A DNA stretch of 64,000 nucleotides from NCBI GenBank assembly GCA_020073085.1, contig JAIQFV010000023.1, forward strand, positions 1-64,000. The letters are read 5' to 3'. Source of the DNA: Terriglobia bacterium. Lineage in GTDB: Bacteria; Acidobacteriota; Terriglobia; JAIQFV01. Shown here piece after piece: positions 1 to 64,000 of the stretch; position 1 is the first letter of the stretch, and the number at the start of each line of letters is the position of its first letter. Made by a program: the position numbers and the translations under genes. The notes under the pieces were generated by a model that searched no databases, was not told where the DNA came from, and saw only the letters and a program-made list of their open reading frames with translations.

Positions 1-81
1 TTCTTGGACGGCTTCGACGACTCGCCGCCGAAGGTCTTCCTGGGCTTTTCCCGGCAGCGAACGAGCATCTTGTTTTCTCAT
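1..81 (-). mobile_element. IS630-type transposase, N-terminus (partial)
   Basis: A reading frame opens with ATG at 81 and runs off the left edge of the window, giving 27 residues beginning MRKQDARSLPGKAQEDLRRR. This matches my memory of the start of IS630-family transposases, where a short basic lead precedes the helix-turn-helix that binds the element's ends. Only the first helix is visible, so neither the DDE catalytic domain nor the terminal inverted repeats can be checked. The AT-rich stretch 82-130 between this start and the truncated RHS-like gene is probably the element's end. The family call rests on a short stretch; the coding frame itself is uninterrupted. Confidence 0.55.
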
Positions 82-132
82 GACGACACAATAACATAAC
101 TTTGCTTACTTGTCATCTATATTATGCTCTGA

Positions 133-489
133 TTAATAATTGGCAGGCGGAGGAATACTCGGGATAGGATTGTCGACTTCCTCCTTGGTTACATCCCACA
201 GCTTGCTGTTGTAAACGGCCCGCACCGTCCACGAGAGTTTTCCACCGGCAATCGGAGGCAGAGACGCCAGGGGAATGGAAAGGTTCACATTCCCATTGCT
301 CAAGTTGATATTCTCAATGTCTGAGATGGCATAGGTCCCCAGCGGGACGATCCCGCGATCAGGACGGGCCGGCGCCTGAGCAAAAGTGGGCACAACGGTG
401 CTCAATAATAAGGCGAGAATTGAAAGTACAGGCCCGCCACGCTGGAGGCATCTCAGAACAAGGACGTTAAGAAGGCGATTGCGGTTCAT
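133..489 (-). pseudogene. Truncated N-terminus of an RHS-type secreted protein
   Basis: 118 residues follow a good Shine-Dalgarno (GGAG, 9 bases before the ATG at 489). An N-terminal signal peptide (hydrophobic residues about 20-36, ending TFAQA) leads into a segment with ISDIENINLSNGNVNLSIPL and AVYNSKLWDV. That pattern is what I know from the start of large acidobacterial RHS-repeat proteins, which usually continue for well over a thousand residues with YD repeats. Here the frame stops about 50 bases before the IS630-like transposase start, so the gene is most simply read as cut by insertion of that element. It is the last of three co-directional genes encoding exported proteins. The truncated product is unlikely to work as an RHS protein. 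Confidence 0.55.
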
Positions 490-710
490 GGTCGTCCGCT
501 CCTTTCACTGCTCAAACCCAATCCGGTATCATTGGTCAGTCCTATATCGAGAAATCAGCGGCTCGACCCCTACGCGCCGTTGAATTCAACCCCATATGCC
601 GCTTGACTCATACCACCCACAGAGAATGCCTCGATGCGATCCTGGATGGAGACAACCCCAGGCAAGTTCCATCCGATCGGGCGGGAAAACTTGCATACAC
701 AGATCTCGTC

Positions 711-1607
711 TCATTGCCTGGGACCATGTCCAATATTATTCAGGCTCAATTCCATGACCAGCTGGCCGCCCCTCATCCAGCGGATCACGGTGGGGTCCTG
801 CTCATCGCCATTGTTTGCCCAGCCGCTGAACTCGGCAACGATGGGGCCGTCCTGATCACTCGATGCGACCTTATCGATCAGCCCCGTCCGGGTGTTGATG
901 TAATATAGCCGCCATCGGCTTTGGACGCTCCTGGCATCTGTCCCTAGCGCTTCTCCAACGCGGACGACGTCCCAGAGAGGACCCGCGTATCCAGGATCAG
1001 CGCCCACCTCCTTGGGTCTTACAGATCGGGCCACTACGTAATAGCTGGCCCCTCGCAATTGAGCCAACACGAACTGATCCGGGCTGTCCATCACAATTCT
1101 CTCGACAAGGGCGCGGTCATTGCCCGTCGCTGCGGCGGCGCCCAATGCTGCCCCGCTCGCAACAGACCAGGATAAGTCCGCCCCTGGCCCCCCGAAGGAA
1201 ATCGACACTTGTTCTCCCGTGTCATCCTGCGTCCGGGTGATCTGAACGTGCCGCCGGTCTGACCCTACCGTGAGAAACCCGTTGAGGGTGGTCTTCTCGC
1301 GCCCGGCCCCCATAAATCGGTTTCCCAGACGATGGCGAATCTTGTTGGCTTCGGGTTGGAGCGAGAGTCGGGAATGCAAAGAATTACTGTTGTTGGAGCT
1401 GCCTTGGGCATAGAAGGGTTGAGGGACTTGGAGGATGCCGAGCAGGAGGAACCCAGCCGCGAACAACCCAACATAGGCTTTTAGGGAGCGAATGTTCTTC
1501 GGCCCATGTAAAGCAACCCATTGGTCAATGACAGGTGCAGGTCTGTGTGATTCCGCCCTCTCTCCCACCAAGAATTGCAAACAATCTGTGCCATTATAAT
1601 TTCGCAT
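711..1607 (-). CDS. Exported protein of unknown function
   Basis: 298 residues. The start is supported by a strong Shine-Dalgarno, GGAGG with 6 bases to the ATG at 1607. A single hydrophobic segment at about residues 44-67 (KAYVGLFAAGFLLLGILQVP) followed by FYAQG looks like a late signal peptide or membrane anchor after a long cytoplasmic lead. The rest is soluble and has no motif I can name. The C-terminal part (YYINTRTGLIDKV, a Trp-rich strand, VMELSLNNIGHGP) looks like a beta-rich lipoprotein-carrier-like fold, but this is only an impression. It lies between the Ig/PA14 surface protein upstream and the RHS-like fragment downstream on the same strand, so it may serve the same surface machinery. 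Confidence 0.6.
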   Translation of the reverse strand: MRNYNGTDCLQFLVGERAESHRPAPVIDQWVALHGPKNIRSLKAYVGLFAAGFLLLGILQVPQPFYAQGSSNNSNSLHSRLSLQPEANKIRHRLGNRFMGAGREKTTLNGFLTVGSDRRHVQITRTQDDTGEQVSISFGGPGADLSWSVASGAALGAAAATGNDRALVERIVMDSPDQFVLAQLRGASYYVVARSVRPKEVGADPGYAGPLWDVVRVGEALGTDARSVQSRWRLYYINTRTGLIDKVASSDQDGPIVAEFSGWANNGDEQDPTVIRWMRGGQLVMELSLNNIGHGPRQ

Positions 1608-1778
1608 TACCTACCTCCCCGACGTGTTATCTCTCGATGAATCTCATTGTTAAGAACCCGCAAATATCCTTCTCCCGTGGTTCCACTGTAAGGTGACTGG
1701 ATGATGACTTGTCCACGGCGATTCGTACCTCCACCAAAGTTGACTCTGCCATTTTCTCCGGCGAACCCCAAGAATCAA

Positions 1779-4550
1779 TCACGGATACAACCGGTTCTGC
1801 GGGATGATCTGCTTGGGTGTGGACGGGCTGCTCCAGGAGAGTTGGGCCTGAGCAGTTCCTGTCGTTTCGTGATACTCCAACTTGATGCTGTACCTCTGAT
1901 TGGCCGTCAGGGTGATGGTCCCGGTCCATTCCTGTGTCGTTGTGCTGGTCCAGTGGTTGATGATCTGTTGGCCGTTTACCCACAGCCTTGGCCCATCATT
2001 CGTCTTGGCGTAAAAGGTGTAAGTCTCAGAGAACTGAGGCTCCACCTGCCCCGTCCAGCGAATGCTGAAATGGTCGGCAGGCAAGTAAGTGGGACTACCT
2101 GTGCCCCAATTGAAATTGATTGTCGGATCGACTTGGACATTGACCGCAGGGTCCACCAGATAGTCATTGTCAAAATACTTCCCGGTCAGGCCAATTCCTG
2201 TCCCGGGGACAAGGGCGCCCAGAGTCGACGTGAGCGCGCTTTGCGGCACTATCTGATACGGTGTGGAGGGGCTCATCCAGGAAAGTTGAGCCGATGCACC
2301 CCCTGCGTGTTCGTAATACTCCATGATGATGTTGTACTTCTGATTGGCTGCGAGAGTTATACTCCGACTCCACGCCGTGGGACCCTGATCAATCCACTCG
2401 TCAATCATCAAGACGCCGTTCACCCACAGTCTCACACCATCATCGGTTATGGCGTAGAAGGTGTAGGCCTCAGAGAACTGCGCCTGCACCTGTCCGCTCC
2501 AACGCACGCTGAAATTATCATTGGGGATAGCAGGATCCGGACTGCCATTGCCCCAATTGAAGTTGACCGCAGGATCGGTGCGCGTCAGTGTGGGGGTTCC
2601 TGAGAGGCTCATGTTGTTAAAGTACTCACCCTTCAATCCTCCTCCCGGAGGAGTCACGGTGAGTGTTGCCGAGTTCGAGGTACCGCCGCCGGGCGCCGGG
2701 TTGAATACAGTGATAATCAGGGAGCCTGTTATAGTCACATCGGAACTTGGGATCTGAGCGCTGATTTGACTGGAGCTGGCAAAAGTTGTGGTCCGAGTGT
2801 TCCCGTTGACCTGAACCATCGAGGCACCAATGAAATTGGAGCCATTGACGGTCAGGGTAAAGGTGGCACTGCCCGCCGAGACACTTGGGGGTGAAATGCT
2901 TGAAATCGAAGGGACAGGGTTGGGCGGTGGAGGGGAATTAACCGTGAATCCACCAGCGCGTGTCCCCGACTGCCCATCGGGGTCGGTCACCACAACATCC
3001 CATTGGCCGGGAACTGCGCCGCTGATATTAAGGCTGCCGGTTGAAAGTTGGGTGGAGTTTGAGAGAGTAAAACCTGTACCTCCAATGTCACTCTGTCCGC
3101 TCTTGGAGAGTTTCACCCCCCCGGGCCCCGCCGCGGCCATCAGCTGGGTAATCTCGGCCGGAGATAGGGCACGATTATAAAAACGCACCTCATCCAACAC
3201 CCCGCTGAAAGCATTCATGCCTGGAGACGCCCCAAAATGAAGGCTTGCGGGGTTCACCACCGGGGTGCCATTGATGACTGTAGCAGCAACATCCTGTATG
3301 CCATTTACGTACATGGTGAGATTCGGCGCCTCAAAGACCACCGTGATGTAATACCATGTATTGAGACTCAGATTGGTGTTTGGGCAGGCGGTGCCTTGAT
3401 TGGCGCCACCGGTGGCGTCAAAGCTCGCATACAATTTATTGACGGCGCCGCAGTAGTTGGTGGAAGCAAGCCAGATTCCAGGAGTTCGGGAAACTCCATC
3501 CCCCTTCAGAAAAATTTGCGGCCAAAGAGCATTGGCGTTTGCTGAAAGGTTAATCCAAAATCCCACCGTGAAATTCCCCGTCACGTTCAAACCGGGCGCG
3601 TCGGGGATTTCCACAGAATCCCCAAGGGTCCCACTAAAACCCCTGGCATTGCTCAGTCCGGATTTCGCGCCGGCAGAGATCGTCGTGCCTGTGACAATCC
3701 CTGTATTGTTGTTTCCACTGGAGTCGGCGACCGAGCTTCCACTGCTCTCGTCCATCCGCCAGTTCCCCACCAGGCCATTCTCTTTGTCCCATCCCAGGGC
3801 GAAGTTCGAACCGGTGATGGAGGCGATGCTCACCGGGGCATTATTTGTCCCGCTTGATGGGTTGATGGCAGTCACTGTCGGCGGGGAGAGGGCTGCTGTG
3901 TATGTATAGGAGACGCTTTGCCAGGAGTGATTTGGGAGCGTCGAGTCGGTCGCTGTTATTGTGAAGTTGAAGCTTCCGCTTGATGTGGGAATGCCGCTGA
4001 TAATTCCGTCAGCAGAAAGAGATATCTCAGGAGGCAGTGCCCCCGAGGTGATTGCGAACGTATAAGGTGCTGTCCCGCCACTTGCTGTGAGCGTCTGACT
4101 GTAAGGGGTTAGAAGGGTAGCACCCGGGAGCGCTGTCGGACTGATCGAAATATACGGGGAGATGTTCAGAGAGAAACTCTGAAAGCCGGTATATGCTGGC
4201 GTGCTCGAATCCGTCGCCTGCAACGTGAACTGGAAATTTCCCGCTTGGGTCGGCGTCCCGTACAATCTCCCGCCGCTTGAGAAATGCATGCCATCAGGCA
4301 AACTCCCATTTATCATCGTAAAGGTGTACGGAGAGCTGCCGCCCTGGCCACTTATGTACTGGCTATAGTATACATTGCCTATCCCTGTCGTGAGCGTTGG
4401 GGGTGTCATCCAAATGGTCCCCCCATTCACAGTCAATGAGTACGCCTTCGTTCCAAAGTTGTTATTTTGATCCGTGGCCTTTACGGTAAAGTTGAAACCC
4501 CCGGCAGTGCTCGGTGTGCCGCTCAGTAGTCCTCCATTTGAGAGATTCAA
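1779..4550 (-). CDS. Ig/LamG/PA14 surface protein, C-terminal part (frameshifted)
   Basis: 923 residues, the larger part of one gene whose 5' part is 4625-5500. Order: two and a half He_PIG-type Ig repeats (each with a GGTAPYTF-like core and a GxxSGxPTxxG turn), a first IPT/TIG domain into which a LamG/concanavalin-like domain of about 200 residues is inserted (GLVGNWRMDES to RFYNRALSPAEI), a second IPT/TIG domain (SISSISPPSVSAGSATFTL), then two PA14 domains (GLKGEYFNN and GLTGKYFDND, both with RLWVNG and a closing QLSW motif). PA14 and LamG domains bind carbohydrate, which suggests an exposed adhesin or glycan-binding protein. The ATG at 4550 is internal to the original gene and not a genuine start: the same frame is readable upstream to about 4625 as continuous Ig-repeat sequence. 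Confidence 0.75.
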   Translation of the reverse strand: MNLSNGGLLSGTPSTAGGFNFTVKATDQNNNFGTKAYSLTVNGGTIWMTPPTLTTGIGNVYYSQYISGQGGSSPYTFTMINGSLPDGMHFSSGGRLYGTPTQAGNFQFTLQATDSSTPAYTGFQSFSLNISPYISISPTALPGATLLTPYSQTLTASGGTAPYTFAITSGALPPEISLSADGIISGIPTSSGSFNFTITATDSTLPNHSWQSVSYTYTAALSPPTVTAINPSSGTNNAPVSIASITGSNFALGWDKENGLVGNWRMDESSGSSVADSSGNNNTGIVTGTTISAGAKSGLSNARGFSGTLGDSVEIPDAPGLNVTGNFTVGFWINLSANANALWPQIFLKGDGVSRTPGIWLASTNYCGAVNKLYASFDATGGANQGTACPNTNLSLNTWYYITVVFEAPNLTMYVNGIQDVAATVINGTPVVNPASLHFGASPGMNAFSGVLDEVRFYNRALSPAEITQLMAAAGPGGVKLSKSGQSDIGGTGFTLSNSTQLSTGSLNISGAVPGQWDVVVTDPDGQSGTRAGGFTVNSPPPPNPVPSISSISPPSVSAGSATFTLTVNGSNFIGASMVQVNGNTRTTTFASSSQISAQIPSSDVTITGSLIITVFNPAPGGGTSNSATLTVTPPGGGLKGEYFNNMSLSGTPTLTRTDPAVNFNWGNGSPDPAIPNDNFSVRWSGQVQAQFSEAYTFYAITDDGVRLWVNGVLMIDEWIDQGPTAWSRSITLAANQKYNIIMEYYEHAGGASAQLSWMSPSTPYQIVPQSALTSTLGALVPGTGIGLTGKYFDNDYLVDPAVNVQVDPTINFNWGTGSPTYLPADHFSIRWTGQVEPQFSETYTFYAKTNDGPRLWVNGQQIINHWTSTTTQEWTGTITLTANQRYSIKLEYHETTGTAQAQLSWSSPSTPKQIIPQNRLYP

Positions 4551-4624
4551 ACCGGCAGGCAGAGTCCCTCCGGATATCGTGAAACGATAGGGCGCAGTAC
4601 CGCCCGCGGCGGTGACGGTTTGAT

Positions 4625-5500
4625 TTAATTGGTGTCGAGTTGTGCAATGGGCAACGACGAGGGACTTAGCGTAATGGTAGAGCTGATAATCGTGATGGTG
4701 TAACTTATTTCACTGCTGTATGGGCCCGGCACGGTGGTCGAATCGGTGACTGTTACGGTGAAGCTGAAGTTTCCCCCTGTGTTGGGGGTGCCGCTGATCG
4801 TTCCCCCTGAGAGTGACAAACCAGTCGGCAATGTCCCCAAGGTGACGGCAAAGGTGTAGGGTGCTGTGCCGCCACTGGCCGCCAGCGTCTGGGTGTAAAA
4901 GACCCCAACGGTCCCGCTGGGGAGGTCGGTTGGAGTAATAGTGATCGGCGAGTTCGTTACACTTAATGTGTAGCTATGTGAACCACTCTTCGCTGATGGT
5001 GTGCTTGAATCGGTCGCCTGCACCACAAAGCTCGGACTACCTGTTGCTGTCGGAGTTCCGGTTATGGTCCCCGCGGGTGACAAACTCAACCCTGAGGGGA
5101 GGGTGCCTGTTGTGACGGTGAACGTATACGGGTCCGTCCCTCCACTGGCAGAGAGAGCTTGGTTGTACGGGATTCCCAGTCTCGCGTTCGGCAATGTCGA
5201 AGGGCCGATAGCGAGGGTTTGTGCGACCGGGCCTTCGATTGCGATGAGCCGTCCGCCGATGTAGATATATTCCTTTGAGGGCTGACTGGGAGACTGGGCG
5301 GACAAAACCATCGGCAGGCATAGCCCTGCCAGTGCGCACAACAGGATTAGCCATACCCCCGAGCAATAGAGGATTTCCCTGGCTCTTCTTGCACTCAAAG
5401 GAAATCCCTTTGGGTCAGCGCCGAAAAGCCAATGCTGTGTAAGAAAGTCACCGCCAGGTGCATATTTTGTGAAAAATAGTGCAATCTGAGACCGCCGCAT
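4625..5500 (-). CDS. Ig-repeat surface protein, N-terminal part (frameshifted)
   Basis: 291 residues from an ATG at 5500 with Shine-Dalgarno GGAGG 5 bases upstream. A hydrophobic export signal sits at about residues 47-68 and is followed by YIYIGGRLIAIE, a short motif I associate with acidobacterial RHS-linked secreted proteins. Two complete He_PIG Ig-like repeats follow, and the third breaks off at SSLPIAQLDTN with a stop. Restoring one base near 4625 joins it to the downstream frame as TNYNQTVTAAGGTAPY, exactly the expected repeat sequence, so this and 1779-4550 are one gene of about 1240 codons carrying a single-base deletion. It could be a real inactivating mutation or a sequencing error. 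Confidence 0.75.
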   Translation of the reverse strand: MRRSQIALFFTKYAPGGDFLTQHWLFGADPKGFPLSARRAREILYCSGVWLILLCALAGLCLPMVLSAQSPSQPSKEYIYIGGRLIAIEGPVAQTLAIGPSTLPNARLGIPYNQALSASGGTDPYTFTVTTGTLPSGLSLSPAGTITGTPTATGSPSFVVQATDSSTPSAKSGSHSYTLSVTNSPITITPTDLPSGTVGVFYTQTLAASGGTAPYTFAVTLGTLPTGLSLSGGTISGTPNTGGNFSFTVTVTDSTTVPGPYSSEISYTITIISSTITLSPSSLPIAQLDTN

Positions 5501-5881
5501 GAAAGCCTCCGTCGGTGCGCATCACTCGTTCACATTTCTTGTATTGGCTTATGTTTAGTACTTAGAGAAAGGAGCGTCACGACTCACACAACTGCTGGAC
5601 CGACCCCGGGGGATGTAAACGCCGCCTTCTCGTTCTTCATTTCTGTGTAGAAGGCTTCAACTGCAGTGGCGCAATCTCTCCCCTTCATCTCATAAAGCGG
5701 GACCAGACGAAAATTGGCCCCTCCGCAAAAAATATTTGTCTAATGCTTACGTAGGGTTCGTGTTTTAGAATCAAAATAGGAGGATTGGCGGCGGACCTAT
5801 TCTTTGTTTCTATTGTGCAGACACGTCGTCAAGTCGGCCGGATGGGAAGAAAGGCCGGACATAGGACAAAGCGGGGCTGTA

Positions 5882-6016
5882 GGGTGGCGGACACATGCGT
5901 TCTCGGCCCGCCGCGGCGGGCGGCCTTCCCTGAGAGAGATCTTGTCAATACGGGAGAGAGCAGATGGGGTCTTCTGCGCACACAGCCCGCCAACGCGGGC
6001 GATGTATGCGCCACCC
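5882..6016. repeat. Nested palindromic element with 15-bp outer arms
   Basis: The outer arms 5882-5896 and 6002-6016 are inverted repeats matching at 13 of 15 bases (GGGTGGCG core). Inside lie a perfect 16-bp palindrome at 5906-5921 (GCCCGCCGCGGCGGGC) and a 6-bp hairpin with a 4-base loop at 5985-6000 (GCCCGC/GCGGGC). The nesting of several hairpins in about 135 bp of non-coding sequence suggests a small non-autonomous mobile or REP-type element. No coding potential is convincing here on either strand. Confidence 0.5.
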
Positions 6017-6047
6017 CGTCCCTCCCGGTCTCAGTGAGCAAAAAAAT

Positions 6048-6101
6048 AACCCTCGATAAGCGCCGCCGCTCCAGGAATCTGGAGACCGCTTCTCGAGGGT
6101 T
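6048..6101. repeat. Long stem-loop beside the palindromic element
   Basis: Arms 6048-6061 and 6088-6101 pair at 13 of 14 positions (AACCCTCGA core), and an inner perfect 6-bp hairpin (CTCCAG/CTGGAG, loop of 4) sits at 6069-6084. There is no following T-run long enough for a standard terminator on the plus strand. It could be a structured RNA or part of the same mobile palindrome cluster as 5882-6016. Confidence 0.5.
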
Positions 6102-6379
6102 CGGAAGGCTGTTTGGATTGGTTCGAATCAATTGCCAGCCCTACAATCTCCCTGCCTGACAATCAACTCGCCATGAGCAGTTCCGCTCGCGGTTCATCGC
6201 ACCAACGACGCGGATGATCCGCCCTGTGACTGTTCAACTGCTGCTTATGGTAAACGAATCAACCCAAAACTAATCAATGGATGCCCGTCTTCCCTAAGGA
6301 TTCACATCCCAGAGGATTGGAGGTATCCATCCGCAACGATCTACACATGTGATCGCTGCTAGATTTCAGGCGATTCGGT

Positions 6380-6439
6380 TTAAACCGCAGTCACCTCACA
6401 TGGGTCATGGTTGGTACTACATAAATCTTCTTGCAACAT
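6380..6439 (-). CDS. 19-residue small ORF with strong expression signals
   Basis: The peptide is MLQEDLCSTNHDPCEVTAV, too short to assign by family. What stands out is the start: an uninterrupted AAAGGAGGTGG Shine-Dalgarno at 6443-6453 with 6 bases to the ATG, and a promoter-like pair at 6467-6496 directly upstream. The peptide has two cysteines. No gene follows on this strand for almost 900 bases, so it is not an obvious leader peptide. It may be a small protein gene, or the surviving 5' end of a gene whose body has decayed. Confidence 0.35.
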   Translation of the reverse strand: MLQEDLCSTNHDPCEVTAV

Positions 6440-6466
6440 GGACCACCTCCTTTCCTGTGTACGCTG

Positions 6467-6496
6467 ACAATACACAATCCAAAAAAGCAAAGTCAA
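6467..6496 (-). promoter_or_regulatory. Sigma70-like promoter for the 19-codon ORF
   Basis: On the minus strand a TTGACT box (6491-6496) and a TATTGT box (6467-6472) are separated by 18 bases. Transcription would begin near 6460, about 20 bases before the ATG at 6439. The boxes agree well with the sigma70 consensus. The placement relative to the strong Shine-Dalgarno makes chance less likely. Confidence 0.45.
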
Positions 6497-6532
6497 GAAA
6501 AAACCCATTAGTTGCGGTGAAATCCCGGGGTT

Positions 6533-6554
6533 CCCCCAGATGTTCCCCTGGGGG
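6533..6554 (-). terminator. Hairpin downstream of pdxJ
   Basis: A perfect 7-bp GC-rich stem (CCCCCAG/CTGGGGG) with an 8-base loop begins about 48 bases past the pdxJ stop. On the minus strand the T-rich sequence comes only some 30 bases later, so it is a weak terminator candidate. Confidence 0.3.
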
Positions 6555-6601
6555 GAGAGCTTGGCGGGCGCCGCAAAACCGGGGTATCTCTGGAAGGAAA
6601 C

Positions 6602-7333
6602 CTATCGCAGAAGGGCCAACATTTCCCGCACCGCCTGGTCGAGGCCGACGAGCGTGGCGCGGGCAATGATGTTGTGACCAATGTTGAGTTCCTCGATCTC
6701 CTCGACGGCCACGATCGAACGGACGTTCCGGTACGTCAGGCCATGGCCGGCGAGCACCTCGAGACCGGCCTCCGCCGCCATTTCCGCGGCCGCGCGCACC
6801 TTCCGGAGTTCTGCTTCAATCGCCCTTTCGTTGGCCGGGGTAATGTAAAGCGATGCCTCCGAATATCGCGCTGTGTTCAATTCAACCATCTTGACCTTCA
6901 GGTCGCGCGCCGCTTCGATCTGCTCCCCTTCCGGGTCAATGAACAAGCTGACGGCCATCGCGCCCTCATGTAATTTTCGAAGGGCATCCTTGAGCGGATC
7001 AAAGTGGGCCACGCAATTCAGTCCGCCCTGGGTGGTAATTTCATTGGGCTGCTCCGGAACCAGGGTGCACACGTCGGGCCTCACCTCGAGGGCAAACGCG
7101 ATCATTTCCGTTGTTGCCGCCATCTCCAGGTTCAAGCGCGTCTTGACCACTTCTCGCAGAAGCTCCACATCGCGGTCCTGGATGTGCCGCCGGTCTGCGC
7201 GTAAATGGACCGTAATCTGATCGGCGCCGGCATTTTCAGCCACCAAGGCCGCCGTCACGGGATCCGGCTCGTTCGTCTTCCGGGCCTCGCGGAGCGTAGC
7301 CATGTGATCCACATTGACACCCAATCGCGTCAT
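6602..7333 (-). CDS. pdxJ: Pyridoxine 5'-phosphate synthase PdxJ
   Basis: Condenses 1-deoxy-D-xylulose 5-phosphate with 3-amino-2-oxopropyl phosphate to make pyridoxine 5'-phosphate, the last ring-forming step of DXP-dependent vitamin B6 synthesis in the cytoplasm. 243 residues, the usual length for the family. The N-terminal VNVDHMATLREAR signature is intact, as are HLRADRRHI at 43-51 (with the catalytic His43, Arg45 and His50) and Glu70 in the LNLEMA strand. It begins 1 base after the stop of the upstream glycosyltransferase, so the two are probably co-transcribed, although their functions are unrelated. Identification is secure. Confidence 0.96.
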   Translation of the reverse strand: MTRLGVNVDHMATLREARKTNEPDPVTAALVAENAGADQITVHLRADRRHIQDRDVELLREVVKTRLNLEMAATTEMIAFALEVRPDVCTLVPEQPNEITTQGGLNCVAHFDPLKDALRKLHEGAMAVSLFIDPEGEQIEAARDLKVKMVELNTARYSEASLYITPANERAIEAELRKVRAAAEMAAEAGLEVLAGHGLTYRNVRSIVAVEEIEELNIGHNIIARATLVGLDQAVREMLALLR

Positions 7334-7334
7334 G

Positions 7335-8081
7335 TCACTCCTCCCAGCGGTATTTTCCGCTCAGATGGTTCCAGCGGATCCTCACCAAATCGAAAAACAT
7401 GGAGATGGCATCCGACAGAAAATGCACCTTGGATCCTTGCACGTGATTCCAGCGGACCGGAATTTCACCCGCCCGAAGGCCCCGGAGCCTGGCCAGGTAG
7501 AGCATCTCGGGATCAAATCCAAAACCAAAAATCCTCTGGCGTTCAAACACGGGGATCATGAGATGACGCCGAAAGGCCTTGAAACCGCACTGGGTATCGC
7601 TATACGGCAGATGCAGGATGGTCCGGACGAATGCATTAAACACCTTTCCCGATTGCTCGCGCAACCAGGATTGGCGAACCCCGATCAAGCTCCGGTCGAG
7701 CGCCCGTGAGCCAATGGCCAGATCGAGGAGTCCCTGGCGAATGGGATCCAGAATCTTCTTCGATTCTTCAATCGGCGACGACAGGTCGGCATCGCTGAAC
7801 AGCACGATTTCTCCCCTGGCCTCTAACACGCCATGCCGAACGCTGAATCCCTTGCCCCGGTTGCGATCGTTGCGCACCAGCCGCACCCGTGGATCCTTCG
7901 CGGCCGTTTCTTTGATCACGTCAACCGTCTGGTCGCTCGAGCCGTCATCCACCACGACGATTTCGACGGAGGATTGTTCGTTGTTGAAGTAAGCCCCGAT
8001 ACGTTCCAGCGAAAGGGAGATCCTTTGGGCTTCATTGTAAGCCGGGATGACAACCGAGATTTCCACAGCGCCTGGGGACAT
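7335..8081 (-). CDS. GT2 glycosyltransferase, dolichyl-phosphate glucosyltransferase-like
   Basis: A GT-A fold transferase of about 248 residues. ISVVIPAYNEAQRI, the VVVDDGSSD nucleotide-sugar site and the FSDADLSSP metal-binding motif follow in the standard order. The QCGFKAF segment and the FGFDPEML motif are typical of the polyprenyl/dolichyl-phosphate-sugar synthase branch (Alg5-like). It probably charges a polyprenyl phosphate with a hexose for envelope glycan assembly. There is no C-terminal membrane domain. I placed the start at 8081; an ATG at 8126 would add 15 residues and overlap the upstream gene by 32 bases. It lies between the secreted hydrolase and pdxJ in one transcription unit. 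Confidence 0.85.
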   Translation of the reverse strand: MSPGAVEISVVIPAYNEAQRISLSLERIGAYFNNEQSSVEIVVVDDGSSDQTVDVIKETAAKDPRVRLVRNDRNRGKGFSVRHGVLEARGEIVLFSDADLSSPIEESKKILDPIRQGLLDLAIGSRALDRSLIGVRQSWLREQSGKVFNAFVRTILHLPYSDTQCGFKAFRRHLMIPVFERQRIFGFGFDPEMLYLARLRGLRAGEIPVRWNHVQGSKVHFLSDAISMFFDLVRIRWNHLSGKYRWEE

Positions 8082-8094
8082 GGGTTTAGGAAGG

Positions 8095-8922
8095 CTATTG
8101 GGTCGGGAGCGCAGGTTTCCCGGCATTCACCCACGCGGTATACCAGTAGGATCCGACATTCTGAATGGCTTCAGAAATCTCGCGCGAGATGATGGAACCG
8201 ATGTCGTTGTACAATTTCTCATAATACTCGTCGTTGAATCCGCCCGCAGCGGTGAACGCACGCCGGTCGGCCAAGAGGTAATTATCCACCCAAACGTAGT
8301 TCTGAAGGGCGAGCTGAAACGCATTTTCGGTGGGGTCTTTGAGATATCCGACCTGTCCCGGCCGCAGCAGCAGAAAGTTCGCATAGCGGTCGAACAAACC
8401 CATTCCAATCCGGTCGTCAATCCCATTCTGTCCAGAAAGCTGGCCGTTGAAGTTCTCGGTCAAATGAAACGGGTCGGTGGTATCGGCGACGTAATGGGCC
8501 AACCAGGCCGAGGCTTCACGCACGGCGTCCCAGTTATGCGACCGGAAGGCCTGGGTCAGACGCAGATGGTACTCCCCGATGTACCACGGCAGGATCCCGT
8601 TCTTGTTGAGCTTGAAGCCGCCGTAAGTTTGCAGGGCAAGGTTGTAATTGTGAGGTAGAAGGGGGAAAGGATACTTGCCGTACCGATCGAAATAGATGAA
8701 ATGCCGGACCGCTTCTGCCCGGTTCGTCTGCGACACCTTCTTGGCGTCAAAGGAATGCTCTCCGAGGTAGGTCCGGTTTGCGGTGTAGAAAGCCTTGATT
8801 TCGGCGGGGAGTTCGTCGACCGCCTTCTCAGAAATGATGCGGTGTGCCCGGGGACCCCACGCGAAAAGAGTCGACGCTGCGGCGAAAACCAGCACTCCAA
8901 GCAATAGTGGCGTTTTTTTCAT
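8095..8922 (-). CDS. Secreted zinc-dependent phospholipase C / S1-P1 nuclease family protein
   Basis: The ATG at 8922 gives a classical signal peptide ending TLFA, followed by WGPRAHR. In this superfamily the mature protein starts with Trp, whose amino group and carbonyl bind zinc, so the cleavage site fits the chemistry. The HYVADTTDPFH motif supplies the His-Asp-His zinc ligands, and FIYFD corresponds to an earlier ligand region. The product is expected in the periplasm or outside the cell, hydrolysing phospholipids or nucleic acid; sequence alone does not separate the two. An in-frame ATG at 8961 lies 13 codons upstream but would bury the signal peptide. The following glycosyltransferase starts close to or within its 3' end. 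Confidence 0.75.
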   Translation of the reverse strand: MKKTPLLLGVLVFAAASTLFAWGPRAHRIISEKAVDELPAEIKAFYTANRTYLGEHSFDAKKVSQTNRAEAVRHFIYFDRYGKYPFPLLPHNYNLALQTYGGFKLNKNGILPWYIGEYHLRLTQAFRSHNWDAVREASAWLAHYVADTTDPFHLTENFNGQLSGQNGIDDRIGMGLFDRYANFLLLRPGQVGYLKDPTENAFQLALQNYVWVDNYLLADRRAFTAAGGFNDEYYEKLYNDIGSIISREISEAIQNVGSYWYTAWVNAGKPALPTQ

Positions 8923-9046
8923 CCAGCGAGCAGTTTCAACAGACGGGGAGTGGACAGGCATTCATCTCTCTTGGATGTATGGCTTTGTCGTCGGACCTCA
9001 AGCTTTACCGCTTGGAGCAACAAGCGCCCTTCCTTGGTTCGTGCCT

Positions 9047-10531
9047 TTAAGGATTGGCCCCAGCCTCAGTTCGTTCCTGCTCTCGGAGTTTACTATTTTT
9101 TTGGCTGTATAGGAAATAGATTACGATCCCCAGGAGGAACCAGCCGACAAAGCGGAGCCACGTGACCAGGGGCAAATAGCCCATCAGGACGATGCAGGAA
9201 ATAATGGCGAGCACCGGAATCACAGGCACCCAGGGGCAGCGGAACGGTCGGACTCGGTCCGGGTCGCTGTAACGCAGAACCATGACCCCCGTCGCCACCA
9301 GAATAAACGCAAACAAGGTCCCGATATTGGTGAACTCCACTGCCGAATTGATGTCTACAAACGCCGCAAAGGTCGCCACCGCAATCCCCGTGATGATGGT
9401 TGGCACATGGGGAGTTCGAAAGCGGGGATGGACGGTCGAAAACTTACGGGGTAACAGGCCGTCCCGGGACATGGAGAAGAAGATGCGGGGTTGACCCATT
9501 TGAAAAACCAATAACACCGCGGTCATGGCAATCACAGCCCCGAACGACAAGATCCCTGAAGCCCAATTCAGATGGATCAAGCGCAAGGCGGTGGAGAGCG
9601 GTTCCGCCGTCCCCAGTTCCTGATAGGGAACGATCCCCGTCAGGACCGCGGTCACGGCCACATAGAGGATCGTACAGACGATCAAAGACGCAATCATCCC
9701 AATCGGTAGATCGCGCTGTGGATTCCGGCACTCCTCCGCCGTCGTGGAAACGGCGTCAAACCCAATGTAAGCAAAAAACACGAGGGAAGCGCCCGTCAAC
9801 ACGCCGGTCCAGCCGTTGGGCATAAACGGCTGCCAGTGGGCCGGCTTCACATATTTCGCACCAACCACAATGAACCCGACCACAACGACCAATTTAATGG
9901 CAACAATGACGGAGTTGAAATTGGAGGACTCCCTGATGCCGACCACGAGCAGCGTGGTAATCGCAGCGACAATCGCAACCGCCGGCAAGTTGATGAATAG
10001 GGGGATGCCAAAAATGTGAGGGGCAGAAGAAAGGATCTCCGGGGATCCCATGGCGTTGTTGTAATTGGTGGCCAGCCACTTCGGGAGTTCAATCCCCATC
10101 CCGCGGAGCAAATCCTGGAAGTAACCGGACCAGCTCACCGCGACGGCGACGTTTCCCACGGCGTACTCGAGGATTAAATCCCAGCCAATGACCCAGGCGA
10201 CAAATTCCCCCAGCGTGGCGTAAGCATAAGTGTAGGCACTGCCCGAGATGGGAATCATTGACGCCAGTTCGGCGTAACAGAGGGCGCAAAACCCGCAGGC
10301 AACGGCAGTCAAAAAATAAGAGAGGATCAGGCCCGGCCCGGCCCCGACACGCAGTGAATCGCCTGCCGCCGCAGTCCCCGTGGTGGCAAAAATTCCCGCT
10401 CCAATGATGGCGCCAATGCCCAAGGCGGTCAGGCTGAGAGGACCCAACACCCGTTTTAATTGATGCTCGGGCTTGTCCGCTTCGCGCAGTATTCGATCGA
10501 CCGTTTTCTTGTGAAAGAGTGGTGAGGCCAC
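9047..10531 (-). CDS. APC-family amino acid permease
   Basis: 494 residues, with about twelve or more hydrophobic segments. The LTALGIGAIIGAGIFATTG stretch in the first membrane helix is the hallmark of the amino acid-polyamine-organocation superfamily. The length and the FFAYIGFDAVSTTAEECRNP segment fit the bacterial cationic amino acid transporter (YfnA/CAT-like) branch. The substrate cannot be read from sequence. The start is a GTG with AAGGAGG only 3 bases upstream, tighter than usual. It lies 126 bases downstream of pcrA on the same strand and 124 bases upstream of the secreted hydrolase. Confidence 0.9.
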   Translation of the reverse strand: MASPLFHKKTVDRILREADKPEHQLKRVLGPLSLTALGIGAIIGAGIFATTGTAAAGDSLRVGAGPGLILSYFLTAVACGFCALCYAELASMIPISGSAYTYAYATLGEFVAWVIGWDLILEYAVGNVAVAVSWSGYFQDLLRGMGIELPKWLATNYNNAMGSPEILSSAPHIFGIPLFINLPAVAIVAAITTLLVVGIRESSNFNSVIVAIKLVVVVGFIVVGAKYVKPAHWQPFMPNGWTGVLTGASLVFFAYIGFDAVSTTAEECRNPQRDLPIGMIASLIVCTILYVAVTAVLTGIVPYQELGTAEPLSTALRLIHLNWASGILSFGAVIAMTAVLLVFQMGQPRIFFSMSRDGLLPRKFSTVHPRFRTPHVPTIITGIAVATFAAFVDINSAVEFTNIGTLFAFILVATGVMVLRYSDPDRVRPFRCPWVPVIPVLAIISCIVLMGYLPLVTWLRFVGWFLLGIVIYFLYSQKNSKLREQERTEAGANP

Positions 10532-10657
10532 GATCCTCCTTGGTCACATCAAATATTCATGCTCACATTTACTGACAGCACTGCTGCTTGCAAGCCCTGC
10601 CGGTCCCGGGCGCCGCGCGGGCAATCTCATGAAGGGCCGCCGTCCGCCGGAGGTGCC

Positions 10658-12934
10658 TCAAGACTCCGCATTTTCCAAGCCGGCAAATTTCTCTATCAGC
10701 TTTTTCAACCCGTACTGTCGAAAGTTGACGCTCAGCTTGAGGGTGTCACCTTCCCCCTCGCTCCGGAGCACTGTTCCAATTCCATACTTGGGATGTCGGA
10801 CCTGACTGCCGAGCTGGAATTTTGATTTCCACTTGCTTGCGCCCGGCTTGGATAGGGATGAAAACGAGGGAAGGCCCACCGCCCTCCCCGCAGAAGTGTC
10901 CTTGCCGCGCCCGCGGAGCGCCTGTCGGATATGGTCAACGGTGTTATAGGTCGGTCCCTCGTAAACTCGCCGAGACCTGGATGACGGAAGCAACGCGGAG
11001 AAGTCTTCCACCAGGGAAGGCGGAATCTCGCCCAGAAAGCGCGACGGCTCCGTGACGTCAAAGGACTCCGCTCCATAGAACCTTCTCATCCGGACGCGAG
11101 ACAGAGACAACAGGTTCTGGGCCCGCGTCATCGCCACGTAGAAAAGGCGCCGCTCCTCCTCCAGTTCTTCCTGAGTCACCATGGAGCGGCTGTGCGGGAA
11201 CAGGCCCTCCTCCAGCCCCACGACGAAAACCACAGGAAATTCGAGGCCCTTCGCGCTGTGGATGGTCATGAGCGAAACCCCCGCCTTCTCGTCAAAACTA
11301 TCCTGATCGGACACCAGAGCGGCGCGGTCCAAAAACTCACGCAGCGTCTCCCCCCGCTCCGCCGCATCCGCCGCGGCATTCATTAATTCGTTCAGGTTCT
11401 CAATCCTGGATCGAGCCTCATCCGTGTCCTCATCCTGGAGCATCTGCCGATAGCCTGACGCCTCCAGGATGAACCGGATCAAATCAGGCAAGGCACGCTC
11501 TTCCACCTTTTCCTGGATCTCTCCGACCAGGCCCTGGAACTTCTTCAGCGCATTCTGGCCCCGCTCGGACAGGGTTTGCCGTTCCATCCGCAGCCCGAGG
11601 GCCTTCCACAAGCTGACCGCCTGATCGCGCGCGGCCTGCCCGATCCCCTCCCAGGTCGAGCGGCCGATCCCACGCGCCGGGGTGTTGATAATCCGCTCCA
11701 GGCTGACGGAGTCCTCGGTATTCACCGAAAACCGGAGATAGGAGAGGATGTCTTTGATCTCCGCGCGATCGTAGAAACTGAACCCTCCCACCATGTGATA
11801 GGGGATCCCCAACCGTCGAAATGCCTCTTCAAAGGAACGCGACTGAGCGTTAGTCCGGTATAGGACGGCGCACTTTGTCTCACCGCGCTTCTCCCGCAAG
11901 AGCTGCATCCGACTAGCCACAAACAGGGCCTCGTTTTCAGCGTCCGGAGCCTCAAAAAAACCCAGACGTTCCCCCTCCTTGCGCTCGGTCCACAGGGATT
12001 TTCCCTTGCGGGCGACGTTATTGGAGACGACGGCACTTGCGGCGTCCAGAATGACCTGGGTGGAGCGGTAGTTTTGCTCCAGCTTGATGAGCGCAGCGTT
12101 GGGATAATCCTGCTCGAAGTTAAGAATATTCTGAATATCCGCGCCCCGCCAGCGGTAGATCGACTGGTCTTCGTCCCCCACCACGCAGAGGTTCTGCCGG
12201 GCCCGGGTCAGATGGCGGATGATCCGGTATTGGGACTGGTTCGTGTCTTGATACTCGTCCACCAGGATGTACTGAAATTTTTCGTTGTATCGATCGCGCA
12301 CCTCAGGAAACTCGCCCAGAAGCTCAACCGTCCGCAACAGGAGATCATCAAAGTCAAGGGCATTGGCCCTTCTCAGCTTCTTCTCGTAGAGTTCGTACAG
12401 GATGGCGACCTGCTCCCGCCGTGCATCCGACGCCATCGCGTAAAACCGCTCCGGGGTGATCGATTGATTCTTGGCATAACTCACCTGCGCCAACACAGAC
12501 CGGGGCGTCAGGAACTTGCTGTCCAGGCCTACCTCCTTGATACACGCCTTCATGAGGCTCTCCTGGTCGGCCTCATCATAAATAGTGAAATTCCTCGAAT
12601 AGTTCAGCTTTTCGATCTCCCGGCGGAGTATCCGGACGCACAACGAATGGAAGGTGCAGATGAGCGGGCTGCTGGAGTGCCTTCCCTGCATCAGGCGGTA
12701 GACGCGCTCCTTCATCTGGTCGGCCGCCTTGTTGGTGAAAGTCACGGCCAGAATGTTCTCGGGTCGTACGCCACACCCTTCAATCAGGTGGGAAATTCGG
12801 CAGGTGATGACCCGGGTCTTCCCGCTGCCGGCCCCTGCAAGGATCAACAGGGGCCCGTCGACAATTTCGACAGCCTTCCGCTGGTCGGGATTCAAATCCT
12901 CGGATGCCGACAAAGAGGTTTTGGAGGCACTCAT
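10658..12934 (-). CDS. pcrA: UvrD/PcrA-type ATP-dependent DNA helicase
   Basis: A 3'-5' superfamily 1A helicase of 758 residues, used in nucleotide excision repair and replication-fork maintenance. The motifs are complete and in order: Walker A AGAGSGKT at 33-40, TFTNKAADQMKERV (Ia), VDEYQDTN (II), GDEDQSIYRWRGAD (III), QNYRST (IV), TIHSAKGLEFPVVFV (V) and RRLFYVAMTRA (VI). The C-terminus carries the small Tudor-like domain seen in PcrA (GSQVRHPKYGIGTV) that contacts RNA polymerase. The gene stands apart from its neighbours by 126 bases downstream and 233 bases upstream. Confidence 0.96.
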   Translation of the reverse strand: MSASKTSLSASEDLNPDQRKAVEIVDGPLLILAGAGSGKTRVITCRISHLIEGCGVRPENILAVTFTNKAADQMKERVYRLMQGRHSSSPLICTFHSLCVRILRREIEKLNYSRNFTIYDEADQESLMKACIKEVGLDSKFLTPRSVLAQVSYAKNQSITPERFYAMASDARREQVAILYELYEKKLRRANALDFDDLLLRTVELLGEFPEVRDRYNEKFQYILVDEYQDTNQSQYRIIRHLTRARQNLCVVGDEDQSIYRWRGADIQNILNFEQDYPNAALIKLEQNYRSTQVILDAASAVVSNNVARKGKSLWTERKEGERLGFFEAPDAENEALFVASRMQLLREKRGETKCAVLYRTNAQSRSFEEAFRRLGIPYHMVGGFSFYDRAEIKDILSYLRFSVNTEDSVSLERIINTPARGIGRSTWEGIGQAARDQAVSLWKALGLRMERQTLSERGQNALKKFQGLVGEIQEKVEERALPDLIRFILEASGYRQMLQDEDTDEARSRIENLNELMNAAADAAERGETLREFLDRAALVSDQDSFDEKAGVSLMTIHSAKGLEFPVVFVVGLEEGLFPHSRSMVTQEELEEERRLFYVAMTRAQNLLSLSRVRMRRFYGAESFDVTEPSRFLGEIPPSLVEDFSALLPSSRSRRVYEGPTYNTVDHIRQALRGRGKDTSAGRAVGLPSFSSLSKPGASKWKSKFQLGSQVRHPKYGIGTVLRSEGEGDTLKLSVNFRQYGLKKLIEKFAGLENAES

Positions 12935-13167
12935 CGAAATTCATCTTAACGGAATTCTTAAGACCACGCAATTGCGGAATGGGCGTCTCCCGTCACGCAG
13001 GAGCCAATGGAAACACCGGCCCTTGTGAGATCCCAGGCATCCCTCCGGTTCCTCGGCCGACCGAAGGTTGAGCCCATCCAGTTAGATTTTCAAATGGAAT
13101 GACTTTAAAGGTGGGGGAATCGAAATATCGCCCTGAGGAAGACCCTGCAACCATGCGATCATCAGTT

Positions 13168-14259
13168 TCACTGACCGAGCAGGCTTCCTTTTTCAGGGAG
13201 GGTTCTCTGGCGGATTTCCGACCACTCCCCGGGAGCGATCCTGAGGAAGTGTTTCACGACATACGGATCAAACTGGGTTCCCGAACAACGTACGATCTCC
13301 TCCCGTGCGGTCTCGTAGCCAGCCGCTTTTCGATAGGGGCGGTCGGACGTGATGGCGTCAAAGCAATCGATCACCGCAAAAATGCGCGCTCCCGGAGTGA
13401 TGTCTTCCCCTTTCAGTTTCCGGGGATACCCGGACCCGTCGAATTTCTCTTGGTGTGCCAGCACAATTTCACTTGCCGCTTTGAGTCCCTGAATGCCATC
13501 AAGAATCCAGTATCCGGTCTGGGGGTGCTTTCGCATTTCGGTCCATTCAGGCTCTGTCAGCTTTCCGGGTTTGAGGAGGATGTTGTCCGACACGCCGATC
13601 TTGCCCACATCGTGGAGCATGGCCCCTCGCGAGACATCCGGAAGCAGGGCGGCGTCCACGCCCATGGTCCGCGCCAAATGGAGGGTGTACTCCCGCACCC
13701 GCATGGAGTGTGCCTGCGTCTCGTGTTCCCTCGCGTCGAGGGCGGCGACCAGGGCTTCCAGGGCCGTCTCGGACGAGTCCTGCAAATGTTCAAACGTCTT
13801 GCGGAGTTCAAAAGTCTGCTCTTTGACAACCTCTTCCAGCCGCATGATATAGCGGCGCTCTTCCAATTCCTTCTGATGACGATCCAGGGCCCGCTGGATC
13901 GTGCTGTTGATTTCATGAAGACGCAAGGGCTTGACAACGTAGTCGAGCGCCCCCATCTTCATGGCCCGGACTGCCATCGAAACATCCTCGCAAGCCGTCA
14001 ACAGAAGCACCCCCACGTCCTCATGCCTTTTGCCGATCTCGGCCAACAGTCCGAGTCCGTCCATTCCGGGCATTCGCACATCGGAGAGGACGAGATCAAA
14101 GTGTTTCAAGGATAGCGCTGTAAGCGCTTCGTCGGCGTTGCTGGCTGCCCTTGTCCGGTAGCCCTGGGTACTCAGCGCCTCTTCTAACAGCAGACGAATG
14201 GCTTCCTCGTCGTCGACAATCAAAATCTGTTCTTTCGGTGCTGTATCCATAGCGGTCAA
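13168..14259 (-). CDS. Response regulator with HD-GYP c-di-GMP phosphodiesterase domain
   Basis: 363 residues, RpfG-like architecture: receiver domain at about 12-125 with the acidic pocket Asp16-Asp17 and phosphoacceptor Asp60 (LSDVRMPGMDG), a coiled-coil linker at about 130-165, then an HD-GYP domain with LHDVGKIGV and HQEKFDGSGYP. The family hydrolyses cyclic di-GMP when its receiver is phosphorylated. No sensor kinase gene is adjacent. Immediately upstream on the same strand is a diguanylate cyclase, so synthesis and breakdown of the messenger are encoded side by side. Met4 is an alternative start. Confidence 0.92.
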   Translation of the reverse strand: MTAMDTAPKEQILIVDDEEAIRLLLEEALSTQGYRTRAASNADEALTALSLKHFDLVLSDVRMPGMDGLGLLAEIGKRHEDVGVLLLTACEDVSMAVRAMKMGALDYVVKPLRLHEINSTIQRALDRHQKELEERRYIMRLEEVVKEQTFELRKTFEHLQDSSETALEALVAALDAREHETQAHSMRVREYTLHLARTMGVDAALLPDVSRGAMLHDVGKIGVSDNILLKPGKLTEPEWTEMRKHPQTGYWILDGIQGLKAASEIVLAHQEKFDGSGYPRKLKGEDITPGARIFAVIDCFDAITSDRPYRKAAGYETAREEIVRCSGTQFDPYVVKHFLRIAPGEWSEIRQRTLPEKGSLLGQ

Positions 14260-14562
14260 AATCCCAAGTCTCTATGAGTCCTTTCCCGCGGAGGCCAGGA
14301 CGCCGTTCCCCGCGGATTGTCTTCCTGATTCCTTCTGGGTGCCGGATTCAACTCCCTCATCCGGTGCTCGGGCCATCGCTGCTGGTCCGCCAGGTGCCCG
14401 GGGTTCTGCCGGCGGTAAGGTCCGGGAGCTTCCTCTAGCCGGTGACAGGCCACCCCTTGGCCGCTCCAGGATCCATCGGGTTCATATCTCCCGTTATTTC
14501 TGGTCATCGGTTCATCCCCTGGATTCGCGCCTGCACCAACCCCCGGCTCGCCCGGGGGTTTC
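14260..14562. other. Non-coding gap between the two c-di-GMP genes
   Basis: About 300 GC-rich bases between two genes on the minus strand. The only structure I see is the hairpin at 14538-14560. Short open frames here have no family resemblance. The promoter of the response-regulator gene should lie in this gap, but no clear boxes are visible. Confidence 0.4.
14538..14560 (-). terminator. Hairpin just past the diguanylate cyclase stop
   Basis: A perfect 9-bp stem (AACCCCCGG/CCGGGGGTT) with a 5-base loop lies 2 bases beyond the stop codon at 14563-14565. No T-run follows on the minus strand, so it may slow rather than end transcription, or protect the mRNA end. Confidence 0.45.
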
Positions 14563-16638
14563 TTAGACCGGCTGGCAGACGTGCGATTCGATGGGCGTCT
14601 TCGAGAGATGAAAATCGGCACTCACCACCCGGTTGCGCCCTGCCTGTTTTGCCTGGTACAAGGCGGCGTCGGCGGCGCGCTGCAACTGCTCGATCGTCCT
14701 CCCATGGTTCGGGAAACAGGCCACTCCGATACTGACGCTGATACTCGGGAGATCCGGGAGGAATTGCGCCAGGTTCACGTCCGTAGTGACGACGCGTATT
14801 TTTTCAGCCAGTTCCATAGCGCCTTTCAAGCTCGTGTTGGGAAGGACGGCCACAAACTCCTCCCCGCCATAGCGCGCAGCGATGTCGCTGATGCGCAAGC
14901 TCTCCTTCAACCGGAGCGCGAAAAGCTTCAAGACGATGTCGCCGGACTCATGGCCATAGGTGTCGTTGACCCGCTTGAAATGGTCGAGGTCCAGCATCAA
15001 GATGGAGAGCGGATTATGGTAGCGCCGCGACTGCACGATCTGCTGCTGCATGAACTCGAAGAGGAATCTCCGGTTGTACAGGCTCGTCAATGAATCAATG
15101 ATGGCCCGCTGCTCCGCCTGCCGCAAGGAGTTGAGGCTGGAGAGGATGGGGGCGGTTTGATCAACAAAAGTCTCCGCAAACGTAATCTGGTCGAGGGTCC
15201 AATAATGCTCCTTCCGGCTGTTGAGGTGAACGACCCCGGTCACAACGCCCCCGATGATGAGCGGCAAGCAGAGATAGCTTCCCGTCAACTCATTGTGGCA
15301 GTTGTGAGGGCACGGGTTGTCCTGGGACATATCATTGACCAGGAGACGACGACTGGAGCGCAGGGCCCGACAGCCATCCGGTTCTCCCAGCACGGAAAAG
15401 GTGAAATCCGGCGGGGTGGGTGTTCGCAGATTTCTCAGTTCAAGCTGGCGGCCGGCGGAGGTCTTTTTCATCACGAGGATTTGACTGAGGTCGAACTCCC
15501 GGTCCAGGACATGGGTGAGCGCTTTGGTCACCGCACTCTCCTCCTCCGCCATCTGAATCGCGTCGCGGTACTTCTTTAGACCGGCCAGCCGGCGCACACG
15601 CTCATTTTCCTGGGCGAACAGCCGGCTGTTGTTCAAAGCAATCGCACTTTGTGCGGCAAACGAGCGGCACAAAGATATCTCATCACCGGTAAATCGGCGG
15701 GGATGCATGGTGGCGATCTCGAGGACACCGAGCAGCCTTTCCCCAAAGAGCAATGGAAAGGCCATGTAGGAGACGATTCCCTGCTGCCGCGCGATGTCGC
15801 GGAACTGGATGCGTGAGTCCTCCATCACATCCTCCAACACCACCATCTCGCGTCGGGCTGCCACCCAACCGACCAAGCCCTCCCCGACCCTCAGCCGACA
15901 GGCCTCCTCGGGCAAGGGGGCAGGAGTCCGGATCGCCCGGGCCGTGAGGTCGTTGGAGGCTTCACCGACCGTCCAGAGAAAGCACATCGGGACATTTAAC
16001 AGCTGGCAAATCGAGTCCACGACGTGTTCGAGGATCTTCCCGTCCTCGAGTGTCGAAGTAAGCTTTTGAGTCAGGGTATTGAGTGCGGAGAACTTCTCGG
16101 CCTTGGAGCGGGCCAGTCTCCCCCGCTCCTTAATCAACTGGGCCAGGACCGATCCAAAGCTCGCCATCAACACCAAGCCCGCCATGTTGACCAGCTGCAC
16201 AAAACCACCGGTCGTGAGAGAAAAGAGCGAATGATCCGCATACTTGGCCATGAACAGGTAGCAGGCCGCAATTAAAGCCGAAAACATAATGGTTTCGCGG
16301 GGACCCAGATAAAGAACGCTGGTCACGATCGCCAGATAATAAAGAAAGAAAAATGGACTTTGATCAAACCCCGAATACCACAAGGCTACGTTAATGAAGA
16401 AGACAGCAAAGAGGGTCCCGAGAAGAGTCTTATTGCGGCCGGTGAACCGACTGGGAATCAAGAAATAAAAGATGATGTTGTAGATGACCGCAACAATTCC
16501 CCATTTGTAGAAGCCGGCAATATTCAGCACCCGGGATCCGGGAAAATGCGCCATGATCAGAATCAATGCGATGGCAATCGCATAAGCGAAGACGAAGACC
16601 GTTTCATATCGCCGGTAGATCCCTTGTTTATTGGTCAT
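14563..16638 (-). CDS. Membrane GAF-GAF-GGDEF diguanylate cyclase
   Basis: 691 residues. The first 165 or so hold about six hydrophobic helices forming a membrane sensor region. Two GAF domains follow (one near EKFSALNTLTQKLTSTLEDG onward, one before the catalytic part), then a C-terminal GGDEF domain with LDLDHFKRVNDTYGHESGD and the active-site YGGEEF. RISD, an RxxD inhibitory site, lies five residues before GGEEF, so product feedback by c-di-GMP is expected. The protein should make c-di-GMP from two GTP in response to an unknown membrane or small-molecule signal. It precedes the HD-GYP regulator on the same strand. Confidence 0.93.
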   Translation of the reverse strand: MTNKQGIYRRYETVFVFAYAIAIALILIMAHFPGSRVLNIAGFYKWGIVAVIYNIIFYFLIPSRFTGRNKTLLGTLFAVFFINVALWYSGFDQSPFFFLYYLAIVTSVLYLGPRETIMFSALIAACYLFMAKYADHSLFSLTTGGFVQLVNMAGLVLMASFGSVLAQLIKERGRLARSKAEKFSALNTLTQKLTSTLEDGKILEHVVDSICQLLNVPMCFLWTVGEASNDLTARAIRTPAPLPEEACRLRVGEGLVGWVAARREMVVLEDVMEDSRIQFRDIARQQGIVSYMAFPLLFGERLLGVLEIATMHPRRFTGDEISLCRSFAAQSAIALNNSRLFAQENERVRRLAGLKKYRDAIQMAEEESAVTKALTHVLDREFDLSQILVMKKTSAGRQLELRNLRTPTPPDFTFSVLGEPDGCRALRSSRRLLVNDMSQDNPCPHNCHNELTGSYLCLPLIIGGVVTGVVHLNSRKEHYWTLDQITFAETFVDQTAPILSSLNSLRQAEQRAIIDSLTSLYNRRFLFEFMQQQIVQSRRYHNPLSILMLDLDHFKRVNDTYGHESGDIVLKLFALRLKESLRISDIAARYGGEEFVAVLPNTSLKGAMELAEKIRVVTTDVNLAQFLPDLPSISVSIGVACFPNHGRTIEQLQRAADAALYQAKQAGRNRVVSADFHLSKTPIESHVCQPV

Positions 16639-16806
16639 CAGCGGCTCTCCTCTGTCACCTTTCAGACGACCGTAAGGACATCCTTTTAAATCCTCTATAA
16701 GCTACTGCCAAATCTTCACAAGATGTTTACACTGGCGCAGATGAAAACCTGGAGGGGCTGACCGCATATCGGCACAAAATAACCGCCCTGTCTCGGATTC
16801 ATCCAA

Positions 16807-17082
16807 ATGTATTCAAATGATCCGAAATTGACTTTGGCTGGATTCGTGTCTAAACTGGCGCGACTTTTGGGAGAGACGGCCACGGAGGTGCAGCCGCGCA
16901 TGGGTCCCCGGATGTTGGAGCTGAAATGCCCGCAATGCGGGCGGGGGTATACAATTTGTCCGCGCCCCGAGGTGTTCCTTCAGATAGTCCAGACACGAAG
17001 GTTTCTGATGGAGTGTGAATTCTGCGAGAAGGAATTGGAATTTGGACTGTCTTCCCTTGAGAAGAAACCGGCGTATTTCTGA
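16807..17082 (+). CDS. Small zinc-ribbon-like protein of unknown function
   Basis: 91 residues. The C-terminal half has two CxxC pairs (LKCPQCG and MECEFCE) about 30 residues apart, the layout of a structural zinc ribbon. The N-terminal part is unremarkable. The start is uncertain: no Shine-Dalgarno precedes the ATG at 16807, and MGPRMLELKCPQCG offers shorter alternatives. It ends 9 bases before holA and points the same way, which suggests translation from a shared message. I do not recognise a named family. Confidence 0.5.
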   Translation: MYSNDPKLTLAGFVSKLARLLGETATEVQPRMGPRMLELKCPQCGRGYTICPRPEVFLQIVQTRRFLMECEFCEKELEFGLSSLEKKPAYF

Positions 17083-17091
17083 ATCTCGACT

Positions 17092-18135
17092 ATGCCAAAC
17101 GATCGGAACGTGACCGCTCAGAAGTTTATGGTGGGAATCACCGGCGGGAGGATCGCGCGGAATCTATTGCTTCTCGGAGAAGAAACCTACTTCCACGATC
17201 GGGTCCTCGCCTCACTGAAAGCGACCTTGCTGGGTGCTGAAAAAGCCCCGTTCTCCACGTTTACCTTCAATCTGACGGAAACGCGACTGGAGGATGCCCT
17301 CGATGCTGCGGCGACGAGCTCGCTCCTGGCTCCCTGCAAGATCATCGTGGTGCGCGAAATCGATCGGCTGCGGGAGAACCAGATCAAGGAAAAGGATGAA
17401 GATTCCCTCGAACATTATCTCCAGGATCCCAATCCTCAGACCTACTTCGTCATCTCGGCAGAAAAACTGGACCGCCGAAAACGGGTCACGCAACTCATTC
17501 AAAGGCACTCCTTGACCATCGACTGCGCCCCCCTCCCACGGGATGAGGTGTTCCGGTGGATCGTTGAGACGCTGAAACCGGAGGGTGTGACCATCGAGCC
17601 CTATGCGGTCCAGGAAGTGATCGATGCGGTTGGAAATAGCCTGACCTTGCTGGAGCAGGAGATCCGAAAACTCCTCAACTTCATCGGTTCCCGTCGTCGC
17701 ATCACGGTCGATGACGTGGGGATGTTGATGTTTCGCGCCCGGGTCAACAGCGTGTTTGATCTGGTCGACGCCATTAATCGTCGCGACCGAGTGGGCTCCC
17801 TGGTGATTCTCAATAACCTTTTTGAAAACGATATCGAAGGCCCGCAGGTTCTTTTCTGGTTGGCCCGACTGTACCGCCAGCTTCTAGTGCTGAAGGACCA
17901 GAAACATCGACTTAATGCCTGGGCGGCCGCTGGGCGGTTGCGAGTCCCTCGTGAGTTTGCCGAACGACTCATCCAGCAGGAACGGAAATTCTCCCGCCAG
18001 GAAATCATCGAGGGATTCAGCAAATTCGCTTCCCTGGATCGCTCCATCAAGAGTACCTCTGTGGATCCCCGCCTGTGGTGCGAATTCTTTGTGTTTGAAC
18101 TTATCCCCGACCAGCCCCCGCCGCAGCCTTCATGA
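17092..18135 (+). CDS. holA: DNA polymerase III subunit delta (HolA)
   Basis: 347 residues, the usual size for the delta subunit that opens the sliding clamp in the clamp-loader complex. The sequence follows the family pattern: an N-terminal degenerate ATPase fold starting LLLGEETYFHDRVLASLK, VVREIDRL in the Walker B-like position without a catalytic Walker A, the helical lid region (GNSLTLLEQEIRKLLNF), and a C-terminal collar domain (LFWLARLYRQLLVLKDQ). It is convergent with rpsT, an arrangement often seen since holA and rpsT are neighbours in many genomes. Confidence 0.92.
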   Translation: MPNDRNVTAQKFMVGITGGRIARNLLLLGEETYFHDRVLASLKATLLGAEKAPFSTFTFNLTETRLEDALDAAATSSLLAPCKIIVVREIDRLRENQIKEKDEDSLEHYLQDPNPQTYFVISAEKLDRRKRVTQLIQRHSLTIDCAPLPRDEVFRWIVETLKPEGVTIEPYAVQEVIDAVGNSLTLLEQEIRKLLNFIGSRRRITVDDVGMLMFRARVNSVFDLVDAINRRDRVGSLVILNNLFENDIEGPQVLFWLARLYRQLLVLKDQKHRLNAWAAAGRLRVPREFAERLIQQERKFSRQEIIEGFSKFASLDRSIKSTSVDPRLWCEFFVFELIPDQPPPQPS

Positions 18136-18342
18136 CCCGCGCGGTTTCGACGGCAAGCAATGGAGACTTTCAGGCCGCAAGGCCCCTGCGCGATGATTTC
18201 AAGGCGGAGGCGGGCCCGGAAGGAGTGTTTTCAAAAACACGGCTCCCCTTCCCCCACTCTCATGGGGTTCCGTGTGTCCGGTGGAAGGTATGGTCTGAAA
18301 ACAGAGGAGATTTGACCCGGGAGGAGTGTGCAGGCTAGCTCA

Positions 18343-18627
18343 TCATGCCGCGGACGGAGCTTTCTGACGAAGTGCGTTGACCCTCTTGGTCAGGCGTGAT
18401 TTATAGCGATTCGCCGCATTTCGATGAATCACACCCTTGGTCACAGAAGCATCGATCAGTGCGATGGTCGCCTTCAAATTCTTGCTGGCATCGTCCGCTT
18501 TACCCGAGGCCAGGGTCTTGCGTAAAGATTTAATCTGTGTCCGCAGCCGGCTCTGGTTGCGACGATTGACCTGTGTTCGACGCAGGGTCTGTCTGACCCT
18601 TTTCAAGGCAGATTTGTGAGTTGCCAT
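18343..18627 (-). CDS. rpsT: 30S ribosomal protein S20
   Basis: 94 residues, very rich in Lys and Arg, with the typical opening MATHKSALKRVRQTLRR and the KGVIHRNAANRYKSRL signature of S20, which binds 16S rRNA in the 30S body. It is transcribed toward holA from its own promoter in the 275-base gap before phoH. Identification is secure from the N-terminal and central motifs. Confidence 0.97.
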   Translation of the reverse strand: MATHKSALKRVRQTLRRTQVNRRNQSRLRTQIKSLRKTLASGKADDASKNLKATIALIDASVTKGVIHRNAANRYKSRLTKRVNALRQKAPSAA

Positions 18628-18698
18628 TTCCCAGCTTTATCCTTTCATTATTCAGCGACTTAGAGATATCGTTCGTTCCACATCCGTTGAGGCTCGAT

Positions 18699-18727
18699 AA
18701 CCTACAATAGAATTAAACTAAAGTCAA
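18699..18727 (-). promoter_or_regulatory. Probable rpsT promoter
   Basis: On the minus strand TTGACT (18722-18727) and TAGGTT (18699-18704) are separated by 17 bases, about 70 bases before the rpsT ATG. The -35 box is good, the -10 weak. Its position in a divergent gap beside a ribosomal gene supports it. Confidence 0.4.
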
Positions 18728-18754
18728 ATGAACACATCTTCGAACACATTTTCG

Positions 18755-18783
18755 TTGACACTCCCAGTGCCGTGGTGTAGCCT
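18755..18783 (+). promoter_or_regulatory. Probable phoH-operon promoter
   Basis: A perfect TTGACA (18755-18760) lies 17 bases before TAGCCT (18778-18783). This predicts a leader of about 110 bases ahead of phoH. An imperfect 12-base direct repeat (GAACACATCTTC / GAACACATTTTC, 18730-18753) sits immediately upstream, between this promoter and the rpsT promoter. Confidence 0.4.
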
Positions 18784-18902
18784 CGATTGACGACTGGTTG
18801 ACGCGCATTTCAACTGAAACCAAGAGAAGCTTTGCGGTCCGCCGACCTTCCAGTTTCAGCGAAGAAGTATGTTGACCAGCGAGGTGCCGCGCGTCTGATT
18901 CG

Positions 18903-19952
18903 ATGAAGAAAAGCATTACTATCACGCAAGGACTTCAGTCCTTGTTCGGCACATTCGATCGCAATATTCGCTTCCTCGAAAAGTCCTTCGGCGTTCAAAT
19001 TCAAACCCTGGATGGCAATCTTGAGATTGTCGGCGACAACGGGGGCGTGGCTGCCGCCGAGGAGATTCTCCGCGGGTACGCCCAGCTCGCCACCGACGGG
19101 ATTCGTCTTGACAACGGAGAGGTCGAATCCCTGCTCAAGATTGCAGTGGACGATCCGACGCGTTCCCTGCGCGAAATCGCTTCCAGCCTTCGGACCCGCG
19201 CCTTTGGAAAAAAGCAAGTAACCCCGAAGAGTTTGAACCAGCGGCTCTACGTGGAAGCGATCGAGGGCCATGACATCGTGTTTGGCGTTGGGCCCGCAGG
19301 CACAGGCAAGACGTATCTGGCCGTGGCCTTGGCCCTGGCAGCCCTTCAGAACCACACCGTCAGCCGGATCGTTCTCGCCCGGCCCGCCGTGGAGGCGGGA
19401 GAGCGCCTGGGATTTCTGCCCGGGACTCTGCAGGAAAAAGTCGATCCCTACCTCCAGCCCCTCTACGATGCGCTCTACGATCTATCCGAGCGCGACAAGG
19501 TGGACCGGCTCCTGGAAAAGAACGTCATCGAAGTGGCGCCGATTGCATTCATGCGCGGCCGCACCTTGAACGAATCATTCGTCATCCTGGATGAGGCCCA
19601 GAACACCACCCATGAACAGATGAAGATGTTTCTCACCCGCATCGGGTTTAATTCCAAAGCCGTCATCACCGGTGACATCACTCAGATTGACCTGCCGAGC
19701 GGCAAACGATCGGGTTTGGTCGAAGCCATTGACGTGGTTTCCAATATTGCCGGAATCGCCTTCGTCTGGTTTAACGAAAAGGACGTCGTCCGCCACGCCC
19801 TGGTCCAGGAAATCATCAAGGCCTATGAAGCCTATAATCTCTCGCGGGCCCTGACCGGGGTGGGGAGTCATGCCCAACCCGGGGAGGGCGCCCACAACGA
19901 GTCAGGCGAGCCTTCCGATCATCCGGTTTCCCCGAGACGCATCCATGAGTGA
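18903..19952 (+). CDS. phoH: PhoH-like ATPase (YbeZ)
   Basis: 349 residues. An N-terminal KH-like RNA-binding region is followed by a P-loop ATPase with Walker A GPAGTGKT near residue 130 and a Walker B-type VILDEAQN. This is the PhoH/YbeZ family, which works with the rRNA maturation endonuclease YbeY. Here ybeY lies two genes downstream, in line with that partnership. The stop overlaps the start of the next gene by 8 bases (ATGAGTGA), so translation is coupled. It leads the conserved cluster phoH - 7TM-HD - ybeY - corC-like - era. Confidence 0.95.
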   Translation: MKKSITITQGLQSLFGTFDRNIRFLEKSFGVQIQTLDGNLEIVGDNGGVAAAEEILRGYAQLATDGIRLDNGEVESLLKIAVDDPTRSLREIASSLRTRAFGKKQVTPKSLNQRLYVEAIEGHDIVFGVGPAGTGKTYLAVALALAALQNHTVSRIVLARPAVEAGERLGFLPGTLQEKVDPYLQPLYDALYDLSERDKVDRLLEKNVIEVAPIAFMRGRTLNESFVILDEAQNTTHEQMKMFLTRIGFNSKAVITGDITQIDLPSGKRSGLVEAIDVVSNIAGIAFVWFNEKDVVRHALVQEIIKAYEAYNLSRALTGVGSHAQPGEGAHNESGEPSDHPVSPRRIHE

Positions 19953-22311
19953 TCCCCCGTCCAACCCTGCCGACAAGAAAAGGGACCCGGCAGGGAATGA
20001 ATTCCCCTTCCCCACAAGCCTCTCGGCCTTGCAGAAGCAATCCCGGGCGCGCTCGCCGTTCCCGGCCCGGATTCTGCAAAGCCTATCCATCCCGATTACT
20101 TTGCGGGACGCCATCGTCGCGATGCTGCTGATCGGTCTGGTTGTTCTCTTGCTTGCAAAGATCTCTCTGACTCCTATCCCCCACTATCAGGTTGGGGAAC
20201 TGGCCACCAGCGATCTTGTGACATCGGATGAGCTGATCATTACCAACCAGGATCTCACCCGCTTGCAGCGGGATGAGGCCGTATCAAAAGTGCCGGTGGT
20301 TTTTGATTATGATCCGACCGTATTGAACGCCACGCTCCTCCGTCTTCATGAATTTTTCAGGGAATCTCGTAGGACTCTGGCGGCCTCCAATCCGGAGGCG
20401 AACAAGCGGCCGATCCTCGCCCAAGCCTTCGAAGCCGAATTCGGACGGCCGTCGTCCGCGGCCCTGCTCGCCGCCTTATCGGCGCGTCACTATGATGAGG
20501 CATTGGAACAGCAATTGAGCGGTGCACTCCAGCAACTCCTGCATGAGAGCGTCTTGAACAACACTGAAATCCTGGAGATGGCCTCCCCCACCACCCGGAT
20601 CGCCTTGCTCAACATCGACAAGAGCGGTGAGACGATCCTCCCGGGCCTGCCTCCCCACGCTTCTCTCACGCGCTCCCGGCAGTGGCTCCGCGAGCAACTG
20701 CTTCAATCGAATCTCTTGCCGCGCGAAGTGAGGGAGGAGTTTTCTGCCGCCGCGGAGAATCTGATTGCCATCAACGGCCTGTACAACGCCCGCGAGACCC
20801 TGGCCCGGCAGAGGGCGGCCGTTGAAGAGGTGCGCCCCGTTCAAATTCACATTCCCGGCCGAACCCGACTGTTGCGCTCCGGCCAGGCGGTCACCCCTGA
20901 CGTCGTCGAGGCCCTTCAGGCGATGCGGGAAATGGAATCGCGCCGGCGCCGACCTGAGTACTTCGCCGGCCTCTACATGGCCGTCGTGCTGTTGTCATTT
21001 TTCCTCTGGCATTTCCTCACCCAGCGGCGCAGTGACGGGCTGAGCCCGCAGCGGCAGTTTCTGCTGGTCATGGTGTCCTTTGCGGTTCTGCTCATCCTCA
21101 CCCGGGTCCTTCTGTTTACGTTCGATGTGATCAATCAGAATTTTGCCCTTCCGCCCTTCAATGATCTCCTTTCGTCAAAGTTCTCCATCCCCTTTGCCGC
21201 GGGGGCGATGCTCGTCACGCTGCTGCTGGACGGCGGCGTCGGCATGATTTACGCAGTCGTCTTTTCGATGTTCGTGGGGTACCTGGGACGCTCCCCGCTG
21301 CTGGCGATCTACGCCCTGGGCTCCAGTCTCGCGGCGATCTACGCGGTGCGCCAGTACCGTGACCGGAGCGCCGTCCTCAAAGCCAGCGTGATTGTCGGCG
21401 CCTCCAATTTTGTGATCGTGGCCGGATTGACGCTGCTCGGAGAACGGCCGAATGGCTGGGAGATGCTGCTCTTTGATTTTGGAAACGCCATGGTGGGGGG
21501 ATTCTTCGTTGCCGGGCTGGTTTCCCTGCTGTTACCCATATTCGAGAATGCCTTCGATATTTGCACCGACGTCCGCCTGCTGGAACTTTCGAATCTGAAT
21601 CTGCCCATCTTACGCAAGCTTGCCGCCGAGGCCCCCGGGACATACCACCACAGTATCCTCGTCGGCATTCTCGCCGAGGCGGCGGCTGAAACCATCGGCG
21701 CCAATCCTCTTCTGGCCCGAGTGGCCTGCCTTTACCATGACATCGGCAAGATGGGGAAGTCCGCGTACTACATCGAGAACTCCAAGGAGGCGACGCTGCG
21801 GCATTCAAAGCTGGCCCCGAACATGTCGAGCCTGGTAATCATTGACCACGTCAAGGAGGGTTTGGCGATCGCCAAACAGCTCCACCTCCCGCGACGTGTG
21901 ACGGATATCATCCCGCAACATCATGGGACCAGCCTGGTCGCTTATTTTTACCACAAGGCCAAGACGGACCAGGATGCCGACGAAGTCGGAATCTCGGAGG
22001 AACAATTCCGATACCCGGGACCTCGTCCGCGATCCAAAGAGGCGGCCCTGATCATGCTGGCCGATTCCATTGAGGCGGCGGCACGGACCGTTGAGAGCCC
22101 GAACCCGAAGCGGTTGCAGAATGTAGTGGACCGCATCGTTGATCGATTTTTGAGTGACCATCAACTCGACGAGTCCCAGCTCACTTTGAATGAGATCGCC
22201 GTGGCGAAGCAGGCATTCACTCGGACTCTGTCGGGGATTTACCATGAGCGGATCGCCTATCCCGGATTCGACTTCAGCCAGGTGGCTATTGATGATGCTT
22301 CGTCGGGGTAG
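19945..22311 (+). CDS. 7TM-HD (PgpH-like) membrane phosphohydrolase
   Basis: About 788 residues from the ATG at 19945, which overlaps the phoH stop; the frame is open from 19870 but the earlier part lies inside phoH. An N-terminal membrane helix precedes a large extracytoplasmic domain (about 60-330, the 7TMR-HDED type). A block of seven membrane helices follows (about 345-545), then a cytoplasmic HD domain with TYHHSILVGILAEAAAE near 562 and CLYHDIGK near 593. PgpH homologues degrade cyclic di-AMP; that activity here is inferred from family and cannot be told from related HD hydrolases by eye. The gene position between phoH and ybeY is conserved across many bacteria. Confidence 0.9.
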   Translation: MSDPPSNPADKKRDPAGNEFPFPTSLSALQKQSRARSPFPARILQSLSIPITLRDAIVAMLLIGLVVLLLAKISLTPIPHYQVGELATSDLVTSDELIITNQDLTRLQRDEAVSKVPVVFDYDPTVLNATLLRLHEFFRESRRTLAASNPEANKRPILAQAFEAEFGRPSSAALLAALSARHYDEALEQQLSGALQQLLHESVLNNTEILEMASPTTRIALLNIDKSGETILPGLPPHASLTRSRQWLREQLLQSNLLPREVREEFSAAAENLIAINGLYNARETLARQRAAVEEVRPVQIHIPGRTRLLRSGQAVTPDVVEALQAMREMESRRRRPEYFAGLYMAVVLLSFFLWHFLTQRRSDGLSPQRQFLLVMVSFAVLLILTRVLLFTFDVINQNFALPPFNDLLSSKFSIPFAAGAMLVTLLLDGGVGMIYAVVFSMFVGYLGRSPLLAIYALGSSLAAIYAVRQYRDRSAVLKASVIVGASNFVIVAGLTLLGERPNGWEMLLFDFGNAMVGGFFVAGLVSLLLPIFENAFDICTDVRLLELSNLNLPILRKLAAEAPGTYHHSILVGILAEAAAETIGANPLLARVACLYHDIGKMGKSAYYIENSKEATLRHSKLAPNMSSLVIIDHVKEGLAIAKQLHLPRRVTDIIPQHHGTSLVAYFYHKAKTDQDADEVGISEEQFRYPGPRPRSKEAALIMLADSIEAAARTVESPNPKRLQNVVDRIVDRFLSDHQLDESQLTLNEIAVAKQAFTRTLSGIYHERIAYPGFDFSQVAIDDASSG

Positions 22312-22506
22312 AGGACTCTCGAAGGGGCCCAATAGCCTTTACGGGGTCAGACGGATAGCCGCAACCCGCGTGCCCCGGGATGGAGGCGGAAGGCCCTGCA
22401 CCGGGCGGCCGGTTTCATGATGTCTTTCCTCTCCCCGAGAACCCCAAACTCCAATCTATGAGATAATGTGGCGGCAGGTTCTGGGTTCCGCCACTAAAGA
22501 CGGATC

Positions 22507-22941
22507 ATGCCTCTTTTTAACCGACAAAGACGCGTTCGAATTGATGTGCGGCCTTTCGATCCATTCTTAGAACGGCTTGCGGAGGCCCTCGGACATCAGG
22601 AAACCGAATTCATGATTACTCTGGTCAGCGATCGTGCGATGCAGGAGCTCAATCGACGCTTTCGAGGAACGGATCGGCCGACCGATGTGCTTTCATTCCC
22701 CGCGGAGGAGGACAGCCGTCTCTGGAAGCACCTTCCCGGAGAAGAGACCCCCGGACTCGGAGAGATCATCATTTCGGCGGAGACGGCCCGGCGCCAGGCC
22801 GATGAAGAAGGACATTCCCTTCAGGAAGAGATCAAGTTACTCATCATCCATGGCGCCCTCCACCTGAAGGGATTCGACCATGAATCGGATGGCGGAGTGA
22901 TGAACCGAAAAGAATATGCGCTCCGGGCGCGACTCCTATGA
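22507..22941 (+). CDS. ybeY: rRNA maturation endoribonuclease YbeY
   Basis: 144 residues. The zinc-binding signature HGALHLKGFDH (His115, His119, His125) is intact, apart from Phe where the common form has Tyr. RGTDRPTDVLSFPAEED is the other conserved block. YbeY processes the 3' end of 16S rRNA and takes part in ribosome quality control together with Era and YbeZ, both encoded in this cluster. The last 4 bases overlap the start of the CorC-like gene, so the two are translationally coupled. Confidence 0.96.
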   Translation: MPLFNRQRRVRIDVRPFDPFLERLAEALGHQETEFMITLVSDRAMQELNRRFRGTDRPTDVLSFPAEEDSRLWKHLPGEETPGLGEIIISAETARRQADEEGHSLQEEIKLLIIHGALHLKGFDHESDGGVMNRKEYALRARLL

Positions 22942-24206
22942 ATGTCTTGCAGATTATTCTGTTTCTCCTCGTGTTGATGCTGTGGTCTCTGATCGCCGTG
23001 ATGGAGGTGGCACTGGCCTCTTTCGGGAAGATCAGCGCCCGGCTCCTGGCCGAAGAGGAAAAGAACCCCCGCACGGCCTTCCTTCTGCAATTGGTTGAAC
23101 AACGCGAGCAGCGGCGAATAGCGCTTTCCATGGGATCGCAGACCTGCCTGGTGCTCATTGTGTACCTGCTCGCCTCGCTCTATTTTACCCACCAACGCCT
23201 CTTCCACCTGGCCTTCCTGGAGACCTTTGGCACGCTGGTTTTTTTAATCGCAATTTTCCACCAGTTCCTCCCCCGACTCGTCGCCACGCGGCATCCCGAC
23301 CGGGTCCTGTTGAGGCTCTTCCCTCTCCTCCAGGGCTTCTTCGCGCTTACCCTTCCCATCTCGGAGCTTCTCCTGAAGACCCTGAGCGTGTTTGAAGAAC
23401 CCGAGATGCCCGGCGAAAAACCGACCGAAGCTGCCAACCCCGGGGAGATTCAAGCACTGCTGGATGTCGGCGAGGAAGAAGGGATCATCGAAGAATCGGA
23501 TGGCGCGCTCATCCAATCCGTCGTGGAGTTTGGCGATAAGCTGGCAAAGGATTGTATGACGCCTCGGACCGAGATTGTAGCCATTGAGGATACCGCCACC
23601 CTCGAGCAGGTTCAGGAACTCATGGTCGCCCGGAAACACTCCCGCATCCCGGTTTATCACGAGAACATCGACAACATTTGGGGGATCGTTTTTGTCCGGG
23701 ACCTGCTTGTGGAGCTGGAAAAGGGAGATTCACATCGCCTCGTGAAATCCGTCGTGCGCCCCGTCCTCTTTGTGCCCGAGACCAAACCGGTGGCCGATCT
23801 TCTGAAGGAGCTGCAGAACGAAACGGTCAAAATGGTGATTGTCATAGATGAGTTTGGCGGCGTGGCCGGATTGGTCACCGTTGAAGACCTCGTTGAAGAG
23901 ATCGTGGGCGAGATTCATGACGAGGACGAAGACCGGACGGAAGCCTATGTTCGAATCACCGACGACAAATATATTTTTTCCGGGAACCTCTCGATCGGAC
24001 GAGTGGAAGAGTTGCTCAGCATGGAGATCAGTGACGAGGACTACTCCACCATCGCCGGCTTTGTGATCTCGAAGCTTGGCCGCGTTCCTCAGGCCGGCGA
24101 GCGCCTTGATCTGGACGGGCTGCACGTCGAAATCCTCGATTCCACCTCGAAACAAATCCAGAAACTGCGCGTTGAAAAGAGACAGCAACAGACCGCATCC
24201 GAGTAA
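22938..24206 (+). CDS. CNNM/CorC-type transporter-associated protein with CBS pair
   Basis: 422 residues. A membrane region with about four hydrophobic segments (DUF21-like, residues 1-160) is followed by a cytoplasmic tandem CBS pair (about 200-325, with [28 protein letters not shown] and [20 protein letters not shown]) and a C-terminal CorC_HlyC domain (about 340-415). The family is linked to magnesium and cobalt homeostasis, and CBS pairs bind adenine nucleotides. It is often called hemolysin C by annotation pipelines, without direct evidence. Its place between ybeY and era is the usual one. Confidence 0.92.
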
Positions 24207-24212
24207 CTCTCT

Positions 24213-25103
24213 ATGGCAAAGTCGGGATTTGTGGCCATCGTTGGAAGACCTAATGCGGGCAAATCAACCCTGTTGAACCGCCTGGTCGGAGAAAAGGTGG
24301 CCATCGTTTCCGCAGTCCCGCAGACGACCCGCAACCAGATCCGCGGGATCGTCAACGGTCCCGAGGGTCAGATCGTCTTCATTGATACCCCCGGCATCCA
24401 CCGCCCCCTTCATCGATTGAATCAACGCATGATGAAGATGGTCCATGCAGCGCTGGAAGGCCTCGATCTGGTGCTGCTGATCGTCGATGCCACGTTGCCC
24501 TTCGGCAAGGGGGATCGCTTCGTCTTGAACCTGCTGCAGGAGAAGGGCCTGCCTTCATTCCTTCTGCTGAACAAGATCGACCGGATTGAGAAGACGGACC
24601 TCCTCCCCTTGATCACCCGGTACGCCCATGAATTGAGCTGGATCGAAGTCATTCCCGTCAGCGCCCAGAGCGGCGAGAATGTGGACCTCCTTCTGAAACG
24701 CATCTTTGCGGCCTTGAAAGAGGGTCCGTCCTATTTTACCCAGGACGAGTACACCGACCAACCCGAACGAATCCTCGCCGCCGAGTTCATACGGGAGAAG
24801 ATCCTGCATCACACGAGAGAAGAGGTTCCGCATTCGGTGGCCGTCGTCCTTGAGAAATTCGAGGAGGGTGAGCGATTGGTGCGGATTTATGCCTCCATCA
24901 TCGTGGAACGCGATTCCCAGAAGGGGATCTTGATCGGCCAGAAAGGAAGAATGCTCAAGCAGATCGGTACCGATGCGCGGTGGGAGCTGGAGCGCCTTTT
25001 GAATACCAAGGTCTACCTGGAGCTGTTTGTGAAAGTCCGCCCGCATTGGCGGGATAACGAGGCCATCCTGGATGAAATTGGCATTACCAGGATCAGATCT
25101 TAA
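24213..25103 (+). CDS. era: GTPase Era
   Basis: 296 residues. The GTPase domain has GRPNAGKST at 11-19 (G1), DTPG (G3) and NKIDRIE (G4). A C-terminal KH domain includes GQKGRMLKQIGTDARWELE. Era binds the 3' end of 16S rRNA and acts in 30S subunit assembly. It begins 6 bases after the CorC-like gene and completes the ribosome-maturation cluster with phoH and ybeY. Identification is secure. Confidence 0.97.
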   Translation: MAKSGFVAIVGRPNAGKSTLLNRLVGEKVAIVSAVPQTTRNQIRGIVNGPEGQIVFIDTPGIHRPLHRLNQRMMKMVHAALEGLDLVLLIVDATLPFGKGDRFVLNLLQEKGLPSFLLLNKIDRIEKTDLLPLITRYAHELSWIEVIPVSAQSGENVDLLLKRIFAALKEGPSYFTQDEYTDQPERILAAEFIREKILHHTREEVPHSVAVVLEKFEEGERLVRIYASIIVERDSQKGILIGQKGRMLKQIGTDARWELERLLNTKVYLELFVKVRPHWRDNEAILDEIGITRIRS

Positions 25104-25119
25104 GGAACAAATCCAAGCG

Positions 25120-26310
25120 ATGACAGCCATCAGTCCGGATACGGAAACTTCCGCCACCTCTACCGCAGCGACAGGACCGGGATCTGGAGGGAGCACGAGC
25201 AAACCAACCGTTCAGCGGATGATCTCGCTGGACGTCTTCCGCGGCCTCACCATTGCCGCCATGATCCTGGTCAACAATCCCGGGACCTGGAAGAGTATCT
25301 ATGGCCCCTTGCGGCATGCCGATTGGAACGGGTGGACCCCGACGGATTTGGTTTTCCCCTTCTTCCTGTTCATCGTGGGTGTCTCGCTCACCCTCTCTTT
25401 TGCGCGCCGCCGGGCCCTGGGCGCCTCCCAATCCGATCTGCTGAAGCAAGTCGTCCGCCGGACCTTGATCATCTTCGCCCTGGGGCTTTTGCTGAACGGC
25501 TTTCCCTACTATGACCTCTCCAGGATTCGGATTCCCGGGGTGCTTCAGCGCATCGCCCTTTGTTACTTTTTTGCCGCTCTCATCTACCTGACCACGAGGA
25601 TCCGGGGCCAGATCCTTGCGACGGTCGGATTGCTGGGAGGATACTGGGTCGTGATGACGGCGGTTCCAATTCCCGGCACGGGTTACAGCGCACTGACGAT
25701 GCAATCGAATCTGGCCGCCCACATCGACAATGCCCTGCTCCACGGCCACATCTACCGGCCCACCTGGGATCCCGAAGGATTGCTGAGTACTCTGCCGGCC
25801 ATCGCATCGGTCCTGCTCGGCATCCTCACGGCTCACTGGCTGCGTGTAGCAAAGTCACCGCTCTCTCGCACTCGTGGCCTGTTGCTGGGGGGAGCGATGG
25901 GAATCCTCATCGGCCAGCTCATGAGCCTCTGGTTTCCCATCAACAAGAATCTCTGGACCAGTTCCTACACCGTGTTTACGGCGGGAATGGCGCTGGTCCT
26001 TTTCGGGATCTGTTACTGGATCATCGACGTCCAGGGATACCGGAAGTGGGCCGTTCCCTTGGAGGTCTATGGAACAAACGCCATCGCCGTGTACGTCCTC
26101 TCGGGATTGGCGGCAAAGGCGTCCGTTACCTGGAAGGTCGCCCAGGCTGACGGAAGCAGGGTTTTGATTCAAACGTTTCTCTACACCAAGTTCTTCGCTC
26201 CCCTCGCCTCGCCGATTAACGCTTCCCTGTTGTGGGCGCTCGCATATGTGGTCTTCTGGCTGGGTGTGATGTGGGTGTTTTACTGGAAAAGGATCTTCAT
26301 TAAGATTTGA
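25120..26310 (+). CDS. HGSNAT-like (DUF5009/NagX) membrane acyltransferase
   Basis: About 396 residues from the ATG at 25120. The opening of the membrane domain, ISLDVFRGLTIAAMILVNNP, and WTPTDLVFPFFLFIVGVS are typical of the heparan-alpha-glucosaminide N-acetyltransferase-like family (NagX). Some ten hydrophobic helices follow. Family members move acyl groups across the membrane onto amino sugars, and in bacteria they are usually tied to chitin or peptidoglycan sugar use. The substrate here is unknown. An upstream ATG at 25072 would overlap era by 32 bases and is less likely. It is the last gene of the phoH cluster, 16 bases after era. Confidence 0.85.
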   Translation: MTAISPDTETSATSTAATGPGSGGSTSKPTVQRMISLDVFRGLTIAAMILVNNPGTWKSIYGPLRHADWNGWTPTDLVFPFFLFIVGVSLTLSFARRRALGASQSDLLKQVVRRTLIIFALGLLLNGFPYYDLSRIRIPGVLQRIALCYFFAALIYLTTRIRGQILATVGLLGGYWVVMTAVPIPGTGYSALTMQSNLAAHIDNALLHGHIYRPTWDPEGLLSTLPAIASVLLGILTAHWLRVAKSPLSRTRGLLLGGAMGILIGQLMSLWFPINKNLWTSSYTVFTAGMALVLFGICYWIIDVQGYRKWAVPLEVYGTNAIAVYVLSGLAAKASVTWKVAQADGSRVLIQTFLYTKFFAPLASPINASLLWALAYVVFWLGVMWVFYWKRIFIKI

Positions 26311-26741
26311 AATCCCGACAAACGTCGTGAACTCCCAACCCTGCGAGCACTTGCCTTCGGATGATGTGACCCCAACACTGCTTGTTTATTCGTGGGCTGC
26401 GCATGTTGGAGCCCGCCTTCCCCAACCGGCTGTCGCTTTTCGGGTTTGATTCGCATTGCCGTTGGAAGCTGCATGTAGCAATCAAATTGAACGTTTTCTC
26501 GCTAGGGTGTTTCAACGAAGCCTAACGCTGGGTGGATTGGTGAGCACGGACTGTGGGGACAGTTGCATCTACGCGCTCTTTAGCTGATTGAAGGAAGTAT
26601 AAAGAATGGAGAAATCACACGCTCCAAGTCGTTACAAACGCAGCCCGTCGTCACCAGGCCTAATAGCTTAAATCATTGGGTCACCGAACCGTGGTATCAT
26701 ATTTTGATATAGGAAAACAACAAACCTTTATGATAAGAGAC
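26311..26741. other. Non-coding gap before the TIR-like module
   Basis: About 430 bases that look richer in A and T than the flanking genes, with no convincing gene. Short minus-strand frames at 26280-26515 read partly as degenerate protein sequence but match nothing I know. The gap marks the border between the conserved era cluster and the accessory two-gene module. Confidence 0.4.
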
Positions 26742-26948
26742 ATGAAAAAGATTGTGCTAGAAAAGGCGAGCGCCAGTGCAATCCTTGCAGGACTTAGCAT
26801 CGGTCCCGCCGAGGAGCGTCGCGCCAAGGCCGCCGTTTGTTCCGCAAATGGTACCGTGATGCATGGCCCCTCATTCCGAAAAAGACGGCGAACGACCCGC
26901 AAATCACGGTCGGCTGCCAAGCGCCGATCGGTCTCGAGGCGAGGTTGA
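26742..26948 (+). CDS. Small basic protein preceding the TIR-like gene
   Basis: 68 residues from the ATG at 26742 (MKKIVLEKASASAILAGLSI). An in-frame ATG at 26730 and a TTG at 26676 are possible earlier starts; none has a clear Shine-Dalgarno. The first half is mildly amphipathic. The second half is strongly basic (KRRRTTRKSRSAAKRRS), suggesting nucleic-acid binding or neutralisation of an acidic partner. Its stop TGA is followed directly by the ATG of the next gene, so the two are almost certainly translated together. The arrangement resembles an antitoxin-toxin or regulator-effector pair. No family is recognised with certainty. Confidence 0.5.
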   Translation: MKKIVLEKASASAILAGLSIGPAEERRAKAAVCSANGTVMHGPSFRKRRRTTRKSRSAAKRRSVSRRG

Positions 26949-27545
26949 ATGGCCACGCCAGATCCGAAGGCGGTCTTTGTCAATGTGCCCTTCGATCCCC
27001 GATATGAACCTTTGTTCGTTACATTGGTCGGGGTGCTTGTTTTTCTCGGTCAGAAACCGCATTGTGTTCTTGAAGTCACCGAGAAAGGGGAGGGTCGGCT
27101 GATACGCATCCATGATCTCATTCGGAGGTGCCGACTGTCGATTCACGATCTCAGCCGGACAGGTATGCCTGTTCGATTCAATATGCCCTTCGAACTGGGC
27201 CTTGCCTGTTCACTTAAACTCCAGCGGCCGAGGCAGTACGAGATTTTTGTGCTGGAAGCTAAGCCGTACCGCATTGACCGGACATTAAGTGATTACAAGG
27301 GGCGCGACCCGCTCGTTCACGGCGGTACGTGTGATGGCATGCTCGCGTGCTTGCTTGATACGTTTGAGACAGACCTTGAGAACGCTGCTATTGAGTTTCG
27401 GAAGATGTTGCGTATCCTTCGAAAGTCGGTTGCACTAATGAGATATCAAGTCAAAAGTGAATCATTATTTCGTCCGTCGCTATTTCGCTTGTTAATCGCA
27501 GCCGCGACCGAGATCGCCATCGAGCGGCGCCTCATCACACCATAG
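26949..27545 (+). CDS. TIR-like domain protein, putative defence or toxin effector
   Basis: 198 residues. The pattern reads as a flavodoxin-like TIR fold: first strand AVFVNVPFD (8-16), helix with YEPLFVTLVG, strand PHCVLEV (37-43), helix ending RLIRIHDLIRRC, strand RLSIHDLSR (62-70), then RFNMPFELGLA (76-86) with Glu82 where catalytic TIR domains keep their glutamate, and strand YEIFVLEA (97-104). SDYKGRDPLVHGG (114-126) is a further conserved-looking block, and the C-terminal 70 residues are helical. TIR proteins of bacteria cleave NAD or bind nucleotide signals in anti-phage systems; this function is inferred from fold alone. The gene is paired with the small basic gene upstream and stands apart from housekeeping neighbours. 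Confidence 0.6.
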   Translation: MATPDPKAVFVNVPFDPRYEPLFVTLVGVLVFLGQKPHCVLEVTEKGEGRLIRIHDLIRRCRLSIHDLSRTGMPVRFNMPFELGLACSLKLQRPRQYEIFVLEAKPYRIDRTLSDYKGRDPLVHGGTCDGMLACLLDTFETDLENAAIEFRKMLRILRKSVALMRYQVKSESLFRPSLFRLLIAAATEIAIERRLITP

Positions 27546-27696
27546 ATCCCCTAGCAAGATCAACTGGAGCCAAAACCGGATTTCATTAGGCACCCAGAAA
27601 ACCAGAGGATCCACATTTCTTCGGACACGATTTGGCGAAATCCAGGGGATCAAGAAGGGGGGCAAGCTCTTACCTCCCCGCAGTTGCAGCTCCCTT

Positions 27697-29493
27697 CTAC
27701 CGGGCCTTCATGATGACCAGCGTCTGATCATCCCGCTGTGGAGTTCCGGCGGCGAATTCACGAACGGCTTCAAACAGCACGGTTTTCAGTGCATCCGGGT
27801 CCAGGTGGCACTGGCTCTTCACTGCCTCGAGCAGGCGCTCGGTTCCAAACTCTTCGCTTTCATGGTTCATCGCTTCCGAAATGCCATCGGAGTAGAATAC
27901 GATCGTGTCTCCCGACGCAAAATTCAGTTTCCTCTCGTCATAAACCACGTCCTGAAATAGCCCCAGCGGAACCCCAGATACCTCCACCAGTTCGGCGGCC
28001 CCCTCGTGGCAGAAGATCGGTTTGGGAAGCCCTGCATTGGAGATGACCATCGTCCGGGCCGCTTCATCCCAGACCGCATAACACAAAGTCATGTAACGGC
28101 CTTCGATGCGGCGCTGGCAAAGCGACCAATTGACCCGAACCAGCATCTCCGCCGGAGAATACTGCCGCGTCGCGCGCGTTCGAATGATCCCGCTCGTCAT
28201 GGCGCTGTAGAGCGCCGCCGGGGCGCCTTTGCCCGAGCCGTCTCCCACCGCGATCGCGAGCTTCGAGCCGTCGTACGGGAGAAAGTCGTAGAGGTCTCCT
28301 CCGAGGATATGGGCCGGCTTGAACTCCGCCGCAATCTCCATTCCCTCGAGATGAGGGAGTTCATCGCTGACGAGATGGTACTGGATTTCGCGGGCAAATT
28401 GCATCTCCCGTTCCATCCTTGCTTCCTGCTTCGCGACACGTTCATAGAGCCGGGCATTTTCAATCGCCGTGGCAATCTGGCTGGCGAGCAGCGTCAGAAT
28501 CCGCTCGTGCTCTTCTGTGAAATATCCCGGCTTGCGACTCTCCAAATCCAGGACGCCGATGGCCCGATCCTTATGGATCAGGGGAATGACGAGTTCGGAC
28601 CGGGTTTCTGAATTGCAGCTGAGATAACGAGGATCCTGGAGCACGTCGTCGATCCGGATCGACCTTTTTTCGGCTGCGGCCGCTCCGACCAGGCCTTCTC
28701 CCAGGGGCACCCTCAGTTTCTCCTGGGTCCGTTGGTCAAACTTGAACGACATGCGGGTCTTGAGCACGTTCTGTCGCTCATCCATCAACATGATGGCAAA
28801 CATTTCGAAATCGATCACCTGCTTGATGACTTCCGCCACTTTCTTGAGCAAGCTCTCCAGGTTCAGGATCGCGATCATCTGCTCACTGATTGAATGGAGC
28901 GTGCTGAGCATTTCGGCCTGTTTGCGGGTCCGCTCGTATAACCTCGCGTTTTCAATCGCCGTGGCAATCTGACTTCCCAACAGTTCAAAGACGTGGCTGT
29001 GGTACGACGAGAAAAAGTGCGGCTTCGGGCTTTCGATATCCAGGACCCCGATGACCCTCCCCTGGGCAATCAACGGAACGGCCAATTCCGATTTCACCTT
29101 CTCGTAGGCCTTGATGTACCGGGGGTCCCGGGAAACGTCTCCCACCAATAGAACCCGGCGTTCAACCGCCGAACTTCCGATCAATCCCTCCCCCATCTTA
29201 ACGCGGAGATGGTTGACTACTTCCGGCGAATGACCAATTGCAAATCGGATAAAGAACTCCTGCGTTTTTTCTTCGAGCAGAAAAATGGCAAAGATCTGGT
29301 AATCGACAACGCTCTTGAGGAGCTGCGCGATTTTGGGAAGCAGCTGATCAAGATCCAGAAGTGCATTGATCTCTCTGCCGATCTCCACCATCACCGTCAG
29401 GATGCGCGTGCGCTCCTCCAACTCGCGCCTGATGGTCGGAGAAGTCGTCCGGATCTTATAAATGGTTTCCATCTGATCTTTTTGATCTTTCAT
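27697..29493 (-). CDS. GAF-GAF-PP2C (RsbU-like) serine phosphatase
   Basis: 598 residues. Two GAF domains (about 25-180 and 200-350) share near-identical ends, both closing with SQIATAIENARLYER, so they probably arose by internal duplication. A short coiled coil (REMQFAREIQYHLV) leads into a PP2C/SpoIIE phosphatase domain with GGDLYDFLP, VGDGSGKGAPAALYSA and the closing QRDDQTLVIMKA. Such phosphatases act on anti-anti-sigma factors in partner-switching control of stress responses. No anti-sigma gene is adjacent. The hairpin at 29596-29623 separates it from deoC. Confidence 0.92.
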   Translation of the reverse strand: MKDQKDQMETIYKIRTTSPTIRRELEERTRILTVMVEIGREINALLDLDQLLPKIAQLLKSVVDYQIFAIFLLEEKTQEFFIRFAIGHSPEVVNHLRVKMGEGLIGSSAVERRVLLVGDVSRDPRYIKAYEKVKSELAVPLIAQGRVIGVLDIESPKPHFFSSYHSHVFELLGSQIATAIENARLYERTRKQAEMLSTLHSISEQMIAILNLESLLKKVAEVIKQVIDFEMFAIMLMDERQNVLKTRMSFKFDQRTQEKLRVPLGEGLVGAAAAEKRSIRIDDVLQDPRYLSCNSETRSELVIPLIHKDRAIGVLDLESRKPGYFTEEHERILTLLASQIATAIENARLYERVAKQEARMEREMQFAREIQYHLVSDELPHLEGMEIAAEFKPAHILGGDLYDFLPYDGSKLAIAVGDGSGKGAPAALYSAMTSGIIRTRATRQYSPAEMLVRVNWSLCQRRIEGRYMTLCYAVWDEAARTMVISNAGLPKPIFCHEGAAELVEVSGVPLGLFQDVVYDERKLNFASGDTIVFYSDGISEAMNHESEEFGTERLLEAVKSQCHLDPDALKTVLFEAVREFAAGTPQRDDQTLVIMKAR

Positions 29494-29560
29494 GACGACT
29501 CGTCAAGCATCCCGGCCGCGGGAAAACCTTCGAAATGGAATTGCCCCCGCGCGCCGTTGT

Positions 29561-29578
29561 GGAGCCGGGACCGGCTCC
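29561..29578. repeat. GC-rich perfect hairpin
   Basis: A perfect 8-bp inverted repeat (GGAGCCGG/CCGGCTCC) with a 2-base spacer lies between the deoC terminator and the phosphatase start. It has no T-run. It may be a small REP-type element or an operator for the phosphatase gene. Confidence 0.35.
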
Positions 29579-29595
29579 GCTCTCACACCGATTAC

Positions 29596-29623
29596 AAAAA
29601 TATAGGCAGGATGGCTCCTGCCT
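29596..29623 (-). terminator. Terminator of the hpt-rpiB-deoC unit
   Basis: On the minus strand a perfect 8-bp stem (AGGCAGGA/TCCTGCCT) with a 4-base loop is followed by TATTTTTG. It lies about 30 bases after the deoC stop. This is a good intrinsic terminator. Confidence 0.7.
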
Positions 29624-29653
29624 CGATTCCTGCCGGGAATTATCCTGGAAGGG

Positions 29654-30562
29654 CTACCCCTGGATTTTCAGTTCGGGACTGTGCCGCGATCCCTCGACAA
29701 TCTTCACGCTGGCGCTCGCACCGATCCGCGTTGCACCGGCTTCCACCATCTGCCGGGCGTCTTCGAAGGTCCGGACTCCTCCGGAAGCCTTGACGCCGAT
29801 GTCCGGACCCACGACTCTTCGCATCAATTCAATATCCTTCGCGGTCGCCCCGCCCCCCGAAAATCCGGTCGACGTTTTGACAAAATCCGCCCGGGCCGCC
29901 TTTGCCAGCGTGCAGGCCTTGATCTTCTCCTCATCATTCAGGAGAAACGTTTCAATAATCACCTTGGTGAGCGCCCCGTAGCGGTGACAGACATCGACCA
30001 CGCCGGCGATATCTTCTTCCACCACCGTAAAGTGCCGCGATTTCAGGGCCCCGACATTCATCACCATGTCCACTTCGTCCGCCCCCAGACAGATCGCCTG
30101 TTTGGCTTCGTAGGCCTTCACGCTGGGCAGCGTGGCCCCCAGGGGAAATCCCACGACGGTCGCCACCTTCACGCAGGAATCTTTCAACAACCGCGCGCAC
30201 AATTTAACCCAGTTCGGATTGATGCAAACGCTGGCAAACTGAAAAGTCCGGGCCTCTTCGCAAAGCTGAAGGATCTGTTCCTCCGTGGCGTCGGGCTTCA
30301 ACAGCGTGTGATCGATCAGGTGGGCGATCCCCTGGTCGATGCAGGAGAGGCCCGAGCAGGTCGAAATCCGGTCCGCGCCGCACTCGAGCATCTTGTGCGT
30401 CTTCACGGAGCAATCGCCGCGACATTCGGTGGTGCATTCGTGGCTGATGCGGTCATCGATCCCTCCGCTTTCGGTTCGCCCGGCAAACCCACCCGCGTGC
30501 ATGCGCGACCAGAGCTCGGCGGCAATCGATTCAATCAGCTTCTCAAGGTCCGTTGGGGCCAT
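29654..30562 (-). CDS. deoC: Deoxyribose-phosphate aldolase with N-terminal extension
   Basis: 302 residues, about 80 longer than the usual enzyme. The TIM-barrel part begins near [12 protein letters not shown] (about 82) and carries the Schiff-base lysine in [12 protein letters not shown] (about residue 228) and the second lysine in [10 protein letters not shown] (about 256). It splits 2-deoxyribose 5-phosphate into acetaldehyde and glyceraldehyde 3-phosphate. The extension contains a cysteine-rich stretch ([20 protein letters not shown]) before a short linker, which I associate with DeoC forms from microcompartment loci. It is the third gene after hpt and rpiB and 104 bases downstream of rpiB. 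Catalytic assignment is secure; the extension's role is inferred. Confidence 0.95.
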
Positions 30563-30666
30563 GTTCCTGTCACGACAACTGCGCGAGGAGTCTCCGCTCG
30601 CGGTCCCGCTCCGATCCGGTCCGGTGCGAGGGATCTCCTGCGTGAAATGAGAAAACGGCGTGCACC

Positions 30667-31302
30667 CTATTCCTTCCTCAGATACCTCTTTTCGATCTCC
30701 ATGATCTTGTCGACGCGCTTCTGGTGGCGTCCGCCGGCAAACTTCGTGGTCAGCCAGGTCGTGACGATGTCTTTCAACGCCTCGAAAGACTGTAACTTGC
30801 CTCCCAGCGACAGCACGTTGGCATCGTTATGCTCGCGCGAATTCCGCGCGGTGGCTTTATCGTAACACAACGCCGCACGAATTCCAGGCACCTTATTGGC
30901 GGCCATAGCCGATCCGATCCCGGCGCCGTCAATCACTATTCCCTGCCGGCATTCCCCCTTGGCCACCGCCTGCGCCACGAGGTAGGCATAATCGGGGTAA
31001 TCGACCGGCTCGGTGTCATGGCTCCCATAGTCTTTGACCGTGAAATGAAGTTCCTCGATAAGAAACCTCTTCAGCTGCTCCTTCATGACAAAACCGCCAT
31101 GGTCGCCTCCGAGCGCAATCGAGCGGTCAGCGGAGGCTGGCGAGCCGATTGCGTCTTTGGGCAGAAGGACTATCGTCACCCCGCGCGCGGCCGCTTCCTC
31201 CCGCGCGCTGTCGGTAATGATACCTCCCGCGGCGACTTCAATGCGGCCTCCCCGCTCCAGGGGGAGGATGTCCTGCCGGGTCAAAACTTTGAGTGGGTTC
31301 AT
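30667..31302 (-). CDS. rpiB: RpiB-type sugar-phosphate isomerase with N-terminal extension
   Basis: 211 residues. The RpiB/LacA/LacB core starts near residue 62 ([16 protein letters not shown]) and includes [17 protein letters not shown] and NVLSLGGK. RpiB interconverts ribose 5-phosphate and ribulose 5-phosphate. In the common form the base is a Cys in a CGTGIG-like loop; here the position is Asp (IDGAGIG). The first 60 residues contain [18 protein letters not shown], a short motif resembling those on microcompartment proteins such as EutQ. It starts 16 bases after hpt. Substrate preference may differ from plain ribose 5-phosphate. Confidence 0.88.
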
Positions 31303-31318
31303 TGCAGAATGAAGGCGG

Positions 31319-31876
31319 CTATTGGACGTCCGCGTTGGGATCGATCACGACACAGATGTCGGGGAGATTCCGGTACTTCTGCCCGACATCCAGACCATAT
31401 CCCACCACAAACTTGTCCGGAATATCGAAGCCAATGTAATCGGCGTGGACTTCTTTGATGCGCCTGGCCGGCTTGTTCAGGAGCGCACAAATCTTCAAGG
31501 AGGCCGGCCGCCGGTTCACCAGATAGTCCTGAAGGTAGCTGAGTGTCAATCCGGTATCCAGAATATCTTCGATCAGGATGACATCGCGCCCTTCAATCGA
31601 GGAGTCAAGATCCTTCGTAATGCGAACCACGCCGGAACTCTTGGTGCTTGCTCCATAACTCGAGACGGCGATGAAATCCAGAGACAAGGGAAGGGGGATA
31701 TTACGAACCAGATCCGAAAGAAAGATACAGGCCCCCTTCAGGATGGCGATTAAATGAGGCGTTCGCCCTTGATATTCGGCGGTGATCTGCTGTCCCAGTT
31801 CCCGAACCCGTTTTTGGATCATTTCATGAGACAACAGAAGCTCGAGATTGCTTCGAAACGACGCCGGCGCAGACAT
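31319..31876 (-). CDS. hpt: Hypoxanthine phosphoribosyltransferase
   Basis: 185 residues. The PRPP-binding loop VILIEDILDTGLTL is intact, and the LIAILKGACIFLSDL strand and the C-terminal DYIGFDIPDKFVVGYGLD match the type I purine phosphoribosyltransferases. It makes IMP and GMP from hypoxanthine and guanine with PRPP. It opens a unit with rpiB and deoC, so base salvage is encoded together with pentose phosphate handling. This complements the purine nucleoside phosphorylase encoded near 59 kb, which releases free bases. Confidence 0.95.
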   Translation of the reverse strand: MSAPASFRSNLELLLSHEMIQKRVRELGQQITAEYQGRTPHLIAILKGACIFLSDLVRNIPLPLSLDFIAVSSYGASTKSSGVVRITKDLDSSIEGRDVILIEDILDTGLTLSYLQDYLVNRRPASLKICALLNKPARRIKEVHADYIGFDIPDKFVVGYGLDVGQKYRNLPDICVVIDPNADVQ

Positions 31877-32423
31877 TTGTTTTTCCTCAAAAGAGCGGTG
31901 AGATGCAGTGGAACAGTAGCCGGCAATTTACACCATTTGTGCTAGGTTGGCAAGGCGCCCATACAAAATATTTGGTAGGACGACTTGACCTCCCGACAAA
32001 TTCGAGCTACATTCGGCTCAGATTTCGGGTTGGATGTCGGGGGCTCAATGTTTTTCCGCACGCGCATTCCAGAATCACCATTCACAGCCGTATTGGGGTG
32101 ACCCCCCGGGCATCAGAATTTTTCCGGGCAAGAGAATCCTATGGATACACACCCCGTCGGGGAGGCTGCTCATTTCGCTTTCTGAAGGCGAATAGACGGG
32201 AAGCAGGACAAGCTGGACCGGAGGCGCTGTCCCAATTCAAATCTCGGCATCATTGAATCATCTGAACTTATGTTATTTCATCCCTAGATCTGCGAGTGCG
32301 TTCGATGGGTTGCTGCTCTCGCCGGGGGACTGCCCAGTACTCGAAATCAGGATGAATCCCCGCTCCGGATTCTGAAGTTCGAGAACCTACTAATTGCAAG
32401 GAATCATCTCTTAAGGAGGAACC
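31877..32423. other. Divergent non-coding region between hpt and the first receptor
   Basis: About 550 bases between divergent genes. It must hold promoters for both, but I see no clear sigma70 boxes, riboswitch or repeat. Open frames inside it are short and unlike any family I know. The receptor start itself has a strong AAGGAGG at about 32413-32419. Confidence 0.35.
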
Positions 32424-35400
32424 ATGAGAACCAGAATCTCTCTCCGCTTATGGGCCATTTTCTCAATACTCTTGTTTTTGGCTGCGACACCGGTTCTTGC
32501 CCAATCCCAGGGAAGCACCGGCCAGATTGCCGGGATTGTTACGGACCAGACGGGCGCAGCGATTCCCAGCGCTAAAGTCACCGTCGTCAATCCGGCTACG
32601 GGCCTGACCCGAGAGTTGTTGACGAATGATGTCGGACAATATCGGGCCCTGTCCCTGCCTCCCGCCAAGTATACGGTGACGGTTGAGAAGCAGGGATTCA
32701 GCACCGCCAAAGAACCGGATGTGGTGGTGACGGTCGGCAGTGCCATCGACCTCAACATCACGTTGCAAGTGGGAGGCCTCAGCCAAGTGGTTGAAGTCTC
32801 CGCGGCTCAACTTGAAGTCACCCGCTCCGAGGCGGGGGCGACGCTGAACGACGACTATATTTCGAACCTGCCGATCAATGGCCGCCGATTCCATGACTTT
32901 GTGACGATCACCCCCACGGTTCAGGTGGAACCTCAGCGCCAACAACTTTCCTTCGTGGGCCAGCGTGGAATCAATGGCAACGTCAACATCGATGGGGCTG
33001 ATTATAATGAGCCCTTCTTTGGAGGTCTCCGGGGAGGAGAACGGTCGAATCTCGCCTTCACGATTCCTCAGGAGTCCATCCAGGAATTCCAGGTCGTGGC
33101 GCAAGGCTATTCCGCCGAATTTGGACGGTCCACCGGTGGACTGGTCAATGCCGTCACGAAATCGGGCACCAATGAAATTCATGGGACCATCTTTTCACTC
33201 ACCCGGCTGAAAGGGTTGGGGGCGAACAACGCCTTTGGCCAGCGCGCCGTGACGAACCAATGGCAGGAAGGCGGATCGGCAGGCGGGCCCATCCGCAAGG
33301 ATAAGACCTTCTTCTTTGGATCCATTGAGCGGCAAGACCAGAGAATTCCCCGCCAGGTGGGATTTACAGCGTTGAATAACGTTGTCCGGGACGCCACCAA
33401 CTCCGAGGCCTTCGATTTCTTTAAGACCTTGGAAGGACCCTACACCGCGACCAACGACGCGACGGCATTTCTGGTCAAAATCGATAACAACTTCGGGATC
33501 AAGAATCGACTGTCGGTCCGTTACAACTATTCTAGAAATACCGGATTGAACGCCGTCAATGCCGGCACACAAATCGACCCCACCACCAACACCGCGCTCA
33601 CGAACAACGGCACGGAAGGCGATCGAATCCATACCATCGCAGGCCAGTTGACGACGGTCTTCTCGTCGAATCTCCTGAATGAACTCCGGATGCAGTATTC
33701 CCGTGAAGAGCGTCCCCGCGATGCCAATGCCATCGCCACCACAGTCGAGGCGAGCGGGGTCGGAAGCTTCGGAACCGTGAGCTTCCTGCCGACGACGGCG
33801 ACCGACTACCGGATCCAGCTCTCCAACTCGATTGCCTGGACCAAGGGCGGCCACAGCATCCGCGTCGGTGGTGAATACAATTACACGAACATCTTCCAGC
33901 TCTTTGCGTTCGACCAGAGCGGGGCCTTCCGCTTTACGGGGAGCAACCCGACGACGAATCTTCAGATCATGTCGCTCAATGCGGCCCAGCCTACCAAGAA
34001 CCGGTTTGATAACACGACGGCATTTTATCAACATGCCTTGGGCAACGGGACGCTGGGAGCGGGGGCCAACGGTCTGGCGTTCTTTGCGCAGGACAATTGG
34101 AGAATCAGCCGCCGGTTCACTTTGAATTATGGTTTGCGCTGGGAGGCGGCCTTGAATCCCCCTCCGGAGGCCAACAACACCTCCATGATCAACAAGGTTC
34201 AAAACCTCACGTTCCCGGTGGGCCTTTCGTTCGATCCCAACTTCATTCCGGACCAGACCAAGCAGTTTGCACCCCGCCTGGGGTTTGCGTTTGATCCGAA
34301 GGGAGACGGGACCACGGTGATTCGCGGGAATGCGGGAGTCTTCTATGCGCCGACTCCCCTGCTGGTGTTTTCCAATCCTCTGAACAATTTCCGGATCCCT
34401 CCCGGAGACCTGCGCATCCGCTTGCCTCTTGCAGTCCCGGCCGGCAATCCGAATAACACGGTGTACAAACAGTTGCTCGCGATCGGGATCGACCTCAACA
34501 AGTTCACCCTGGGCAACCTGCCGATCCTGACGGTCCAGCAAGTCCAGAGTATCGCCACGGCACTCGGTTTGACCTTCGATCCGTTTGCGGGGGCAGGACC
34601 TCTGGGCATGGCCCGCGATTTCGAGAATCCGCGATCCTTCCAGTGGGCATTGGGCGTCGAACACGAACTCGCCAAGGGGATCACGGCGGGCGCTGACTTT
34701 TATTACGTCAACACCGTGCACCTCGAGCGAAACCACGAACTCGACCTGCCGGCACCGACCCTTCGGGCCGCCGACGGTCGATTCGTCTACAACGTGCCCT
34801 CGCTCATCCGCCCCGTCTCATCGCTCAGCAGTGTTCAGATCCGCGAGTCCTCGGCCCGCTCCCTGTACAAAGGGCTGGTCTTCCGGTTGAACTATGCTCG
34901 CACCAAGCTCCAGATGAAGGCCTTTTACACGCTTTCGTGGAACTATTCCGATGACGACAATGAGAGAAGTTCCGGCGGCTCGGATGCGGTCGATCAATTC
35001 CACCTGAACCTGGACTATGGCTTCTCCCGCCTTGATCGCCGGCACCAGTTCAGCTGGATTACAAATTACACCCTGCCCTGGGGATTCGAGATCAGTTCGA
35101 ATGCTCGCATCTACTCAGGAATTTCCTTGAACGCCGCGGCCGGCAGCGACATGAACGGCGACGCGATCAGTACCGACCGTCCGTACTCGGCTCCCGGGGT
35201 CATCTTCCCTCGAAATTCCTTCCGCAACCAGCCGATATACAATGTGGATATGCGCCTCTCCAAGACCTTCAAGTTCAAAGGAGATCGCTTTGGGCTTCAG
35301 TTCCTGGCAGACTTCTTCAACGTGTTCAACTTTGATAATGTCCAGATTGGAAGCACCAACTCCCGCTACGGGGTTGGAATTGATGCGACCGGTGCCACGG

Positions 35401-35513
35401 TGGCGCCCCTCACTTCGTTCCAGCGTATCTTCCTGGCGGACGGAACCTACGACAAGAACAATAGCCCGGGTCCGCCGTTCCAGACACAGTTGGGAATCCG
35501 TTTCACCTTCTAA
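32424..35513 (+). CDS. Oar-like TonB-dependent receptor (copy 1)
   Basis: 1029 residues. Signal peptide (ending PVLAQ), carboxypeptidase-regulatory-like Ig domain at about 30-110 (GIVTDQTGAAIPSAKVTV), plug region at about 130-240 with LPINGRRFHDFV and VNAVTKSGTNEIHG, then a beta-barrel ending in a C-terminal Phe (QLGIRFTF), the outer-membrane insertion signal. Family members transport large substrates or act as adhesion and protease-linked receptors; in Acidobacteria many are thought to import glycans. The start has AAGGAGG 5 bases upstream. A strong terminator follows at 35532-35565. It is the most divergent of the four copies in the window. Confidence 0.92.
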   Translation: MRTRISLRLWAIFSILLFLAATPVLAQSQGSTGQIAGIVTDQTGAAIPSAKVTVVNPATGLTRELLTNDVGQYRALSLPPAKYTVTVEKQGFSTAKEPDVVVTVGSAIDLNITLQVGGLSQVVEVSAAQLEVTRSEAGATLNDDYISNLPINGRRFHDFVTITPTVQVEPQRQQLSFVGQRGINGNVNIDGADYNEPFFGGLRGGERSNLAFTIPQESIQEFQVVAQGYSAEFGRSTGGLVNAVTKSGTNEIHGTIFSLTRLKGLGANNAFGQRAVTNQWQEGGSAGGPIRKDKTFFFGSIERQDQRIPRQVGFTALNNVVRDATNSEAFDFFKTLEGPYTATNDATAFLVKIDNNFGIKNRLSVRYNYSRNTGLNAVNAGTQIDPTTNTALTNNGTEGDRIHTIAGQLTTVFSSNLLNELRMQYSREERPRDANAIATTVEASGVGSFGTVSFLPTTATDYRIQLSNSIAWTKGGHSIRVGGEYNYTNIFQLFAFDQSGAFRFTGSNPTTNLQIMSLNAAQPTKNRFDNTTAFYQHALGNGTLGAGANGLAFFAQDNWRISRRFTLNYGLRWEAALNPPPEANNTSMINKVQNLTFPVGLSFDPNFIPDQTKQFAPRLGFAFDPKGDGTTVIRGNAGVFYAPTPLLVFSNPLNNFRIPPGDLRIRLPLAVPAGNPNNTVYKQLLAIGIDLNKFTLGNLPILTVQQVQSIATALGLTFDPFAGAGPLGMARDFENPRSFQWALGVEHELAKGITAGADFYYVNTVHLERNHELDLPAPTLRAADGRFVYNVPSLIRPVSSLSSVQIRESSARSLYKGLVFRLNYARTKLQMKAFYTLSWNYSDDDNERSSGGSDAVDQFHLNLDYGFSRLDRRHQFSWITNYTLPWGFEISSNARIYSGISLNAAAGSDMNGDAISTDRPYSAPGVIFPRNSFRNQPIYNVDMRLSKTFKFKGDRFGLQFLADFFNVFNFDNVQIGSTNSRYGVGIDATGATVAPLTSFQRIFLADGTYDKNNSPGPPFQTQLGIRFTF

Positions 35514-35531
35514 TGAGGCATCAGGTATGAC

Positions 35532-35571
35532 AAATCGCCAGTCCGCCTCGGCGGACTGGCGATTTTTGTTT
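35532..35571 (+). terminator. Terminator of receptor copy 1
   Basis: A 16-bp nearly perfect stem (arms 35532-35547 and 35550-35565, core CGCCAGTCCGCC) is followed by TTGTTTT. It ends transcription of the receptor on the plus strand. Confidence 0.8.
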
Positions 35572-35597
35572 TGTACAGGTGAGGGGTTAGGCGTCTC

Positions 35598-35634
35598 GAA
35601 AAAAAGGGCGGGTCACTTTGTTTAGTGACCCGCC
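35598..35634 (-). terminator. Terminator of receptor copy 2
   Basis: Arms 35607-35617 and 35624-35634 form a perfect 11-bp stem (GGCGGGTCACT) with a 6-base loop. On the minus strand it is followed by a T-run from 35605 down to 35598. It lies about 50 bases beyond the stop of the minus-strand receptor. Confidence 0.8.
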
Positions 35635-35685
35635 TTCAAACCTGCCCGTAGGGCGACGAGCCTCGTCACCCCGCTATGCATTCAA

Positions 35686-38600
35686 CTAGAACGTGATCTT
35701 TACCGCCAACTGCAAGATCCGCGAACCCGCCGTCGAGAGTGGTGTCCCGAAATTGGATTGCCGGACGAGGGTCAGCGGGGTGGGCTGTTGCGGCGTACCC
35801 GTCGACAAAGACCACTGCGTCGTTCGCACGCTGTTGAAGTTGGTCCGGTTGAAGATGTTGAACCCTTCAAAGATCAACTGCATCCGGGCCCGTTCGTAAA
35901 TCGGAATCTCGCGAGTCACGCGGGGATCCAGGGACACGAAATTCGGGAGTGTGAAGGTATCACGACCCACCCCGGGGAATCGATCCGTCTGTTGGTTCGA
36001 ATCCCCGTTTAAATCTCCACCTCCCACCTTCGCGGTATAGGGTTGGCCGGACTGCGCCGTCAAAATACCGCTGAGCGACCACCCGCCGGCCAGGGCTCGA
36101 GCGAGCGGGTTCGCCAGACCTTTCGCATAGTTGGCTAAATCCCAAACACCGCTCACCACAAAACGATGCCGCTGGTCATTGATTCCCAGTGCCCGATCCG
36201 AACGGACATCAAAGGTATTGAATATCTGCTTTCCGTCATCCCCGCTGCTAAACGGAACGACGGACGTGGCGTCAGGAACATCATCGATGACCTTGCTATA
36301 TGTGTAAGCCATCATGAGCTGATAGTTCTGAGAGAATCGCTTGTTCAGGGAAATCGTCATCCCGTGGTAGATGGAGTTGGCATCACTTTCAAAAGTCGCG
36401 ATGCGGAGAAAGTGGCTGAGAGGCCTGGGATTGCCAAAGAAGGGGAAGGTCACCTGTGGACCGTCCTTTGTGGGCAGGGTCTTGAGCACGGGCGGCGCCA
36501 GGTTGCGATCAATAGTGCGCTGCAATTTGACTCCCCGAACGCCCAGATACGAGACAGTGAGGGAAGTGTCTTTCATGATCTGATACTCCACTCCGAAACT
36601 TCCCTGCTGAACGTACGGCTGCACATAATCCTTCGAAAAAACAAAGATGGTCGCTGGAGGAGGGGCAGCCCCGGTAGGAATTGCCGAAAGAATATTCGGA
36701 TAGGTGGGAACCCCGGTACCGGTGAAGGTCAGGGTTTGGACGTTGATCCCGTTATTGGAGTGGGCTGTTCCCACCATGATCGACGGCGTGCGCCCATAGA
36801 AAATGCCATATCCTCCGCGCACCACCAGCCTGTCCGACCCCTTGGGCTTCCAGGCAAATCCAAATCGGGGTCCAAAGTTGTTCTTATCGGTATTCAGAAA
36901 GCTGGTATCAATCCCCGCCGCGGCCAGTTGTGGGTCCGGATTCTTGGTGGCGGGTTGATTGAAATCCTGGATGTCGTAACGCAATCCAAAATTCAAGGTC
37001 AGATTGGACGCGGCATGGAATTCATCCTGAACGAACCATCCCAATTCCCAGAAATCCGGGAATGTGGAAGGCCCTGAAGTGCCGTTCCCGGGAAAGGCTT
37101 GAACGTATTTCTCTCCCGACCCGTTCGGAACTCCACCGGCAAAGCTGGCCAGGCTGTTGAACGTGTACGCGCCGAAAAAGTTGCCGGGAAAAAAGTTAAG
37201 GATGCGATCGATGTTGACGTCGAATCCCGCTTTGAAGTTATGGCGGCCAAAGGTGTGTGCCACATTGTCGACGAACTGAATGCGCTTTATCGTCGTTTCC
37301 CGCGGGCTAAAAGAATTGCGACCGATGGTTAAAACGGTTTGTCCCCCTTCATTGATCACTGCTTCGGGTTTATCGCTGTTGGCCAGCCCCGGCTCCTTGT
37401 CGCGCGCAAACTGGAAGCGGGCTTCATTGACAGTATTCTTCCACAGGACTGAGGTGAGACCGGCACTCACGGTGTCGGTGAAAACATTGGAAGCTCCGGT
37501 ATGTTGAGACGAATTCTGTGCTCCGCCGTTCTCAAAGCCCTCGCCATTGAATTTCTGATGGTTGAAACGGCCGGTCAGGTGATTGTTCTGAGTCATCTGC
37601 CAATCGACCTTCCACAGGAAAACGTCCTGGTTCTGGGTCCGATTCCAGCTGTTGGCAAGGGGGGTGAGTAGGGCCAGGCCCTGTTGCGTCGCGGCATCGG
37701 TCAGGAACGGCTGCTTCCCGCCCAGGAATACCACGTTCGGTTGCGTGTTCCGTTGTCCGTCGTAGTCAAAAAAGAAGAACGCCTTGTTTTTCACGATGGG
37801 ACCGCCGATGTTGCCGCCGAACTGATTGAAGTGAAAAGGCGACTTGGGGCGGTTCAGTGAATTGTTGAAAAAGTCGTTGGCGTTGAGCGATTTGTCGCGG
37901 TAAAACTCAAAGGCAGTCCCATGGAAAGCGTTTGTGCCCGACTTCGTGACGACATTGATGACGGCGCCACCGGCGCGGCCGAATTCCGCGGAGTAGGAAT
38001 TCGAGTTCACCTGGAATTCCTTGACCGAATCCTCGCTGAATTGGTAGGGAGCGCGGCCGGACCCGGTGCGGCCGAGGGTCTGACCGAAGAACGTATTGTT
38101 GTTGTCGGTGCCATCAATCTGCAAGCTGTTCAAGGTCCCGCGCTGGCCCGCGAAACTGATATCCCCGAGGCGGTTGTCCCGCGTCACTCCCGGAGTCAGC
38201 AAGACGAAATCGATGAAATTCCGGCCATTGACGGGCAGATCGGCGATCGAGACGTCACCGACCGTATTCGACACGCTGCTCCGCGTTGTTTCCACCACCG
38301 GCGCCTGCTCCGTGACCGTAATGGTTTGCTTTTGACCCGCCACCGCCGCCGTGAAATTCACCGTGAGGACCTGACCGACGGTCAGTTTCACCGAGGAGGC
38401 CTTCGAAGTGCTGAAACCCGCCGCCTGAACCGTGACCTCATACTCACCCACGGGGAGCGCCGAAATGCGGAAGTAGCCGGCGGTGTCGGTGGTCATCGAA
38501 CGGGTCAATCCGGTGGCCAGATTTTTTGCGGTCACCTGGGCCCCGGGAACCACGCCGCCCGACGGGTCCACCACGGTCCCTTCGATGGTCCCTCCGGTCG

Positions 38601-38703
38601 ATTCCGCCTGTGCAAATGAAACACACGCACTCCCTGCAATCATGAGCAGCGCAGCCATCACGACGCAAAATATTCTGCAGAAATTTTCAGTTCTTGTTGT
38701 CAT
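35686..38703 (-). CDS. Oar-like TonB-dependent receptor (copy 2)
   Basis: About 1005 residues from the ATG at 38703, chosen because AGGAGGC lies 8 bases upstream and a signal peptide follows at once (ending SFAQA); the open frame continues back to 38778. Layout: regulatory-like Ig domain (GTVVDPSGGVVPGAQVT), plug with LPVNGRNFIDFVLLTPGVTR and VINVVTKSGTNAFHG, barrel ending LQLAVKITF. It is convergent with copy 1 and divergent from copy 3. It probably forms an outer-membrane channel energised by TonB; the substrate is unknown. Confidence 0.92.
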   Translation of the reverse strand: MTTRTENFCRIFCVVMAALLMIAGSACVSFAQAESTGGTIEGTVVDPSGGVVPGAQVTAKNLATGLTRSMTTDTAGYFRISALPVGEYEVTVQAAGFSTSKASSVKLTVGQVLTVNFTAAVAGQKQTITVTEQAPVVETTRSSVSNTVGDVSIADLPVNGRNFIDFVLLTPGVTRDNRLGDISFAGQRGTLNSLQIDGTDNNNTFFGQTLGRTGSGRAPYQFSEDSVKEFQVNSNSYSAEFGRAGGAVINVVTKSGTNAFHGTAFEFYRDKSLNANDFFNNSLNRPKSPFHFNQFGGNIGGPIVKNKAFFFFDYDGQRNTQPNVVFLGGKQPFLTDAATQQGLALLTPLANSWNRTQNQDVFLWKVDWQMTQNNHLTGRFNHQKFNGEGFENGGAQNSSQHTGASNVFTDTVSAGLTSVLWKNTVNEARFQFARDKEPGLANSDKPEAVINEGGQTVLTIGRNSFSPRETTIKRIQFVDNVAHTFGRHNFKAGFDVNIDRILNFFPGNFFGAYTFNSLASFAGGVPNGSGEKYVQAFPGNGTSGPSTFPDFWELGWFVQDEFHAASNLTLNFGLRYDIQDFNQPATKNPDPQLAAAGIDTSFLNTDKNNFGPRFGFAWKPKGSDRLVVRGGYGIFYGRTPSIMVGTAHSNNGINVQTLTFTGTGVPTYPNILSAIPTGAAPPPATIFVFSKDYVQPYVQQGSFGVEYQIMKDTSLTVSYLGVRGVKLQRTIDRNLAPPVLKTLPTKDGPQVTFPFFGNPRPLSHFLRIATFESDANSIYHGMTISLNKRFSQNYQLMMAYTYSKVIDDVPDATSVVPFSSGDDGKQIFNTFDVRSDRALGINDQRHRFVVSGVWDLANYAKGLANPLARALAGGWSLSGILTAQSGQPYTAKVGGGDLNGDSNQQTDRFPGVGRDTFTLPNFVSLDPRVTREIPIYERARMQLIFEGFNIFNRTNFNSVRTTQWSLSTGTPQQPTPLTLVRQSNFGTPLSTAGSRILQLAVKITF

Positions 38704-39432
38704 TGGACCTGCCTCCTGTCGGCGAGTTGAAATTACGTTTCGGGTCTTGAAGTCGTCGTGCATAACCGGGCTCTCCATCCGGGTTACACGATGACCCCCT
38801 CAAAACATGGGGTAGTCTCCGGTTGAAAATTCGAAATTTCTTTAGTCAGACTGGCTTGAAGTATTCGCAGGAAAAGGTAAAGGAATTCCCGAAAATTTTC
38901 AATCAATTTTCGGATGTTCATATACCGGTTCCCATAGTGCTTTGAGTCAAGGAAGGTCTGCAATTCATCCTGCAGAAAATCTGCGTCCAAGAATCCGCTG
39001 AGATGTCACCGCGCATCAGGACTGGCAATTGCAGCGAAATCTCATCTTTACGTCACCGATAGCTTCGGAAGACGATTTCATCCTTATAAGAAATTGTTTC
39101 TCTTTGGACTCGAATCCTCCAAATTCCCAGAAACCATAGTGGCCTTCCAAAAGTTGGAATTCAGCACCGCCACCCTTGGGCACTGAGATCTTCATGCACG
39201 GTAACTGTTGAATGTTCAGATTTTACTAGGCCCCTAAAATTCAATAAATTTGGCCATCTAGATGCACGTTGGTAGATCTAGGCATTGGAGGCTTTGCCAC
39301 TCTCTCGCAGTACGTATCCCAACCTAGTGTTATGACAACCGAAACCGGCGGCATACTTACCAGAAACCGGTCACAAGTGTGCAACACCAAGCAGTCTTAC
39401 CATGTAATCCTAAAACCAAAAGGAGCTACGCA
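38704..39432. other. Divergent control region between receptor copies 2 and 3
   Basis: About 730 AT-richer bases. The clearest structure is the palindrome at 38889-38913. A minus-strand frame at 38784-38990 starts with TTG and has no family match, so I do not call it. Promoters for both receptors should be here, but no box pair is convincing. Confidence 0.4.
38889..38913. promoter_or_regulatory. Candidate operator palindrome
   Basis: Perfect 9-bp inverted repeats CCGAAAATT and AATTTTCGG are separated by 7 bases. AT-rich palindromes of this size are typical binding sites of dimeric repressors. It lies about 190 bases upstream of the copy 2 start and 520 bases upstream of copy 3. Confidence 0.4.
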
Positions 39433-42400
39433 ATGATTAAAAGGCTTTTAATATGCGCCCTGTTTGTGATTCTCGCTGGGCTGATGACATCGACCCTCTG
39501 GGCGCAGGGTCAAGGTACAGGATCGATCGAAGGAGTCATTTCGGATACCACGGGCGCCGTGATGCCGGGTGTCAAGGTGGTTGTCCGAAACCTCGGCACC
39601 AACGCCATCCGCGAACTTATGACGGACGGCTCGGGACATTACCGCGCCGACTTGCTGCCGCCGGGGGAGTATGAAGTCACGGCGACGATGACAGGCTTTG
39701 CAACGGCGAAGATCGAGCGGTTGACCCTGGTCGTAGGGTCATCGCATGCAGCGGATCTCAAGATGCAAGTCGCAGGTGGTCAGGTCACCGTCGAAGTGAC
39801 CAGTGAAGCGGCCGTAACCGACCCCGAACGAATTGAAATGACTTCGACCGTCGGGGAGCGGGCCGTTCAAGATCTTCCCATCAATGGACGTCGCTGGGAG
39901 AACTTTGTCCTCCTTACGCCCGGAGTCACGCCGGATGGCGATTATGGTCTGGTGAGCTATCGCGGGGTTTCGGGACTTTACAACAACAACTCGATTGATG
40001 GCGCCGACAACAATCAGGCGTTCTTCTCCGAAGCGCGGGGACGCACGCGCATCTCTTACACCATCAGCCAGGCTGCCGTGAAGGAATTTCAAGTTGGCCT
40101 GAGCAATTTCTCGGCAGAATTTGGTCGAGCAGCCGGCGGTACCGTGAATGCCGTGACCAAGTCCGGCACCAACGATATCCATGGCGAGGGTTTCTACTTT
40201 CTCCGCGATGGATCGTTCATGGCCAAGAATCCACGCGTCAATGCTTTGTCGACCCTGACTGAAGACCAGAAGAAACCGCCGGAACGGCGACAGCAGTTCG
40301 GAGGCTCAGTGGGTGGGCCCCTGGTGAAGGACAAGGTGTTTTTCTTTGCCAACTATGACCAGCAGAAGCGACACTTCCCGGGGTTCGTCATTCCCGACAC
40401 CCCTTACAACCTCGTCGCCTGCACTGTCCCCGGATGTGCCGCCACGATCGCCTTTCTCAACACCCAGAGCGGCCTGTTCGAACGCTCGGGCGACAATTAT
40501 GTTCTGCTGGGAAAGCTCGACTGGATGATTAATCAGAATAACACGTTAACAAGTGCGTACAATTTCCAGAAATGGAACTCGCCCAATGGAATCCAGACTC
40601 AATCCACGATCACCGTTTCCCCGTCTGCCAATGGATTGGATCGCGTCCGGACCGACATGCTCAATCTGCGTCTCACCTCGGTCCTGACCGCCAACACGGT
40701 CAATGAATTCCGTTTTCAATTTGGGCGTGATTTCGAGTCTCAGATTCCGAACTCCCCCGGCCCGTCGGTTTCCTTCACCGGAGGCATCAGCACCGGCATG
40801 CCCAACTACCTGCCGCGAGCCGCATATCCGAATGAAAAGCGATTTCAATTCGCAGACAATTACTCGTTCATCCATGGAAACCACTCCTTCAAGGCGGGAG
40901 CGGACATTAACTACGTCCGGGAACTCCAAATCAACCTCTACAACGGAGGCGGGACGTACAGCTATACGAGCTTGAACAATCTGGCTTCCGATTGCCCGGC
41001 TCAAGCCAGCGGCTGCGTCCCGGTCAGCAGCGGCGCCACCACGGGAAAGCATTACAGCAACTTCCAGCAGGCCTTTGATCTAACGGGCCAGAACGGGCTC
41101 CTCTTCTTCCCCACTACCGACTGGAACCTCTACCTCCAGGATAATTACCGTTTCCGTCCCTCGTTTACTTTGTATTTTGGAATACGGTATGAATACTCGC
41201 AGCTGCCACAACCCACCAATGGAAATTCGGCCTTCCCCCTCACACAGACGTTCAACAAGGACACCAATAATTTTGGTCCGCGTTTTGGATTTTCGTGGGA
41301 CGTGGGTGGAACGCACAAGACTGTTCTGCGAGGCGGCTATGGAATGTACTATGGACGCACCTCCAACAGTGCCATCGCCAATGGCCTGCTCAACAATGGG
41401 ATCGTGAATTCCAGCTACTACATTACTCCGACCTCTCCCGTCTCCCCTGTGTTCCCGAATGTGCTCACCGGACCGCCCTCGGGTGCGGCGGCATCAACGC
41501 AGACCATCAACGAGTTTGCGCCTGATTATGTCCGGCCGGTCATTCACTCGGTGGACCTGGTGCTCGAACGTGAACTCTCTCACGGGGTGACCGTTTCCGG
41601 ATCCTATCTCATGAGCCGCGGCCAGCGCCTCCCCACCTTCCGGGACACCAATCTCCCGACGCCGACCGGAACGATCACTTACACCCTCCCCGATGGCTCT
41701 GCTCAAGGACCATTCCCGGTCTACCTCGGGTCCCGGCCAAACTCGGGAGCGGGCGCCATCATCATGACGGAGAGCGTATTGAACTCCAGTTACAATGCCT
41801 TCGTGATGAATATATCCAAGCGAATGAGTCACGGGGTTCAGTTGCAGTCCAACTTCACCATCGCCAAGGCGATTGACAACGGCCAGAGTTCGCAGACCAA
41901 CTTTGCGAGCTACAGCCAGCAGTTTGATCCCAACAACTTGAGCCTTGAAAAGGGACTCTCCCGATTCGATGTGCGCAAACGTTGGGTCACCAACTTCATC
42001 TTGGCCCCGTCGGTCAGCCGTTACACCGACAATGCTTTTGTCAAGGCGGTCTTTAATGATTGGCAGTTCGGCGGCATTATGACCTTCTCCGATGGCAAGC
42101 CCCAGACGGCAACCATCAGCGGCGGACTTTCGGGAACGACAGTGACCTCCACGACCAACGGGACGGGAGGCAGTTATCGCGTTCCGTTCGTGGCGCCGGG
42201 ATCCTATACCGGTACGGGTCAGGCCACCGTGGATATGCGGTTCACTCGTACCTTCAAGGTCAGTGAAAAGGCGAAGTTCCAGTTTATCTGGGAAGGATTC
42301 AACCTGTTCAACCGGGTCAATTACACCAGCTTCAATCTGATCCAGTTTCAAACCGGGACCGTCCAGAAGACCGGAACCAACTTTGTACTGCCGCTGGCGC

Positions 42401-42495
42401 CCTACTCCAAGCAGGCATTCCTTGCACCTATCAACGTGGGAAATACCATCTTTGGCCCGCGTGAGTTTCAGATGGGCTTGAAGTTCATCTGGTAA
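39433..42495 (+). CDS. Oar-like TonB-dependent receptor (copy 3)
   Basis: 1020 residues from the ATG at 39433, preceded by AAAAGGAG about 9 bases upstream; the frame is open back to 39379. Signal peptide ends STLWAQG, followed by the same GTGSIEGVISDTTGAVMPG start of the regulatory-like domain seen in copy 4. Plug motifs LPINGRRWENFVLLTPGV and VNAVTKSGTNDIHGEGFYF are present, and the barrel ends GPREFQMGLKFIW. It is a close paralogue of copy 4 over its whole length (shared RGVSGLYNNNSIDGADNNQA-type plug and matching C-termini), so the pair is a tandem duplication. A terminator follows at 42516-42554. Confidence 0.93.
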   Translation: MIKRLLICALFVILAGLMTSTLWAQGQGTGSIEGVISDTTGAVMPGVKVVVRNLGTNAIRELMTDGSGHYRADLLPPGEYEVTATMTGFATAKIERLTLVVGSSHAADLKMQVAGGQVTVEVTSEAAVTDPERIEMTSTVGERAVQDLPINGRRWENFVLLTPGVTPDGDYGLVSYRGVSGLYNNNSIDGADNNQAFFSEARGRTRISYTISQAAVKEFQVGLSNFSAEFGRAAGGTVNAVTKSGTNDIHGEGFYFLRDGSFMAKNPRVNALSTLTEDQKKPPERRQQFGGSVGGPLVKDKVFFFANYDQQKRHFPGFVIPDTPYNLVACTVPGCAATIAFLNTQSGLFERSGDNYVLLGKLDWMINQNNTLTSAYNFQKWNSPNGIQTQSTITVSPSANGLDRVRTDMLNLRLTSVLTANTVNEFRFQFGRDFESQIPNSPGPSVSFTGGISTGMPNYLPRAAYPNEKRFQFADNYSFIHGNHSFKAGADINYVRELQINLYNGGGTYSYTSLNNLASDCPAQASGCVPVSSGATTGKHYSNFQQAFDLTGQNGLLFFPTTDWNLYLQDNYRFRPSFTLYFGIRYEYSQLPQPTNGNSAFPLTQTFNKDTNNFGPRFGFSWDVGGTHKTVLRGGYGMYYGRTSNSAIANGLLNNGIVNSSYYITPTSPVSPVFPNVLTGPPSGAAASTQTINEFAPDYVRPVIHSVDLVLERELSHGVTVSGSYLMSRGQRLPTFRDTNLPTPTGTITYTLPDGSAQGPFPVYLGSRPNSGAGAIIMTESVLNSSYNAFVMNISKRMSHGVQLQSNFTIAKAIDNGQSSQTNFASYSQQFDPNNLSLEKGLSRFDVRKRWVTNFILAPSVSRYTDNAFVKAVFNDWQFGGIMTFSDGKPQTATISGGLSGTTVTSTTNGTGGSYRVPFVAPGSYTGTGQATVDMRFTRTFKVSEKAKFQFIWEGFNLFNRVNYTSFNLIQFQTGTVQKTGTNFVLPLAPYSKQAFLAPINVGNTIFGPREFQMGLKFIW

Positions 42496-42515
42496 ATCCG
42501 TAGAGGATTCAAATG

Positions 42516-42554
42516 GGGCAGGAAGGATCATCCGATCCGACCTGCCCTTTTTTT
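42516..42554 (+). terminator. Terminator of receptor copy 3
   Basis: A 7-bp GC stem (GGGCAGG 42516-42522 with CCTGCCC 42541-42547), extended inside by 5 more pairs after two mismatches, is followed by seven T. The arms resemble those of the copy 4 terminator (GGGCAGGAAGG), as expected after duplication. Confidence 0.8.
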
Positions 42555-43250
42555 GTTTCGTTAAGGGCCCCGGGTTCCCTCTCCCCCTTCCAACACTGAA
42601 CATAAATTCCGAACTCAGTGACGAGTGATCTTCTCTTCAAAAGCATACAGAATGGATCAGTTGATTCATTTTGAGATGGGACAATGTCTCCAGGAGAACC
42701 AGGAACGCGTACTGACCGACCTCAGTAGGGACTCGAGAGTTCCACCATCCGGACGGGATGCCCCTTCCCCTGGATGGGAGACTTTAACTGGACTTCGAGA
42801 TCTTCATTCTTTTGTCATGCGCTTGTAACATCACTCCTCCATACTGATCCTCCACCTGAAATTGAACTGCGCATGAGGTCGACCCGGAGTCATCCCGCGG
42901 GTTCAAGCGGCTCCTGATTTAATAAACCATAGGAGGATTCCCAATATTTGTATAAAGTGGATAAGCTTAGTCTGGATTCGCCTGTGATGTTTGCAAAGTC
43001 CTGAATTATCAATAACTTTTTTACCTGAAAACCTTGTGACTTTGGCTGAGTACTTGCATGAAATTCCAGTAGATGTCGCAGCTTACGTTTAAGATTTTTC
43101 ATACCCGGAACTCATCTGACCAAGCCGACCATTATGATTGATGGTTTAGAGAGGGGATTCTCTTCTGCCCTGGGCTCAGGAAGTGGTCGTCGGTTTTATG
43201 ATCTGCCAAAACCAACCAATCCGCCAATTCCAACAAAAAGGAGTTGCTCA
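42555..43250. other. Non-coding region upstream of receptor copy 4
   Basis: About 700 bases. A minus-strand open frame at 42890-43102 would encode 70 residues with several Lys and Leu but lacks a Shine-Dalgarno and any family match; I do not call it. There is no repeat, RNA or clear promoter that I can support. The ribosome site of copy 4 (AAAAAGGAG) closes the region. Confidence 0.35.
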
Positions 43251-46200
43251 ATGAAAAAAAGCACCATGCTTCGTGTTATGTTTTTTATGCTGTGCAGTAT
43301 CGTGGCAGCTTGCCTCTGGGCGCAAGGCCAGGGTACGGGATCGATTGAAGGAACCGTAACCGACTCGTCCGGTGCTGTGATTCCGGGCGTCAAGATTGTG
43401 ATTCAAAACCTGGGAACCAATGCGACGCGGGAGATGACGACCGACGCCTCGGGTCATTATCGCGCGGATATTCTTACTTCCGGCGAGTACTCCATCACCG
43501 CGAGCCAATCCGGCTTTGCGACCGCGAAGCTTGAGAAGGTGACGGTGTTCGTTGGAACCTTAACCTCTGGCGATTTGAAAATGGGGGTCGCCGGGACCCA
43601 GCAAACGGTCGAGGTCACAGCGGAAGCTCCGCTGACTGACGCCGAAAAAATCGCCGTCGGGGGCTCCGTGGGCGAACGCGCCATTGAGGACCTTCCGGTG
43701 AATGGCCGCCGATGGTCTAATTTCGTCCTTTTAACACCCGGCACGATTCCGGATGGGACCTTCGGCTTGGTCAGCTATCGCGGGATATCGGGACTTTATA
43801 ACAACAACTCCATTGATGGGGCGGACGACAACCAGGCCTTTTTCTCGGAAGCCAATGGCCGCACCCGAACGCCCTATGCCATCAGTCAGGCTACCATCAA
43901 GGAATTTCAGGTGGGGTTGAGCAATTATTCGGCAGAATTTGGCCGTGCCGCGGGCGGGACAGTCAATGCCGTCACAAAATCCGGCACCAACCAGTTCCAC
44001 GGAGAAGGCTTCTACTTCTTGCGAACGAAGGCCTTCATTGCCATGGACCCTTTCATCAAGGCCCAAGGCAAACCCCAACCCGATGAAAGACGCCAGCAGT
44101 TCGGAGGCGCCGTGGGCGGTCCCCTCGTCAAGGACAAGCTTTTCGTCTTCGGAAACTATGACGAGCAACTCCGCAACTTCCCTATCACGACGCTCCCGAA
44201 TGTTCCTCTGGCATCACAGGCCTGCACCGTGCCCGGGTGCGCCGCAACACTGGCATTCCTCAATAGCCAGGTCGGCACCTTCCCGCGCCAGGGGAATAAC
44301 TATATTTTTCTAGTCAAAATGGACTGGATCATCAACCAGAACAACACCCTGACGGGCGAGTACAATTATCACAAGTGGCACTCCCCCAACGGCATTCAGA
44401 CAGCCGCGACGGTCACCGTCTCACCCTCCGCGAATGGCAGCGATGATGTGCGGACCGATCTCCTGACCACCCGGCTGACTTCGGTGTTGTCCGGCAGCAA
44501 GGTCAACGAATTCAGGTTCCAGTTTGGCCGTGATTTTGAATTCGAGTTTCCCAATGCGCCGGGACCCAGTGTTTCCTTTACCAACGGCATTAGTTTTGGT
44601 CAGCCCAATTTCCTGCCTCGGGCGGCTTTCCCGGATGAAAAGAAATTCCAGTTTGCCGACAACTACTCTTTTGTCCATGGAAACCATTCCTTCAAGGCGG
44701 GCATGGACATCGTGCATTACAACGAATTGCTCATCAACCTGTTCAGCGGGGGTGGCGTCTACACCTATGGAAACGCATTTTCATTCAACGGGGGAAGCAG
44801 TCAATTGAATGCCCTGGCAGCAGACTGCCCGCCTCAGGCCACCGGTTGTGTACCTCTCGCCTCAGGGGCGACCACTGGAAAGCATTACTCTTCGTTCGTT
44901 CAAGCGTTTGACCTGACGGGCCAAGCGGGCCGGTCCAGTTTTGCCACAACCAACTGGAACTTCTATTTCCAGGACAATTGGCGAGTCCGCCCGAGTCTCA
45001 CGCTGTACCTCGGAATTCGATATGAATTTCAGCATCTGCCCCAGCCAGGAGCCGCCAACCCAGCAGTTCCGCTAACAGGCCAAATCAACCAGGACACGAA
45101 CAATTGGTCCCCCCGGATTGGCTTCTCTTGGGATGTGTTTGGAAACCACAAGACAGTTCTTCGCGGCGGGTATGGCATCTATTACGGTGTGACCTCAAGC
45201 AGCTATGTGTCAAGTTCCATAACCGGAAATGGAATGATTCAGACCAGCCTCTCTTTGAACCCGACCCGGGCGACCGATTTACCGCTCGCTCCCGTTTTCC
45301 CGAACATCCTGACGACCGCGGGAGGAGTTCCTGGCGCCATCACGCTCTTTGATCCGAATTTTGTGGAACCTGTGATCCACTCCGCTGATCTGGCTATCGA
45401 GCGTGAGTTGGGGAACGGCTTGACGATTTCCGGATCGTACCTGTTCAGTCGCGGGCTCCACCTTTTTGCGACCTCAGACCTTAACCTTCCCCCCCAGACG
45501 GGAACCGTAACCTACATTCTTCCCAATGGGACCCCCGCGGGAGCGTTTCCGTTCTATAGTGGGGCACGACCCAATACGGCAGTCGGGGCTGTGATTGCGG
45601 CCCAGAGTGTCGCCAATTCGACCTACCACGGATTCGTCTTCTCCTTGAACAAGCGGTTTAGCCATGGGGTCCAGGTCCAATCCAATTTCACACTCTCCAA
45701 GGCCATCGACACAGGGCAAACCTCATCAACCTTCATTCCCACGTTTCCCTCGGCCTTCGACCAGAACAATCGGAGTTTGGAGAAGGGCCTTTCGCAATTT
45801 GACGCCCGTAAGCGGTGGGTAACGAACTTCCTCTTGTCACCCTCCGTGAGTCGATATACGGACAATGCCTTTGCGCATGCATTGTTCAACGATTGGCAGT
45901 TCAGCGGGGTCTTGACTCTTTCAGATGGCAAGGCGTTCACTCCGAATTTCAGTGGCGGAAGCGTCGGCCTGGGTGCGACGAACGGAAGCAACGGAAGCTT
46001 CAGGGTGCCCTTTTTGGCGCCTGGATCCTTCACGACGCCGGGTTTCGCTGCGCTGGATATGCGGTTCACTCGTAATTTCAGGGTCGGTGAGAAGGCCCAC
46101 TTCCAGTTCATTTGGGAAGGGTTCAACCTTTTCAACCGGGTGAACTACACCGGCTTCCTGGGCAACCTGTTTAATGCAAGCACGAAGGTTACAGGGGGCA

Positions 46201-46319
46201 ATGCGGTCGTCACCTTGAGCAACCCCAGTGCCTCGTCTACTTTCCTGGCTCCGACCGCGGACACCAGCTTCTTCAACGGACCGCGTGAATTCCAGCTGGG
46301 GTTGAAGTTCATCTGGTAG
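43251..46319 (+). CDS. Oar-like TonB-dependent receptor (copy 4)
   Basis: 1022 residues from the ATG at 43251, with AAAAAGGAG 9 bases upstream; the frame is open back to 43134 but the signal peptide starts here and ends ACLWAQG. Layout as in copy 3: regulatory-like domain (GTGSIEGTVTDSSGAVIPG), plug with DLPVNGRRWSNFVLLTPG, barrel ending GPREFQLGLKFIW. The stop codon TAG is part of a REP-like palindrome at 46316-46341. It is the last of the four receptors and is followed on the same strand by the two VWFA-related genes. Confidence 0.93.
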   Translation: MKKSTMLRVMFFMLCSIVAACLWAQGQGTGSIEGTVTDSSGAVIPGVKIVIQNLGTNATREMTTDASGHYRADILTSGEYSITASQSGFATAKLEKVTVFVGTLTSGDLKMGVAGTQQTVEVTAEAPLTDAEKIAVGGSVGERAIEDLPVNGRRWSNFVLLTPGTIPDGTFGLVSYRGISGLYNNNSIDGADDNQAFFSEANGRTRTPYAISQATIKEFQVGLSNYSAEFGRAAGGTVNAVTKSGTNQFHGEGFYFLRTKAFIAMDPFIKAQGKPQPDERRQQFGGAVGGPLVKDKLFVFGNYDEQLRNFPITTLPNVPLASQACTVPGCAATLAFLNSQVGTFPRQGNNYIFLVKMDWIINQNNTLTGEYNYHKWHSPNGIQTAATVTVSPSANGSDDVRTDLLTTRLTSVLSGSKVNEFRFQFGRDFEFEFPNAPGPSVSFTNGISFGQPNFLPRAAFPDEKKFQFADNYSFVHGNHSFKAGMDIVHYNELLINLFSGGGVYTYGNAFSFNGGSSQLNALAADCPPQATGCVPLASGATTGKHYSSFVQAFDLTGQAGRSSFATTNWNFYFQDNWRVRPSLTLYLGIRYEFQHLPQPGAANPAVPLTGQINQDTNNWSPRIGFSWDVFGNHKTVLRGGYGIYYGVTSSSYVSSSITGNGMIQTSLSLNPTRATDLPLAPVFPNILTTAGGVPGAITLFDPNFVEPVIHSADLAIERELGNGLTISGSYLFSRGLHLFATSDLNLPPQTGTVTYILPNGTPAGAFPFYSGARPNTAVGAVIAAQSVANSTYHGFVFSLNKRFSHGVQVQSNFTLSKAIDTGQTSSTFIPTFPSAFDQNNRSLEKGLSQFDARKRWVTNFLLSPSVSRYTDNAFAHALFNDWQFSGVLTLSDGKAFTPNFSGGSVGLGATNGSNGSFRVPFLAPGSFTTPGFAALDMRFTRNFRVGEKAHFQFIWEGFNLFNRVNYTGFLGNLFNASTKVTGGNAVVTLSNPSASSTFLAPTADTSFFNGPREFQLGLKFIW

Positions 46320-46341
46320 TAACGAATTCATTCGTTACTAC
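46316..46341. repeat. REP-like palindrome containing the receptor stop codon
   Basis: Arms GTAGTAACGAA and TTCGTTACTAC form a perfect 11-bp inverted repeat around a 4-base centre. The TAG of copy 4 lies in the left arm. The same core recurs eight times in the tandem array at 50.8-51.7 kb, so it belongs to a dispersed palindromic family. Confidence 0.7.
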
Positions 46342-46348
46342 ATTTTGG

Positions 46349-46383
46349 GCAGGAAGGGTAGCAAGTCCCTTCCTGCTTTTTTG
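46349..46383 (+). terminator. Terminator of receptor copy 4
   Basis: A perfect 10-bp stem (GCAGGAAGGG 46349-46358, CCCTTCCTGC 46367-46376) with an 8-base loop is followed by TTTTTTG. Confidence 0.85.
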
Positions 46384-46532
46384 TTTCGAGAACGGCATTC
46401 CAGGTCTTCTCAAGGGTGGTCCTGCGATCCGGCGAATTTATCCATCGCGGATGACGGTTCAGATTGCATTTTCATCGGGGCCAGCTTAGAATGCGGTTCT
46501 ACCCTCTGGAATCGCTCACAACAGGTTTCGAC

Positions 46533-48266
46533 ATGGCACAGGCATCAATGAACAGAAGCAGTGCCACACTCCTACGAGCCCTGGCTTGCGGGCTGATTTT
46601 CCTCCTCACGAATTCTTTTGCCGCCAGTAAAAAGACAAAGCCTGCGACCGACACCCCGGACGCAGTTGGCAAGTTCAAGGTCGCTGTAGACCTGGTGTCG
46701 GTCAATGCCGCGGTGACCGACAAGAAAGGAAACCCGGTCACCAGTCTCACTCAGAACGACTTCCAAGTCCTGGAGGAAGGCGTCCCTCAAACGATTACTG
46801 TTTTTCGCGTGCAAGCAGCGCCCGGCGCTGTGGTCGCCGGCCCCGCCTCAAGTGAGAGCCCCGCTGCGGCCGATGCCATCAATCTTCTCTCGCGCAAAGT
46901 CATCCTCTTCGTGGATGACTATCACTTGAATTTCGAGACCCTGGCCCAGTTGAAAAAAGCGGGCGAGAAGTTCATTGAGAGCGGGCTCACTCCGACGGAC
47001 CTGGTGGCCCTGATCACCGCCTCCGGCAAGAATTCCACCGAGTTTACCAAGTACCGGGATTACGTGGTGGCCAACCTGAAGAATGTCTCTCCTATTGAGA
47101 CAATGCATCGTCAAACCTCCGACTGCCCTCCCCTGACGGATTACCAGGTCACGCTGATCAGCGCGCAGGAGGAACATGCGGGCGAAGCTTTTGACGTGGC
47201 GGTGAATGACACCATTCATTGTGCCAACCTGGAGGGTCTACCGAATGCCGCCGACATCGCAGCCAATATGGTGAAGGCCGCCGCCCGGTCGAGGAATGCA
47301 GAAATCGTCGAGGACTCCCGTCGCACCTTGTACGCCCTTCAGGCGCTGGCGCGACGGCTGCGCGCCATCGAAGGCCCCAAGCTGGTGGTGTTCCTCTCAG
47401 GGGGATTACTGACCCGGGAGATTGTCTCGCAACTCCAGGACGTCATCGACGCCGCGATCCGCGCCAATACCATCATCGATTCAATCGATGCCAAGGGTCT
47501 GGTGGCAACCCCCCCGGGAGGCGACGCTTCCAGTTCCCTTCCCATTTCCCCCCAAGCCGCTATTATGCGGTCCCGACTGGATTCCGACGAGCGGTACGCC
47601 AAGGAGGACGCTCTCAATGCCCTGGCCGCTGACACCGGGGGCACCTTTTTCCACAACAGCAATGATTTGTTGGGGCAAATGAAGGCGGCGATCTCTCGAA
47701 CCCAGGTGAGTTACCTGTTGGGTTATTACTCCACCAACCCAAAACGTGATGGGACCTTCCGCAAGATCGTGGTCAAAGTGAATCAGCCCGGTGTCACTGT
47801 GTCCGCGCGCAAAGGTTACTTTGCCCCCAAGGGAGAAGAAGCCTTTGAGGTGGCCAAGAACGAAGATATCCGGGAGGCGCTGCGGACCGCCGAAGATCTG
47901 AAAGAGATCCCGGTGACCGTCGGATTCAACGTCACTCATCCGGATCCCGTTCATACCCTGGTCTCCATCCAAACGCGGATTGACGTCCGAAAGATTCGCT
48001 TTCAAAAGCGCGAGAACCGCAACCGCAATATCTTTACGATTGTCACGGTGGTCTATGACTCCAATGACCACTACGTCGAAGGCCGGGAAACGCGGATCGA
48101 TTTCAACCTCACGGATCCGAGTTACCGGAACGTCATGGAAGAAGGGCTGCTCGCACAGGCGAGTTTTCGATTGGAACCCGGCAGTTACAGACTCAAGACC
48201 GTCGTGCGCGAGGCCGGGGAGACAAAGCTGGGTAGCGCCACTAAAACGATTGAGATCATGAACTGA
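46533..48266 (+). CDS. VWFA-related secreted protein 1
   Basis: About 577 residues from ATG 46533; Met at 46548 is an equally good start, directly before the signal peptide (ALACGLIFLLTNSFAAS). The frame is open from 46464 but without a ribosome site. After the signal comes the family's entry block, VDLVSVNAAVTDKKGNPVT and DFQVLEEGVPQTITVFR. A von Willebrand A-type domain follows, in which the metal site is degenerate (FVDDYHLNFETL instead of DxSxS). The end is a beta-rich region (about 450-575). This is the acidobacterial VWFA-related type, of unknown function, presumably in protein-protein contacts outside the inner membrane. It pairs with the next gene, 56 bases downstream. Confidence 0.88.
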   Translation: MAQASMNRSSATLLRALACGLIFLLTNSFAASKKTKPATDTPDAVGKFKVAVDLVSVNAAVTDKKGNPVTSLTQNDFQVLEEGVPQTITVFRVQAAPGAVVAGPASSESPAAADAINLLSRKVILFVDDYHLNFETLAQLKKAGEKFIESGLTPTDLVALITASGKNSTEFTKYRDYVVANLKNVSPIETMHRQTSDCPPLTDYQVTLISAQEEHAGEAFDVAVNDTIHCANLEGLPNAADIAANMVKAAARSRNAEIVEDSRRTLYALQALARRLRAIEGPKLVVFLSGGLLTREIVSQLQDVIDAAIRANTIIDSIDAKGLVATPPGGDASSSLPISPQAAIMRSRLDSDERYAKEDALNALAADTGGTFFHNSNDLLGQMKAAISRTQVSYLLGYYSTNPKRDGTFRKIVVKVNQPGVTVSARKGYFAPKGEEAFEVAKNEDIREALRTAEDLKEIPVTVGFNVTHPDPVHTLVSIQTRIDVRKIRFQKRENRNRNIFTIVTVVYDSNDHYVEGRETRIDFNLTDPSYRNVMEEGLLAQASFRLEPGSYRLKTVVREAGETKLGSATKTIEIMN

Positions 48267-48322
48267 ACCCGGTGGGTTGCCAGAATGTTCCGGACGGCTC
48301 GCCGACAAAGGGAGAGAAATTC

Positions 48323-50743
48323 ATGAGAATCAAGAATTGGCTCATTTGGTCGGCCCTGTGCCTTTTCGTCATGGGGGGATTCATTGGTGCGGGCGCGGCC
48401 CTCAAGGCCTCAGCGCCCCAGGCCCCTTCCCCGCAGACCGCCCCTGCGGCCCCCTCGGCTCCAGCTCCGCAGACAAACAATCAGCCCTCCCTTTCCAATC
48501 AGAATGTGATTCGCATTGAAGTTCCCGTCGTTACGGTCGACGTGGTGGTCACCGACAAGAAAGGAAAGCCGGTGAAAGGACTGGCCAAGGGGGATTTCAA
48601 GCTCCTCGAAGACGGCGTGGCGCAAAATCTCACCAACTTCGAATATCTCAGTGAAGAGGAACCCACTGGAGAACTGGCTTCCATCACCACGGATCGCCCC
48701 CTCGGCGGCGAACGGCAAAACTATATCCTGTTCCTGTTTGACAACACGTCGATGGATCCCAGCAGCCAGGAGCGTTCTCGCCATGCTGCCGCGAAGTTCA
48801 TCGACGAAAATCTACGCACCGGGGACCTGGTCGCCATTGCCAACTATCGAAATTCCATGCAGATTGTTCAGAATTTCTCCGGCAATAAAACGCGTCTCGC
48901 CCGGGCATTGGGCGTCCTCGTGACTGGGGAGTCCATTGATAAAACGGATACCGGCGCCAATGCCCCGTCCAACACGCCCTTTGATCGCGCGCAGCAGAGC
49001 CTCCGATCCCTGGGCGCTCAGTTCGACGCGCGCAATCTCATGATTGCGATGCGGGGATTGTTCAATTCAATGCGTCCCATCAAAGGCCGGAAATCCTTGA
49101 TTGTGTTTTCGGGAGGGATTTCCCTCTCCGCGGACAATCATGTGGACCTGATCGCGGCCATTGATGCTGCCAACAAGGCCAACGTGACGGTGTACACCAT
49201 CGATGCGAAGGGCTTGAGTGTGGACATGCCCACCCCCAACACCCCGAACCCGCGCCGTATGAGTTCCAATTCCTCAACCTCCACGCCGGCTCTCGGTTCT
49301 TTCGTGAATTCCTTCCAGGGATCCCCTCGAGGCGGTGGAGGAGCCCCCGGGGGGGGCAGCGGCCGGCCGGGCGGTGGAGCGCCCGGAGGAGCACCCGGCG
49401 GAGGAGCCCCAGGAGGTAATCCGGGCGGCTTTCCAGGCGGCAATCCCGGCGGGTTCCCGGGAAGCAACACGGGCAACCCCAGGGGGAATACCGGCAACTT
49501 CCCGGGCAATGACCCCATGGACCCCAATAGCAATAACCCGTTCGGAAATCGAAATCCGCTGGACCGAAGACTCGACCAGATGACTTTGAGCGACCTCAAG
49601 GATGTGTTGCTCAGCATGGCCACAGAAACCGGTGGGTTTTACATCCGGAATTCAAACGATTTTAATCGCGGCCTTCAGGAAATCAAATCCGAGATGAGAA
49701 ACTTCTATTCACTCGGATATGAATCGAATAACCAGGTGCACGACGGGAAATTCCGAGCGATCAAAGTGGAAATGGTGAAGAAGGGCTTCAACATCAAGTA
49801 CCGAAAAGGTTATTTTGACAAGAAATCCCAGGACGCGCTGGCCGGAACACCGGCAGAAAAGCCTTTGAATAAGGCCATCGAGGAAAGCAGCCCCTTGACC
49901 GCCCTTCCGGTGCAACTCGTCTCCGACTACTTCTATGAGGGTCCCAGCCAGGCTCGCGCCCCGGTGAGCGTGCGTCTCCCCATTTCCAAGTTGAGGATGA
50001 AAAAAGACAAGGGTCTGCGCAGTGATGCGATCGACATTCTGGGGGTGGCGCTTCGCGAAGACGGGACGAAGGCGGCCCGGTTCAGCGACACCATGAATCT
50101 GAGGATGGAGAACGATCAATGGAAGAAACTGCCCGAAAATGCGACCGTCACATTCCCCAATTACTTTCGCCTGCCCCCCGGTAAGTACCGGCTGAAGGTG
50201 GCTGTACATGATGAGGGGGACCTGGTGGGCACGGTCGAACAGCCTGTCGAAATCCCGCCTTACGCCGGCGGTCAGTTTACTACGAGCAGCCTCGTCCTAA
50301 GCAGCGAGGTCCGGCCGCTTTCCGGGTTGATCAGCAGCCTCGAATCGGAACTGCTCGACGATAAGAACCCCCTCATATCCAATGGAATGAAGGTGTACCA
50401 ATCCGTCGACAAGAGGTTCTATGCGGGCACGGCGGTGTGCATCTATTTCAGTCTTTACAATCTGACAGTCGATCCGAATCAGAAGAAACCGTCCTTGCTG
50501 TTGAGTTATTCGCTGATCTCCAACGACAAGCTGGTCTTTCAGATGCCTCTGTCCAGCATCACTCAGCTTCCCGCCATCGAAAACGGCGTGCTTCCGGTGG
50601 GGATGTGGGTACCTCTCAAGGACTTGACTCCCGGGCACTACACCATCCAGGTCATGGTCCGTGACGGGCTGACCAATGTCACGCATTACTTGCGCGACCA
50701 ATTTGATGTCGAGGCCGCCCAAGAGAGTGTGGCCAAGAAATAG
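48323..50743 (+). CDS. VWFA-related secreted protein 2 with Gly/Pro-rich insert
   Basis: 806 residues from ATG 48323, with AAAGGGAGAG about 9 bases upstream. Signal peptide or anchor at about 5-30, a Pro/Ala-rich linker, the entry block IEVPVVTVDVVVTDKKGKPV and DFKLLEDGVAQNLTNFEYL, then a VWA domain with the metal site FDNTSMDPSS. A low-complexity insert at about 330-415 (repeats of GGAPGG, GGNPGGFPG and GNTGNFPG) splits the VWA domain before its last segment (MTLSDLKDVLLSMATETGGF). A beta-rich C-terminal half follows. It is a paralogue of the preceding protein. Its last 19 codons and terminator are repeated in the array downstream. Confidence 0.88.
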   Translation: MRIKNWLIWSALCLFVMGGFIGAGAALKASAPQAPSPQTAPAAPSAPAPQTNNQPSLSNQNVIRIEVPVVTVDVVVTDKKGKPVKGLAKGDFKLLEDGVAQNLTNFEYLSEEEPTGELASITTDRPLGGERQNYILFLFDNTSMDPSSQERSRHAAAKFIDENLRTGDLVAIANYRNSMQIVQNFSGNKTRLARALGVLVTGESIDKTDTGANAPSNTPFDRAQQSLRSLGAQFDARNLMIAMRGLFNSMRPIKGRKSLIVFSGGISLSADNHVDLIAAIDAANKANVTVYTIDAKGLSVDMPTPNTPNPRRMSSNSSTSTPALGSFVNSFQGSPRGGGGAPGGGSGRPGGGAPGGAPGGGAPGGNPGGFPGGNPGGFPGSNTGNPRGNTGNFPGNDPMDPNSNNPFGNRNPLDRRLDQMTLSDLKDVLLSMATETGGFYIRNSNDFNRGLQEIKSEMRNFYSLGYESNNQVHDGKFRAIKVEMVKKGFNIKYRKGYFDKKSQDALAGTPAEKPLNKAIEESSPLTALPVQLVSDYFYEGPSQARAPVSVRLPISKLRMKKDKGLRSDAIDILGVALREDGTKAARFSDTMNLRMENDQWKKLPENATVTFPNYFRLPPGKYRLKVAVHDEGDLVGTVEQPVEIPPYAGGQFTTSSLVLSSEVRPLSGLISSLESELLDDKNPLISNGMKVYQSVDKRFYAGTAVCIYFSLYNLTVDPNQKKPSLLLSYSLISNDKLVFQMPLSSITQLPAIENGVLPVGMWVPLKDLTPGHYTIQVMVRDGLTNVTHYLRDQFDVEAAQESVAKK

Positions 50744-50767
50744 CTGGGGTCCACGTACTGAAGTCGA

Positions 50768-50805
50768 AACGCCTTCCGCAGAGCGCATGCGGGAGGCGTT
50801 TTTTT
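50768..50805 (+). terminator. Terminator of VWFA-related protein 2
   Basis: Stem of AACGCCT and AGGCGTT, extended by CCGCA/TGCGG, with a 7-9 base loop and a run of seven T. Three further copies lie at one-unit spacing in the array, so transcription leaving the gene meets four terminators in series. Confidence 0.8.
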
Positions 50806-50833
50806 GTGCCTGAGAGGAACCTGCCTGCTCAGC

Positions 50834-50931
50834 GTAGGAACGAATTCATTCGTTGCTCAAATTCGTCAATTGCCACCCCCTGAACGTCCCTCAGGAGCTG
50901 CGCTCGTAGGAACGAATGAATTCGTTACTAC
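50834..50931. repeat. REP-like palindrome pair in array unit 1
   Basis: Two REP-like sites (50834-50858 and 50906-50931) with the AACGAATTCATTCGTT core and its reverse complement face each other over about 47 bases, so they can pair into one long stem. Equivalent pairs are 51095-51119/51167-51192, 51354-51378/51426-51451 and 51613-51637/51685-51710. Confidence 0.7.
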
Positions 50932-51720
50932 AATTTGAAGTTCATTACTTGCGCGACCAATTGGATGTAGAGGCCGCTCAAGAGAGTGTGGCCAAGAAAT
51001 AGCTGGGGTCTACGTACTGAAGTCGAAACGCCTTCCGCAGAGCGCATGCGGGAGGCGTTTTTTTTTGCGCCTGAGAGGAACCTGCCTGCTCAGCGTAGGA
51101 ACGAATTCATTCGTTGCTCCAACTCGTCAATTGCCACCCCCTGAACGTCCCTCAGGAGCTACGCTCGTAGGAACGAATGAATTCGTTACTACAATTTGAG
51201 GTTCATTACTTGCGCGACCAATTGGATGTCGAGGCCGCCCAAGAGAGTGTGGCCAAGAAATGGCTGGGGTCCACGTCCTGAAGTTGAAACGCCTTCCGCA
51301 GAGCGCATGCGGGAGGCGTTTTTTTGCGCCTGAGAGGAACCTGCCTGCTCAGCGTAGTAACGAATTCATTCGTTGCTCCAACTCGTCAATTGCCCCCCCC
51401 TGAACGTCCCTCAGGAGCTACGCTCGTAGGAACGAATGAATTCGTTACTACAATTTGAGGTTTATTACTTGCGCGACCAATTGGATGTAGAGGCCGCTCA
51501 AGAGAGTGTGGCCGAGAAATAGCGGGGGTCCACGTACTGAAGTCGAAACGCCTTCCGCAGAGCGCATGCGGGAGGCGTTGTTTTGTGCCTGAGAGGAACC
51601 TGCCTGCTCAGCGTAGTAACGAATTCATTCGTTGCTCCAACTCGTCAATTGCCACCCCCTGAACGTCCCTCAGGTGCTACGCTCGTAGGAACGAATGAAT
51701 TCGTTACTACAATTTGAGGT

Positions 51721-52764
51721 TTATTCCTTTTCCGGGCGCTCTTTCATCTGCTCCGACAGGGCGTCGAGCCGCCGCGCCAACTCTCGAACGCTTTTCTGAA
51801 GCTCCGGCAATTTTGCGAAAACGGCGGTCGCCTTGAGCCATTGATAATTCTCTATGGCAGGAGACCCTGAAATCACCTGCCCGGCGGGCACATCGCGCGG
51901 AATCCCGGACTGGGCCGTGACCACGACGCCATCCCCGATGGTGAGGTGTCCCGCCACGCCCACTTGACCTGTTAACACAACGTCCTTCCCCACCACGGTG
52001 CTGCCCGCCAATCCCACCTGCGCGCAAAGCAGCGAATTCTCCCCCACCGTGGAGGCATGTCCCACCTGCACCAGGTTGTCGATCTTTGCGCCTTTCTTGA
52101 CCCGGGTCTCTCCGATCGTTCCGCGATCAATCGTCGAATTGGCGCCGATTTCGACATCATCTTCAAGGATTACAATTCCCGACTGCACCATCTTGTAATA
52201 GCTTCCATCCGATTGCTTGGCAAACCCGAAGCCGTCCCCTCCCACGACGACACCATTCTGAAGGATGACGTTGTTCCCCAGAAGACAGTATTCGCGGACC
52301 ACCACATTCGCATGCGCGAAGAAATGATCGCCAATCCGCACTCCTCGGTAAATCGTAGCCGGCCCCACCAGGACGGCATCATTGCCGATCACTACATCTT
52401 CGTGTATCACCACATAGGGACCCACATGGGCGCGTGCTCCGATGCGGGACGTCGGGTCGATGCAGGCGGTGGTGTGAATGCCCGGGGAGTATTGCGGAGG
52501 GGAGTAGAATAACTCGATAGCTTTGGCGAAGGTCAGATAGGGATTTTCGCAGCGCAACGTTGCCTGGGGCAAAGGGGCGAAATCCTCCGAGACAATGAGG
52601 GCGGAGGCGCGGGTGGTTTTTGCGGCCGCCACGTACTTGGGATTCGAAATGAAGGTCAAATCTCCTTCGCCGGCGGTTTCAATCCCAAGCACCCGGCGAA
52701 TTTCGATGCCGCTGTCCCCCTCCAGGCGGCAGTTCAACCGTTTTGCAATCTCTCCAAGGCGCAT
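51721..52764 (-). CDS. lpxD: UDP-3-O-acylglucosamine N-acyltransferase LpxD
   Basis: 347 residues. An N-terminal domain (about 1-95, with DLTFISNPKY) is followed by a left-handed beta-helix of hexapeptide repeats (about 105-310). The helix contains the catalytic-His region VQVGHASTVGENSLLCAQVG and the FGFAKQSDGSYYKMVQSG signature, and a C-terminal helix (LQKSVRELARRLDALSEQM) follows. LpxD adds the second acyl chain in lipid A synthesis, which shows that the cell makes lipopolysaccharide. Other lpx genes are not in the window. It is convergent with the VWFA genes and divergent from murJ. Confidence 0.96.
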   Translation of the reverse strand: MRLGEIAKRLNCRLEGDSGIEIRRVLGIETAGEGDLTFISNPKYVAAAKTTRASALIVSEDFAPLPQATLRCENPYLTFAKAIELFYSPPQYSPGIHTTACIDPTSRIGARAHVGPYVVIHEDVVIGNDAVLVGPATIYRGVRIGDHFFAHANVVVREYCLLGNNVILQNGVVVGGDGFGFAKQSDGSYYKMVQSGIVILEDDVEIGANSTIDRGTIGETRVKKGAKIDNLVQVGHASTVGENSLLCAQVGLAGSTVVGKDVVLTGQVGVAGHLTIGDGVVVTAQSGIPRDVPAGQVISGSPAIENYQWLKATAVFAKLPELQKSVRELARRLDALSEQMKERPEKE

Positions 52765-52825
52765 TCATCCGTCTCCATGGATAACAACGAGGTGAACTCC
52801 AGCGTAAATTCGCAGGTGGGTCCGA

Positions 52826-52855
52826 TTGCCAGTTAACTTCGGCGTATGCTAGTAT
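52826..52855 (+). promoter_or_regulatory. Possible murJ promoter
   Basis: TTGCCA (52826-52831) and TAGTAT (52850-52855) are 18 bases apart. The predicted start would lie only a few bases before the ATG at 52869, giving an almost leaderless message. Confidence 0.35.
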
Positions 52856-52868
52856 ACGCGGGTTTTTC

Positions 52869-53915
52869 ATGCCGAACAATTCTCCAATGCACGAGCCGCC
52901 ATCCCAGACCCAGCAGAACAAGCTGCATATCCTGAAGCACGCCGGAATCATTACTTCGATCACCCTGGTGAGCCGTATCCTGGGTTACGTCCGCGATCAG
53001 AGGATCACGTTTCTCCTGGGGACCCTTCCTGCAAGTGATGCTTATACGGTCGCTTATCGTATTCCCAACCTCCTTCGCCGCCTGGTCGCCGAGGGGGCCA
53101 TGACCGCCTCGTTCATTCCCGTGTTTACTCACCTGCTCAAAGAGGAAGGCCGGGAAAAGGTCTGGGAATTTGCCAACAAGTTCTTTTGGACCATGGCGTT
53201 CGTGTTGACGGGTCTGGCCGTGGTCGGGGTCATTTTTTCACCATTTTTCATCGATCTCGTGGCTTCAGGGTTCAGGCATAAGCCCAGTTATGACCTGACC
53301 GTTTATCTCAATCGCATCATCTTTCCCTATGTGTTCTTCATCGGACTGGCGGCGCTGGCCTCCGCCATCCTGAACTCGTTCCATAGCTTTGCCGTTCCTG
53401 CCGCGACTCCCATTGCCCTGAATATCTCCATCATCACCCTTTCATTCTTTGCCTTTCGATTTCAGGAACCTGCGGTGTCGCTTGCCATAGGGGTCGTTCT
53501 GGGGGGGCTGCTGCAACTGCTCATCCAGATACCGCAACTGCGGAAGCACGGGATGACGTTCCATTTTGGAGTGTCGCTGACCCATCCCTCCATTCGGAAG
53601 GTAGCCCGGCTGATGTTTCCGGTGTTCTTTGGAGTCGGGGTGGCGCAGTTGGGACTCATCATTGATACGCAGTTTGCTTCGTACCTCTTTGCCGGCGCTC
53701 AGGCTTCGCTGTATGTAGCGGACCGCGTGATGGAACTGATTCTAGGCGGGTATGCCATTTCCGTGGCGACGGTCATTCTGCCCATGCTCTCTCAACAAGC
53801 GGCGGAAAATCAGATTGCCGACATGCGGAAGACACTCGCCTTCTCCCTGCGCATTGTCTCTTTCATTGCCATTCCCTCGACGGTGGGATTGAATTCAATG
53901 CGCAATCGACGATGA
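52869..53915 (+). CDS. murJ: Lipid II flippase MurJ, N-terminal part (broken gene)
   Basis: 348 residues covering the first nine or so membrane helices of MurJ. The conserved opening (SRILGYVRDQRITFLLG, AYRIPNLLRRLVAEGAMTASFIPVF) is intact. MurJ normally has about 500 residues or more and flips lipid II across the inner membrane for peptidoglycan synthesis. The frame ends with an aberrant tail (LNSMRNRR) just after FIAIPSTVG, where the family continues into another helix and a LFxxGxF loop. About 13-16 residues are missing there and the frame has shifted; the rest of the protein continues in the frame at 53912-54502. The gene is either inactive or misassembled. Confidence 0.85.
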   Translation: MPNNSPMHEPPSQTQQNKLHILKHAGIITSITLVSRILGYVRDQRITFLLGTLPASDAYTVAYRIPNLLRRLVAEGAMTASFIPVFTHLLKEEGREKVWEFANKFFWTMAFVLTGLAVVGVIFSPFFIDLVASGFRHKPSYDLTVYLNRIIFPYVFFIGLAALASAILNSFHSFAVPAATPIALNISIITLSFFAFRFQEPAVSLAIGVVLGGLLQLLIQIPQLRKHGMTFHFGVSLTHPSIRKVARLMFPVFFGVGVAQLGLIIDTQFASYLFAGAQASLYVADRVMELILGGYAISVATVILPMLSQQAAENQIADMRKTLAFSLRIVSFIAIPSTVGLNSMRNRR

Positions 53916-54502
53916 TCACGGCGCCCCCCCTGATGTTTTTTGCCTTTGGCCTCTGCGCATTCGCTTTGATCAAAGTCGTCGTCCCTGCCTTCTACTCCCT
54001 GCACGACACCAAGACCCCAGTTAAGATTGCCGCCACCGCCTTGAGTTTCAATCTCATTTCAAACTTTCTAGTCAGCCGCCCTGAACACGTGGAAGGGTCT
54101 TTGAGGCATGTTTTCGGTTTCTTTGCGGGAATTGCCAATACCTTCCATATCCCCTCGCTTCAGAACGGCGGTCTGGCCCTCTCTACCTCGCTCGCTGCTT
54201 ACATCAATCTTTCCATCCTCGTTTATGTTTTCCAAAAGAACCACGGACGCTTTGTGACCCGCGAGGTCTTGATCTCAGTCTTCAAGGCCGCCCTCTCCTC
54301 GCTGGCCATGGGGCTGGTCTGCTGGTATGTCATTCGGATTCCGGGCTGGTACACCGGCCAGCACTTTGCCAAGCAGGTCGTGGCGTTCACCATCACCCTG
54401 GGCCTCGGGACCGCGGCCTACTTTGGTCTGGCCATGATCATGCGTTGTCCTGAACTCGAAGAAGTCTGGGGTATCGCAACGCGACGCAAGGTCAAAGAAT
54501 AA
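53912..54502 (+). CDS. murJ: Lipid II flippase MurJ, C-terminal part (broken gene)
   Basis: 196 residues in a different frame from the N-terminal part, overlapping it by 4 bases. The preceding bases in this frame read FNAQST, matching the end of the family's LFxxGxFxAxST loop, which shows that the true gene ran through here. PPLMFFAFGLCAFALIKVVVPAFYSLHDTKTPVK is the typical next segment. An extra stretch of about 30 residues (about 54072-54165, beginning SRPEHVEG) separates NLISNFLV from NGGLALSTSLAAYINL, which are adjacent in most homologues. It is unlikely to work alone as a flippase. Confidence 0.8.
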   Translation: MITAPPLMFFAFGLCAFALIKVVVPAFYSLHDTKTPVKIAATALSFNLISNFLVSRPEHVEGSLRHVFGFFAGIANTFHIPSLQNGGLALSTSLAAYINLSILVYVFQKNHGRFVTREVLISVFKAALSSLAMGLVCWYVIRIPGWYTGQHFAKQVVAFTITLGLGTAAYFGLAMIMRCPELEEVWGIATRRKVKE

Positions 54503-54661
54503 GAACCATCTTTGCAACGGGCAGAAGAATGCAGCGTCGTCTGCCTTTTCGCGGTGGACTCCATGGGCGCACCCCGCAAAGAGATCTCTTCCTGCAACGC
54601 TGATCCCCCCTCCTGAATTTTTTCTTTTCCGTTTTCAGTTCATTCGTTCTACTCTTCTCTC

Positions 54662-55552
54662 ATGCAGCGGCACATTGATGCCTATCTCAACTATATTCGC
54701 GTTGAAAAGGGCCTGGCGAGTAACACCCTGGAGGCATACGGGCGAGATCTTGCCCTTTGGAAAAGATTTTTTGCGGACCGGAAGGAGAATCCGTCCCTGG
54801 AGTCGGTATCTCGCAAGGAGGTGGTGGAGTTTCTCCAGTGGCTTTACCAGCGGGGGTTGAATAGCCGGTCTGTCGCACGCGCGCTGACTGCACTTCGAAA
54901 CTTCTTCAAGTTCTTGGAACTGGATGGAATTGTACAGAGCAACCCCACCGCTCAGGTGGAATCGCCGAAACTCTGGAAGAAACTGCCCAAATACCTCTCC
55001 ATCGCCGAAGTCGAACAGCTTTTGAATGCTCCTGACCTGGAAACACCTATCGGATTGCGCGACAAGGCGATGCTTGAGCTTCTCTATGCGACGGGTTTGC
55101 GGGTCACCGAGCTGGTCAGCTTGAAGTTTACCAATCTCCATCTGGACCCGGGCTACGTCCAGTGCCTTGGAAAAGGAGATAAAGAACGGATTGTCCCCCT
55201 GGGCAAGTCGGCGGCTGCATGTATCGAACGATACATTGCCAAGGCACGCGAGGAACTCCTGAAGCCGCGCCGGTGCGACTTCCTGTTCGTCACCCATCGC
55301 GGTGACCGCATGACCCGGCAGTCCTTCTGGATCATCATTTCCAACTATGGGCGCAAAGCCGGATTGAAGACTAAGCTGACCCCACACCTGCTGCGCCATT
55401 CCTTCGCCACCCATCTGCTGGAGCGAGGTGCCGACCTGCGCTCAGTCCAGACCATGCTGGGCCACGCCGATATATCCACGACCCAGATCTACACTCATGT
55501 GATCAACACCCGCTTGAGAGAGATCTATCAGAAGCATCATCCAAGGGCGTGA
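54662..55552 (+). CDS. xerD: Tyrosine recombinase XerD/XerC
   Basis: 296 residues, the standard length. An N-terminal SAM-like core-binding domain (IDAYLNYIRVEKGLASNTLE) precedes the catalytic domain with the active-site residues in order: Arg in YATGLRVTELVSL, HLLRHSFATHLLERG, LGHADISTTQIYTHV with the nucleophile Tyr. Xer recombinases resolve chromosome dimers at dif during division. The overall pattern is closer to XerD. Nothing nearby (no integrase partner, no att site) suggests a phage or integron enzyme. It is 160 bases downstream of the murJ remnant. Confidence 0.93.
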   Translation: MQRHIDAYLNYIRVEKGLASNTLEAYGRDLALWKRFFADRKENPSLESVSRKEVVEFLQWLYQRGLNSRSVARALTALRNFFKFLELDGIVQSNPTAQVESPKLWKKLPKYLSIAEVEQLLNAPDLETPIGLRDKAMLELLYATGLRVTELVSLKFTNLHLDPGYVQCLGKGDKERIVPLGKSAAACIERYIAKAREELLKPRRCDFLFVTHRGDRMTRQSFWIIISNYGRKAGLKTKLTPHLLRHSFATHLLERGADLRSVQTMLGHADISTTQIYTHVINTRLREIYQKHHPRA

Positions 55553-55558
55553 GGGGCG

Positions 55559-55595
55559 GAGGTAGGTGGTAGGTAATAGGTGGTAGGTGATAGGA
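55559..55595. repeat. Short GGTAGGT-type simple repeat
   Basis: Several imperfect copies of GGTAGGT and GATAGG follow the xerD stop. It looks like slippage-prone low-complexity sequence with no coding role. Confidence 0.5.
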
Positions 55596-55734
55596 GAGCG
55601 AAGGCGGAAGTTAGAGGTCAGAAGTCGGATCGAACCGCAGGGGCGGACAGCGGTGCGCCCACGCCCATACTTGGGGAAATAATTACTAGCTCTTTAACAG
55701 AATTCGTGCGGAGTGGCGCAATAAAGAGTTCACC

Positions 55735-55850
55735 ATTAGGAGGCCAGGAATACAGGAGAATAAAAACCTTCAATCCGAACTAAATTTGATGTTCCTGCTG
55801 GGGAGGACTTCCCATCGACTCCCTAGTGTCGTGTTTCTTGGCCTCCTAAT
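55735..55850. repeat. MITE-like element with 16-bp terminal inverted repeats
   Basis: ATTAGGAGGCCAGGAA at 55735-55750 and its near-perfect reverse complement at 55835-55850 (15 of 16 bases) bound a 116-bp non-coding stretch. The interior is AT-richer and has no open frame of note. I see no clear target-site duplication. The structure suggests a non-autonomous transposable element between xerD and deoB. Confidence 0.45.
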
Positions 55851-55888
55851 GAAATCTGTCATTGGTCCCGGCTTGTTCGGGTAAGGTT

Positions 55889-57064
55889 TCAGGACAATAG
55901 CAATTGCAGAAAGCTGGTCCCCCGGGAAAGAGTAAAATCGAAGTTCTCGGCCACGGTCTGGCCCAGGTCGGAGAGCGAGGAGCGGGTCCCCAGATTGAGA
56001 TTCCCCCGGGACGTCTTCGAATAGGCGAGCAGCGGAACATATTCACGGGTGTGGTCGGTGGTCTTCATATAGGTCGGATCACAGCCATGGTCGGCGGTAA
56101 TCATCAACAGATCATCGGACCGCATCACCTCCAGCAATAGCCCTAACTGCCGGTCAAACTCTTCCAGCGCATTGGCATAGCCGGCGACGTCGCGGCGGTG
56201 GCCGAACAGCATGTCGAAATCCACAAGGTTGGTAAAGATCATGTCGACCGTCATTGACCGGGTGGCTTCGATCGTGCGTTCCATCCCCTCCGCATTGTTT
56301 TTCATTTTGACGTGTTCGGAGATCCCGCGTCCGCTATAAATGTCGAAGATCTTCCCCACGGCATAAACCGTTCGTCCCTTTTCAGCCATCAAATCCAGCA
56401 GCATCGGCCTGGGCGGATCGATCGCATAATCATGCCGCCGCTCGGTGCGGGTGAAACTACCCGGCTTTCCGATAAACGGCCGGGCGATGACGCGCGCGAC
56501 GCGATCCTTTCCAACGAGCAGTTTCCGGGCGATCTCGCACATGTGGTAAAGCTCCGCGACCGGGATGATCTCTTCGTGGGTCGCAATCTGAAAGACGCTG
56601 TCTCCCGATGTGTACACAATCGGAGACCCGGTACGCAGATGCTCTTCGCCGAGATCCTTGATGATTTCAGTGCCGGAGGCAGGGATATTCCCAAGGGTTT
56701 TTCGTCCAATGGCCTTTTCGAAAGCCTCAATGAGGTAGGGTGGAAACCCGTGCGGATAGGTCGGGAATGCAACCTCGGTCAAAATGCCGGCCATTTCCCA
56801 GTGCCCGGCGGTCGTATCCTTCCCTTTCGAAGCAAGGGCCATCTTCCCATAAGCGCCAATGGGAGGGCCATTCGGGGAGACATTCGGCAGGGGGCGGATG
56901 GCGCCCAGCCCCAATCGACCCAGATTCGGCAACGTCAGCGGGCGGGATTGACAAACGTGGCCGAGCGTATCGGTCCCGGCATCCCCCCAGTCGGCAGCAT
57001 CCGGCATAGCGCCGATGCCGACACTGTCGAGCACGATGGTGAGAATTCGTTTGAAGGGTGACAT
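55889..57064 (-). CDS. deoB: Phosphopentomutase DeoB
   Basis: 391 residues of the alkaline-phosphatase-like metalloenzyme fold. The N-terminal VLDSVGIGAMPDAADWGDAGTD block carries metal ligands, and MITADHGCDPTYMKTTDHTREYVPLLAY holds the second set. It interconverts (deoxy)ribose 1-phosphate and 5-phosphate, linking the nucleoside phosphorylases of this operon to DeoC and RpiB encoded at 30 kb. It is the last gene of the operon, 63 bases after the amidohydrolase. Confidence 0.96.
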   Translation of the reverse strand: MSPFKRILTIVLDSVGIGAMPDAADWGDAGTDTLGHVCQSRPLTLPNLGRLGLGAIRPLPNVSPNGPPIGAYGKMALASKGKDTTAGHWEMAGILTEVAFPTYPHGFPPYLIEAFEKAIGRKTLGNIPASGTEIIKDLGEEHLRTGSPIVYTSGDSVFQIATHEEIIPVAELYHMCEIARKLLVGKDRVARVIARPFIGKPGSFTRTERRHDYAIDPPRPMLLDLMAEKGRTVYAVGKIFDIYSGRGISEHVKMKNNAEGMERTIEATRSMTVDMIFTNLVDFDMLFGHRRDVAGYANALEEFDRQLGLLLEVMRSDDLLMITADHGCDPTYMKTTDHTREYVPLLAYSKTSRGNLNLGTRSSLSDLGQTVAENFDFTLSRGTSFLQLLLS

Positions 57065-57127
57065 GCCGGATGAATGGTCCCTGTGTTGAGTCTTCCCGAT
57101 GCCCTTCCCGGGGCGACCGGATTCGTC

Positions 57128-58534
57128 CTAATTGGTTGCTTTCAAGCTGGCCAAAATCTTAGCACGGAACTCCCGGGCCTTCTGGAAAATCTGGTCTTCA
57201 CTCAGTGTGAGAACGCGCCGGTGCCGCATGACAATCCGCCCGTCAATGATCGAGGTATCCACATCGCAAGCCTTGATGGAATACGCGAGTCCCGCGTAAA
57301 AGTCGTACAGCGGAACAGCATTGGCGCGGTTCAGGTCGATGACAATCACATCGGCCTTCTTTCCAGCTTCGAGCGATCCGATCTCCTTCTCCATGTTTAA
57401 GACTCGAGCCCCGCCGAGGGTGGCCATCTCGACCGACTGACGCGCCGGAAGCGCCTTCGGATCCATCAGGGAGATTTTCTGCAGCTTGGAGGCAAGGTCG
57501 ATCTCTTCGAACAGGTTGAAATCATTGTTGCTCCCCGCCGGTCCGTCGGTCCCCAGACCCACATCCAGTCCCGCCTGAATCATCTTCATGACCGGCGCCA
57601 CACCGCTGGCCAGCATCATATTGCTGGACGGGTTATGGGCGCATCCGACCTTGAACGCTTTCAAGGTCGCGATATCCTGATCGTCCACCCACACGCAATG
57701 GGCGGCCACGACGGAATCCTCCAGGAATCCGATGTTCTTGAGATGCTGGACCGGGCTGGCATGGTACCGCGCCTTGATGTCCTCGTCCTCGGTCTTGGTC
57801 TCGGCGACGTGGATCAAGATCGGGGCATGATACTGGTCCGCCAATTCCTTCGCGGCCATGAGATGCGCCGGTGACACCGTAAAGGGCGCGTGAGGAGCCA
57901 CGGCGGGGGTGATCAGAGAATCCTTCTGGTATTGTTTCAAGAACTGGGCCGTGTAGCTGACCATGGCATCGAAGCTCTTATTGTCGGGAGCCGGGAAATC
58001 GAGCCAGGTCTCCCCGAGCACGGCCCGAAGCCCCGCCTGCTTGGTCGCCCGCGCCACCTGATCCTCAAAATAGTACATATCGGCGAACGTGGTGACGCCC
58101 GACTGGATCATCTCCATGTCCCCCAGCAGCGAACCCCAATAGACGAACTCCGGGGTCACGTTCTTCGCTTCTGCCGGGAAGATGAATTTCTCCAGCCACT
58201 CTTTCAGTGGCAGATCGTCGGCGATGCCCCGTAACAAAGACATCGGCACGTGTGTGTGGGTATTGATCAGGCCGGGCATCACTAACTGGCCCGAAGCCTG
58301 GATTGTACGGAGTGAGCGGTATTCTTTTTCCAGCTGCGACCGTGGCCCGACCGCAACGATCCGGTCCTTTGCGATCGCCACGTATCCGTCCTCGACAATC
58401 TCCCGGGACGCGTTCATAGTCAGGACCGTCCCGCCGGAAATTACGAGGTCGACCGTTTTCTGACCCAAAAGTGTCGAAGACAGCACCAGCAGGATGACGA
58501 GAAACCATAACAATCGTGGGGCCCGCATAATCAT
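57128..58534 (-). CDS. Exported amidohydrolase, MTA/SAH deaminase-like
   Basis: About 468 residues from ATG 58534 (Met at 58528 is an alternative). The open frame continues to 58792 but only across the overlapping cdd gene, and this start lies 11 bases after the cdd stop. The N-terminus RLLWFLVILLVLSSTLLG is a signal peptide or anchor. The amidohydrolase core follows: NTHTHVPMSLLRGIADDLPL with the HxH metal site (near residue 90), ILIHVAETKTE, VAAHCVWVDD and GTDGPAGSNNDFNLFEEI. These motifs place it with methylthioadenosine/S-adenosylhomocysteine deaminases. Its substrate is probably an adenine nucleoside, given the operon. Export of such an enzyme is unusual. Confidence 0.85.
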   Translation of the reverse strand: MIMRAPRLLWFLVILLVLSSTLLGQKTVDLVISGGTVLTMNASREIVEDGYVAIAKDRIVAVGPRSQLEKEYRSLRTIQASGQLVMPGLINTHTHVPMSLLRGIADDLPLKEWLEKFIFPAEAKNVTPEFVYWGSLLGDMEMIQSGVTTFADMYYFEDQVARATKQAGLRAVLGETWLDFPAPDNKSFDAMVSYTAQFLKQYQKDSLITPAVAPHAPFTVSPAHLMAAKELADQYHAPILIHVAETKTEDEDIKARYHASPVQHLKNIGFLEDSVVAAHCVWVDDQDIATLKAFKVGCAHNPSSNMMLASGVAPVMKMIQAGLDVGLGTDGPAGSNNDFNLFEEIDLASKLQKISLMDPKALPARQSVEMATLGGARVLNMEKEIGSLEAGKKADVIVIDLNRANAVPLYDFYAGLAYSIKACDVDTSIIDGRIVMRHRRVLTLSEDQIFQKAREFRAKILASLKATN

Positions 58535-58545
58535 AACTTGGCCTG

Positions 58546-58959
58546 CTATTTCTTTTTCTTCAGAAAACTTTGATCGAAGGGTCGCGGGAACAATTTCGAC
58601 ATTCGGAATTGTTCGGTCTTCCCCTCCAGGTTGGAAAGGACTACGGGGATATCGCCGCAAAATTCCCAGATGATCTGGCGACACGCCCCGCAAGGCGGGG
58701 TCAAATGCTTCGTCGCGGTGACAACCGCGATTTGCTGGAATCGATCGGCTCCCTCTGAGACGGCCTTGAAGATGGCCACGCGTTCGGCACAAATCGTCAG
58801 CCCGTAAGTCGCATTTTCAACGTTGCAGCCGGTAAAAACGCGCCCGTCCCCGGCCACAAGCGCCGCCCCCACCTTGAATCGGGAAAAGGGGGCATGCGCC
58901 CGCTCCCGCGCCTTCCGGGCTATTTCGACGAGTTGCTTAACGGGAATTGGTTTTCTCAT
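58546..58959 (-). CDS. cdd: Cytidine deaminase
   Basis: 137 residues of the small tetrameric type. Zinc ligands Cys57, Cys90 and Cys93 and the proton-shuttling Glu59 are all present (TICAERVA and PPCGACRQI), with FTGCNVENATYGLT before them. It converts cytidine and deoxycytidine to uridine and deoxyuridine, which DeoA (first gene of the operon) can then cleave. The C-terminus ends in four lysines after SFL. Its start overlaps the end of punA by 4 bases. Confidence 0.96.
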   Translation of the reverse strand: MRKPIPVKQLVEIARKARERAHAPFSRFKVGAALVAGDGRVFTGCNVENATYGLTICAERVAIFKAVSEGADRFQQIAVVTATKHLTPPCGACRQIIWEFCGDIPVVLSNLEGKTEQFRMSKLFPRPFDQSFLKKKK

Positions 58960-59798
58960 TGGTGGTGTGAATCCAGCTCGTGCAGGCGAGGGATAATCGC
59001 TCGCAGCAATCGAATGAAATCGCCCTTGACCCGCTCGCCTGTGAGCATCACTTCCTCATGATTGACCTTTTGCTTGCTCACGCCTGCCGCCATGTTCGTG
59101 ATGCAGGAGATTCCGAGACACTTTACCCCCATGTGATTGGCCACAATCACTTCCGGGACAGTGGACATTCCCACCGCGTCGGCGCCTAAGGCCCGGAGCA
59201 TCCGGATCTCCGCCGGAGTTTCATAACTCGGTCCAGTGAGGCCTGCGTAAATCCCTCGGTGGACCGACAAGGTGAGCTTGCGTGCCGCGGCCGAGGCCAC
59301 TTTCCGCATCTCCCGGTCATATGCGTCCGACATGTCAAAGAACCGCAAACCAAACCGGTCTTCGTTGGGACCCATCAATGGGTTCGTGGACTGCAGGTTG
59401 AGGTGATCTTCGATGATCATCAGACGTCCGGGCCTGAACCTCTTGCTGATCCCCCCGGCGGCATTGGTGAGAATCAGGCGCTTGACCCCCATTCGGGCCA
59501 GCACCTTTGTGGGAAAGGTGACTTCCTGCATCGAATAACCTTCGTAGAAGTGGACCCTTCCCTGCATAACCGCAATGGGTATCTTTCCAATTTCCCCCAG
59601 GACCAGGTTGCCGGAGTGACCCTGCACGGTCGATCTCGGAAAGTGCGGAATCTCCTGGTAAGGAACCACCTGGCGGTTCGCGACCTGATCCGCAAAGGCC
59701 CCCAGCCCTGACCCTAGCACGACGGCAATCCTGGGCTGCAACTCGGACCGGTGCCGCAAAAACTCAACGGCGGTCTGCACCTTGTCAAATTCGCTCAT
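58956..59798 (-). CDS. punA: Purine nucleoside phosphorylase (trimeric type)
   Basis: 280 residues. VVLGSGLGAFAD (phosphate loop), GHSGNLVLGEIG, MQGRVHFYEGY, ILTNAAGGIS and GLTGPSYETPAEIRMLR are the hallmarks of the low-molecular-weight trimeric PNP family. It splits inosine and guanosine (and deoxy forms) with phosphate, giving free base for Hpt (31 kb) and ribose 1-phosphate for DeoB. It lies between nupC and cdd with a 4-base overlap to the latter. Confidence 0.95.
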   Translation of the reverse strand: MSEFDKVQTAVEFLRHRSELQPRIAVVLGSGLGAFADQVANRQVVPYQEIPHFPRSTVQGHSGNLVLGEIGKIPIAVMQGRVHFYEGYSMQEVTFPTKVLARMGVKRLILTNAAGGISKRFRPGRLMIIEDHLNLQSTNPLMGPNEDRFGLRFFDMSDAYDREMRKVASAAARKLTLSVHRGIYAGLTGPSYETPAEIRMLRALGADAVGMSTVPEVIVANHMGVKCLGISCITNMAAGVSKQKVNHEEVMLTGERVKGDFIRLLRAIIPRLHELDSHHQ

Positions 59799-59825
59799 TA
59801 GGACGTACTCATCCTTTCAATAATT

Positions 59826-61097
59826 CTACAGGAGAATCCCGGCGATGGAGGCTGTCAAGAAATTAGCCAGCGTCCCGGCGAGCACCGCCTTCAGTCCAAG
59901 ACGCGCCAGGTCATGCCGGCGGCTGGGGGCCAGGGCCCCGATGCCGCCGATCTGAATTCCAATCGACGAAAAGTTGGCAAATCCGCACAGGGCAAAGGTC
60001 GCGATGGTGAACGAGCGCGGGTCGAGAACGGCCCGTTGGGCGCCCAAACCGCTGTAGGCAATGAATTCATTCAACACGAGTCGGGTCCCCAACAGATTTC
60101 CTACATTCACGCAATCCTTCCACGGAATCCCCAACGCCCAGGCCACCGGGGCAAACACTGCACCGAAGATTCTCTCCATGCTCAGCGGGTGACCGCGAAA
60201 CGGAACCAATCCCAGCAGGCCATTCATAAGGTAGATGAGGGCGATGAACGAAATCAACATGGCGGCCACGTTAAGGGCCAGGCTGAGCCCCTCACCGGTG
60301 CCGCGCGAAGCGGCATCCAGGATGTTCACGTCCGTCCTCTCCACTTCCAGTTTTACCTTTCCCGCGGTCTTGGGCTCCCCGGTTTCCGGAACGAGCATCT
60401 TGGCCATCATGATGGTCCCCGGGGCTGTCATGATGACCGCCGTCAACAGGTTTTCGGCGCGGGCCCCGAAAGCGATGTAGGCCGCCATGATCCCGCCTGA
60501 AATATGGGCCATGCCCGAGGTCATAACACACATCAATTCGGACTCCGTCATATCATTCAGATATGGCCGGATCGTCAGGGGCGCTTCGGTCTGTCCCATG
60601 AAGATCGAGGCGGCCACATTCAAGGATTCCGCGCCGCTGGCGCCCATCAACCACGTCATGACCTTGGCAAAAATGCGGACGATGACCTGCATGACGCCCA
60701 GGTAATAGAGGATGGCAAACAGGGCCGCGATGAAGATGATGGTGGGCAGGACCTGGAGCGCAAAAATACTCACAAAATTCAGGGCCGGGTCGCCTTCCTG
60801 GAGGGGATGGCCCACGACGGCCTCGATGAAATGGATCATCGCGGCCCGGGAGCCGAGGGGTCCAAAAACAAAATTCGACCCAAATTGCGAATACGAGAGC
60901 AGCTTATTGATGGCGTCGCCGAGCCTCTTGAATAAATAAACACCGGGGGTCCATTTAAGAACGATTAAAGCGAAGGTGATCTGCAGACCAAGCCCCCACC
61001 CCACCGTCTTCCAGCGGATGGCCTTGCGATTGGTCGAGAGCAGGTAAACCAGCAGGGGGATCGTCACCAATCCCACGAGCCCAGTGAAATGATGCAT
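59826..61097 (-). CDS. nupC: NupC-type concentrative nucleoside transporter
   Basis: 423 residues with about ten hydrophobic segments, the length of the CNT family. VFGPLGSRAAMIHFIEAV, FMGQTEAPLTIRPYL and MTSGMAHISGGIMAAYIAFG are the conserved substrate-binding and transport blocks. It brings nucleosides into the cytoplasm with protons or sodium. It is the second gene of the salvage operon, 18 bases after deoA, which fits import coupled to phosphorolysis. Confidence 0.95.
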   Translation of the reverse strand: MHHFTGLVGLVTIPLLVYLLSTNRKAIRWKTVGWGLGLQITFALIVLKWTPGVYLFKRLGDAINKLLSYSQFGSNFVFGPLGSRAAMIHFIEAVVGHPLQEGDPALNFVSIFALQVLPTIIFIAALFAILYYLGVMQVIVRIFAKVMTWLMGASGAESLNVAASIFMGQTEAPLTIRPYLNDMTESELMCVMTSGMAHISGGIMAAYIAFGARAENLLTAVIMTAPGTIMMAKMLVPETGEPKTAGKVKLEVERTDVNILDAASRGTGEGLSLALNVAAMLISFIALIYLMNGLLGLVPFRGHPLSMERIFGAVFAPVAWALGIPWKDCVNVGNLLGTRLVLNEFIAYSGLGAQRAVLDPRSFTIATFALCGFANFSSIGIQIGGIGALAPSRRHDLARLGLKAVLAGTLANFLTASIAGILL

Positions 61098-61115
61098 CGA
61101 GGCGCCTCCGAAATT

Positions 61116-62420
61116 TTATTCCAGGACTTCGTAAATGAGAGGTGGAGCTTTGTCGGCAGTGGGAGAGATCAAGTAGGCCGAGTTGAGCAGTTCGAGGGCC
61201 GCCGCCAATCGAGACTCATCATTGTAGAGAACGGTGCAGAGGGGATCCCCCGCCTTCACCGGATCTCCGACTTTCTTATGAAGCTCAAAACCGACGGCAT
61301 GGTCGATCTTGGAGTCCAGGCGCTCCCGTCCCGCCCCCAGCAGCATCGCCGCGATGCCCATTCTCTCGGCGTGGATTCCCTCGACGTACCCGGAAGAAAT
61401 GGAAGAGAATCGGAATCGTTTCTGGGCTGTGGGAAGCAAGCTGTAATCGTCCACGACGCGCGGGTTGCCCCCCTGAAGTTGAATGATCTTCCGGAAGGTC
61501 TCCAGCCCCGCCCCGCTTTTCAGCAGGGACAAGATTTTCTGCCGGGAGTCGTCCAGGGTCCGCGCCGGCTCCCCCAGCATGAGCATATGGGCCGCGAGTT
61601 CCACCGACAGGAAGGTCAGGTCTTCCGGCCCCTTGCCCTTCAGGGTTTCCACCGCCTCGATGATTTCGAGTGAATTCCCGACTTTATTCCCAAGGGGTTG
61701 ATTCATGTCGGTAATGAGGGCCACCACCCGCTTTCCCATCCCTTTTCCGATCTCGATCATCGTTTGGGCCAGCCGCCGGGAGTCCTCCAGCGTCTTCATG
61801 AAGGCCCCCACCCCGGTCTTGACATCGAGCACCAGGCCGTCAATTCCCTCCGCCAGCTTTTTGCTCATGATGGAGGCGGAGATCAGGGGATAGCTTTCCA
61901 CGGTTGAGGTCACATCCCGGAGGGCGTACAACTTCTTGTCCGCGGGAGCGATATCTTTCGTTTGCCCGATCAAACCGCAACGGACCTCCTTCAGCATCGA
62001 TTTGAACTGGGAGAGCGACAGGTTGACGTTGAATCCCGGAATTGACTCCAGCTTATCGAGAGTCCCCCCGGTGTGCCCCAATCCCCGGCCCGAGATCATG
62101 GGCACATACACTCCCCCCGCGGCCGCCAGGGCGGCCAGAATAAAGGACGTCTTATCGCCCACCCCCCCGGTGGAATGTTTATCCACTTTCGGGCCCGGCA
62201 GATCGGACAAATCCATGGTGGCGCCGGACTGGATCATGGCGTGAGTCAGGGCGACGGTTTCCTCCACGTTGCAGCCGTTGAGGAACATCGCCATCAACAG
62301 GGCGGACGCCTGATAATCAGGGATGATTTCCTTCGTGTAGTTGGAGACAAAAAATGAGATTTCGCTTTCGGAGAGGATCTCGTGGTCACGCTTTTTTCGG
62401 ATTATATCGACAGCTCGCAT
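61116..62420 (-). CDS. deoA: Thymidine / pyrimidine-nucleoside phosphorylase
   Basis: About 434 residues from ATG 62420 (MRAVDIIRKKRD); the frame is open back to 62444. The family signature near KVDKHSTGGVGDKTS and ISGRGLGHTGGTLDKLESIP is intact, as are KTGVGAFMKTLEDS and the C-terminal domain (VGDPVKAGDPLCTVLYND). It splits thymidine, deoxyuridine and possibly uridine into base and sugar 1-phosphate. DeoA and Pdp cannot be told apart with certainty by eye. It is the first gene of the six-gene nucleoside operon and is divergent from argR. Confidence 0.93.
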   Translation of the reverse strand: MRAVDIIRKKRDHEILSESEISFFVSNYTKEIIPDYQASALLMAMFLNGCNVEETVALTHAMIQSGATMDLSDLPGPKVDKHSTGGVGDKTSFILAALAAAGGVYVPMISGRGLGHTGGTLDKLESIPGFNVNLSLSQFKSMLKEVRCGLIGQTKDIAPADKKLYALRDVTSTVESYPLISASIMSKKLAEGIDGLVLDVKTGVGAFMKTLEDSRRLAQTMIEIGKGMGKRVVALITDMNQPLGNKVGNSLEIIEAVETLKGKGPEDLTFLSVELAAHMLMLGEPARTLDDSRQKILSLLKSGAGLETFRKIIQLQGGNPRVVDDYSLLPTAQKRFRFSSISSGYVEGIHAERMGIAAMLLGAGRERLDSKIDHAVGFELHKKVGDPVKAGDPLCTVLYNDESRLAAALELLNSAYLISPTADKAPPLIYEVLE

Positions 62421-62669
62421 GGGGCAGGCGGAAGTCCCGTTCAATTCATCCGTAAAGAGCGCTCAGACTATTCGAACTGATACCCAATGTCAAGCGCTTC
62501 TCGACATCTTCCCCGCAATCCCCGGGGCCGGCGAAGCCGATCGACCCCGCTGTTTCAACCCCCCGCTCCGGCCCGTTTCCGGCGGCCTTTCCCCCCTCGG
62601 CCTTTCCCCCGCGGCCCTCACCGAGCCGGGGCTCCGGGGTTCGCCGCAACGCCGCCTTGAAATTTTCTC
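62421..62669. other. Non-coding region between deoA and argR promoter
   Basis: About 250 GC-rich bases with many runs of C and G and no convincing open frame. The salvage operon promoter should be here; I see no box pair worth naming and no obvious DeoR- or CytR-type palindrome. Confidence 0.35.
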
Positions 62670-62696
62670 TTGACGCCCGCGGCCCGTTTGTATAAT
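62670..62696 (+). promoter_or_regulatory. argR promoter
   Basis: TTGACG (62670-62675) and a perfect TATAAT (62691-62696), spacing 15 bases, a little short. The -10 box lies inside the first candidate ARG box, so ArgR bound there would block RNA polymerase. Confidence 0.5.
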
Positions 62697-62722
62697 TATG
62701 CGTCTATGACAATAAATATGCA
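62689..62722 (+). promoter_or_regulatory. Pair of candidate ARG boxes (ArgR operator)
   Basis: TGTATAATTATGCG (62689-62702) matches the symmetric form TGCATAATTATGCA at 12 of 14 positions. A second site, ACAATAAATATGCA (62709-62722), keeps the right half (ATGCA) well and the left half poorly. They start 20 bases apart, close to the roughly 21-base pitch of paired ARG boxes bound by hexameric ArgR. They overlap the promoter and precede argR by about 20 bases. Confidence 0.5.
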
Positions 62723-62740
62723 CGACCGCGGCGGCCCGCG

Positions 62741-63193
62741 ATGACCAAACAGCTACGGCACGAAGCCATCCTCCGGCTGGTGCGGTTGAAGCCGATCCCC
62801 AACCAGCAGGTGCTGCAACAGGAGTTGCGGAAGGTCGGGCTGGAGGCCACCCAGGCCACGCTCTCACGGGATCTCTCCGAGCTGGGGCTGGTAAAGACCG
62901 TGGAGGGCTACAAGCTGCTCGCCCAGGTGGCGGAGCTGCCGCATGCTTCGAACAGCGAGCTGCGCCGGATGTTGCGGGAGTTCATGCGCGAGGCCACGGC
63001 GGCCAACAACCTCCTCGTGGTCAAGACGCCCACCGGCAGCGCCAATGCCCTCGGCATCGCCCTGGATAATGCCGCGCTTTCGGAGATTGTCGGAACCGTC
63101 GCGGGCGACGACACCATTCTCGTCGTCACGCGGTCGGCAGCCACCGCACGGAGCCTTCGCAAGAAATTCTTTCATCTGGTGTCTTCGAATTGA
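62741..63193 (+). CDS. argR: Arginine repressor ArgR
   Basis: 150 residues, the family length. The N-terminal winged helix (HEAILRLVRLKPIPNQQVL, then GLEATQATLSRDLSELGLVK with the recognition helix) is followed by the C-terminal arginine-binding hexamerisation domain, with NALGIALDN and TVAGDDTILVV. It represses arginine synthesis genes when arginine is plentiful and probably its own gene through the upstream box pair. Its stop overlaps the likely argC start by 4 bases, so regulator and first target share a message. Confidence 0.95.
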   Translation: MTKQLRHEAILRLVRLKPIPNQQVLQQELRKVGLEATQATLSRDLSELGLVKTVEGYKLLAQVAELPHASNSELRRMLREFMREATAANNLLVVKTPTGSANALGIALDNAALSEIVGTVAGDDTILVVTRSAATARSLRKKFFHLVSSN

Positions 63194-64000
63194 AATCGCA
63201 CCCGAACCAGAAAACGCAGGGCATTCATGCCTCGGTGATCGGCGCCACAGGCTACTCCGGAATGGAACTGGCCCGCCTCTTGACCCGGCACCCGCACGTT
63301 CGCCGCCTGAGCCTTTTTTCGTCCCCTGTGGCCCATTCCGCCGGCGGACCCCATGGAACGAAAGGGTCTCACTCCACTTCTCACGACCCGGAGTTTCTCG
63401 TTCGAAAGGACACCCGGCTCCAGGTCCGGCCATTTGATGAAGCGGAGTTGGTGGAGTCAAATCCCGACTTGGTTTTCTTCGCGACGCCGAATGAGATTTC
63501 GCACGAACTGATCCCCCGCTACATGGCTCAGCCCTTCCGGATGATTGATTTGAGCGGGAGTTTTCGTCTGCACGATGCCTCCCTCTATCCGCGATGGTAC
63601 GGGTTCACTCATGTGGCGCCGGACATGCTTTCCCGGTTTGTCTATGGCCTCGCGGAGGACAATGCGGCGGCCATCGCCAGGGCCCAATGGGTGGCCAATC
63701 CGGGATGCTACGCCACCTCCGTCCTTTTGCCGTTGCTGCCGTTGATGAAAGACGGATGGATTGACTGGAGTTCCCCGGTCATTTGTGACTCCAAATCGGG
63801 GGTCAGCGGCGCCGGGAAACAGCCCACCCACAACACCCATTTCTGTGAAGTCTCCGACTCCTTCCGGGCTTATTCCGTGTTCACCCATCGCCATCTCCCC
63901 GAGATCGAACAACACCTCGGTTTGAATGCCGGTGACAAGCTCATTTTTACGCCGCACCTCCTGCCCATCAACCGGGGGATCCTTTCGACGTTGTATTTCA
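63190..64000 (+). CDS. argC: N-acetyl-gamma-glutamyl-phosphate reductase ArgC (partial)
   Basis: 270 residues are visible and the gene runs off the right edge. The nucleotide-binding turn SVIGATGYSGMELARLL, FFATPNEISHELIP, IDLSGSFRLHD and the catalytic Cys173 in NPGCYATSVL identify it, as does HRHLPEIEQHLG. It reduces N-acetylglutamyl phosphate with NADPH in arginine synthesis. No ATG fits: I chose TTG at 63190, which overlaps the argR stop (TTGA); a GTG at 63235 would start just before the Rossmann strand and is possible. Confidence 0.92.
   Translation, partial: MKSHPNQKTQGIHASVIGATGYSGMELARLLTRHPHVRRLSLFSSPVAHSAGGPHGTKGSHSTSHDPEFLVRKDTRLQVRPFDEAELVESNPDLVFFATPNEISHELIPRYMAQPFRMIDLSGSFRLHDASLYPRWYGFTHVAPDMLSRFVYGLAEDNAAAIARAQWVANPGCYATSVLLPLLPLMKDGWIDWSSPVICDSKSGVSGAGKQPTHNTHFCEVSDSFRAYSVFTHRHLPEIEQHLGLNAGDKLIFTPHLLPINRGILSTLYF

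Follow-up and report, generated by a model that had tools for sequence, protein, structure and literature searches.

The space between a VWFA-domain gene and lpxD, convergent neighbours in the 64,000-nucleotide stretch of soil acidobacterium DNA analysed here (the window), holds four tandem copies of a segment made up of the end of the VWFA gene, its terminator and a pair of REP-like palindromes. This array is very likely a REP-dimer cluster that grew by tandem duplication, with the gene end and the terminator carried along as passengers; this is a known kind of structure, and the array calls for no new mechanism. The reading is based on the anatomy of the array, the single unit of a genus-mate, the short words in which the two ends of the duplicated segment agree, a second tail duplication in the same genome and further palindrome-bearing arrays. 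It makes the array a young, well-resolved example of REP cluster growth carrying gene ends and terminators along; a sister species shows an ancestor-like single-copy state, and the window genome has a second instance.

Tandem Repeats Finder placed the array at 50684–51729 with a period of 259, 4.0 copies, 95% matches and a score of 1899, which far exceeds all of its other rows in the window. The unit boundaries listed in Table 1 were obtained by aligning the units, which stand head-to-tail, are about 95–97% alike and differ at 7–13 of some 258 positions. Common to every unit are a 19-codon VWFA tail, HYLRDQ(F/L)DVEAAQESVAKK, a stop, a terminator and two opposed palindromes. Both methods bear out the four copies at 50684–51721 that were claimed in the original prediction, and its description of the unit content and the label "REP pair" hold. 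The stop that unit 3 was said to have lost has indeed changed, but another in-frame stop follows shortly; likewise, the last unit does end at the lpxD stop, although the sequence stays imperfectly similar to the unit start as far as 51729, within lpxD. The upstream gene matched TIGR03436, an acidobacterial VWFA domain family, with 227 bits (cut-off 81), and lpxD matched TIGR01853 with 359 bits (cut-off 242.5). Imperfect short repeats were also seen within the VWFA gene (49331–49467), where they encode a Gly/Pro-rich stretch.

Table 1. Features of the array and its surroundings (positions in the window)
Feature	Position	Strand	Remark
Single palindrome, same family	46316–46341		GTAG gives a TAG stop
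VWFA-domain gene (TIGR03436 family)	48272–50743	+	3′ end is the start of unit 1
Unit 1	50684–50942	+	259 bp; true gene tail, terminator, REP pair
Terminator, unit 1	50768–50806	+	13-bp stem and T run; homologous terminator in genus-mate
Left GTAG-tagged palindrome, unit 1	50834–50857	+	Copies at 51095, 51354, 51613
Right palindrome, unit 1	50908–50931	-	Opposite orientation; copies at 51169, 51428, 51687
Unit 2	50943–51203	+	261 bp; terminator T run has two extra T
Terminator copy, unit 2	51027–51064	+	
Unit 3	51204–51462	+	259 bp; TGG in place of TAG; in-frame TGA six codons on
Terminator copy, unit 3	51288–51326	+	
Unit 4	51463–51721	+	259 bp; end is the first base of the lpxD stop complement
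Terminator copy, unit 4	51547–51585	+	T run interrupted by G
End word	51722–51729	+	TATTCCTT, likely original joining word; copies the unit start word (C/T)ATTACTT imperfectly
lpxD	51721–52764	-	Convergent neighbour of the VWFA gene

For comparison with the window genome (G000; 5.79 Mb in 68 contigs), the same place was inspected in relatives. The genus-mate G001 has an orthologous VWFA gene (88% identity), and between this gene and lpxD lies a single unit, consisting of one terminator and one palindrome, GTAGTAACGAATTAATTCGTTACTAC. The right palindrome of the array unit aligns with this single palindrome; the left palindrome is without a counterpart in the genus-mate. The family-mate G002 has the same VWFA–lpxD gene pair, and no palindrome of the array type was found in it. 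AACGAATTNATTCGTT was found in 2 of 101 genomes, G000 and G001, and among 61 genomes the array unit matched the same two only. The single unit of the genus-mate, taken with this restricted distribution, indicates that the array is recent and lineage-specific and that it arose, most likely, in the lineage leading to the window genome. The check for copy-number variation suggested in the original prediction thus gave one unit in the genus-mate against four here. An assembly artefact is very improbable as the source of the extra copies. The copy number does come from one assembly, in 68 contigs, but no exact repeat within the array exceeds 67 bp and each unit has differences found in no other, so that the units could have been told apart with ordinary short reads, and assemblers of short reads are more prone to merge repeats than to create diverged copies.

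The genus-mate also bears on the four terminators in series that had been highlighted between the convergent genes. They are literally present, but are probably a by-product, since one terminator serves the genus-mate. Repeated terminators and REP hairpins could instead have been kept by selection against VWFA readthrough into lpxD antisense, and against lpxD readthrough in the reverse direction, as the convergent genes, the four stem-plus-T-run terminators and the four stable REP-pair hairpins would allow. We consider this unlikely, given that a single terminator and a single palindrome occupy the same place in the genus-mate, that one good terminator should suffice, that the T run of unit 4 has decayed (TTGTTTT) and that the other arrays of the genome sit elsewhere. 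Judged from the sequence, the extra units are unlikely to have a function.

The palindrome fits the published GTAG-REP class in its tag, its head-to-head dimers, its position between convergent genes and its supply of a TAG stop. In the window genome and the genus-mate, almost every copy of the palindrome is preceded by GTAG, and a few by GTCG instead. The stem is 7 bp (AACGAAT/ATTCGTT), compared with about 6–9 bp for GTAG REPs, and the 24-nt palindrome arms lie 50 nt apart with their GTAG ends outward, within the 20–100 bp of opposed dimers; these dimers are reiterated in tandem with flanking DNA, as in BIMEs and tandem REP clusters. The DNA of the REP pair folds with z = −5.0, and the pattern GTAGGAACGAATGAATTCGTT, with at most 3 mismatches, had 18 matches in the window and 0 in 100 shuffles. 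At the single palindrome upstream of the VWFA gene, GTAG provides the TAG stop (46316–46319) of the ORF 43134–46319, in a sequence context kept in the genus-mate (L185:3704). Rfam, searched at lax thresholds, yielded sub-threshold matches only, attributable to the long hairpin; the best, MIR5649, reached 28.6 bits where the gathering score is 100.

High genomic copy number was not found, there being 35 relaxed matches to ACGAATTNATTCGT on both strands of the 5.79 Mb, mostly in a few arrays. The window genome has 19 matches to the Y1 transposase family (Y1_Tnp, PF01797), two of them at contig ends, and the palindrome was not found beside the ten Y1 transposase loci whose flanks were searched (about 1.5 kb, less at contig ends). 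GTAG is the mark of one of two REP super-families (PMC3733652). In the part of that paper drawn on here, GTAG repeats are listed in Proteobacteria, Cyanobacteria, Chloroflexi and the PVC group, and Acidobacteria are mentioned solely for a transposase group. The copies described here point to a GTAG-tagged REP family of small size in one genus of acidobacteria.

For the growth of the array, the starting point would be a GTAG-tagged palindrome pair behind the VWFA terminator, between the convergent genes. One tandem duplicate of tail, terminator and REP pair would then have arisen through slippage or template switching between two short, imperfectly matching words, one 19 codons before the end of the VWFA gene and the other at the 3′ end of lpxD, and the hairpin-forming palindromes probably helped the copying error. 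Homologous unequal exchange between near-identical units could subsequently have raised the number to four, and the extra tails and terminators would be passengers without a needed role. In this account the slippage step, the help from the hairpins, the exchange between units and the absence of function are our inferences. The end words themselves, (C/T)ATTACTT and TATTCCTT, match at 7 of 8 positions, the genus-mate counterpart of the latter being CATTCCTT, and the right end of the duplicated segment lies about 10 bp past a palindrome. As a trace of slippage or template switching the match is suggestive only, being short and noticed after the fact. Two points run counter to the passenger view: it leaves the origin of the left palindrome, with no counterpart in the genus-mate, unaccounted for, and it does not predict the tail pattern of a second duplication, on contig C3 (see below), which differs from simple neutral drift of a dead copy.

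The tail copies of the window vary at five sites, two of them synonymous (GTC/GTA and GCC/GCT), two missense (F/L and K/E) and one the stop loss. The statement that they differ "mostly" at synonymous positions was therefore overstated: the synonymous share of 2/5, against an expected fraction of 0.18, gives P = 0.23, and the earlier inference from these differences, of former functional genes or of gene conversion, finds no support here. The alternation of GTA/GTC and GCT/GCC between odd and even units is nevertheless as described. Variable sites are about equally dense in the tail (5/60) and in the rest of the unit (roughly 7%). At the F/L site the outgroup G001 reads TTT, which places the origin of the L state in the copies. 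Paralogous VWFA genes on contigs C44 and C41 were considered as donors of GTA, GCT and TTG, but their tails gave no match. Alignment sites 28 and 37 group units 1 and 3 against 2 and 4, site 127 groups 1 and 4 against 2 and 3, and site 158 groups 1 and 2 against 3 and 4; these conflicting two-against-two patterns suggest some exchange between units or parallel mutation.

Other tail duplications were sought in about 1.65 Mb of the window genome, the window and contig C31 included, by comparing the last 45 nt of each gene with the next 1.5 kb. One further clear case was found, at C3:185772–186353 (L165:5772–6353; 1.9 copies), whose unit comprises the last 40 codons of a TonB-dependent receptor, the stop and some 185 bp carrying GGGACAGTCCC palindromes. 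The end words of this unit read TTACGGAA and TTTCGGAA. The two C3 copies differ at 17 of 121 tail positions and at 9 of 154 in the adjacent non-coding part. Third codon positions account for 11 of the 17 tail differences (P = 0.008), and a mutation bias affecting GC-rich third positions may explain part of this lean. In the G002 orthologue the K, T and P residues agree with the expressed copy, so these changes lie in the downstream copy. Three tail matches were set aside: one (L124) is a normal tandem duplication of an OmpA-like gene, and in the others (L116 and L067) the ORFs extend across repeat arrays and were not accepted as true gene ends. Tail duplication was not found in smaller samples of G001 (390 kb), G021 and G045 (200 kb each), a weak contrast given the unequal sample sizes.

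Tandem arrays with a period of at least 40 number 24 per Mb in the window genome compared with 5 in G001; G045 has 50 per Mb, none of them mostly outside ORFs. In 15 of the 32 survey arrays with periods of 60–500, the inverted repeat is longer than in all 12 control windows, and the score of the window array is 20, with no control above 10. Contigs C31 and C2 also have arrays of the same palindrome, in units of 63–66 bp. Those on C31 (L067:5167–5991 and 7971–8444) comprise 12.9 and 7.3 units of 63–65 bp, each unit containing two different palindromes, one of which is the GTAG palindrome of the window. A CRISPR-like reading of these 65-bp arrays was rejected, since the whole unit repeats and not a repeat with unique spacers. 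On contig C41 (L073:1428–2660), the orphan C-terminal 211 residues of a VWFA gene lie between two 155-bp REP pairs of another type, 92% identical to each other.

This orphan, the favoured third positions in C3 and the two synonymous alternations in the window could be taken to mean that the tails remain from tandem VWFA genes that were once complete, or from older alleles of the gene, and that the bodies were lost. We regard that as very unlikely: the first codon copied and the junction are the same in all four units, nothing of the other gene parts is seen, the synonymous excess is not significant and the genus-mate has one gene there. It is also very unlikely that palindrome-assisted duplication of 3′ ends recurs in this lineage and that the silent older tails can be converted back, altering the C-terminus of the protein.

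Silent partial-gene cassettes of the pilS type serve antigenic variation by gene conversion. The array resembles them in having partial, unexpressed gene copies beside an expressed one, but its tail copies hardly differ in protein sequence, each is followed by a terminator of its own, and a variable region is absent. In a literature search for this structure, PMC3733652 was the closest match. Compared with the GTAG-tagged REP clusters and BIMEs of that paper, the copies are few, all lie within a single genus of the genomes searched, no transposase gene was found alongside, and the reiterated flank holds a gene end with its terminator. The array is like these clusters in its GTAG tag, its short stem and its head-to-head dimers about 50 bp apart, in its placement downstream of and between convergent genes, in its tandem reiteration together with flanking DNA and, at a neighbouring copy, in the use of GTAG as a TAG stop.
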